A stretch of 34,408 nucleotides of DNA from an uncultured euryarchaeote. GTDB lineage: Archaea; Thermoplasmatota; Poseidoniia; Poseidoniales; Poseidoniaceae. The notes below the pieces were generated by a model. The model was not told the origin of the DNA, searched no databases, and was given only the letters and a program-made list of their open reading frames with translations. The stretch lies in the NCBI GenBank assembly GCA_937894115.1, contig CALBFP010000210.1:1-34408 (forward strand), given 5' to 3'. The translations under genes were made by a program, and so were the position numbers. Positions 1 through 34,408 of the stretch are shown here, piece after piece (the first letter of the stretch is position 1; each line of letters begins with the position of its first letter).

Positions 1-44
1 TCATCGTTTTTTTGAAAATTCGGCGATTATGTTATGTTCTGTAG

Positions 45-269
45 AGGAGTAGATATGGTTATGAGAACTGCACTTGCAATGGTTGGGAATCCTTTACAAT
101 CGAACAAACCAATCAAGTGATCAGTGGCTCTGATTGTCCTGAAGTCGATGATAGCGGTTCTGTGGAAGATGATGAAAGTGAGGAGGAATCCATGCCAGGA
201 TTCGAAGCATGGCTTCTCATTCTCGCCCTTCTGTTTGCTGTTTCCTTCCGAAGAAAACTCAACGTTTGA
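45..269 (+). pseudogene. C-terminal remnant of a secreted protein with PGF-CTERM-like tail
   Basis: The frame that ends at the TGA at 267-269 encodes a Cys-containing stretch (ENCTCNGWES), an acidic Ser/Asp/Glu linker, then MPGFEAW, a hydrophobic segment of about 13 residues and a short basic end (RRKLNV). Tripartite tails of the form PGF - hydrophobic helix - Arg are known archaeosortase sorting signals on archaeal surface proteins, so this looks like the end of an exported protein. The frame is closed by a TAG at 42-44 and has no credible start. The other two forward frames also stop nearby, at 50-52 and 118-120. Either the gene is frameshifted and decayed, or there is a sequence error near the window edge. 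The family of the missing part cannot be named. Confidence 0.5.
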
Positions 270-320
270 TTGAACTGGCCAAAGGCTCGGTTTCAAGACG
301 GTTGAGCCCGAGGCATTGCC

Positions 321-2966
321 ATGGAGGCATGGTCGGGCCGCTTTGGTGTCGTCAGTGGACGCTATCACTCGCATGGAGGTGAGAACGACCCACGGACCAC
401 GATTGAATTGTTTGGGCGGTGCGAAGACGGGGCATCCATATGTGTTCTTGTCTCAGGTTTGCGTCCAACGTTTGAGATTGCTACGGTCGGGAAACGCAGC
501 AAAGAGCAACCTGTGACCGAACAAGAAGAACGGCGCGTTGCGGCTCTGCGCAACCGGTCGACGGTGACGAACGTGTACGGGCCGGTCTGGAAATGGACCG
601 ATTTGGGCGAAAAGCCGGTTTGGACGGTCGAAGCGACCCAGCCGTTCAACGTCCCCGCGTTGCGAAACGAACTGAGAGAGCAGGGATGGACGATTTATTC
701 TGGAGATATACCCTTTGTCAACCGCTTGTTTTTGGACAACGATGTTGGTATGCACCTCTCTGTTGAGGGGTTCCTCCTCGATGAGCGCGCACATGATGAT
801 GAAGATGGGGAGAGGAATTTCAGGGTCATCAAACACGGAGGAGTGGGTCGATACGAAGTCGACAGAACCGTTCTGGTTGAACTTGCAAATGTGAAAGCAA
901 GCGAACCGTTTCAAGTTCCATGGCGCGTTCTCTCTTACGACTTGGAGACCAGCATCGCCAACAATTCGATTCTTTGTGCCGCAGTCTGGGTTGAAGACAT
1001 GATCGATGGTTCTCGTCGCGTGTACGAATACCGAGGAGCTGAAGACCTCATTATGGAACAGATGACCGAAATGGTTCGCAAAGAAGATCCCGACCTGATT
1101 ACTGGGTACAACATCGATAATTTTGATTTCCCACGCCTTGTTGAACGGATGGATCATCACACCAATCGAAAGCAATGGCAGGCTCGCAGCAACCTCTTGG
1201 GATGGGGTCGCACACCGCATTTGGAGACCGAAACCAAGCGCACTCGAACAGGTGTTCTCCCACGCCGGCAATCCAACCGGGCTTGGAATCTGGCCGGTCG
1301 AGCCATCGTCGATGCTTGGTGGCAAGCACGTCAAGCGTTGCGTCCGCAACGCGAAACGCTTTCGTTCATTGCCCGCCTCTTGTTTCCGGAAGACGATGAC
1401 AAGCAGAAAATCGACATCGATGCTTCAAACATGGACGAGGAATGGGCCAATCGTCCAGATGAGGTGATGGAATATTGCGTTCGTGACGCTGCACTTCCAC
1501 TCGACATTCTTCACGCCATTCAAGCGATACGACGCAAGGAAGCGGTTGCTTCGGTTGCAAAAGTTCCGTTCGAAACGGCCGCCAATGGCAGCACATCGCA
1601 ACTGCTTGACAGCCTTGTGATTCGACTGGCTGACCGAGAGAACGTTGCAGTACCGTTAACGGGAAGTGCAGAGGCCAAAGAAGGGCAAATTACGGGAGGT
1701 TACGTTCACGATGTTGAAGCCGGTTTGCATCCTTGGATTGCAGTTCTCGATTTCAAGAGCATGTACCCAAGCATCATGATCGGCAACAACGTGTGCTACA
1801 CAACGCGTATCGATCCGTCCCATCCTGAACAACCGGGACAGGATGATGCAACACACGTTTCTCCAACGGAAGCTGCCTTTTGGACGACAGAGCACAGAAA
1901 GGGTTTGGTCCCGTCGTTGCTCGAAGACTTGATGAATCAGCGCGATGAACACAAGGCGCAAATTAAGCAAGCACGCAAAGACGAGCAGATGGAAAAAGAA
2001 GAGTTTCACGATTCGATGCAGTATGCTGTGAAGATCATGATGAATTCCTTCTATGGCGTGTTTGCATCCGGATTTTATCGTTTCACTCACAAGGATTTGG
2101 GTTCGTCAATCACCGCTTGGGCACGACAGAACATCAAAACCATCATTCAGAAACTGGAGGATGAAGGCCATCACGTGGTCTATTCAGATACGGATTCCAT
2201 CTTCGTTTGTTCACCCGTCCCAGAAGGGTCGCCTTCGGTGCTGAAAGAGGACGATGACAACGAAACAATCGCAGCCTATGAGGCAGCAAAGCAGGCGATG
2301 ATCGATTTCGGTCTGGACATTGCCAAGCAGTACAGCAGAGATTCCGCAGTGCTCGAATACGAAAAAGGCCTTTCCGTATTCTTCAGTCACGGTGCGAAAA
2401 AACGCTACGTTGGGCAAGTTGTTTGGCCCTCTGAGGAGATGCTTATTCGCGGTTATGAGACGCAACGCACCGATTCGTTCGAATTCTTGACAACATCGAT
2501 GAAGAAGACGTTCACCTATGCACTTGCAGATGAAGGCGACGCCCTTGTCCAACACGCACGTGGCTGCGTCGCTGCATTGCGCAACCATGAGGTCGATGCC
2601 CGCCGTTTGATTCTTGCAAAATCGTGCAAAGGGCGGGTTCAATCCGACGGAACCGTTGATTTCACCAGAGATTATGCCCGTCCTGACAGCATGGCGCAGG
2701 TTCGAGCTGCGAAGATTCTGCTTCAACGAGGTCTTGGCTTCACGCCAGGCATGAAAATCTCCTACGTGGTCACGGATGCATCGCAGAGACCCATGCAGGT
2801 TCATCCGTGGATTGAAGCGGAAGACCAAGGCGGTATACCGCAATACGACGGACGATTTTATGCTGAGCGACTGGCAGCTGCCCTTGGACGCATCACCGAA
2901 GCGTTTGGGTGGAATGCGAAAGAATTGTTCGATGGAAACAGACAGACAACATTGTTCTCGTTTTAG
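321..2966 (+). CDS. polB: Family B DNA polymerase with 3'-5' exonuclease
   Basis: Replicative-type family B DNA polymerase of 881 residues. The exonuclease motifs are all present: Exo I DLET (D207, E209), Exo II YNIDNFD (about 263-269) and Exo III YCVRD (Y385, D389). The polymerase motifs follow: A, DFKSMYPSIM (D477); B, KIMMNSFYG (571-579); C, YSDTDS (D623, D625); and a KKRYVG KxY-type motif. All catalytic acids are intact, so proofreading and synthesis are both expected. The motifs run without interruption, so there is no intein, although archaeal PolB genes are common intein hosts. GAGG at 310-313 precedes the ATG at 321 by 7 nt. A second ATG lies four codons downstream. The nearest replication partner in the window is the GINS gene at 6042-7028. 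Confidence 0.96.
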   Translation: MEAWSGRFGVVSGRYHSHGGENDPRTTIELFGRCEDGASICVLVSGLRPTFEIATVGKRSKEQPVTEQEERRVAALRNRSTVTNVYGPVWKWTDLGEKPVWTVEATQPFNVPALRNELREQGWTIYSGDIPFVNRLFLDNDVGMHLSVEGFLLDERAHDDEDGERNFRVIKHGGVGRYEVDRTVLVELANVKASEPFQVPWRVLSYDLETSIANNSILCAAVWVEDMIDGSRRVYEYRGAEDLIMEQMTEMVRKEDPDLITGYNIDNFDFPRLVERMDHHTNRKQWQARSNLLGWGRTPHLETETKRTRTGVLPRRQSNRAWNLAGRAIVDAWWQARQALRPQRETLSFIARLLFPEDDDKQKIDIDASNMDEEWANRPDEVMEYCVRDAALPLDILHAIQAIRRKEAVASVAKVPFETAANGSTSQLLDSLVIRLADRENVAVPLTGSAEAKEGQITGGYVHDVEAGLHPWIAVLDFKSMYPSIMIGNNVCYTTRIDPSHPEQPGQDDATHVSPTEAAFWTTEHRKGLVPSLLEDLMNQRDEHKAQIKQARKDEQMEKEEFHDSMQYAVKIMMNSFYGVFASGFYRFTHKDLGSSITAWARQNIKTIIQKLEDEGHHVVYSDTDSIFVCSPVPEGSPSVLKEDDDNETIAAYEAAKQAMIDFGLDIAKQYSRDSAVLEYEKGLSVFFSHGAKKRYVGQVVWPSEEMLIRGYETQRTDSFEFLTTSMKKTFTYALADEGDALVQHARGCVAALRNHEVDARRLILAKSCKGRVQSDGTVDFTRDYARPDSMAQVRAAKILLQRGLGFTPGMKISYVVTDASQRPMQVHPWIEAEDQGGIPQYDGRFYAERLAAALGRITEAFGWNAKELFDGNRQTTLFSF

Positions 2967-3015
2967 CCAAACAACTCGCAAAAGGCTTCTAAATAGCGGA
3001 CAGATAGGCAGAGCC

Positions 3016-4230
3016 ATGGGCGCAATGAAAAAAGCAACCTTCCTTGCTGTGCTGATGATGATCAGTGGCCTTGCTGGATGCTTTGGTGGCGACGATGATC
3101 AGTCCTCTGAGGAACTCGTTGCCGTGTTCACATATTCACCCGCAAGCAACATTCGTGCCAATCAGACCATCGATTTTGATGCCCGGGATTCTTTGCCATC
3201 GGGTGTTGCTTTGACCTACAAATGGGATTTTGATGGTGACAACTCAATCGATGCAACGGGCCGAACCGCCGACTGGGTGTATCCAAACACTGGAGAGTAC
3301 ACTGTGGAATTGATTGTCAGTGATGGCTCCAGGAGCCAATCAACGAGCAAGACCTTGACCATAGTCGATGCAACTGCTATGCCTCCTGTGGCAGAAATCA
3401 CATCGTTCTCGTCTGAGGAAGATTGTGAAGGGGAAGATGTTGACGAAGGCAACTACATTCACGTATGGATCTGTGATATGGACAAATCCAAAAGCGACCG
3501 GAAAGCAGACGGCGTAATTGAAATTGAACTCGATGCGGGCGACTCATCTTCTGGTTCGCCGGACGATTATGTTTCGAAATACCATTGGGATCTGAATCTT
3601 GAGTACGATGAAGATGGAGATGGGGACCCAACAAACGACAACGATCTCGAAGGAGAGACCGTTGAATGGAAGGATGTTAAACCAGGTGAATACGAGGTAG
3701 GATTGACCGTTACAAACGGAAAAGGATTGACAAACTCAGACGACATCAAAGTACACGTTTCATACGCAGGATATTGGCTCGACTTTGAGATGGGGGGGAA
3801 CGAATCCACAAATGAACAACCATCGTCTGAGTTTGATTTTCAACTTTTGGTCACCTATGACCAAGACAGTAAGAACACAATTCGCAAAGTCGTTGGTGAG
3901 TTGACGTATCCAAAAATCGACGGTGATTGCCGAGATATTACGCCAGGCCAAGACAGGAACAACTGTCGTGCAGAGATGAACCTCCACGCGTTCAACGAAG
4001 AAGATGATGAGGCGGCAAATACGTCAAACACAGCGCTCAGTGAGCGAGATGATGGAGATTGCAACACCGAAGATAACGACTGTGTCCATCTCACGCTTTC
4101 CTCATACTTGTTCACTGACTCTGAGAGCAAGGGCACCTACGGCGATGGCGAATGGTCAATTGTACTTCGAAATGATATGAGGAACGATTTGCAGGTCGAA
4201 TCGATTGTAATCCGATTGGTTTACAAGTAA
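3016..4230 (+). CDS. Secreted lipoprotein with PKD domains
   Basis: The N-terminus has a Lys-Lys pair, a hydrophobic core and a lipobox ending LAGC, followed by an acidic GGDDD linker, so this should be a lipid-anchored extracellular protein. A PKD domain (YKWDFDGD, then TGEYTVELIVSDG) covers roughly residues 30-125. A second PKD-like domain (KYHWDLN, GEYEVGLTVTNGKG) with a Ca-type DEDGDGD insert covers about 185-260. The C-terminal 150 residues end in a beta-rich segment (GDGEWSIVLRND) that resembles proprotein-convertase P domains, which is only suggestive. The frame stays open back into polB, but the signal peptide fixes the start at ATG 3016 or ATG 3025. A TATA-like TTCTAAATA at 2988-2996 lies about 25 nt upstream, so a leaderless transcript is likely. 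Ligand and role are unknown. Confidence 0.85.
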   Translation: MGAMKKATFLAVLMMISGLAGCFGGDDDQSSEELVAVFTYSPASNIRANQTIDFDARDSLPSGVALTYKWDFDGDNSIDATGRTADWVYPNTGEYTVELIVSDGSRSQSTSKTLTIVDATAMPPVAEITSFSSEEDCEGEDVDEGNYIHVWICDMDKSKSDRKADGVIEIELDAGDSSSGSPDDYVSKYHWDLNLEYDEDGDGDPTNDNDLEGETVEWKDVKPGEYEVGLTVTNGKGLTNSDDIKVHVSYAGYWLDFEMGGNESTNEQPSSEFDFQLLVTYDQDSKNTIRKVVGELTYPKIDGDCRDITPGQDRNNCRAEMNLHAFNEEDDEAANTSNTALSERDDGDCNTEDNDCVHLTLSSYLFTDSESKGTYGDGEWSIVLRNDMRNDLQVESIVIRLVYK

Positions 4231-4287
4231 AACCGCGAGACTCAAGCACTTTTCTGCGTCAAAACAGAACCCTTTCTTACCGACTCT

Positions 4288-4325
4288 TTCAAATATGGGT
4301 TGTTTGTCGCAGGGATGCTAAGGAG
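4288..4325 (+). promoter_or_regulatory. Promoter and ribosome-binding site of the EF-1alpha gene
   Basis: In the 104-nt gap after the lipoprotein gene, TTTCAAATAT (4288-4297) is the best TATA-box candidate and would place transcription start near 4318-4322. AGGAG at 4321-4325 is followed by 9 nt and the ATG at 4335. The two calls compete slightly, because a start at 4322 would clip the Shine-Dalgarno. Either the transcript starts a little upstream or the TATA box is misplaced. Confidence 0.5.
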
Positions 4326-4334
4326 TAATTTAGT

Positions 4335-5630
4335 ATGTCATCGCAATGGGAAGATAAGAGCAAGCCACACCGTAACATCGTCTTTGTAGGTCACGTCGAT
4401 CACGGAAAGTCGACCACTGTCGGTCGTCTTCTCCTCGACTCAGGTCACATCGAAGAACACGTTATCGAAAAGAACGAAAAACTCGCCGCTGAGGCAGGTA
4501 AGGCCGGATTCGGTCTTGCGTATGTCATGGACGGTCTGAAGGAAGAGCGAGAGCGTGGAATTACCATCGACGTTGCTCACAAGGAATTCTTCACACCGAA
4601 GTACTACTGGACCATCATCGATGCTCCAGGTCACCGTGATTTCGTCAAGAACATGATTACTGGTGCTTCGCAAGCAGACACTGCGGTTCTTCTCTGTGCT
4701 GCCAACGACGGTGTCAACGCACAAACCAAGGAACACGCCTTCCTCGCTAAGGTTCTTGGAGTCAAGGAACTCATCGTCCACGTCAACAAGATGGATATTT
4801 CTGGTGTTGACTGGTCCCAAGACAAGTACAACGAGGCTGTAGAGCAAGTCACTGCACTGCTCAAGATGGCAGGATTTGGTTCCCAACTGGACAACATTCC
4901 AATGATTCCAGCTTCCTCTTTGAAGGGCGACAACGTCTTTGTGAAGAGCGACAACACACCATGGTACAACGGTCCAACGTTGTTCGAAGCTATCGATGCT
5001 GCAGCAATGCCAAACAAGCCAATCGACAAGCCACTTCGACTACCAATTCAGGACGTCTACAAGATCTCCGGTATCGGTACCGTTCCAGTCGGCAAGATTG
5101 AGACAGGTACGCTCAACACCGGTAAGAGTGTCGTGTTCAACCCATCGCAAAAGACCGCTGAAGTCAAGTCGATTGAGATGCACCACACAATTGTTGACAA
5201 GGCCGAGCCAGGCGACAACGTTGGTTTCAACGTTCGTGGTCTCGCAGCTACCGACATCCGCCGTGGTGACGTTGCTGGATACTCCGACAACGAGCCAACC
5301 TTCGTCCGCCACGATGAGACCTTCGTCGGTCAAATCCAACTCATGGACATTCCAAAGGCCGTTTCCGTAGGATACACTCCAGTGTTCCACGCACACACTG
5401 CACAAGTCGCAATCCGTTTCCAAGAACTTCTTGAGAAGACCAACAAGGCCGGTAAGGAAGCAAACCCATCGTTCCTCAAGAACGGCGATGCTTGTTTGAT
5501 TCGATTCCAGCCAACCAAGCCAATGGCAATCGAACAAATGGACACCTTCCCTGAGTTGTCCCGATTCGCTATCCGTGACATGGGTAAGACCGTCGCAGCT
5601 GGTGTTTGTCTCAAGATCGAAAAGAAGTGA
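4335..5630 (+). CDS. tuf: Translation elongation factor 1-alpha
   Basis: GTPase that delivers aminoacyl-tRNA to the ribosomal A site; 431 residues, full length for archaeal EF-1A. G1 is GHVDHGKS (residues 19-26), G3 is DAPGHRDF and G4 is NKMD. The GERERGITIDV-like switch I stretch reads EERERGITID. Domains 2 and 3 (from about residue 235) are complete through the GVCLKIEKK end. Codon choice is noticeably more uniform than in neighbouring genes (CCA for proline, many GTC and AAG codons), as expected for a very highly expressed gene. The uS10 gene follows 39 nt downstream on the same strand, a pairing common in archaea, so the two probably share a transcript. Confidence 0.98.
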   Translation: MSSQWEDKSKPHRNIVFVGHVDHGKSTTVGRLLLDSGHIEEHVIEKNEKLAAEAGKAGFGLAYVMDGLKEERERGITIDVAHKEFFTPKYYWTIIDAPGHRDFVKNMITGASQADTAVLLCAANDGVNAQTKEHAFLAKVLGVKELIVHVNKMDISGVDWSQDKYNEAVEQVTALLKMAGFGSQLDNIPMIPASSLKGDNVFVKSDNTPWYNGPTLFEAIDAAAMPNKPIDKPLRLPIQDVYKISGIGTVPVGKIETGTLNTGKSVVFNPSQKTAEVKSIEMHHTIVDKAEPGDNVGFNVRGLAATDIRRGDVAGYSDNEPTFVRHDETFVGQIQLMDIPKAVSVGYTPVFHAHTAQVAIRFQELLEKTNKAGKEANPSFLKNGDACLIRFQPTKPMAIEQMDTFPELSRFAIRDMGKTVAAGVCLKIEKK

Positions 5631-5644
5631 GTGAAATCACTCAT
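5627..5644 (+). other. Intercistronic hairpin between EF-1alpha and uS10
   Basis: TGAGTG (5628-5633) and CACTCA (5638-5643) form a perfect 6-bp stem with an AAAT loop, extendable by a G-U pair. It begins in the EF-1alpha stop codon and ends 12 nt before the uS10 Shine-Dalgarno GGAGGAG. No T-run follows, so it is more likely an mRNA processing or translation-coupling element than a terminator. Confidence 0.4.
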
Positions 5645-5669
5645 CGATTTGGAACCGGAGGAGTAGATT

Positions 5670-5999
5670 ATGGCAGCCGTCACCGTCATCAAATTGACTG
5701 GAAACAATCACTCCGATATTGACCGAGTTGCAAGTCAAATTCGAAACATTTGCGTTCAGAGCGAAACCAAGTTGCGAGGTCCAATTCCACTTCCAACACG
5801 CCGTCTGGTTGTCCCAGTACGACGTGCACCGGACGGTGAGGGAAGCGAAACCTACGATCATTGGGAACTTCGCGTTCACAAGCGACTCCTAGAGATGCAC
5901 ATCAACTCCGGTAAAGACGAGAGTGCACTCCGTCTTGTTGCCAAGATCGACATCCCCGATTCTGTAACCATTGAACTCTCAATGCGTACGGTCGTTTGA
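5670..5999 (+). CDS. rps10: Small ribosomal subunit protein uS10
   Basis: Ribosomal protein of the 30S head; 109 residues, close to the usual archaeal length of about 102. The family signature is clear: GPIPLPTRR, then a VPVRRAPDGEG loop, then HWELRVHKRLLEM, ending in a SVTIELSMR beta strand. A strong Shine-Dalgarno GGAGGAG (5657-5663) sits 6 nt before the ATG. The gene lies directly behind EF-1alpha, a common archaeal order. A few extra residues at the N-terminus (MAAVTV) and a longer HINSGKDES loop account for the length. Confidence 0.96.
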   Translation: MAAVTVIKLTGNNHSDIDRVASQIRNICVQSETKLRGPIPLPTRRLVVPVRRAPDGEGSETYDHWELRVHKRLLEMHINSGKDESALRLVAKIDIPDSVTIELSMRTVV

Positions 6000-6041
6000 A
6001 GACTGAGCAAGACATCCTAACCAGATTGACTGCGTTTTGAT

Positions 6042-7028
6042 TCACAACGGCGCAGCTTCTGCTGTACCCGACTCGATAAGCCAATTTGCCATTGTTTCGT
6101 CCAAATTGTGAACGTCTCCAATCTGAAGCATCAATTCCGATCCGTCTGCAGTTGCTATGGGTTCATCAAACGATTTGAGGATTCGAATGCGTATTTTTGC
6201 CGTTGTTTCTTCAACGGTCTCTTCTTCACTCATCCAATCATCACTGATGGTGGATTTGCTTGAAGGTGCTAATTCCATTGCAGCTCCATGCCGTCCATCA
6301 CTGCCTTGAGCTGGTTCTTCAGGCATGGGTTCTGGCTTTTCTTCCGGTGGGTGCAAAGAAGGGTCCGGTGTCGCTTCATACGCATCCCATTCCATGGCAG
6401 CAATTCGATCTTCCTCATCATCAAAGGCGTCCATTGGTTCTGGTTTCTCATCCTCAAACACCAACGACGGAGGGGCTTGATCGGTTAACGCCTCCTCGGT
6501 AAAATCATCCAATTGCATGGTCCCTGGTTTGTGCGTGGACTCAACGTACTCCATTTCTCCTCGCAGACCATCCTGCATTTCTCTCCATCCAATGGTCATC
6601 TTGAAGCGATCCATTTCCTCTTCAATCGCATTGTAAAGTGCTCTCTCTGCCACATCGGAACGCTGCCAATCCATCGGAGGAAGCGGAGTGGCTGTATCGC
6701 TAACGCTGGTGGCCATTCTCAAGGATTGTGAAGCGGCATGCTGCATCATCGCCACCATGCGGCGACGCGCCAACTCAGAAGCAACGTGTCGAACGTTTGC
6801 CTGTCGCTTTTGTTCGTTTTGAACGCGCAGATCAGCGCCATGTTTTCGAATCATGTTGTGTATTTCAAGGTCCAATGTGGTCAGCAACCGCTTGACCATT
6901 TCCCAGAAGTCCTGGCGCGGAAGATGAACAGGTACGTGGCGGTTCGTTTGATGCCGATAGGTTGCGAACAACTGTTCCTGAATCTCACGGGCCTGTTCAG
7001 GCGTAAGCAGGTTGTCGTTCGACATCAT
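6042..7028 (-). CDS. gins51: GINS complex subunit (Gins51-like) with acidic linker
   Basis: Probable subunit of the GINS complex, which joins MCM and GAN/Cdc45 at the replication fork. The N-terminal 125 residues are helical and resemble the GINS A-domain (LPRQDFWEMVKRLL, a basic helix, then ELARRRMVAMM). The C-terminal 50 residues (IRILKSFDEPIATADGSEL, then LMLQIGDVHNLDETMANWLIESGTAE) match the small beta B-domain of archaeal Gins51. Between them is about 140 residues rich in Asp, Glu and Pro (EEKPEPMPEEP), much longer than the short linker typical of the roughly 190-residue family. Two ATGs (7028 and 7025) serve equally as starts. The gene converges on uS10 with a 42-nt gap and diverges from the giant surface protein. 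The assignment rests on domain pattern only. Confidence 0.75.
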   Translation of the reverse strand: MMSNDNLLTPEQAREIQEQLFATYRHQTNRHVPVHLPRQDFWEMVKRLLTTLDLEIHNMIRKHGADLRVQNEQKRQANVRHVASELARRRMVAMMQHAASQSLRMATSVSDTATPLPPMDWQRSDVAERALYNAIEEEMDRFKMTIGWREMQDGLRGEMEYVESTHKPGTMQLDDFTEEALTDQAPPSLVFEDEKPEPMDAFDDEEDRIAAMEWDAYEATPDPSLHPPEEKPEPMPEEPAQGSDGRHGAAMELAPSSKSTISDDWMSEEETVEETTAKIRIRILKSFDEPIATADGSELMLQIGDVHNLDETMANWLIESGTAEAAPL

Positions 7029-7053
7029 TTAGGCCTCGCAGTTTGGGTCTTTG

Positions 7054-7081
7054 AACTCTCTTGTCCAGAGTTAATCAACTC
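7054..7081. promoter_or_regulatory. Overlapping inverted repeats in divergent promoter region
   Basis: AACTCT (7054-7059), AGAGTT (7067-7072) and AACTC (7077-7081) alternate in orientation. The middle arm can pair with either neighbour, with a 7-nt or a 4-nt spacer. They lie in the 103-nt gap between the divergent GINS and giant-protein genes, upstream of both starts, where a regulator operator would be expected. No regulator can be named. Confidence 0.35.
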
Positions 7082-7104
7082 AGACGAGGCTTCATACCAA
7101 ATGG

Positions 7105-7131
7105 CTCACCTCGCGGAGCGAGGTGAGATAA
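7105..7131 (+). promoter_or_regulatory. Shine-Dalgarno sequestered in a 10-bp hairpin
   Basis: CTCACCTCGC (7105-7114) and GCGAGGTGAG (7118-7127) are perfect reverse complements around a GGA loop. The 3' arm contains GAGGTGA (7120-7126), a near-perfect Shine-Dalgarno 5 nt before the GTG start at 7132. In the folded mRNA the ribosome-binding site would be fully paired. The 5' arm itself reads like the 16S anti-Shine-Dalgarno (TCACCTC). Confidence 0.6.
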
Positions 7132-10100
7132 GTGAATCAGCCCAAGAAGCACGTTTCTGCGGTCTTCCTTGTGCTGTTGCTTATTCTCGTTGGGCCTTCA
7201 ACCTATGTTCAGTCACGAACGGTGACCTATGGGCCCGTTACGTTCCAACCCGGAACCAACGAAACCACTGTTGATGCCAACATTTCATCGATCCAAGTTC
7301 CGGCCAATCACAGCATTACGTCCGGTTTCCTATCCATCGATCCGGTTTGGGAAATTGTCGAAGAAAATGGAACTTACTTCGGAGCAGGTCTTTCCAACGC
7401 ATGGGCCAACGGTACACACAATCTCACATCATCTCTGGCTCATGGCGGGCAACTCTCACTCGCAACAGACTCATCAGTAGGTACACTTACTGATTTTGAA
7501 GCAACCAAGATGGTTCCAACCGGTTGGCTCACCGTAGGCCAAGACGGAGAAGTGTGGGGTGTCGAGAATCTCTCCGCACTCCTGACCGGACCAAGTCCGA
7601 GAGATGGAAACCATTCACTTGCGTACCGGACAACCGTTGAGAACGCTTCAGGATGCATTGTTTCACCACACTATCAAACTCCTGAGTTCATCAGTAACAT
7701 GTCGTTGACGTTCGATCATTGGCGCTCGTTGGCAAGCGATGACGCTGCATGGGTAGAGTACACACTTGACAACCAATCCTCTTGGCAACAACTTGTTCCG
7801 AGCGGTGGATATTCGGATTCGGTAACTGCAAATCACCACAGCATGGTCCAGCCTCTGACATCACTATGGTCAGGAGATGACGAGCAATGGCGCACCTCCC
7901 GTTTTGAATTGGACCAATTGGCAAACGTTGCCAACAGCGAAACCATGCGATTCCGCCTTTGCATCGCCGTTGGAGCATCGAGCAATCAACGCGATGGTTG
8001 GTTCATTGACAACGTCACGTGGTACAATCAAGGCGACATGCCCGGAGCTTGGCTTCATGGAAACCTGACCGGTGATTACGCTCCAAATGCCGACGGGACC
8101 CTTGTCATGCCAATCGATTTCTCGGGACTTGCCAATCCAATCGAACTTGAAGTTCGTTCCAATTGGGACATTGAAGGCGGAACCAATGATGGTATGACCA
8201 TCTGGTATTCCATGGATCAGGGTGTCACTTGGGTTCTGCTTACACCTCTTCCTGGATTACCAGGATATGGAGTGGTTCACCAAGGCGTCATTTACAACGA
8301 TGAATCGTTTGGTTGGCTGCCAATGTTCTATCCTGTTCCTGCCACAGCATCGTCACACGCCAATGCTTCCAGCGCATTGCTGAAGTTCAATGTTCAAACT
8401 GACGCCATTGTCAATCACGGCGGCGGCGCACCTGCCAACGGTTGGGAAGGCATCATGATCGACGATGTACAATTGCATTCAGGAGCCAACACAGCCAATC
8501 ACGTCATCCGTGTTCTCAGCAATTTCACAACGCAACCAACCTACCAAAACGGATCGACAGAAGGTTGGTTGGACAATGTCAGCGCCCCGAATCAGTGGCA
8601 ATGGGTTTCGTCCATGGGTGTTAACGGTCCAGTGACGGATGTGGACTCGTTCGAAGATCCTCACATGATGCCAGAAGGTTGGTCCATCGAAAACTTCCGA
8701 GGGGTTGGATGGTCGCATGGAATGCTTGGAAACACCACCCTCGGTCCATCACAATGGCATTCTGGACAAAATGGAGTGGGGATTCAACTCAATGGGCAAT
8801 ACAGTGCAAATTCCTTCGCTCATCTCATCTCACCTGAATACATTATCCCGGACAACGTTACCGCTCAGTTGTCCTTCCGTCAATGGATTTGTACCGAAGC
8901 AGCATGGGACGGTGGAGCCGTTTCGCTTTCCACAGATGGTGGACTCAACTGGTGGTATCTTCCAGCCGATCCTGGAGGCTTCCACGATCGTATTTCGACC
9001 GTGAACACCAATTCACCGTTTTACGGTGAGGGGTTGCTCGACGGCTCACAGGTCATGGGTGGGTGTGGAAGCGGTGCACCCCGCCCCTTCGAGTTGAAAA
9101 CAGCCGATATCTCCAATCTTTCAGGTCAGTCTGTCCGACTCCGTTTCTCGTTCTTCTCCGATCAGTTTGTTGAACGCGATGGTTGGTATGTTGATGACGC
9201 CGGTATCGATGTGGCAATTTTCGAATTGGCGGGTGATTGGATTTCGCCGAGCATCACACCACATCCGGTGTTTGGTTATGGCCATCTCGACGGTCTTGCC
9301 CATGAACCTGCCAATACGACGCTTCGGTTCAGTCTGATGGATACCAATGGCGACATCATACCAGAATACGACCAGCGCATCATGCCATTCTCTGTTGATC
9401 TGAATCCGATTGAGCACCCTTCGGTTCAAATCGTGGTTCATCTGGCTTCGAACAATTCGTACCTGACACCAACCGTTGAACGATTGGGACTTGGCGTTGT
9501 GCAGAGTTTTGGAAAGTACCATCAGAAGTACAACAGTGATATGAGTGATTTTGAAGTGACGCAAGACGGATACTTGCAAGCTACGACTGGGACGGCAATA
9601 GAATTCATCCACAGACCGGGTTGCGTTTATGATGCAGTTACATCGTATCAATTCGGAGGAAACGTGTCGTTGTACTCGTTCTCATTTACCCAGAGTTCAA
9701 GCCAGTATTTCCAAGGTGCTCTTCCTGTTAAGATCGATCAATACAACGTCAACACAGAGAAGGAATTGTACGCTCCTTGGTCCATTACGATGAACTCGGG
9801 TCAATCATTCAGAGCTCTTGTCCTTGAACCGCGCTGCCTCGCGCCTCCAGAAGGACCACAAATCACCATCGGACAAAACGAACTTGTCGCCATCGATTGG
9901 CCACCAACCGGCAAAGATCCGAATTTTGGTGTTCAGCGAATGTTTGATTCCCTCGTCAACGGAACGGACATCATCGATGCAACCCTAGACGGACAATTGT
10001 ACGTCAATACCTCCGGTTCAACAAATTATCAATTCCGTCATTTCATCGTATTACCGATGACTGAGTTTGGCATTCCAAACGTCTGTCCTCTGTTCGAGGG

Positions 10101-13100
10101 TTCATTCGTTCTCCGAGCACAATCAGGTTCCCAACAAACGGAGGTGTATCTTGGATCGGGTACACTTTCAACCATCCCTGCGAATTCCACCAGATACATC
10201 ACAATCGAAAACACCTGTCCATCGTTTGAACTCATCTCAACCGATATGTCGAACGAATGGGTGTGGGGATATGCTATCTACAACCTTTCTACATCGCATC
10301 CAACCGAGCTTGCAGCATACAATGTCTATGCCCTACCAAAGCGAGCGGACCTCAAGTTTGGGCTTGACCAATCTCTTCTCAACCAAGCGTTGAATGCGTC
10401 GTATGCGGGAGATGACAGGGCAATGCTCGATCTTCCATTCCGTATTCAAACAGAGCGTGGAAGCGTTCGCGTTGACCTTGAAGTCGAAAGTCAACCTGAA
10501 CTCGTCGATACGGTCATCGATGCACCGCGTTCTCGCTGGTTACCGAACACATATCGCAGCATTACAACCAACCACCAACGCGTGATACCGACGAATCCAA
10601 CGATGGAAGCACCTGCTCTGGAACGTATCACACTCGCCATTGGTTCAAGTGAGAATACAGCATCAATACGCATCAGCGTTGAGGTCGATCGCTTGGATTC
10701 CACACCTCGGTTCATTCAAACGGCAGGTGCAGGTTACGCAACACTCCAACCAACGTCCAACGCAACATGTGCCCAAAGTGAATGCACAGTCACATGGGTG
10801 TTCAAGAGTTCATGGCTAAACGACGATATTGACGACTTGCACTGGTTCATCTCATCCATTGATGAAAACGGTCTGGAAACAGGACCACTGGTCTACTCGG
10901 ACAACACGCCCTACAACGATGTTGAGAATGATTTGGAAGCCTTCAATGTCGTTGCGTACGACCAACGCGGACGACCGCTGCACGACTGGACCAATCCATT
11001 GTGGCCGTTGCATGTCAACCCAGGAACGACGCTCACCGTTCAAGGACAGGTTCGGTACCAAGGCGTGGCTGATGCTTGGGTTGGTCAAGACGATGCTGAG
11101 GTGACCGTTGAACTTCATGCCGTACCGCCCTTGAACCCCAATGGTCCAGATGCATGGAGCGGAGATGCGATAGTATGGTCCATTTCCAATGCGTCGACCG
11201 TTGATAGCCAAGGCCGATTTGCCATTCCGTTGACCATTCCTGATGCAGAGGAGTTGCCGAGTGATACGCGATTGGAAGCACGAATTCTTCTTTCGCGATG
11301 TGGACCATCTGGTCTTACCTTGACAACATCGCTCGATCAAACAGCACAATCGACGTTCTTTGAAATGATGTACGACAAGAAACCACCGGATGTAGTCGGA
11401 CTTGAAATTCTCGACCCAAGTGGCTTGCAACCTGCAGACAATCATGTTTGGCTCCCAGATCGAGATGTACCGTTGCGATTGTACGTCGAAGATGCGGAAG
11501 GACTGGAAACGCCGCTCACGATCTACACTTGGTCCGAACATCGTGACGATGTCAACGGAAACGGGATTATGGAGCAAAACGAATACCAGTCGATGACCGC
11601 CAACGTTAATCGCGGTGCGCTTGAAGCAGAGGTCGACCTTCCGTTGCTCGATGTGGATGCAATTCTGTCTCCAGGTTCGACCCAAGGGAAACTCAGCGTT
11701 GTTGTCTCTGGTTTTGATTTGGCTGGCAATCCGCTGCAGTCGGGGGGAACATACGGTGAAGGCAACGATGCGGCAACGATATTTGTCGAACCGCGTCAAG
11801 CAACGCTTCTGGATGCGAACACCGTCGGACTGGATTCCATCAATGGATACCTGTTCCCAGGCCAACAACACCGATTCCAATTTGATTTGATCGATGGCAA
11901 CGGAATTCAAAGTCTTGACAGCATCAACATTGGTCTGATGAATTCTCTGCACGAAGATTGTTGGATACAGTTCGCACCACGATTCAACCAAACCACTGCA
12001 GACGTTACCTGTTTTGCTGTTCCACCGAGCATCACCACAATCAAAGACGATCTCACGATGCGATGGAGTGTTGATGTTGCCTTTGAATTGCGTTGGGATG
12101 CAATGCACCTTTGGAGCGATGGCGCCTTTACACCTTCGATTGAAGTGTACGATGAGGGTCAAGATGTTGGAATCGGTGGCAATTACTTGACTGCAGCAAA
12201 TTGGTCCACACACACGCGATTGGAATTGAAAGTCGATTCGATTTACGATAGGGTCGCTCCGTTCGGAACCCTTGAAAACGGCTTGTTGTCGCTTCACGTC
12301 AACGATTTCGCTGATATCGATGTCGTCGTTGTTCACCAAGGAACGAACAAGAATGCATCGAACCTCCCGTTCGACAGCCGGATGCATTACAACATGTCCT
12401 CGCTCGGAATTCGACATCTTGTTGCACAAGAGTTCATTGACAGTCAGGGACTGAGCCGTCACCGATTCGTCGTCAACCAAACGACGCTTCCACAAGGTCA
12501 AGGCGAATTGACCGTCGAGATGACTGGTTCGGTTTTCAATGTTCAAGAATCGCTGCGAATCGATCTTGTTCTTGATTCACAGTCACCGACGGTTTCTCTT
12601 GAACCGGGAATCCTCCAGAACTTGGACTCCTTGGAAATCAACAGCATACCGGTTCAGGTCACTGTTTACGACGACTTTGGGGTCTCAGCCGAAGGTGCCC
12701 GCTTGCATTGGTGTTTTGTCCGAGGCGGTGTTGTCGTCAGCGTTTCCTCTGCCTCGATACCGATGAATTACTCGGGAAGTTCTGGAAGTGCCTCATCGTT
12801 CCAAGCCGTCCTTGATATCGAGTCGCAAGGCGTTGAGTTCGAAAAGAGCGATCGATTGAGCGTGTGGTTCTCTCATACCGATCGTGCAGGAAATCTACTG
12901 TCTGGACAAGCCACAGAATTGATGCCATTGGATGTGTACATCGTCTGGATGGCGTACGAGCCAACACCAATTTCAATTGAAGCAACACCTTACCGGCCTG
13001 TTCTTGGGGAAACCATAACGGTTGAACTGACGCTCCAGAACATTGGATATCTCAACGGATCGACCACTGTGTCTTTGCTCGATGCCGATGGTTTGGTGCT

Positions 13101-13452
13101 GGGAGAGGCGAATTTTTCCCTCGAGGCCAATCAGGCAGCAGTAACGACATGGTCGGTCGAAGCTTGGAAAGAAGGACGCCTTGGTATGATGATTCAACTC
13201 GATGACGACCCGTTCCTTATTCCGGTTCCACTTGCTGACGTTACGCAAGGGGATTTGGAGGCGAAGTCGTCCAAGTCTGAGTTGGGTCTGAATGTGTTGA
13301 TCGTGCTCTTGGCTGCTGGAGCGGTCCTTGCATCCGTTTTGATGCGCAGGCAGCGGATAAAGTCGCTGTATGACGAATACGAGTTCTCAGAATCAGAGGA
13401 TTTCCCTCCTCCACGACCTGAGGGTTTGGAAGATGCTGAGCAAGAGGAATAG
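7132..13452 (+). CDS. Giant secreted membrane-anchored surface protein (2106 aa)
   Basis: An exported protein with a signal peptide (KKH, then a Val/Leu-rich core to about residue 22) and a single C-terminal membrane helix (about 2051-2070) followed by MRRQR and an acidic cytoplasmic tail. The N-terminal 700 residues hold three jelly-roll-like units that end in GWFIDNV, GIMIDDV or GWYVDDA motifs (near residues 288, 437 and 683), resembling MAM or peptidase-associated beta-sandwich modules. The middle contains Ig-like beta-rich stretches, including a Ca-type DDVNGNGIMEQNE loop near residue 1475. A CARDB-like domain (GETITVELTLQNIGYLNGS) sits at about 1950-2045. Asn-x-Ser/Thr sites are abundant, which suggests glycosylation. 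No catalytic motif was found, so an adhesive or cell-envelope role is an inference. Start is GTG at 7132 behind the hairpin-buried Shine-Dalgarno. Confidence 0.85.
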   Translation: MNQPKKHVSAVFLVLLLILVGPSTYVQSRTVTYGPVTFQPGTNETTVDANISSIQVPANHSITSGFLSIDPVWEIVEENGTYFGAGLSNAWANGTHNLTSSLAHGGQLSLATDSSVGTLTDFEATKMVPTGWLTVGQDGEVWGVENLSALLTGPSPRDGNHSLAYRTTVENASGCIVSPHYQTPEFISNMSLTFDHWRSLASDDAAWVEYTLDNQSSWQQLVPSGGYSDSVTANHHSMVQPLTSLWSGDDEQWRTSRFELDQLANVANSETMRFRLCIAVGASSNQRDGWFIDNVTWYNQGDMPGAWLHGNLTGDYAPNADGTLVMPIDFSGLANPIELEVRSNWDIEGGTNDGMTIWYSMDQGVTWVLLTPLPGLPGYGVVHQGVIYNDESFGWLPMFYPVPATASSHANASSALLKFNVQTDAIVNHGGGAPANGWEGIMIDDVQLHSGANTANHVIRVLSNFTTQPTYQNGSTEGWLDNVSAPNQWQWVSSMGVNGPVTDVDSFEDPHMMPEGWSIENFRGVGWSHGMLGNTTLGPSQWHSGQNGVGIQLNGQYSANSFAHLISPEYIIPDNVTAQLSFRQWICTEAAWDGGAVSLSTDGGLNWWYLPADPGGFHDRISTVNTNSPFYGEGLLDGSQVMGGCGSGAPRPFELKTADISNLSGQSVRLRFSFFSDQFVERDGWYVDDAGIDVAIFELAGDWISPSITPHPVFGYGHLDGLAHEPANTTLRFSLMDTNGDIIPEYDQRIMPFSVDLNPIEHPSVQIVVHLASNNSYLTPTVERLGLGVVQSFGKYHQKYNSDMSDFEVTQDGYLQATTGTAIEFIHRPGCVYDAVTSYQFGGNVSLYSFSFTQSSSQYFQGALPVKIDQYNVNTEKELYAPWSITMNSGQSFRALVLEPRCLAPPEGPQITIGQNELVAIDWPPTGKDPNFGVQRMFDSLVNGTDIIDATLDGQLYVNTSGSTNYQFRHFIVLPMTEFGIPNVCPLFEGSFVLRAQSGSQQTEVYLGSGTLSTIPANSTRYITIENTCPSFELISTDMSNEWVWGYAIYNLSTSHPTELAAYNVYALPKRADLKFGLDQSLLNQALNASYAGDDRAMLDLPFRIQTERGSVRVDLEVESQPELVDTVIDAPRSRWLPNTYRSITTNHQRVIPTNPTMEAPALERITLAIGSSENTASIRISVEVDRLDSTPRFIQTAGAGYATLQPTSNATCAQSECTVTWVFKSSWLNDDIDDLHWFISSIDENGLETGPLVYSDNTPYNDVENDLEAFNVVAYDQRGRPLHDWTNPLWPLHVNPGTTLTVQGQVRYQGVADAWVGQDDAEVTVELHAVPPLNPNGPDAWSGDAIVWSISNASTVDSQGRFAIPLTIPDAEELPSDTRLEARILLSRCGPSGLTLTTSLDQTAQSTFFEMMYDKKPPDVVGLEILDPSGLQPADNHVWLPDRDVPLRLYVEDAEGLETPLTIYTWSEHRDDVNGNGIMEQNEYQSMTANVNRGALEAEVDLPLLDVDAILSPGSTQGKLSVVVSGFDLAGNPLQSGGTYGEGNDAATIFVEPRQATLLDANTVGLDSINGYLFPGQQHRFQFDLIDGNGIQSLDSINIGLMNSLHEDCWIQFAPRFNQTTADVTCFAVPPSITTIKDDLTMRWSVDVAFELRWDAMHLWSDGAFTPSIEVYDEGQDVGIGGNYLTAANWSTHTRLELKVDSIYDRVAPFGTLENGLLSLHVNDFADIDVVVVHQGTNKNASNLPFDSRMHYNMSSLGIRHLVAQEFIDSQGLSRHRFVVNQTTLPQGQGELTVEMTGSVFNVQESLRIDLVLDSQSPTVSLEPGILQNLDSLEINSIPVQVTVYDDFGVSAEGARLHWCFVRGGVVVSVSSASIPMNYSGSSGSASSFQAVLDIESQGVEFEKSDRLSVWFSHTDRAGNLLSGQATELMPLDVYIVWMAYEPTPISIEATPYRPVLGETITVELTLQNIGYLNGSTTVSLLDADGLVLGEANFSLEANQAAVTTWSVEAWKEGRLGMMIQLDDDPFLIPVPLADVTQGDLEAKSSKSELGLNVLIVLLAAGAVLASVLMRRQRIKSLYDEYEFSESEDFPPPRPEGLEDAEQEE

Positions 13453-13483
13453 TCAAGAAGAAGACCATCGAGGAAGAACACGT

Positions 13484-13565
13484 GCCGGGGTTCCCGAGCG
13501 GTCAAAGGGGGTGGACTCAAGATCCTCTGCGTAATGCTTCGCAGGTTCGAATCCTGCCCCCGGCA
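13484..13565 (+). tRNA. tRNA-Leu (CAA)
   Basis: Acceptor GCCGGGG (13484-13490) pairs with CCCCGGC (13558-13564), with discriminator A. The T arm is GCAGG-TTCGAAT-CCTGC. The anticodon loop CTCAAGA puts CAA at 13518-13520, decoding UUG. The long variable arm fits a class II leucine tRNA. CCA is encoded at 13566-13568. The anticodon stem GTGGA/TCCTC has one T-T mismatch at its second pair, which is unusual for a functional tRNA but does not break the rest of the fold. The gene starts 31 nt after the giant protein. Confidence 0.92.
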
Positions 13566-13573
13566 CCACTTTT

Positions 13574-15451
13574 CTACATATCTTGAAGTTCCTCTTGCGC
13601 ATCATTGGTCAGCGATTGAAACACCAGACTTTCAGGGAATTCGATAGCAATGAGCGCCCGAATGGCGTACGAATCTGCAACATCTTGTGGCGGTTCGGCG
13701 AGTTTAACCCGCCCGTTTGTCAAGGTAATCTTCGCTCCGGGTTGAGGCGCATCTGCCTTCGCAGGCAACCAAATACCAACGCTGCCCAGTGACGGATGCT
13801 GAGCAAGGACAAGTTGTTCTTCAGTAGAATCGCCAACCACGTTGGAGATGTACAACGGGCGCTCATCATTGAGCACGACGCTTGAATCTTGCCATTCGGT
13901 AGAGAACACCAAATCGGTCGAGTCCTCTTGTCGTTTACTGATTTGCTCAACCACTTCTTCGACCTGTTTTTCCTGTTCCATCGTTTGCTGGTGAATCTGG
14001 TCCAATACCTGACGCAATCCCTCGATTTCGATTTCATCATCGTTTTCAATCGCTCGATGAGCGAGGAGAATCAGTTCACCAAGTTCTTCGCTCATTTTCT
14101 GCTCGGATGAGACACATTCAAGTGCTTCGTCAAACAATTCAATGGCGAAATCGGGACGATTCAATGCAAGAAACGATTCTCCCAGTTCTGTAAGGGCTTG
14201 AGATGCCATCGAAAGGTCATCATGAACCATGTTTTGAGCCTGCTGTATCGCTTGGTCGGAGGATTGTTCTGCCAAGAATTGAGCCATCGCTTGAACGATG
14301 TGTTGCTTGAGTTTCATTGGTAAACTCAAGGTGCCCAATCCAAGTGAGGAGGTCGACAATCGAATCGCTTTCTCATGTTTGTTTGTCGAAAGTGCGAGAA
14401 CTGCAAGTCGAGCAAGGATACGCGCCTCGATGAGATCCTCATCAACGTGAGTTGCTTGAAACAAAGCGGTTGACAGATGAAGATGCGAACCTGCAGCATC
14501 GCCCTTCATTCGTTTCATAATGGCAAGTGCCATCTCTGCCCGCACCAGGATTCGAGCGTGGAAACGGTGTGCAACGTCAACCAACTCCCGTTCAAGAGGT
14601 GCCAGATCGATGCCAGCATTTTCCAGACAATTTGCAATAATGGTTTGGGTTTCAAGGATAATCTCATCGAGAGATTCCTTGGATAATTTTTGTTTCAACT
14701 GAGCAACATGCTGTTCCAGTTGCATCATGGTTTGACAACTTTCACGCAACGGTGTGAGCTTTTTCCGAATGCTGGTCTTGATTTCTTCGCCGTTCATCAG
14801 GCGATGCAATTCGTGCAACAAATCAATTTTCGATGCATCGTTGGTCTGAACCTTGGTCTTTGCAGGTTTGGCTGAAGTGCTTGCGAGAAGGGAATCAACC
14901 ATCCAAGTAATTTTTGCTTGAACATCGTATTCGTTTCTGCGGCTGATGGCATATTGCATTTCAGCTGCTCGAATTCTTCGTCCAAGACGTCGCAACTCGC
15001 TTGCGTGTTTTCCTTTGGCTTTGGTTGATAAACGTTCAAAAAACGTTGATGGGGGGCAGACTTCACTCGCCAGTTGATGCGTTTCAGTGGCTTTTGCCAT
15101 CTTGAAATCGTCTGTGACCAGAACAACATGATGCCCATCACGTAACAAGTCGTGTGCCAAGACCATCAAGGATAAATCCACATCTTGAGGGGATGCTCGC
15201 TCGCCGATTTTGCTACCCAATCCCCGTATCTGTTCGTCGGATATTTCATGCGTCGTGAGTAAGGGACGAATGTGGTTCAACAAGTTTGGTTTCTGTTTCC
15301 AACGTTGATAGCGAACGTTCTGAATCTCACCATGAACGCCTTTTGTAACGTGCATCGTTCCTAAGGCAGATTTGAGATCTTTGAGAATGGTTGTTGAAGC
15401 CATTCCACCCATGTGGATAAAGCAGTTGGAATCGACCACGTAGGTGACCAT
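13574..15451 (-). CDS. PIN-domain protein with long helical C-terminal region
   Basis: The N-terminal 125 residues form a PIN nuclease-like domain: VVDSNCFIH (D7), E42 in HGEIQ, D90/D92 in SPQDVDLSLMVLA, and a VTDDFKMA end (D114, D115). These are the four acidic positions that bind metal in active PIN ribonucleases. The order DLS...VLA...VTDD resembles the Nob1/VapC-like archaeal PIN group. From about residue 165 to 510 the protein is predominantly alpha-helical with TPR-like spacing (for example ALTELGESFLALNRPDFAIELFDEAL). The last 110 residues are beta-rich. The family is not one I can name. Its reading frame starts 22 nt after the end of the phosphatase gene on the same strand, so the two probably form an operon. 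RNA cleavage or quality control is a reasonable but unproved role. Confidence 0.75.
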   Translation of the reverse strand: MVTYVVDSNCFIHMGGMASTTILKDLKSALGTMHVTKGVHGEIQNVRYQRWKQKPNLLNHIRPLLTTHEISDEQIRGLGSKIGERASPQDVDLSLMVLAHDLLRDGHHVVLVTDDFKMAKATETHQLASEVCPPSTFFERLSTKAKGKHASELRRLGRRIRAAEMQYAISRRNEYDVQAKITWMVDSLLASTSAKPAKTKVQTNDASKIDLLHELHRLMNGEEIKTSIRKKLTPLRESCQTMMQLEQHVAQLKQKLSKESLDEIILETQTIIANCLENAGIDLAPLERELVDVAHRFHARILVRAEMALAIMKRMKGDAAGSHLHLSTALFQATHVDEDLIEARILARLAVLALSTNKHEKAIRLSTSSLGLGTLSLPMKLKQHIVQAMAQFLAEQSSDQAIQQAQNMVHDDLSMASQALTELGESFLALNRPDFAIELFDEALECVSSEQKMSEELGELILLAHRAIENDDEIEIEGLRQVLDQIHQQTMEQEKQVEEVVEQISKRQEDSTDLVFSTEWQDSSVVLNDERPLYISNVVGDSTEEQLVLAQHPSLGSVGIWLPAKADAPQPGAKITLTNGRVKLAEPPQDVADSYAIRALIAIEFPESLVFQSLTNDAQEELQDM

Positions 15452-15473
15452 GACTGAACCAATTCAAAGCAAG

Positions 15474-16208
15474 TCATAGTTCTTGAGCAGCATGGGCGGT
15501 CAATATTGCGTCCACGAGTGGCGCAATCGTCGCACTGTTTGGATGTGGTGATACAACATCAGCAGCTGCTTGAACGTCTGTAAACGGTGTTCCAACAGCA
15601 ACCGACCACCCGGACATCGCAAACATGGTCAAATCGTTGGGCGCATCACCAACGGACAAGAGGTCGGAGGGCTCAAGACCCATTCGTTGCAAAATCAGTT
15701 CAAGACCACTGCCTTTGGAAAGGTGCGGTTCCATGAGATGGATTGCGAACCCAGTTCGAACCACATCAAGTTTGGACCACTCGCTTTCGTTGATGGAAGC
15801 AGTTACCAATTCAAGATCCTCATCAGCGAACAGACACCATTCACTTTCTCTCCATGCATTGGTTTGAATGCCTTTCGAATCGATTTCAGGGTGTTGTGAT
15901 TCAAGCCATTGTGCTGCCTTTTTCGCATCCTTTCCAGAGGCACGGACATGAGGCTCATCCCAGTCAGGATGCCACAAAACACCACCGTTTTCGCAACACA
16001 TTGGACCACTCAAACCAATAAATCGCCACAGCCCATAGGTGATTGCTCTAACGTTTCCAGTTGCGAGGATAACAGGTATGCCAGCTTTTTCGAGTCGTCG
16101 TAGTGCGTCTACAGCATCCATGTCGAGAAGTTTCTGTTCATCGGTCAAGGTGCCGTCGATATCGAATGCAACAACACGAGGACACCATCCCGAAGGAAGC
16201 CACTGCAT
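15474..16208 (-). CDS. pgp: HAD-family phosphoglycolate phosphatase, archaeal type
   Basis: Haloacid-dehalogenase phosphatase of 244 residues. Motif I is FDIDGTLTD (nucleophile and acid Asp near residues 15 and 17), motif II is ATGN, and the C-terminal motif is GDAPNDLTMF (metal-binding Asp). The cap is of the C2 type, as in the archaeal TA0175-like phosphoglycolate phosphatases that clear 2-phosphoglycolate; other small sugar phosphates are possible substrates. The ATG at 16208 lies about 95 nt from the divergent P-type ATPase start chosen here. No convincing Shine-Dalgarno is seen, so it may be leaderless. It heads a likely two-gene transcript with the PIN-domain gene. Confidence 0.85.
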   Translation of the reverse strand: MQWLPSGWCPRVVAFDIDGTLTDEQKLLDMDAVDALRRLEKAGIPVILATGNVRAITYGLWRFIGLSGPMCCENGGVLWHPDWDEPHVRASGKDAKKAAQWLESQHPEIDSKGIQTNAWRESEWCLFADEDLELVTASINESEWSKLDVVRTGFAIHLMEPHLSKGSGLELILQRMGLEPSDLLSVGDAPNDLTMFAMSGWSVAVGTPFTDVQAAADVVSPHPNSATIAPLVDAILTAHAAQEL

Positions 16209-16303
16209 GGGTTGACCAAGTGCTCATGTCTCAAGAAGATTCTCACGTTGCTTGTGGACGTGTTATGATAGCCTTAATCAAACAGGAACACGACCTAAAA
16301 GAC

Positions 16304-18952
16304 ATGGGGGAGAGTAACGACGAGGTTTTCTTTTCCCTTGAAGATGAGGTAACTCAAACCTCCACCAAAGCAGTCAAGCCAACACCTTCTGTTGAAGTCG
16401 ATTCTTCGACCGTGGACGTGGAAGTCCTTGATGGGGAAATCGTCATGCAAGCGACCGGTGATTACACCGTTGAGTGGCCCTTAATCGGCATGGATTGTCC
16501 CGACTGTGCAAGCAAGGCGGTGAGAGCGTTGAATTTTATGCCTCAGGTTTCAACTCCGGTTGTTTCGGCAACCAATGGGGAAGTGAAACTCTCAATCGAT
16601 TTGGAAAAAGGTTCTCTTTCTGAAGTTTCAAACGTCTTGCGCTCCTTGGGGCACGCGCCTGATACAGAACATCACCATCTCAAAGGAATCAAAGCTGCAT
16701 CTGTAGCGAAACGCAACAACACAACGCTTCGTGAACTCAAGAAATTGTTTCGACTGCAGCCCGGTATCCTCGATGCAGACATCGAAAAGGACGGACGCAT
16801 CCTTTTGCAGATGGTCACAAGTGGCGACCAAGAGCTGCTTGCGAAACGTGATCAAGCCATTGAAGAGGTCTGCGGCTCCCAGCCGAACTACGTCACAACC
16901 ACATCAAATCGCCTCCGTCCAGACCAATTGAGACTTCTTGGGGCCGCATTTGCATTGCCCTTACTTCTTGCGGTTATTGTGCTCGAGTTGATTGGTATTG
17001 AGGGTTGGATTCCAGCGCTTGTCGCTCTACCAGGCATCCTTGTTTCCAGTTATCAGATGTTTAGGGAGGCGATTGCGAGCATCATCAACAGACAACTTGG
17101 ATTTCAAGTGCTGACCAGTCTTGCAGTGATAGGAGCATGTGGCTTGCTGATGTGGGAAGAAGCTCTCATCGTATCCATTCTTGTGGCAGTCACGGTGCAC
17201 CTTGAGGGTGACGCATTGATGAAAGCACGAGAAGCGATGCAGGGCGGCCTTGATCGATTGCCACGGGTTGCACGTCGAGTGAAACAGAAGCAATCCTTTT
17301 CTCCGTCATCCATTCAATCTCTAGGCGAAATCGGTCTCGGTGCAAGTACGGTGGCGCCACTTCACAATCACGATCACAACGGGCCGGAACAAATTCCAAT
17401 CGATCTCCTTGCTGTTGGCGATCACATCGAAATACGGAGCGGTGAACTGATTCCTGCGGACGGTCGAATTGTAGAAGGTCGAGGTGCATTGAACAAGGCA
17501 CCACTGACGGGCGAATCTGTTCCAGTGGACGTGGCTGACGGTGACTTCCTCAATGCAGGTCTTGTGCTTGCGCGCGGCCCGGTTGTTCTTGAAGTCGAAG
17601 CTGTTGGAGAACGGACGCAATTGTTTGAGTTGATTGAAGCGGTTCACACCTTCAGAGATGAACCACCTCGATTGCAGGCACCTATCGAGCGCTTCACCGC
17701 CATTTGGGTTCCAATCGTGGTGTTTGGGGCCTTTTTCGTGTATTGGTTCCTCTATCCTGAAAATTGGAAGATTGTATTGTTGCTCTGGGTTGTTTCTTGC
17801 CCGTGTGCGTTGTTGCTTGCAGCACCCGTACCGAACGCAGCAGCTCTGGCGAAATCCGCACACATGGGCGCCATTACGCGCGGTGGAAGCGTTCTTGAAC
17901 GGCTGGCAAAGGTCAATCATGTCTTCCTTGACAAGACGGGGACGCTCACTTCTGGAAAACCATCAATCGGGAGAGTTGTGATGGCGAAAGGTCGGCGCAA
18001 AGACGCATCGATTGCTCTCGCAGCAGGAATTGAGGCACGCTCATCGCATCCTTATGCTGAAGCGCTTCGAGAGTATGCAGAGGAGCGCAGCATTGAGCCT
18101 TCTGCAGTCAAACGAATCAAAGACGTTGATGCAGGCATTCAAGCAATCCGCAACAAAGAAGAGGTCCTCATGCTACGTCCTGATGCGTTGTCAAAATACA
18201 ACATCAGCATGCCCGATGACTTTGTCAGGGAAATAAAACAAGCCGAATCGCAAGGACATGGCGCGTCCGTACTGACAAAATCTGGAAAGTGTGTTGCGCT
18301 CTTTACCTTCGTTCATGATGACAAGCGCCAAGGAGCTGACGAATTGATTCCAGAGTTGCACAGGATGGGAATACACGTGCAAATTCTATCAGGTGACCAG
18401 CAGGGTGCTGTGGATCGTTTTGCTTCCTCCGTTGGTCTTTCAAAGACCGACGCATTTGGAAATCAATCGCCTGAAGACAAGGTTGCTCTTGTGCGCAGTC
18501 GTTCCGACATTGCAGTTACCATGATGGTCGGTGATGGATTCAACGATGCTGCTGCACTGGCCGTTTCTGACGTTGGTGTAGCCGTTGGTTCTGGTGAGTC
18601 GGTAAATGTCGAGGCAGCCGATGTCATGATACCTGGCGATGACCCCAGAATGCTCGCTGATTTGATCAAACTTGCAAGAAAGTCCGAGCGAAACTTTAGG
18701 CAAAACCTTTCGTTTTCCATTCTGGTTACCGTTACACTGGTGTACGCTGTTGTCAACGGCTTTTACGATGCACTCTGGGTTGGTGTTCTTGTGCATGAAT
18801 TGTCTGTGATTCTTGTCATCCTTAATGGTGCACGCCTCGCTGAAGGAACGGGAACTTTAACGCTGGTGAAGAACACATTTATCGCCATGTGGGAAGCCAC
18901 CTTGCTTGCGTTGCAAACGGGTCGTAAACAATTGAATGAAATGCGGAGTTGA
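16304..18952 (+). CDS. Heavy-metal-translocating P1B-type ATPase
   Basis: Membrane pump for a soft or transition metal. An N-terminal HMA domain carries GMDCPDC (C65, C68). A second, Cys-free ferredoxin-like domain follows (about 130-185). Then come the membrane helices and the catalytic motifs: TGES (T402), CPC in the metal-binding helix (C499, C501), the phosphorylation site DKTGT (D543), SSHP (H582), and GDGFND (743-748). A loop before the TGES domain is His-rich (HNHDHN). The last membrane helix has VHEL (H831, E832). CPC alone would suggest Cu, Zn, Cd or Pb export. The His-Glu pair is more like P1B-4 pumps, so the metal is uncertain. The long frame opens at 16103 inside the opposite-strand phosphatase. 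ATG 16304, with a TATA-like TTATGATA about 35 nt upstream, is preferred over 16226 and 16265. Confidence 0.9.
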   Translation: MGESNDEVFFSLEDEVTQTSTKAVKPTPSVEVDSSTVDVEVLDGEIVMQATGDYTVEWPLIGMDCPDCASKAVRALNFMPQVSTPVVSATNGEVKLSIDLEKGSLSEVSNVLRSLGHAPDTEHHHLKGIKAASVAKRNNTTLRELKKLFRLQPGILDADIEKDGRILLQMVTSGDQELLAKRDQAIEEVCGSQPNYVTTTSNRLRPDQLRLLGAAFALPLLLAVIVLELIGIEGWIPALVALPGILVSSYQMFREAIASIINRQLGFQVLTSLAVIGACGLLMWEEALIVSILVAVTVHLEGDALMKAREAMQGGLDRLPRVARRVKQKQSFSPSSIQSLGEIGLGASTVAPLHNHDHNGPEQIPIDLLAVGDHIEIRSGELIPADGRIVEGRGALNKAPLTGESVPVDVADGDFLNAGLVLARGPVVLEVEAVGERTQLFELIEAVHTFRDEPPRLQAPIERFTAIWVPIVVFGAFFVYWFLYPENWKIVLLLWVVSCPCALLLAAPVPNAAALAKSAHMGAITRGGSVLERLAKVNHVFLDKTGTLTSGKPSIGRVVMAKGRRKDASIALAAGIEARSSHPYAEALREYAEERSIEPSAVKRIKDVDAGIQAIRNKEEVLMLRPDALSKYNISMPDDFVREIKQAESQGHGASVLTKSGKCVALFTFVHDDKRQGADELIPELHRMGIHVQILSGDQQGAVDRFASSVGLSKTDAFGNQSPEDKVALVRSRSDIAVTMMVGDGFNDAAALAVSDVGVAVGSGESVNVEAADVMIPGDDPRMLADLIKLARKSERNFRQNLSFSILVTVTLVYAVVNGFYDALWVGVLVHELSVILVILNGARLAEGTGTLTLVKNTFIAMWEATLLALQTGRKQLNEMRS

Positions 18953-19000
18953 AAGGATATCTTCAAACCTGAGCAAGGTTGAGTCTTAACTGGTGAGACG

Positions 19001-19471
19001 ATGAGTAGAGTGAGGACGGACCCGTTGGTGGCGGCGTTAACCCACCCTACGCGGCAAGGTGCATACGAAGCACTTTTGCAACAAGAAGAGATGAGTACTG
19101 TACAACTTCAAGATGCTTTGAATGTGGATCGATACAACCTCTATCATCACCTCAAGCGACTGGTGAAGGTTGGCTTAATTGAGAACCATCGTGACGTTGG
19201 TCGAGCTCGCTGGTGGAGAACAATCAAAGACGTCCCAATACCTTCGATGGGGAAATCAGGAGGGTCGCAAAGAACCTTCTCACCGCTTGAAGAGTTGTCA
19301 AAACTGACGCACGTTCACGCAATCGATTTGCTTGACTCACGCGGTCAAGTTGGAGCCAAACAATTGGTTCAGAAACTTGCCCAAGAGTACAACATTCCAC
19401 TTGATCTGCCTTGGAATTTCCTTCCCGGGAAGATTATTTTGGTCGGTATCAAGAAGGACGATGACGATTGA
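19001..19471 (+). CDS. ArsR-like winged-helix transcriptional regulator
   Basis: A 156-residue protein whose first 75 residues form an ArsR-type winged helix: PLVAALTHPTRQGAYEALL, then MSTVQLQDAL, the recognition helix NLYHHLKRLVKVGLIE, and the wing VGRARWWRT. The rest is a helical region ending in an acidic DDDD tail with no recognisable metal-binding Cys/His set. GGTGAG at 18992-18997 lies 3 nt before the ATG. It starts 48 nt behind the metal ATPase on the same strand, so control of that pump is an attractive inference. The absence of a Cys sensor site means that it need not be the sensor. Confidence 0.82.
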   Translation: MSRVRTDPLVAALTHPTRQGAYEALLQQEEMSTVQLQDALNVDRYNLYHHLKRLVKVGLIENHRDVGRARWWRTIKDVPIPSMGKSGGSQRTFSPLEELSKLTHVHAIDLLDSRGQVGAKQLVQKLAQEYNIPLDLPWNFLPGKIILVGIKKDDDD

Positions 19472-19527
19472 ATCCGTGAAGTGTGTTGTAGGCGAACAAT
19501 CCAAATTCAAAGACGAGATGGTCAATC

Positions 19528-19920
19528 ATGGACGAAGAACTCACGGTCGAGTCAAGAATTGCGCCACCGGCGCTTACTTGTCCGAAGTGCAACGGATTGC
19601 TTCCGTCCGAACTTGGTATTGTTGAGTGCGAATTGTGCTCAGCAAGCGTGCGCGTGGACCATGAACCGACGCGTACAAAGTGGTTGAAAGAGCGGATTTC
19701 ATGTCCCTCTTGTTCCAAGGTCCTTATCGCTGGCGTTGATCAACGTCCTGCACAATTGCGATGTGCGGATTGCGATGCACAGTTCACACTTGCTGCGAAG
19801 GTCGTGAGGGTTGAAATTGAGTGCCCAATTTGCCATCGAGGTCTACGAATGAAACAACGTCCGGGGCAGAGGACCATCGATTGCCCTGCTTGTGATTCAA
19901 CGTTCAAGGTAAGTTTCTGA
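19528..19920 (+). CDS. Triple zinc-ribbon protein
   Basis: A 130-residue protein with three successive CxxC...CxxC units: C18/C21 with C34/C37, C59/C62 with C79/C82, and C99/C102 with C119/C122. The units recur every 40-41 residues, which suggests internal triplication. Each would bind one Zn. No other domain is present, and no signal peptide or membrane helix is seen, so it is cytoplasmic. Similar ribbon repeats serve as nucleic-acid or protein-binding adaptors; no specific partner is evident. It lies 56 nt behind the winged-helix gene and 9 nt before the lipid synthase gene, so cotranscription is likely. Confidence 0.8.
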   Translation: MDEELTVESRIAPPALTCPKCNGLLPSELGIVECELCSASVRVDHEPTRTKWLKERISCPSCSKVLIAGVDQRPAQLRCADCDAQFTLAAKVVRVEIECPICHRGLRMKQRPGQRTIDCPACDSTFKVSF

Positions 19921-19929
19921 GATGATTCC

Positions 19930-20805
19930 ATGAAATCAACCTTCAAACTAACCGGTATTGCCGACTACATAACGCTGGGCAATGCCATGTTCGGGACGGC
20001 CTCAATCATGTTCCTGATCGTTGCAGTTGAAGACATGAGCCAGCCTTACGGCCAGGGCCTTAAATCGAAATACATCTGGGCATCGATGCTCTGTATCTTT
20101 CTCTCCGCAGTTGGAGACATCATCGATGGGCCAATCGCTCGTCGTTACTCCAAGAGAAAGTTGCTTGGAGGCTCATTGGACATCATGTCCGATTGTCTTT
20201 CTTTTTGCGTTGCTCCCGCTTTGATGATGTTCATCATGTTCGGTCGCTGGGGTGAAGCAGCGCCCATTTGGACTGTTTCACTGGCAATCGCTGGTTTTTG
20301 GGTCATTGGAACAGGTATGCTGCGACTCGCTCGTTTCCAATACGAAGAAGGAAGCGGCCTACCGTACTTCCACGGACTATCATCACCAGGAAATGCCATA
20401 CTTTTGATGAGTGCTGCGGGATTCATTTGGTTGCAACCAATTCTCAGTTTCGGCCCTCCATTGAACGATGTGAGTGTTTGTGTTGAAGGCGACTGTGCTG
20501 CAACACCCGGTCTTGACATGCTCATTTTGCCGATTATGTTCCTATCTGGTGCGTTGATGATCACAGATCGACGATTATCGAAACTCAAACACGGTCTCGA
20601 CTTGAAATTGTCAATCTTGCAGATGGTCTGCCTGCTTACGGCCATACTCTACGCCCTCATTCGCACGGGTGTATCCGACAACCCAATCAACCTCGGTAAT
20701 AATCTAGCCCCGCCAGGATGGTTGTTCCTCGCCTCGTGTCTTTTCGCTGTATATTACTTGGTTAAGCCTCAACCACCTGTATACAATCCTGATGTTGAAG
20801 AGTGA
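19930..20805 (+). CDS. pssA: CDP-alcohol phosphotransferase, probable archaetidylserine synthase
   Basis: Integral membrane enzyme of 291 residues that exchanges CMP on a CDP-activated lipid for an alcohol head group. The full family signature D-x2-D-G-x2-A-R-x8-G-x3-D-x3-D is present exactly, as DIIDGPIAR then GGSLDIMSD, so all catalytic Asp residues are intact. About eight hydrophobic helices are visible. The overall form fits PssA-type enzymes, which in archaea make archaetidylserine from CDP-archaeol and serine. Inositol-phosphate or glycerol-phosphate transfer cannot be excluded from sequence alone. The ATG at 19930 is 9 nt after the previous stop, with no strong ribosome-binding site, which suggests translational coupling. 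Confidence 0.85.
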   Translation: MKSTFKLTGIADYITLGNAMFGTASIMFLIVAVEDMSQPYGQGLKSKYIWASMLCIFLSAVGDIIDGPIARRYSKRKLLGGSLDIMSDCLSFCVAPALMMFIMFGRWGEAAPIWTVSLAIAGFWVIGTGMLRLARFQYEEGSGLPYFHGLSSPGNAILLMSAAGFIWLQPILSFGPPLNDVSVCVEGDCAATPGLDMLILPIMFLSGALMITDRRLSKLKHGLDLKLSILQMVCLLTAILYALIRTGVSDNPINLGNNLAPPGWLFLASCLFAVYYLVKPQPPVYNPDVEE

Positions 20806-20808
20806 TAC

Positions 20809-20847
20809 GCGAACTGTTTTTGCTGTCAAAACCGACGTTTAGTTCGC
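20809..20847. terminator. Nested inverted repeat, possible terminator or operator
   Basis: GCGAACT (20809-20815) and AGTTCGC (20841-20847) form a 7-bp inverted repeat around a 25-nt interior. That interior starts with a second repeat, GTTTT (20816-20820) and AAAAC (20828-20832). It lies in the 101-nt gap between the lipid synthase and the coiled-coil gene. The T-run in the inner arm is compatible with an archaeal terminator. A regulatory site for the downstream gene is equally possible. Confidence 0.35.
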
Positions 20848-20906
20848 AGTGAGCGTCGCGCACCTTATGTATGAAGAAATGTCGATACGCAATTGGATGG
20901 GACGTT

Positions 20907-23366
20907 ATGAGTGCTAGCGAAAGCAGGCCGGACAATTCTTTGGACGTTGCTCGCAAGAAGCGAGCAAACGCAGATGGTCTTACTCTAGCAGCTCTACGTA
21001 GCCAATTCACATCCGCTCCAAACGTCTCTACCGACCAAGCCTTACTCACCAGTGCTCGATTCCGTGAAGAAGAACGAATGCGAGCTGATATTCGACGTGA
21101 GCGTCGCCTTCGTCAACAAGCCGTAAGTGAGCGCGTTTCCGCAATGCAAGATGCAATCGCCAACGACCTTGCAGTACAACATGAGTTAACCCTCGACGCA
21201 CTTGAAAAGGAAATGCGATCGGAAATGGAGGTTGAACTTGCAGAAATGGAGCGTTCAGCCCTCGCCTCAGAGGAAACTCGAATGCGTGAACAATTGGATT
21301 TGCGAATGAGCAGAGAGATTTCCAATCTACAAAATCAACTCGAACATGAACACGATCGGCGTCTTGAAGAACACAAAGAGGCCATCAAGCAGTCCATTGA
21401 AGTCCAATTACAGGACGAGCATCGACGTCGGTTAGCACTGCAAAAGGAACGTCTTAGCCTCGAATACAATCAACGCCTTCAACAAAAAATCCGCGAACTG
21501 GAAGCAGACATTGAGAAGGAAATGGAATCCCGATTTGTTGAGATGGAGAACAAAGAAATCGAAACCTTGGAAGAGGGTCACAGCGCTCGTCTTGCAGAAC
21601 GAGAAGAACAGCTCCGTCGAGGAATCCGAACCCGTCTTGAACAACAACTTCGAAACCGACTCAATCATCGAGAGGCCCGTCTTCGTGCGGAATACGATCG
21701 ACGCAGTCTCCGTTTAGAAGAAGACATTGCTCAACAATTGCAGCAAGAACTTGAAGTTCAACTTCGACAAGAGACGGCTGACCTTGAGGAGCGAATGCGT
21801 GAGGATGTGGAATTGGCGATTGCTCGACGTCGCGATGAATTGCGCGTTGAAATCCAAAAGCAAATTGAATCCTCTCATTCCGAGCGCCTAAGTGAGCGCA
21901 AAGGCCGACTCAAAGAAAAGTACGACATCACCTTCTCCAAAGCCGTTGATGATATTTCGAAAGTCCTCAAGACTGAACTTGACCAAGAGCTTGCTCGACG
22001 CTCTGATGAGGAATTTACTTCATATCGTAACGCTCGTGAGGCGGAAATACAAAACCGCCTTGCTCGATTCCGATTTGAGCGTGAAACCGAACTACGTGGT
22101 CAGCTTGAGGAGCAGTACGAAGCCAAGCGAACCGATTGGGCTGAGCGTCTTGAAATTGAGTTCCAGTCTCGTGAAACAGCAGCGCGTAAGGCCATCATGG
22201 CCGAATTGGACGCACAACTTCGCAACGAGCGGCTCACCTTTGAGACCGATCTTGACCTTCTCAAGGAAGAGACCGCTCTCGAACTGGAAGTCGATATGGA
22301 AGAACGACTTGCAGCCTTCAGAGTCCGAAAACAAGAGGAAATCGCTGTGCAACTTGAGCGCCAACTCGACAAGCGTGAAGAGATCATGCGCAACAAGGCC
22401 CTCATCGATGTCCGCAAGCGTGAAGCCTCCATTCGTGCTGAAATTGAAGCACAACTTGGTCTTAAGCGTGCGGAAGTACGAGACCGACTCAACAGCCTTG
22501 CTGAGAAGATGGATTCCTTCCGAGAAATGGCGGAAACCAAGATGCGTGACGCAATCACATCTCAAATTCAGGGAGAAATCGACAGTTCGGAATCCGAATT
22601 GCAAAGTCGAGAGCAAGAGTTTGCTGACCTCCAACAGACCGATACACGGGCGGAGAAACGGCAGAAATGGATGCAATCGATTTCTGGACAGGCACCAGCA
22701 TCGATGCCGATGGGCCAAGACCCGTCAACACTTGGCGCTCGCAGTCCAGCCATGAGTGGAATGACCAGAACGCTCGGATCAGCAGAAACACAAACCATGG
22801 GTTTGGGTGGAATGCGCACTCCGATAGGTGGAGCAAAACCACTCGGACAAGCGCCCACACTTCGTCCAGTAAAAGCTCCGATAGGTGGCATGCAGCAAGG
22901 CGCAGGTCTACCAAAGCCCATTGAACGCCAAGTTCGAATGCCCGTTCAACCAACACAAGAACTCCCTGCGGAAGAAATCGTCGTCCCCGTTGGCGCGGTC
23001 GAAGTCAGCATCAAACCTGGTGATGACGGGAAGTTTGGCACCAGCGATGATGAAGCAAGAATTTCCAAACGGGATCTCACCGAAGGTAGCGACGTTGAGA
23101 AATCAACGGAAACCACAACAATGCGCCCCGTTCAAGGTACTCTCACACCGCTCAATGTTGTTGCCAAAGAAACGGGAGATGTTGGTAATGAAACCGAAAC
23201 TGCAGTTCTTCGACCTGTTCAACAATTGAAACCGATCCCCAATCAACCAAAGGTGGCGAAAACGTCGACAATCACCCCGGTTCGGCCACAGATGATTCCG
23301 AAAAAGCAACGCGGACCCCCGCCGACCTCAACCAAAGGTGAAAAACCATCTTCAGATGAATCCTGA
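20907..23366 (+). CDS. Giant charged coiled-coil protein
   Basis: A protein of about 819 residues. After a 60-residue head, residues 60-575 are almost continuous Glu/Arg/Gln-rich heptad sequence (for example ELEADIEKEMESRFVEMENKE) with few helix breakers, so a very long coiled coil is expected. The following 150 residues are rich in Pro, Gly, Met and Thr. A PGDDGKFGTSDDE segment near residue 700 resembles a Ca-binding or EF-hand-like loop. The last part repeats TTTMRPVQG-like and TAVLRPVQQ-like motifs and ends in a basic, Pro-rich tail. No ATPase heads, signal peptide or membrane helix are seen, so it is not an SMC protein. A structural or scaffolding role is inferred. ATG 20907 is chosen over the in-frame ATG 20871, because a TATA-like TTATGTAT (20865-20872) overlaps the latter. 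Confidence 0.75.
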   Translation: MSASESRPDNSLDVARKKRANADGLTLAALRSQFTSAPNVSTDQALLTSARFREEERMRADIRRERRLRQQAVSERVSAMQDAIANDLAVQHELTLDALEKEMRSEMEVELAEMERSALASEETRMREQLDLRMSREISNLQNQLEHEHDRRLEEHKEAIKQSIEVQLQDEHRRRLALQKERLSLEYNQRLQQKIRELEADIEKEMESRFVEMENKEIETLEEGHSARLAEREEQLRRGIRTRLEQQLRNRLNHREARLRAEYDRRSLRLEEDIAQQLQQELEVQLRQETADLEERMREDVELAIARRRDELRVEIQKQIESSHSERLSERKGRLKEKYDITFSKAVDDISKVLKTELDQELARRSDEEFTSYRNAREAEIQNRLARFRFERETELRGQLEEQYEAKRTDWAERLEIEFQSRETAARKAIMAELDAQLRNERLTFETDLDLLKEETALELEVDMEERLAAFRVRKQEEIAVQLERQLDKREEIMRNKALIDVRKREASIRAEIEAQLGLKRAEVRDRLNSLAEKMDSFREMAETKMRDAITSQIQGEIDSSESELQSREQEFADLQQTDTRAEKRQKWMQSISGQAPASMPMGQDPSTLGARSPAMSGMTRTLGSAETQTMGLGGMRTPIGGAKPLGQAPTLRPVKAPIGGMQQGAGLPKPIERQVRMPVQPTQELPAEEIVVPVGAVEVSIKPGDDGKFGTSDDEARISKRDLTEGSDVEKSTETTTMRPVQGTLTPLNVVAKETGDVGNETETAVLRPVQQLKPIPNQPKVAKTSTITPVRPQMIPKKQRGPPPTSTKGEKPSSDES

Positions 23367-23385
23367 ATGGACAAGCATGCGTCTG

Positions 23386-23394
23386 TTTGATAAT
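23386..23394 (+). promoter_or_regulatory. TATA box of the Ca-repeat surface protein gene
   Basis: TTTGATAAT lies 22-30 nt before the ATG at 23416, in a 49-nt gap. The spacing predicts transcription starting at or within a few nt of the ATG. No Shine-Dalgarno is present, so the mRNA is probably leaderless. Confidence 0.5.
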
Positions 23395-23415
23395 TCACGA
23401 CATTCTCGCTAGACC

Positions 23416-25800
23416 ATGCGAACCGCAACGAGCATCGTCTTTTGCTTGCTTTTGACATCATTGCTGTTTCCACTTGTTCCTGTGACAGCCAGTCTTATTG
23501 ATGCTGGACAGACCGAGCAAATCGGTGAAAAAGTCGTTGCTTGGGAGCAAATGAATGACGGTAAAGTGTTGATGGTAACCGAGGGCGGTATCTTGAGCGT
23601 CAACTCGTTTGAAGCCGGAACCCACACTGAAGTGTGGAATCTTGATTTGAACGTAACCGCAAATTCTGCAAGGATTGACTCTGGAGCAAACCTCGTGGCC
23701 ATTGCACACAATTCTGGCGTCGTTATCGTTCAACTCACGCAACAAGTCATAACCCAGTACATCAACACAAGCAATCCGGTTGATGCTGTAGACTGGGACA
23801 ACGATGGCGATGTGTGGGTAGGTTACTTCGCCGGGCTTCGTCGTGCAGACGAATGGGCAGAAGGAGCACCTACTGGAATTGCAACCAATTCTCACACAGG
23901 AGGAATGAAGACCATGCTTGTCACCTCGACAGGCGACGTTCTTACTGGAGGTTACGATAACCGTGTCAAAATCACCTCAAATTCAGGTACACTTCTTCAA
24001 CAGTTAACCGACATGAACTCTGCTGTTAACGTCATCGAAATAGACGCTGAGGGGCGCCTTCTTGTCGGTACTGCTGGAGGGGAATTGTATCGATACAACC
24101 TGACGGATTACTCGTTTGAAATGCTCTCGATTTCAAACAGTCCACAACTTGTTTACCTCAAACAAATCGATTCGTTAACGTACCATGTTGGAACTCAGTC
24201 AGGTGAGATTATTGAAGTTGGAACAACGACCTTCACAGAAGGAGAAACCTACGATACAAGCGGCAAAGTAATCGGTTCAATCAAAGGCCTGAACGGAGAG
24301 ATCTACATCGTTTCAGGCTTTTCTTCATCAACACGTGTCCATCTGTTTGATGTCGATAGTGATGGAGACGGTGTAACCGACGCGCTCGACGCCTTCCCAA
24401 ACGATTCCACTGAAACACTCGACAGCGATGGAGACGGTGTTGGAGACAATTCGGATGAATTCCCTAATTTGGCCGATGAATCGGTTGACTCCGATGGTGA
24501 CGGGGTTGGAGACAACACCGACATGTTCCCTGATAACGGCGACCAAACCATCGACAGTGATGGTGACGGCTATGGAGACAACAGTGAGGGGCAAGATGGT
24601 GATGCGTACCCTCTTGATTCATCGCAGTGGCAGGATAACGATCGGGATGGATACGGTGACAATCCAACAGGAACCACGCCTGACGGCTGTCCTACAGTCA
24701 ACGGTTTCTCAACAGAAGATCGCTATGGATGTCCCGACAGTGACCTGGACGGCTACTCCGATCCCGATGAAAATTGGACCACGGTGCAGGGAGCCGATGC
24801 GCTGCCCTCGGATGGAACACAATGGTCCGATGGTGACGGTGACGGCTACGGTGATAATGCGCTTGGTTCGCAACCGGACCAATGCCCAACCACGCCGGGT
24901 AATTCGACCCGTGCATGGTTACCCGATCCCGAAAATCCACAGCAAAACACTGAACTTCCATCGCATGGATGCGAAGACAAGGATGGTGACGGTTGGGCTG
25001 ATGCTTCCGAATCCAATGGAATGGACACCGTCAAAGGAGAATATCTCGATATTGATCGAGACGGTGTGGGTGCAAACTCGGATTACAACGACAACGATGC
25101 GAGGATTCAAACCGAACAGGATCATTGCAACCTCGATTTCACCGACGTTCGAGACGTATGTCAAGGCTGGCGAACGCCCGCTTACGCTCAATACGTAGCA
25201 GACCAAATCGCTGCAAATCAGACCCCAACGACCTTCTCAAGTTGGAACTCAACGGGCAACGACGACTCCACTTCAGCATCTGGAGAGGAATGGTATCAGA
25301 GTGAAGCCATGACCGATGCGCTCGTATACGGTGGAATTATTTTCGGAGGATTAACCGTTGTCATCATCATCGTTTCGATGCTCATGGGACGCCGAAAAGC
25401 ATCAACAGAGTCCAAAAAATACGGTGGTGCTTTGTCGAGCTCCGCTGCAATGAGTGAGGCGCTTGATGGAACAGCAGGATCCTCAGCAACGGGTGGAATT
25501 GATTCGGATTCTCTTTGGGACGATGAGGTAAAACCTCTCGATATGGAGGAAAAACAGGAATTGGCCATCGATTCCAGTGATTTGGCTGCGGAGGAATCAA
25601 CAGCTGAAGGGATGCCTGACGTTGAGGACGCTGCGATGGATGAACCTGAAGCACCTGTAGAAGAGCCAGTGAGTGAAGTACCGAGTCAAGCGCCGAGTGA
25701 AGCTCCTCCACTGCCATCGTCAGGATTGCCAGAAGGCTGGACCATGGAACAATGGAAATGGTACGGTCATGAGTACCTTGCAAAGTACGGTAAGGATTGA
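23416..25800 (+). CDS. Secreted protein with beta-propeller, Ca-binding type 3 repeats and membrane anchor
   Basis: A protein of 794 residues. A signal peptide (about 1-25) is followed by a WD40/PQQ-like beta-propeller (about 30-305; VDAVDWDNDGDVWVG and TSTGDVLTGGYDNRVKI resemble blades). Thrombospondin type 3-like Ca-binding repeats (DSDGDGVGDN and variants) run from 314 to about 560. A Cys pair sits near DQCPTTPG, which suggests disulfides in the later repeats. A single membrane helix lies at about 634-657 (GGIIFGGLTVVIIIVSMLMG), followed by an acidic and Pro-rich cytoplasmic linker. The protein ends in a compact Trp-rich motif, LPEGWTMEQWKWYGHEYLAK. The outside is therefore Ca-dependent and probably adhesive or ligand-binding, and the inside ends in a short conserved-looking motif. 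No enzyme motif was found. The gene is convergent and abutting with the minus-strand gene at 25801. Confidence 0.85.
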   Translation: MRTATSIVFCLLLTSLLFPLVPVTASLIDAGQTEQIGEKVVAWEQMNDGKVLMVTEGGILSVNSFEAGTHTEVWNLDLNVTANSARIDSGANLVAIAHNSGVVIVQLTQQVITQYINTSNPVDAVDWDNDGDVWVGYFAGLRRADEWAEGAPTGIATNSHTGGMKTMLVTSTGDVLTGGYDNRVKITSNSGTLLQQLTDMNSAVNVIEIDAEGRLLVGTAGGELYRYNLTDYSFEMLSISNSPQLVYLKQIDSLTYHVGTQSGEIIEVGTTTFTEGETYDTSGKVIGSIKGLNGEIYIVSGFSSSTRVHLFDVDSDGDGVTDALDAFPNDSTETLDSDGDGVGDNSDEFPNLADESVDSDGDGVGDNTDMFPDNGDQTIDSDGDGYGDNSEGQDGDAYPLDSSQWQDNDRDGYGDNPTGTTPDGCPTVNGFSTEDRYGCPDSDLDGYSDPDENWTTVQGADALPSDGTQWSDGDGDGYGDNALGSQPDQCPTTPGNSTRAWLPDPENPQQNTELPSHGCEDKDGDGWADASESNGMDTVKGEYLDIDRDGVGANSDYNDNDARIQTEQDHCNLDFTDVRDVCQGWRTPAYAQYVADQIAANQTPTTFSSWNSTGNDDSTSASGEEWYQSEAMTDALVYGGIIFGGLTVVIIIVSMLMGRRKASTESKKYGGALSSSAAMSEALDGTAGSSATGGIDSDSLWDDEVKPLDMEEKQELAIDSSDLAAEESTAEGMPDVEDAAMDEPEAPVEEPVSEVPSQAPSEAPPLPSSGLPEGWTMEQWKWYGHEYLAKYGKD
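24355..25092 (+). repeat. Tandem Ca-binding-repeat coding array
   Basis: Repeated GATAGTGATGGAGACGG-type units encode DxDxDGxxDxxD loops. The first four copies (24355-24590) are nearly regular at 66-75 nt. Later copies diverge and are separated by longer inserts. The repeats keep the reading frame, so they are protein repeats and not a DNA element. They could still promote slippage or copy-number change between strains. Confidence 0.75.
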
Positions 25801-26055
25801 TTATCGCCAGACGATTGGAAGACTCGATCGCAATGTTCCGAGTTCACTTCCCGAATAGATGGGCTTGCCGTCTTCCTTTACAACATTCATAATCAACCAT
25901 AGTACGGCATTCCACGATTTGTTTTCTGCAAACAACTCGACTTCACCGGTCGCTGCGGCGATGAGCAACTTCGCTTCATCTGTTTCTCCATCAAACATGG
26001 CACGTATCAATTGCTTGGTAGTGAACATGTAACCGGATGGGCGCCATGCCATCAT
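25801..26055 (-). CDS. Small PIN-like protein lacking the catalytic aspartate
   Basis: An 84-residue protein. FTTKQLIRAMFDGETDEAKLL and GEVELFAENKSWNAVLWLI follow the pattern of the first half of VapC-type PIN domains (vDTNvLiral, then ELvvse, then lwvL). The expected DTN is replaced by TTK, so the first metal-binding Asp is missing. The protein ends well short of a normal PIN domain of about 130 residues. If the relation is real, the protein is catalytically dead. ATG 26055 is chosen over GTG 26064 because the GTG lies inside the Shine-Dalgarno GAGGTGA. That ribosome-binding site overlaps the stop codon of the upstream gene, so translation is coupled. Family assignment is tentative; it may simply be an unknown small protein. 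Confidence 0.55.
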   Translation of the reverse strand: MMAWRPSGYMFTTKQLIRAMFDGETDEAKLLIAAATGEVELFAENKSWNAVLWLIMNVVKEDGKPIYSGSELGTLRSSLPIVWR

Positions 26056-26065
26056 GATGCTCACC

Positions 26066-26293
26066 TCAAACCTCGAATGGAGCCATATTCAATCGGCTCA
26101 CTAAGTGGTCAACATTGACGTCTGCAACACGCTGCAGATGCTCACGTAACGTATCGATTTCGCCTCGCATTCGAGCCATTTTATGCACCCGAATCAGGTC
26201 TTCAAGCAATGCGTTAACGCTTTTGTGCCCGCTTACCGATCTCATGGTATTCAATTGCCTTCGAACTTCATAACTTACGCTGATTGAGGTCAT
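26066..26293 (-). CDS. Ribbon-helix-helix DNA-binding protein
   Basis: A 75-residue protein. The first half follows the ribbon-helix-helix pattern: beta strand TSISVSYEV, helix RRQLNTMRSV, turn GHKS, and helix VNALLEDLIRVHKMA. The remainder is a helix (EIDTLREHLQRVADVN) that could mediate dimerisation or bind a partner. Such proteins serve as VapB antitoxins or as ParG/SegB-type centromere-binding partners of ParA. Start 26293 has GGAG 5 nt upstream and yields the typical short N-terminus; ATG 26308 would add five residues. It lies 99 nt behind ParA on the same strand and is followed by the coupled PIN-like gene, so either role is open. Confidence 0.7.
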   Translation of the reverse strand: MTSISVSYEVRRQLNTMRSVSGHKSVNALLEDLIRVHKMARMRGEIDTLREHLQRVADVNVDHLVSRLNMAPFEV

Positions 26294-26392
26294 CCCTTCT
26301 CCTGTCATTTGTGCATCCCAGACTTCAATAATTCGCTTCCCTACTTAACCCAACCGCGCGAATGAACGACGCTCATGTCGATTTTCAAACCA

Positions 26393-27349
26393 TTATCGCC
26401 GATTGGAGAGCAATTTTGGATGTTCTTTGACTCCAAATTCACGTCGCATTTCCTTGACCCGATTGTGAAATTCTTTGGCTAAAGTCCAGTATTCAAGAGA
26501 ACCTGCCCCCGCACCGCTTGCTCGAGGTTCGTTGAGAAGCACGGTTGGTGCACCACTCCACGGCGCTTCGGCAACCTTGACCAGTCGCCGAATCGTGGTG
26601 TTGAACACCTTGTTTGGAATCTTTCTCGAAACTTCGGTGCACACATGACGACTGAGTTTCGATCGAGCGTCAACCATCGTCATGGCCACACCGAAAATCT
26701 TCAGGTTGCGATTGATGCGTTTCTGGATCATTTTAATCGAATTCATCAACATACTGAAGCCTTCAAGTGCATAATATTCAGCCTGGACGGGAACCATGAC
26801 CCAGTTTGCTGCACACATTGCGTTGATCGACAAAAGCCCAAGTGAAGGCGGTGTGTCAATGATGATGTAATCGAATTCATCGATGATTGGTTCAAGTCCT
26901 TCTCGTAGACGTGTTTCACGACCAATCTTGTGCGAGAGTTCAATCTCAGCCCCCGAAAGGTGGATGTCGCTTGGGAGCAGCCACAGATTCTTGATGTCAA
27001 GATTCTTTGGAGCCTTTTTGCCTTGTCGCAAAATAAACGCTTTTTGCATCGCATCGCTTAATTCTCGAGGCGTTAGAAGATATTCTTCCATTAGTGGAAG
27101 CGGTTCACCCGAGTCGTTGGCGAGGACGTCGTAAGCTGTCTTTCGGATGTTTTTCTTTTCAACACCGAACGATGTCGCACAGTTGCCTTGTGGATCGAGA
27201 TCGATGAGCAGAACTTTTGCGGGTGGAACACCCTGTTTTCGAGAACCTTTTGCAAGTGCAGCAGCGAGATTAACGGCTGTTGTCGTCTTTGCACAACCAC
27301 CTTTCTGGTTGGCGACAGCGATGACCATTTTGTAAGGGCTCATCGTCAT
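26393..27349 (-). CDS. parA: ParA/Soj-family ATPase
   Basis: A deviant-Walker ATPase of 318 residues. The N-terminal KGGCAKTT carries the signature lysine K16 and the P-loop lysine K21. The switch regions read LLIDLDPQGN and IIIDTPPSLG, and SKLSRHVCTEV plus the VKVAEAPWSG end are typical of chromosomal ParA/Soj. Such proteins polymerise or dimerise on DNA in an ATP-dependent way to segregate chromosomes or position cargo. No helix-turn-helix is fused at the N-terminus and no ParB is adjacent; the next gene is a ribbon-helix-helix protein. ATG 27349 with GAGGCGAG upstream is preferred over the TTG at 27370. The MoxR gene ends 71 nt upstream. Confidence 0.9.
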   Translation of the reverse strand: MTMSPYKMVIAVANQKGGCAKTTTAVNLAAALAKGSRKQGVPPAKVLLIDLDPQGNCATSFGVEKKNIRKTAYDVLANDSGEPLPLMEEYLLTPRELSDAMQKAFILRQGKKAPKNLDIKNLWLLPSDIHLSGAEIELSHKIGRETRLREGLEPIIDEFDYIIIDTPPSLGLLSINAMCAANWVMVPVQAEYYALEGFSMLMNSIKMIQKRINRNLKIFGVAMTMVDARSKLSRHVCTEVSRKIPNKVFNTTIRRLVKVAEAPWSGAPTVLLNEPRASGAGAGSLEYWTLAKEFHNRVKEMRREFGVKEHPKLLSNRR

Positions 27350-27419
27350 CTTGGCTCGCCTCGTATTCAACCACAGGCGTCACCTGTTTTGAACTTCGGC
27401 ATGGATTCGAATTTGAACC

Positions 27420-28421
27420 TCAGGAAATTACAGGGACTGGAACTTCCGAGAGTATCTTTCGAACAATGTGCATGCCCGTAATTCCTCGAATCTTTGCTTC
27501 TGGCTTCATTACAATACGGTGGCTAATGATTTGCAGCGCAATACCTTTGATATCGTCCGGAATAACATAGTTTCGTCCAGCGATTGCAGCAGCAGCACGA
27601 CCGGTCTTGAACAGCGATTGAGACGCACGAGGCGATGCACCATTGACAACGCGATGGTCTTCTCTCGTTCGTTGAACAATCTCAACGATGTAGGCAAGGA
27701 TGGCAGGGTCAACATGGACGGTTTCAAGTGCCTTTTGCATTGCAACAACTTTCTTTGGCGAGGTGATTTGTTCAACATCGTGTTGATCTTTTCCACGCAG
27801 CTTTCGGCGAGCGAGAATCGCTTTCTCTTCAGCACGGTCAGGATATCCCATGCTCATCTTCATCAGGAATCGGTCCATTTGTGCTTCAGGTAGAGGGTAG
27901 GTTCCTTCCTGTTCGATTGGGTTTTGTGTTGCAAGAACAACAAACGGTGCAGGAAGTTTGTGCGTAATTCCTTCAATAGTGACTTGCTTTTCTTCCATCG
28001 CTTCAAGCAGCGCTGCTTGCGTTTTTGGAGGCGCCCGGTTAATCTCGTCAGCCAGCAAAATGTTGGAGAAGAGAGGCCCCGCACGAAGTTTGAAATCTCC
28101 CGATTTCTGATCGTACATGTAGGTGCCCATGATGTCGGAGGGGAGCAAGTCAGGTGTGAATTGAACACGCTTGAATTTACAACCAAGCGCACGTGCAAAG
28201 GTGTTTGCGAGAAGGGTCTTTGCAAGACCTGGGAAATCTTCCAACAGCATGTTTCCATTGGAGAGGATACCGACAGTAACTCTTCGCAAATTTTCGTTCT
28301 TACCAATAATGACTTTGCTTACTTCATTCATCAGCCCGTTCGAGATATCAGCAACGGTTCGAATCAAGTCTTGCGTACGGGCGTCTCCACCCGCATTTCC
28401 TTGTGAAAATCCTGCATCCAT
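27420..28421 (-). CDS. MoxR-type AAA+ ATPase
   Basis: AAA+ chaperone-like ATPase of 333 residues. Walker A is in EDFPGLAKTL (K68, T69), and Walker B is ILLADEINRAPPK (D125, E126). The sensor region reads FVVLATQNPIEQEGTYPLPEAQMDRF, the classic MoxR stretch. The C-terminal lid has SPRASQSLFKTGRAAA. MoxR proteins help mature or activate partner complexes, usually with a von Willebrand or DUF58 protein encoded next door. No such partner is present here, so the client is unknown. AAGGTGA lies 6 nt before the ATG. Confidence 0.92.
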   Translation of the reverse strand: MDAGFSQGNAGGDARTQDLIRTVADISNGLMNEVSKVIIGKNENLRRVTVGILSNGNMLLEDFPGLAKTLLANTFARALGCKFKRVQFTPDLLPSDIMGTYMYDQKSGDFKLRAGPLFSNILLADEINRAPPKTQAALLEAMEEKQVTIEGITHKLPAPFVVLATQNPIEQEGTYPLPEAQMDRFLMKMSMGYPDRAEEKAILARRKLRGKDQHDVEQITSPKKVVAMQKALETVHVDPAILAYIVEIVQRTREDHRVVNGASPRASQSLFKTGRAAAAIAGRNYVIPDDIKGIALQIISHRIVMKPEAKIRGITGMHIVRKILSEVPVPVIS

Positions 28422-28502
28422 GGTCGTTCACCTTCGTAGTAACAAAATGGAATCCGCATGACATGATACTTGAATGTATGCCGTTGTTACGTCGAACACA
28501 CA

Positions 28503-30323
28503 TCAGCCAACATGCCGTCGGCCCCAAAAATGATCGTCTTTGCGGTGAAGGGAAACGATTTCTTCAAGGATTTCTTTCTCCCGTTCAGTCAATTCGACTT
28601 TAGCAAGACGAGGTACGTGCGATTCTGGGATGTCGACGTAAAACTCATCCAACTCTTCGATGTGACGACCGACGGTTGGACCCATAACGGCCACTGCAAC
28701 TTCTTCACCCTGTTTTGCCTCCTTGAGGTCTTCGCTTGCGCGAGAACGCAAACTCTTGATCTGTCCAATTGGCGTTCCGTCTAGCTTCATCAGCCGTTGG
28801 CCGATGTGAACACGACCTGCGAGAACGCGCATGCCGACGATAGCTGGGCCCTTGTTGCGGAAGGTATGATTTTCGAGATAGAGGAGTTTGCCAGGATAGA
28901 CGAGGTTTTCACGTGCTGCTGCATCCATGGATTGTTTGGTTTTCTCTTTCCATTCTTCAAATTGGTCGATGATGTGGAAAATGATGTCGCCACCAATCCA
29001 GGTTACACCATCGTCGCTTTGGTTAAGGTGTTCCTGTACCTCGTTGTTCGGTTCGACTGAGAAACCAATGATGATTTTGTTCAAACGGCTGTTTGCAGAT
29101 TCTGCAGTCATGACATCCCGTTTGTTGACCGGACCTACGGTTGCACGACGGATGGGGACGTCGATTTTTTCCAATTCGAAAGCAAGTGCTTCCAGACCGC
29201 CGATAGTATCCGCTTTGATAACAACCCCTTCTTCGTCAAGTTCAACAGAAACCTGCGTCTCTCTCTTGGCTGCTTCCCGTGCTTCATCACTTGCAAGCCG
29301 AATGGTTGAACCAACCAGTGCTTTGTCGAGACCTTGTCCGATAATTTTGACCCCTGCTGCTGCATGTATGGTTTCCACAGATTCCCAGCGGTCACCCGCA
29401 TCCCGCATTTCAGACATTCCTCGTGCTTTTTTCAAGCCCTTGACGCGAACATCGAAGGGTCCATCAGCGCTTACCACCGTAATGTAGTCGCCCGTGTTGA
29501 GCGTACCTCTATGAAGAATGACATCGATGGTTTTGCCCATACCAGTCTCATCTTTCATTTCAAGAATCGTTCCTTCTGCGGGACCAATTGTGTCGGTTAA
29601 ACGCTCTTCAAGGAAACGTTCTGCTAATCCTACAGTAACGGTCAGTAGGTCCTGGAGACCTTCACCTTCTTTCGCCGACATCGGTACAAAAGGGAACGAT
29701 TTCCTGAAATCCTTGATTTGGTCGTAACGCTCGAGATTGATTCCATGCTCCGAGACTTGGCCCACAAGTTTCCAGTATCGATCCTGAAACAGGTCAATGA
29801 CATCTTTACGTTGATCTTTCATCGATTCGATAAAGGAACGATTGCGTTCGCAAATCCAACCATGGATGCGATCAATTTTGTTCCCAGCAATCACAAACGG
29901 TGTTTTGGTTTGCTTGAGGATGTTGATGGATTCAATGGTTTGCGGTTGCAACCCTTCCATAATGTCAACCACGAGTATAGCAATGTCTGCAAGAGCGCCA
30001 CCACGGCTTCGCAGCGATGCAAACGAGTGGTGGCCGGGTGTATCGATAAAGAGCAATCCGGGCGATTTGAACGGTCGGCCCCCCATCAATTTCGAACAGG
30101 TTTCGTTGAGTACTTGAGCAGGAACTTCAGTCGCACCAATGTGCTGTGTAATTCCTCCAGCCTCTCGGTCCATGACACTTGCTTGACGATTCCTTCCAAG
30201 CGATCGGACCAAATCCAAGACACTGGTTTTCCCGTGATCGACATGACCAAGGACCGATACAATGGGTTGGCGGTTTTCACCCCGAACGTCATGTTCGTCC
30301 TCGTTCACGTTTGTTTCGTCCAT
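28503..30323 (-). CDS. infB: Translation initiation factor aIF5B
   Basis: GTPase that promotes subunit joining and initiator-tRNA positioning; 606 residues, normal for archaeal aIF5B. G1 is GHVDHGKT (26-33), G3 is DTPGHHSF and G4 is NKID. Domain II and the long helix to domain IV are complete, including the VIVGMRVLAGR-like stretch (IVGMRVLAGRV) near residue 520. No intein interrupts it. It is the last gene of the L7Ae-S28e-L24e-Ndk-aIF5B operon. Its GGAGG ribosome-binding site lies in a small hairpin (30331-30343), 7 nt before the ATG, so initiation may be tuned independently of the upstream genes. Confidence 0.97.
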   Translation of the reverse strand: MDETNVNEDEHDVRGENRQPIVSVLGHVDHGKTSVLDLVRSLGRNRQASVMDREAGGITQHIGATEVPAQVLNETCSKLMGGRPFKSPGLLFIDTPGHHSFASLRSRGGALADIAILVVDIMEGLQPQTIESINILKQTKTPFVIAGNKIDRIHGWICERNRSFIESMKDQRKDVIDLFQDRYWKLVGQVSEHGINLERYDQIKDFRKSFPFVPMSAKEGEGLQDLLTVTVGLAERFLEERLTDTIGPAEGTILEMKDETGMGKTIDVILHRGTLNTGDYITVVSADGPFDVRVKGLKKARGMSEMRDAGDRWESVETIHAAAGVKIIGQGLDKALVGSTIRLASDEAREAAKRETQVSVELDEEGVVIKADTIGGLEALAFELEKIDVPIRRATVGPVNKRDVMTAESANSRLNKIIIGFSVEPNNEVQEHLNQSDDGVTWIGGDIIFHIIDQFEEWKEKTKQSMDAAARENLVYPGKLLYLENHTFRNKGPAIVGMRVLAGRVHIGQRLMKLDGTPIGQIKSLRSRASEDLKEAKQGEEVAVAVMGPTVGRHIEELDEFYVDIPESHVPRLAKVELTEREKEILEEIVSLHRKDDHFWGRRHVG

Positions 30324-30330
30324 GCGAATG

Positions 30331-30343
30331 CCTCCTAGGGAGG
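30331..30343 (-). promoter_or_regulatory. Hairpin pairing the aIF5B Shine-Dalgarno
   Basis: On the minus strand CCTCC (30343-30339), loop CTA, and GGAGG (30335-30331) form a perfect 5-bp GC-rich stem. GGAGG is the Shine-Dalgarno of aIF5B. The complementary arm is the anti-Shine-Dalgarno sequence itself, in the 31-nt gap after ndk. The stem is short and its stability is uncertain. Confidence 0.45.
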
Positions 30344-30354
30344 AAAATAGAAAT

Positions 30355-30801
30355 TCACTCGTAGACCCAAGTTCCCATGGTGTTTTCCCAAGTCATCAAG
30401 CCTTCAGGGAACCAGAGGCCGAGTTCAAACGCTGCTGTTTCAGGAGCATCAGAACCGTGAATCATGTTGTATCCCATGTCCATGCCAAAGTCACCACGAA
30501 TGGTGCCTGGTTCTGCTTCACGTCCATTGGTCGAACCAATGAGTTTACGAGCTACGGAAATAGCATCACGTCCTTCCCAAGCCATGCAAACAACCGGTCC
30601 AGATGTGACAAACTTGATCAATCCAGGGAAAAACGGACGTTCCTTGTGCACATCATAGTGTTGACGAGCGATTTCTTCGCTAGGAACCATCGATTTAAGC
30701 CCGACCAGTTTGAGACCTTTTCGTTCAAATCGATTGATAATTTCTCCGACGAGTCCTCGTTGTACACCGTCAGGCTTGACCATAATGTAGGTTGTTTCCA
30801 T
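30355..30801 (-). CDS. ndk: Nucleoside diphosphate kinase
   Basis: Transfers the gamma phosphate between nucleotides to balance NTP and dNTP pools. At 148 residues it is full length. The family signatures are [14 protein letters not shown] at the start and [12 protein letters not shown], with the phosphorylated active-site His in NMIHGSD. KPDG and a [10 protein letters not shown] stretch are also intact. GTG 30810 lies in the GGTGA Shine-Dalgarno, so ATG 30801, 6 nt further on, is the start. Position four of five in the ribosomal-protein operon is the usual archaeal one. Confidence 0.97.
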
Positions 30802-30855
30802 CTTCTTCACCGTCCTTGGCCACTAAGAGGCCCTTTATGAGTTCACCGAATGCAA

Positions 30856-31047
30856 TCAGCGAATACCGCCACGAACATAATGTCGTGTCCACTTGACCTT
30901 TCGGGAGTTGCGGGACAACTTTACCATGTTCTTGCGGGCTTTGCTGTTTTTGAACCACAGTATGCTTCCATCTTTGCGAACAAACATGGTACCTGTGCCA
31001 GGTTCAATTTCTTCTCCGGAGAAAGAACACACTCTTCGTTCTGGCAT
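30856..31047 (-). CDS. rpl24e: Large ribosomal subunit protein eL24
   Basis: Ribosomal protein of 63 residues, matching [29 protein letters not shown] and the basic end of archaeal L24e. Most archaeal L24e proteins carry a four-Cys zinc finger (CSFCG...FCSxKC). Here only the first Cys (C7) remains; the others read Ser (SFSG), Lys and Ala (WFKNSKARK). Zinc binding has therefore been lost, while the fold signature is retained. The start is ATG 31047. The GTG at 31056 belongs to the Shine-Dalgarno AAGGTGA, which overlaps the stop of the preceding gene. Confidence 0.92.
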
Positions 31048-31052
31048 GATGA

Positions 31053-31280
31053 TCACCTTGCATTGAGTTTACGAGCTTCTCGACCCGTGTCCTTGAGCAT
31101 CAAAATGTCGCCCATTCGTACAGGGCCGACAACGTTGCGTGTGATAATTCGTCCAACGTCTCGTGGATTTGGGGCGTCATTGACACGAACCTTGACTTGG
31201 GTTGCTTCGCCGGTCATGCCAGTTCGTCCGACAATTTCGACAACTTCAGCAGGCCAGCCACTTACCGTTTCATCGCTCAT
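31053..31280 (-). CDS. rps28e: Small ribosomal subunit protein eS28
   Basis: OB-fold ribosomal protein of 75 residues, full length. The family signature [15 protein letters not shown] is present, preceded by [15 protein letters not shown] precedes the ATG with 6 nt spacing. Its stop codon overlaps the L24e ribosome-binding site, so the two are coupled. It is the second gene of the L7Ae operon. Confidence 0.97.
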
Positions 31281-31294
31281 TTGAAATCACCCGT

Positions 31295-31666
31295 TCAGTT
31301 CTTGATTCCATTGATTGCTTCAACGACGTTGCTGAACGCTTCTGTGTTGGGTTTGGAAATTTCCATAATTGCAATCGATGCGGTTTTTACACCGTTTGGC
31401 AGTCCTGTTTCTTTGGCAAGGAATTCTTGGCTCGGAACGTATCCGTATGGAATTCCTTTTTCTTCACAAATCAATGGAATGTGGGCCAAAAGTTCGGGCG
31501 GATTAACGTCTTCTGCAAGTACAATGAACTGTGCAGTTCCGCGTTCTGCAGACTTGGTTACTTCGTTACTTCCTTTTTTTATTCGCCCGCCTTGGTTTGC
31601 TCTGATGAGCTCGTATATGTTATCGGCGAGGTCGCTTGGGGTTTCAAATCGTACGTGTACACTCAT
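31295..31666 (-). CDS. rpl7ae: Ribosomal protein eL8 / L7Ae
   Basis: Kink-turn-binding protein of the large ribosomal subunit that is also the core of archaeal box C/D and H/ACA sRNPs and of RNase P. The start MSVHVRFETPSDLA matches the typical MAVYVRFEVPEDL. GRIKKGSNEVTKSAERG and LAEDVNPPELLAHIPLICEE are the RNA-binding signatures. At 123 residues the length is standard. The frame opens earlier (31732), but ATG 31666 is preferred because GAGG lies 9 nt upstream and because of the family start. It heads the five-gene operon. Confidence 0.97.
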   Translation of the reverse strand: MSVHVRFETPSDLADNIYELIRANQGGRIKKGSNEVTKSAERGTAQFIVLAEDVNPPELLAHIPLICEEKGIPYGYVPSQEFLAKETGLPNGVKTASIAIMEISKPNTEAFSNVVEAINGIKN

Positions 31667-31708
31667 TGGATTCATCCTCGTGTGGTATTCGTTGGGCCCA
31701 CACTCGAC

Positions 31709-31716
31709 CATATAAA
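31709..31716 (-). promoter_or_regulatory. TATA box of the L7Ae operon
   Basis: On the minus strand the 8-mer reads TTTATATG, a near-consensus archaeal TATA box. It lies between the end of the PRPP synthetase gene and the L7Ae start, and predicts a transcript start about 20 nt before ATG 31666. The translation operon therefore has its own promoter. Confidence 0.65.
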
Positions 31717-31752
31717 TGCAGTGCAACAGCACCGCACAAGAAAAACAGCCAA

Positions 31753-32682
31753 TTATTCGAGAAGTTGGTGGATGCCACGCGCCAATGCTTCACCAGCATC
31801 AATGACGGATCGGGGGTTGGATAGGCTTCCAGTGGCATGAACACCATCCACATACTGGGTCAATCTTCGAATAGCTCCTCCAGTAAAGAGGCCGTGTGAA
31901 CATGCTGCATGAACCTCAACCGCTCCTTGCGAGCGGAGAGCGTCCGCAGCGCGACAAATGGTTCCACCCGTGGCAATCATATCATCGACGATTGCAACAA
32001 TTTTGCCTTTGACATCCAAGTCTTTGGCCTTGTGAACAATGGTGTGAGCATCGATGCGTGTTTTCTCTAGGTACGAGAATTCACACCCGATAAGATTGGC
32101 AACTTGACTTGCACGATCAATTGCACCCTTGTCGGGTGAGAGGATGAAATCAGGATTCACTTCGTTCTTGAGATGAGAAGCGAGTTCGGGCATTGCCGAG
32201 GTAAATGCTACAGGAACAGAGAAGTTTTGCAGAACCTCAGGAGCATGCAAGTCGAGTACTGCGATTCCATCGCATTGAGAGGCAAGCATGTCAGCAATGG
32301 TTCTCGCTGAAATGACTTCTCCTGGCTTGAAACGCTTGTCCTGTCGAGAATATCCAAAATATGGCACCGCAAGGTAGACTCCGGGGCCAATATCTTCCAT
32401 TTTTTGCGGTTCGATACCTCGAAGGTTCTCCAGATAGCCTTTGCGCACATCGGATACAGCTTTGAGAATCAGCATGGTTTCTACAATACCTGCGTCCGGG
32501 AACGTGTTTGAAACCACAACCACCGGTTCGGATCGAATCGTTTGAATAGCATCCTCAGGTATTCGTATGTATCCTTCCGAGTCAGGAAATCTACGAGCCT
32601 CGAGTCGGACATGATTCCATCCCAGTGATTGCGCGAGTTGCTCTGCCACTTGTTGCGCGTTGCTCCCGGAGACGACGACCAT
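31753..32682 (-). CDS. prs: Ribose-phosphate pyrophosphokinase
   Basis: Makes PRPP from ribose 5-phosphate and ATP, for purine, pyrimidine, His and Trp synthesis. At 309 residues it is full length. RRFPDSEGYIRI, the flexible catalytic loop region YFGYSRQDKRFKPGE, VLDLHAPE, the KGAIDRA stretch and the PRPP-binding motif AIVDDMIATGGT are all intact. The start is ATG 32682, 77 nt after the tRNA gene's encoded CCA end on the same strand. It is followed by the separately promoted ribosomal operon. Confidence 0.96.
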   Translation of the reverse strand: MVVVSGSNAQQVAEQLAQSLGWNHVRLEARRFPDSEGYIRIPEDAIQTIRSEPVVVVSNTFPDAGIVETMLILKAVSDVRKGYLENLRGIEPQKMEDIGPGVYLAVPYFGYSRQDKRFKPGEVISARTIADMLASQCDGIAVLDLHAPEVLQNFSVPVAFTSAMPELASHLKNEVNPDFILSPDKGAIDRASQVANLIGCEFSYLEKTRIDAHTIVHKAKDLDVKGKIVAIVDDMIATGGTICRAADALRSQGAVEVHAACSHGLFTGGAIRRLTQYVDGVHATGSLSNPRSVIDAGEALARGIHQLLE

Positions 32683-32762
32683 CGGCTTCCCTCATGTCGT
32701 GCTGAGCGCCGCCCGTTCATCTTCTTTGCGAGTCTATCGACACGACGTTGCTCATGGGTTGG

Positions 32763-32836
32763 TGCGCGAGGCAGGACTTGAACCTGCGACCTCCCGGTTA
32801 TCAGCCGGGTGCTCTAACCGACTAAGCCACCCGCGC
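32763..32836 (-). tRNA. tRNA-Ile (GAT)
   Basis: On the minus strand, acceptor GCGCGGG pairs with CTCGCGC (one G-U pair), discriminator A, with CCA encoded at 32762-32760. The anticodon loop CTGATAA puts GAT at 32802-32800. The D arm GGCTTAGTCGGTTAGAGC and T arm GCAGGTTCAAGTCCTGC are canonical. No intron is present. Confidence 0.97.
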
Positions 32837-32890
32837 AAGGGCAAGTCTGCGACTTTCAACCCTGTGATAAGAATGACGGTCGGTTGAGAA

Positions 32891-33481
32891 TCACTCTTCG
32901 TTGAAATCTGGATCGTTTATTGCAATGTAAGAAGGCAATTGCAACACACGATCAAATGTTCGTGAAAGAACAATTTCATCAAGACGCTCTCGGGTTCGAG
33001 CAAACGCCGTCAATGGAATTCGAATGTCTTCTTCAATCCCATATTGCTTTTGAGCGTGAAGTCGTGTTCGAACAATGAATCCTTTGTAGGTTCGCTTTAC
33101 TTTGACCATGCCGGTAATTACACCGACTTCTCTTCCTTGATTGTCGAGTACCGCACGATCCAACATTTCATCGGGTGCGTACAGTTTTTCATCAATTCGT
33201 ATTGTGTTGCGCCATCGTCGTTGCAGTTCTCGCATCGATTTTGAAAGCTTTACAGTTCCATCGGTTTGGATGCTGTGTACCAATTCCTTAGGAAGCGGTG
33301 CAAGTTCTGCTGGTTTTCTCATGTACTCATCAGCAACATCAGATTCCACTTGTATGCGCATCGATTGGACGCGCGCCTCGTTTGGGTGATGTCGTTCACC
33401 AACGATCGTTCCTACTTTTTTGTTGTTCACATAGACATCCCGGTGTACCAATTCCTGGATGTTGTATTCTTTGTCTGCCAT
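32891..33481 (-). CDS. PRC-barrel-like protein
   Basis: A protein of 196 residues. Two segments have the PRC-barrel pattern: VYVNNKKVGTIVGERHHPNEARVQSM near the start, and VLDNQGREVGVITGMVKVK at about residues 115-133, followed by long beta strands. Tandem PRC-barrel proteins occur in many euryarchaea, some with roles in cell division or RNA metabolism. No catalytic motif is seen. ATG 33481 is preferred over ATG 33493, because the latter directly abuts the Shine-Dalgarno GAGGAG with no spacer. The leader holds a hairpin around that site. The gene is divergent from the aminotransferase across an AT-rich spacer of 401 nt. Confidence 0.7.
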   Translation of the reverse strand: MADKEYNIQELVHRDVYVNNKKVGTIVGERHHPNEARVQSMRIQVESDVADEYMRKPAELAPLPKELVHSIQTDGTVKLSKSMRELQRRWRNTIRIDEKLYAPDEMLDRAVLDNQGREVGVITGMVKVKRTYKGFIVRTRLHAQKQYGIEEDIRIPLTAFARTRERLDEIVLSRTFDRVLQLPSYIAINDPDFNEE

Positions 33482-33493
33482 ATTTTTTCCCAT

Positions 33494-33519
33494 CTCCTCG
33501 GGTCGTGCCCGGTTAGGAG
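33494..33519 (-). promoter_or_regulatory. Hairpin pairing the PRC-gene Shine-Dalgarno
   Basis: On the minus strand CTCCT, AAC (bulge), CGGG, loop CACGA, CCCG, AGGAG forms a stem of 5 plus 4 pairs with a 3-nt bulge. The closing AGGAG arm is the core of the Shine-Dalgarno. The 5' arm lies close to the transcript start predicted from the TATA box at 33537-33545, so the fold exists only if the RNA starts at or before about 33519. Confidence 0.45.
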
Positions 33520-33536
33520 GTCTTCAGCCGATGCAT

Positions 33537-33545
33537 CATATATAC
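33537..33545 (-). promoter_or_regulatory. TATA box of the PRC-barrel gene
   Basis: The minus strand reads GTATATATG, a strong archaeal TATA element. It predicts a transcript start around 33513-33519 and a leader of about 35 nt before ATG 33481. Confidence 0.6.
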
Positions 33546-33882
33546 TCTTCGACCCCAAAAATTAACATTTCAATTGAATTTTTTTTATTTTTGAGTTTAA
33601 TTTGTATTGGGGATTGTAAAATAAATCAAAAAACAGATGTCGTATAATTTCAATTTGTACTGTAATTTTGATTTGTTGAAAATCGGTTTTCAATTGCAAT
33701 CGTGACTGATCACGGTAGGGAAGCCGAAAACGATTTCTTCTGCGAATAAAATGCAATTTTTCCTAATTTTCAATTGCAGATTGCAAAAAAACGTCGAGGA
33801 GAGATCCTCTGTGCAATCGTTGATTCTTCTCTTCTCTTGGCTCTAGGGCTATGTTCAAGGAGTCCTTTGACAGGGAGTATAC
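33546..33882. repeat. AT-rich spacer with phased TTTCAATT boxes
   Basis: The noncoding region between the divergent PRC-barrel and aminotransferase genes is far more AT-rich than the rest of the window. TTTCAATTG occurs at 33568-33576, 33688-33696 and 33768-33776, and TTTCAATTT at 33648-33656; successive distances are 80, 40 and 80 nt. The third and fourth boxes extend to the identical 12-mer TTTTCAATTGCA. The first is the core of a 10-bp palindrome, TTCAATTGAA. Two small inverted repeats also occur: CGTGA-CTGA-TCACG (33701-33714) and GAGGA-GAGA-TCCTC (33796-33809). GCAATCGT recurs at 33696 and 33813. Possible roles are an operator array, an upstream activating element or a replication-origin-like element. 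No gene is seen in it. Confidence 0.6.
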
Positions 33883-34408
33883 ATGGCGGATAATCCGACC
33901 GCAGTCCTGAAACGTCTCCGGGCATCCAGTGGGTCCAAGGAAACCATTGGACTCAGTGACGATATCATCGAGGATTTTTGCAATTCCGATGCGGAACTTG
34001 TTCAAGCAATCCATGAGGCCGGAGTGGTGCATCAAGGCTTACTCGAAGAATTTGGAAAGGACGTTATGTCTTTGCCAGAACCAGAATTGATCAAACATCT
34101 TCAATCGGACTATGTCAACTTCTATGCACCTGCAACTGTGAATCCTTACATCCCAATCGCAGGTCGAGGACCATGGCTCATTACAGTCTGTGGCGCTGTT
34201 CTTCACGACAACGGTGGCTACGGTATGCTTGGAAGCGGACATGGCCCGTCTTCGATTATTGATGCCATGAGCGAGAATTGGGTCATGGCCAATGTTATGA
34301 CACCATCGTTTTCACAAAAGCGACTGGGAGACCGCTTGCGCAAGGAACTTGGCCACACACGAGGATGGTGTCCCTTCGACCGCTTCATTTGCATGAACAG
34401 CGGTTCTG
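33883..34408 (+). CDS. Class III aminotransferase-like protein, 5' part
   Basis: The reading frame is open from ATG 33883 to the window end (175 residues seen). After a helical N-terminal extension of about 60 residues, the sequence NFYAPATVNPYIPIAGRGPWLITVCG, then HDNGGYGMLGSGHGPSSIIDAM and FICMNSGS, follows the opening of class III (ornithine/lysine/GABA-type) PLP aminotransferases, with the PLP-phosphate-binding Ser-Gly stretch just starting at the edge. The catalytic lysine lies outside the window, so activity cannot be judged. AAGGAG at 33858-33863 is about 19 nt before the ATG, too far for a standard ribosome-binding site. AGGGAG at 33872-33877 is closer (5 nt) and is the likely site. 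Confidence 0.75.
   Translation, partial: MADNPTAVLKRLRASSGSKETIGLSDDIIEDFCNSDAELVQAIHEAGVVHQGLLEEFGKDVMSLPEPELIKHLQSDYVNFYAPATVNPYIPIAGRGPWLITVCGAVLHDNGGYGMLGSGHGPSSIIDAMSENWVMANVMTPSFSQKRLGDRLRKELGHTRGWCPFDRFICMNSGS

What the first reader, a model, noticed from the sequence alone, without database searches (positions are those of the whole stretch)
33568..33776. Four TTTCAATT boxes spaced exactly 80, 40 and 80 nt apart in an AT-rich spacer
The boxes start at 33568, 33648, 33688 and 33768. Three are TTTCAATTG and one is TTTCAATTT, all in the same orientation with a palindromic CAATTG core. Boxes three and four share 12 identical bases. AT-richness makes single matches cheap, but four in register on a 40-nt grid is not expected by chance. 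Same-face binding of an oligomeric protein is one reading. Possible roles are an operator array for the divergent PRC-barrel and aminotransferase genes, or a replication-origin-type element (AT-rich DNA with repeated boxes). The boxes do not look like the known haloarchaeal or Sulfolobus ORB sequences.
Basis: partly seen in the sequence, partly recalled or inferred. Interest (0 to 1): 0.65.

Follow-up and report, generated by a model that had tools for sequence, protein, structure and literature searches.

The report
Xer half-sites in division-gene promoter
The repeated boxes are part of a DNA control region, kept throughout an order of marine archaea (Poseidoniales), in front of a gene resembling a cell-division gene; besides the boxes it carries copies of half of the chromosome's own dimer-resolution (dif) site, hinting at a link between finishing a chromosome and dividing that nobody appears to have described.

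Summary
The four TTTCAATT boxes are real (33568, 33648, 33688, 33768) and beyond chance: 0 of 20,000 dinucleotide shuffles of the spacer hold four. Relatives change the picture. Box 2 (33648) is not a box: it is the tail of a second, better conserved element, GTCGTATAA (33639-33647), so the 80/40/80 grid is not conserved. What is conserved, across both Poseidoniales families, is an array of CAATTG palindromes plus GnCnnATAA elements, always upstream of one PRC-barrel gene, at nearly fixed distance from its TATA box, although the gene on the other side changes.

The second element matches one arm of each genome's own Xer/dif site (window genome: GTCGCATAA-CTACCA-TTATACGAC) and tends to change with it between genera (permutation p about 0.003; small sample). 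In the one single-contig relative, dif lies near the skew terminus and a canonical inverted pair of origin recognition boxes lies opposite, so a replication-origin role for the array is not supported. The PRC-barrel protein has CdpB1/CdpB2, archaeal division proteins, as nearest solved structures.

Best reading: a promoter-coupled nucleoprotein array bound by a CAATTG-binding dimer and, at half-dif sites, by XerA, controlling a division-type gene. XerA binding and transcriptional effect are inferred, not shown.

The parts
32891..33493 (-). PRC-barrel gene, 200 aa (ATG at 33493, or 33481 = MADKEY), CdpB1/CdpB2-like fold
   Evidence: the ORF listing; Pfam PRC weak, below cut-off; AlphaFold model from 54 sequences, pLDDT 83.6, best PDB match 8qzo CdpB1/CdpB2, E 3e-7; found in 88/99 genomes of family f2 and most of f1, absent from the f3 genomes listed
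33538..33545 (-). TATA box (ATATATAC on +) of the PRC-barrel gene promoter
   Evidence: conserved in congeners (mean column conservation 0.91); distance to the first CAATTG box 29-37 nt in 60 of 66 loci where a TATA motif was found automatically
33568..33579 (.). CAATTG palindrome box A (TTTCAATTGAAT; consensus TTYCAATTGRAA)
   Evidence: order-wide
33601..33612 (.). decayed CAATTG box B (core GTATTG, 33 nt after box A; CAATTG in congeners and other genera)
   Evidence: alignment; box B at +32/33 in other f1 genera
   Evidence: conservation 0.99 in 16 congeners against 0.66 for the rest of the spacer; identity with dif arms; covariation across genera
   Evidence: alignment
33688..33699 (.). CAATTG palindrome box C (TTTCAATTGCAA)
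   Evidence: conservation 0.93
33768..33779 (.). CAATTG palindrome box D (TTTCAATTGCAG), distal
   Evidence: conservation 0.88
   Evidence: present beside the array in 59/140 loci

Best explanation
The spacer is the upstream control region of a CdpB-like (division-type) PRC-barrel gene. It holds two kinds of protein-binding site: several CAATTG palindromes (TTYCAATTGRAA), probably bound by a dimer of a still unidentified DNA-binding protein, and one to three single arms of the chromosome's own dif site (GTCGTATAA here), probably bound by monomers of the Xer recombinase XerA. Single arms cannot support strand exchange, so XerA would act here as an architectural or regulatory protein. Together with the CAATTG protein it would form a nucleoprotein complex next to the TATA box that sets transcription of the division-type gene, in principle coupling it to the state of chromosome dimer resolution. 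Shown: sites, conservation, promoter spacing, arm identity with dif, a single Xer-type gene in seven of eight genomes searched, fold of the gene product. Inferred: XerA binding, identity of the CAATTG protein, effect on transcription, role in division.
For: Array conserved order-wide upstream of the same gene: of 115 non-redundant spacers, 104 carry at least one half-dif element and 78 at least two (0.08 per shuffled spacer), with on average 2.9 CAATTG (0.12 shuffled). Footprint in the window genus: half-dif 0.99, boxes 0.88-0.93, rest 0.66 conservation. CAATTG-N5-half-dif composite: 58 hits in 146 genomes, 54 of them at this locus, reversed-pattern control 1; in G033 no other box-element pair within 60 nt in the genome. 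Half-dif elements match the arms of a dif palindrome: f1 mostly GTCGYATAA, genus g6 GGCGCATAA at both, f2 GRCKGATAA; permutation p 0.0026 with one genome per genus, 0.004 within families. G033 dif lies at 1,269 kb against a skew terminus of 1,217-1,228 kb. One PF00589 gene in 7 of 8 genomes searched; the G033 one matches T. acidophilum XerA 5hxy (E 4e-38) and P. abyssi XerA 4a8e. Archaeal XerA can bind each dif arm (PMC8371274). Box A to TATA distance nearly fixed. Product fold closest to CdpB1/CdpB2, whose depletion causes division defects in Haloferax (PMC12186497).
Against: No binding or expression data. The half-dif motif was defined on these data before it was counted. Two of 13 genera tested (g5, g21) have no clean GnCnnATAA in the array, and g4's arm (GGCCGATAA) differs from its dif (GGCGCATAA). 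Covariation rests on 10 genera that share ancestry. The window's genus keeps only one half-site and lacks the 14-nt CAATTG/half-dif composite. The CdpB match is by fold: per-domain superposition is good, but the two-domain superposition is poor (rmsd 11-15 A) and sequence identity about 15%. xerA is not linked to the array (44-142 kb away where both lie on one contig).
Confidence: 0.55

Rival explanations
1. Ordinary operator or upstream activating region of the PRC-barrel gene: one dedicated transcription factor binds the CAATTG palindromes and a second factor, unrelated to Xer, binds GnCnnATAA; the likeness to dif arms is coincidence.
For: Fixed spacing to the TATA box, locus-specific motif, array keeps to the gene while the other neighbour changes. 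An AT-rich 9-mer with four fixed ATAA letters is easy to match.
Against: Arms and array elements tend to change together between genera, including the rare GGCGCATAA of genus g6 at both places. In G033, four of the six intergenic GTCGYATAA are at dif or in the array. In f2 genus g15 the array holds a complete inverted arm pair with a 7-8 nt spacer, as a Xer core would.
Confidence: 0.22
2. A non-transcriptional Xer site: a cer/psi-like accessory or chromosome-segregation platform in which Xer and a CAATTG-binding accessory protein build a DNA superstructure, with the PRC-barrel gene adjacent because it works with it.
For: Accessory-sequence-plus-Xer-arm layout resembles plasmid cer/psi sites (established knowledge; PMC5357621 reviews Xer sites, found but not read in full). 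Complete inverted arm pairs with 7-8 nt spacers in six g15 loci. One array per genome. Conserved over a whole order beside one order-specific gene.
Against: Most arrays have only single arms in direct orientation, with no partner at 6-8 nt. Central regions differ from dif. The tight TATA spacing points to transcription.
Confidence: 0.15
3. Replication origin (Orc1/Cdc6-bound boxes in an AT-rich unwinding element).
For: AT-rich spacer with repeated dyads. Raw keto/amino disparity of G033 peaks at 1,981 kb, 8 kb from the array. TTCCAATTGGAA has the same half-sites as the ORB core TTCCAGTGGAA of Methanomassiliicoccales (PMC4153887), with one more base pair.
Against: Canonical ORBs in inverted pairs 146-166 nt apart exist elsewhere in many of these genomes (G033 203,745/203,911; G002, G026, G031, G138, G155, G161), in G033 opposite the skew terminus and dif. 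Strand-corrected skew puts the optimum at 30-100 kb, not 1,973 kb (residual sum of squares worse by 38). The array lacks the ORB G-string. The second element is a dif arm. Skew on two further contigs shows no clear break at the array.
Confidence: 0.05
4. Chance array in AT-rich DNA.
For: The 40-nt grid itself is not conserved.
Against: Shuffles, phylogenetic footprint, order-wide conservation.
Confidence: 0.01

Closest known systems
Archaeal Xer/dif (XerA-dif, Pyrococcus abyssi, Thermoplasma acidophilum; Cortez et al. 2010, PMC2958812)
   Same: Arm sequence GTCGYATAA / GRCKGATAA is that of the genome's own dif; a single XerA-type recombinase gene in the genomes searched
   Different: dif is one inverted pair with a 6-nt centre near the terminus; here single arms, mostly in direct orientation, lie in a promoter far from the terminus and beside CAATTG palindromes that dif lacks (22 of 24 dif loci have no CAATTG within 300 nt)
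Plasmid Xer sites with accessory sequences (cer of ColE1, psi of pSC101; ArgR/PepA/ArcA)
   Same: Xer-arm sequences beside repeated sites for an accessory DNA-binding protein; six f2 loci have a complete inverted pair with 7-8 nt centre
   Different: Chromosomal, promoter-linked, usually half-sites only; accessory protein unknown
Archaeal ORB replication origins (Sulfolobus, haloarchaea, Methanomassiliicoccales)
   Same: Dyad half-sites TTCCA/TGGAA, AT-rich DNA
   Different: No G-string, different dyad centre; true ORB pairs found elsewhere in the same genomes
Archaeal promoter-proximal operators / upstream activating sequences of a single transcription factor
   Same: Palindromes at fixed distance upstream of BRE/TATA
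   Different: Two element types, three to six boxes over about 300 nt, one locus per genome
CdpB1/CdpB2 PRC-barrel division proteins (A. fulgidus, PDB 8qzo; Haloferax)
   Same: Tandem PRC-barrel fold, best structural match (E 3e-7)
   Different: About 15% identity; order-specific family below Pfam PRC cut-off; one copy in G033

Membership tests
dif / Xer recombination site | Two inverted arms with a 6-8 nt centre | tested here: not met
   In the window a single arm only; complete pairs only in six f2 genus-g15 loci
dif / Xer recombination site | Arm sequence equals that of the dif arms of the same genome | tested here: met
   GTCGTATAA in array; dif of own genome GTCGCATAACTACCATTATACGAC
dif / Xer recombination site | Location near the replication terminus | tested here: not met
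   G033 array 1,973 kb, dif 1,269 kb, skew terminus 1,217-1,228 kb
Xer-bound (XerA) element | XerA binds the element | not testable with these tools
   Needs EMSA or footprinting
Archaeal ORB origin | ORB core plus G-string (TTCCANTGGAAA...GGGGT) | tested here: not met
   Boxes are TTTCAATTGaa without G-string; ORBs lie elsewhere
Archaeal ORB origin | Skew inflection at the site | tested here: inconclusive
   Raw disparity peak 8 kb away, strand-corrected optimum roughly 120-190 kb away in G033; no clear break on G044 and G073 contigs
Archaeal ORB origin | Read-depth maximum at the site | not testable with these tools
   No reads available
Promoter operator / upstream activating array of the PRC-barrel gene | Fixed position relative to TATA | tested here: met
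   29-37 nt in 60/66 loci
Promoter operator / upstream activating array of the PRC-barrel gene | Changes transcription of the gene | not testable with these tools
   Needs a reporter or transcript mapping
CdpB division protein | Tandem PRC-barrel fold | tested here: met
   Foldseek 8qzo E 3e-7 with the 54-sequence model
CdpB division protein | Works with the SepF/FtsZ ring | not testable with these tools
   Experiment needed; an ORF with an FtsZ motif exists in G033 at 965,098-966,111

The most novel reading that the evidence does not exclude
XerA, the chromosome-dimer resolvase, moonlights as a DNA-bound regulator at half-dif sites in the promoter of a CdpB-like division gene across Poseidoniales, tying chromosome resolution to cell division in archaea that lack FtsK.
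Probability: 0.4. Interest if true: 0.85.

Novelty: new variant of a known kind. Interest (0 to 1): 0.68.

Why it matters
In bacteria FtsK ties Xer recombination at dif to division; archaea have XerA and dif but no FtsK homologue (PMC2958812), and how they tie the two is open. A conserved promoter that carries half-dif arms in front of a division-type gene is a concrete, testable candidate for such a link in an abundant uncultured marine order. The work also yields candidate dif sites and a candidate canonical ORB origin for Poseidoniales; two literature searches found no paper holding either together with the order's name.

Tried and rejected
Four equal boxes on a 40-nt grid: rejected, box 2 is the tail of the half-dif element and the grid is not conserved. 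Replication origin: first looked good (raw disparity peak 8 kb from the array in G033), then weakened by strand-corrected four-fold-site skew, by inconclusive skew on G044 and G073 contigs and by canonical inverted ORB pairs elsewhere. Genome-wide regulon of one transcription factor: rejected, TTYCAATTGRAA is rare (4-8 places per genome), the three non-array places in G033 are in ORFs, and the composite is locus-specific. Shared operator with the aminotransferase: weakened, that neighbour is replaced in many genera while the array stays. CAATTG boxes as part of dif: rejected, not found near dif in 22 of 24 loci. Exact-match count of TTTCAATTGCA in the genome (12, control 0) was not used: mostly dispersed, possibly coding. 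No solved structure matches the PRC-barrel protein by sequence.

Full report
Observation. TTTCAATT occurs at 33568, 33648, 33688 and 33768 on the + strand and nowhere else within 10 kb. Shuffling the 389-nt spacer with dinucleotides kept gave four copies in 0 of 20,000 trials.

Relatives. The whole-genome search shows that the window is contig C210 of a 2.33-Mb assembly; named relatives in GTDB are Candidatus Poseidoniales (Poseidoniaceae). The PRC-barrel gene left of the spacer was found in 55 of 60 relatives and in 88 of 99 genomes of the second family (f2), but in none of the f3 genomes listed (same class, other order). Upstream of it lies, in both families, an AT-rich spacer with CAATTG palindromes and a second element. 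In 16 congeneric spacers the second element GTCGTATAAT is conserved at 0.99, the boxes at 0.88-0.93 and the rest at 0.66. In other f1 genera box A is followed after 14 nt by the second element, box B comes at +32/33, a second copy of the element 56-59 nt after the first, and often a distal box pair 20 nt apart; in f2 the composite reads TTCAATTGAAAAAGGCTGATAATC, with inverted copies in some genera.

Locus specificity. CAATTGNNNNNGNCNNATAAT gave 58 hits in 146 genomes; 54 lie directly upstream of the PRC-barrel gene (one more, G177:C32, is probably the same array cut by a contig end), and the reversed control gave one. In G033, a relative assembled as a single 2.064-Mb contig, the array is the only cluster of four or more boxes (up to two mismatches) in 400 nt and the only place where box and element lie within 60 nt. 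This is not a regulon. The gene on the other side is the aminotransferase in 59 of 140 loci and something else in many others, so the array belongs to the PRC-barrel gene. The first CAATTG box lies 29-37 nt from its TATA box in 60 of 66 loci where a TATA motif was found automatically. That fixed spacing is the main reason to call it a promoter element.

What the second element is. While listing its copies in G033 I met GTCGTATAA-CATACA-TTATGCGAC at 1,269,044, a Xer dif-type palindrome. The pattern GNCNNATAANNNNNNTTATNNGNC found such a site in most f1 genomes and in several f2 genomes, usually once, including the window's own (C120:479-502), and the arm tends to be the arm used in that genome's array: GTCGYATAA in most of f1, GGCGCATAA at both places in genus g6, GRCKGATAA in f2. 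With one genome per genus (10 genera) the match is better than under permutation (p 0.0026; 0.004 within families), but the sample is small and related, and two genera have no clean element. The G033 dif is 40-50 kb from the skew terminus (1,217-1,228 kb). Seven of eight genomes have one PF00589 gene; G033's matches XerA of T. acidophilum and P. abyssi. Published work states that archaeal XerA can bind each dif arm (PMC8371274). CAATTG boxes are not a feature of dif (2 of 24 loci within 300 nt). In six loci of f2 genus g15 the array holds a complete inverted arm pair with a 7-8 nt centre.

The gene. AlphaFold with 54 order members gives pLDDT 83.6; the best solved structures are CdpB1/CdpB2 of A. 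fulgidus (8qzo, E 3e-7), whose relatives stabilise the Haloferax divisome (PMC12186497). Sequence search finds no solved relative and Pfam PRC is below its cut-off, so 'CdpB-like' is a fold statement.

Origin reading. It deserved a real test. Raw keto/amino disparity in G033 peaks 8 kb from the array, but removing coding-strand bias moves the optimum to 30-100 kb, with 1,970 kb clearly worse, and contigs of G044 and G073 show no clear break. Canonical ORBs in inverted pairs 146-166 nt apart occur elsewhere in G002, G026, G031, G033, G138, G155 and G161. In G033 the pair is at 203.7-203.9 kb, whose antipode (1,236 kb) falls between the skew terminus and dif. A further ORB lies about 5.3 kb from orc1/cdc6.1. 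The array is therefore unlikely to be an origin, although its dyad shares half-sites with the ORB core.

Mechanism and limits. I commit to a promoter-coupled nucleoprotein array: a dimeric CAATTG-binding protein plus XerA monomers on half-dif arms upstream of a division-type gene. Site identity, conservation, spacing and fold are shown; binding, partner identity and transcriptional or cell-cycle effect are inferred. The strongest rival is a conventional operator whose second motif resembles dif by coincidence.

Noticed in passing
G033 203745-203930 (locus L334; also G002:C26, G026:C20, G031:C13, G138:C41, G155:C7, G161:C18): Inverted pair of canonical ORBs 146-166 nt apart, a candidate chromosomal origin of Poseidoniales; in G033 next to a gene that looks like a metallo-beta-lactamase-type nuclease.
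   Followed up: partly
G033 1269044-1269067; own genome G000:C120:479-502 (L358): dif-type palindrome, usually one per genome; in G033 close to the skew terminus.
   Followed up: yes
G033 1824161; G000:C290:12744; L327; L328: Canonical ORB conserved beside the same small gene in several genera, about 5.3 kb from orc1/cdc6.1 in G033 and the own genome.
   Followed up: partly
window 33845-33861: GGCTATGTTCAAGGAGT-type stretch just before the aminotransferase start is invariant or nearly so in congeners; in many it opens a very short ORF (MFKGVL*), perhaps a leader peptide.
   Followed up: no
G033 105-310 kb: Local skew opposite in sign to the genome-wide trend, centred on the ORB pair.
   Followed up: no
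G033 1973622-1974201: PRC-barrel gene reads as two overlapping frames, probably an assembly indel.
   Followed up: no
L146 and L223: Contigs labelled Rhodobiaceae and Deltaproteobacteria carry the Poseidoniales locus; mislabelled or mixed bins.
   Followed up: no
G033 293991 and 1291882: Two further intergenic GTCGYATAA half-sites outside dif and the array.
   Followed up: no
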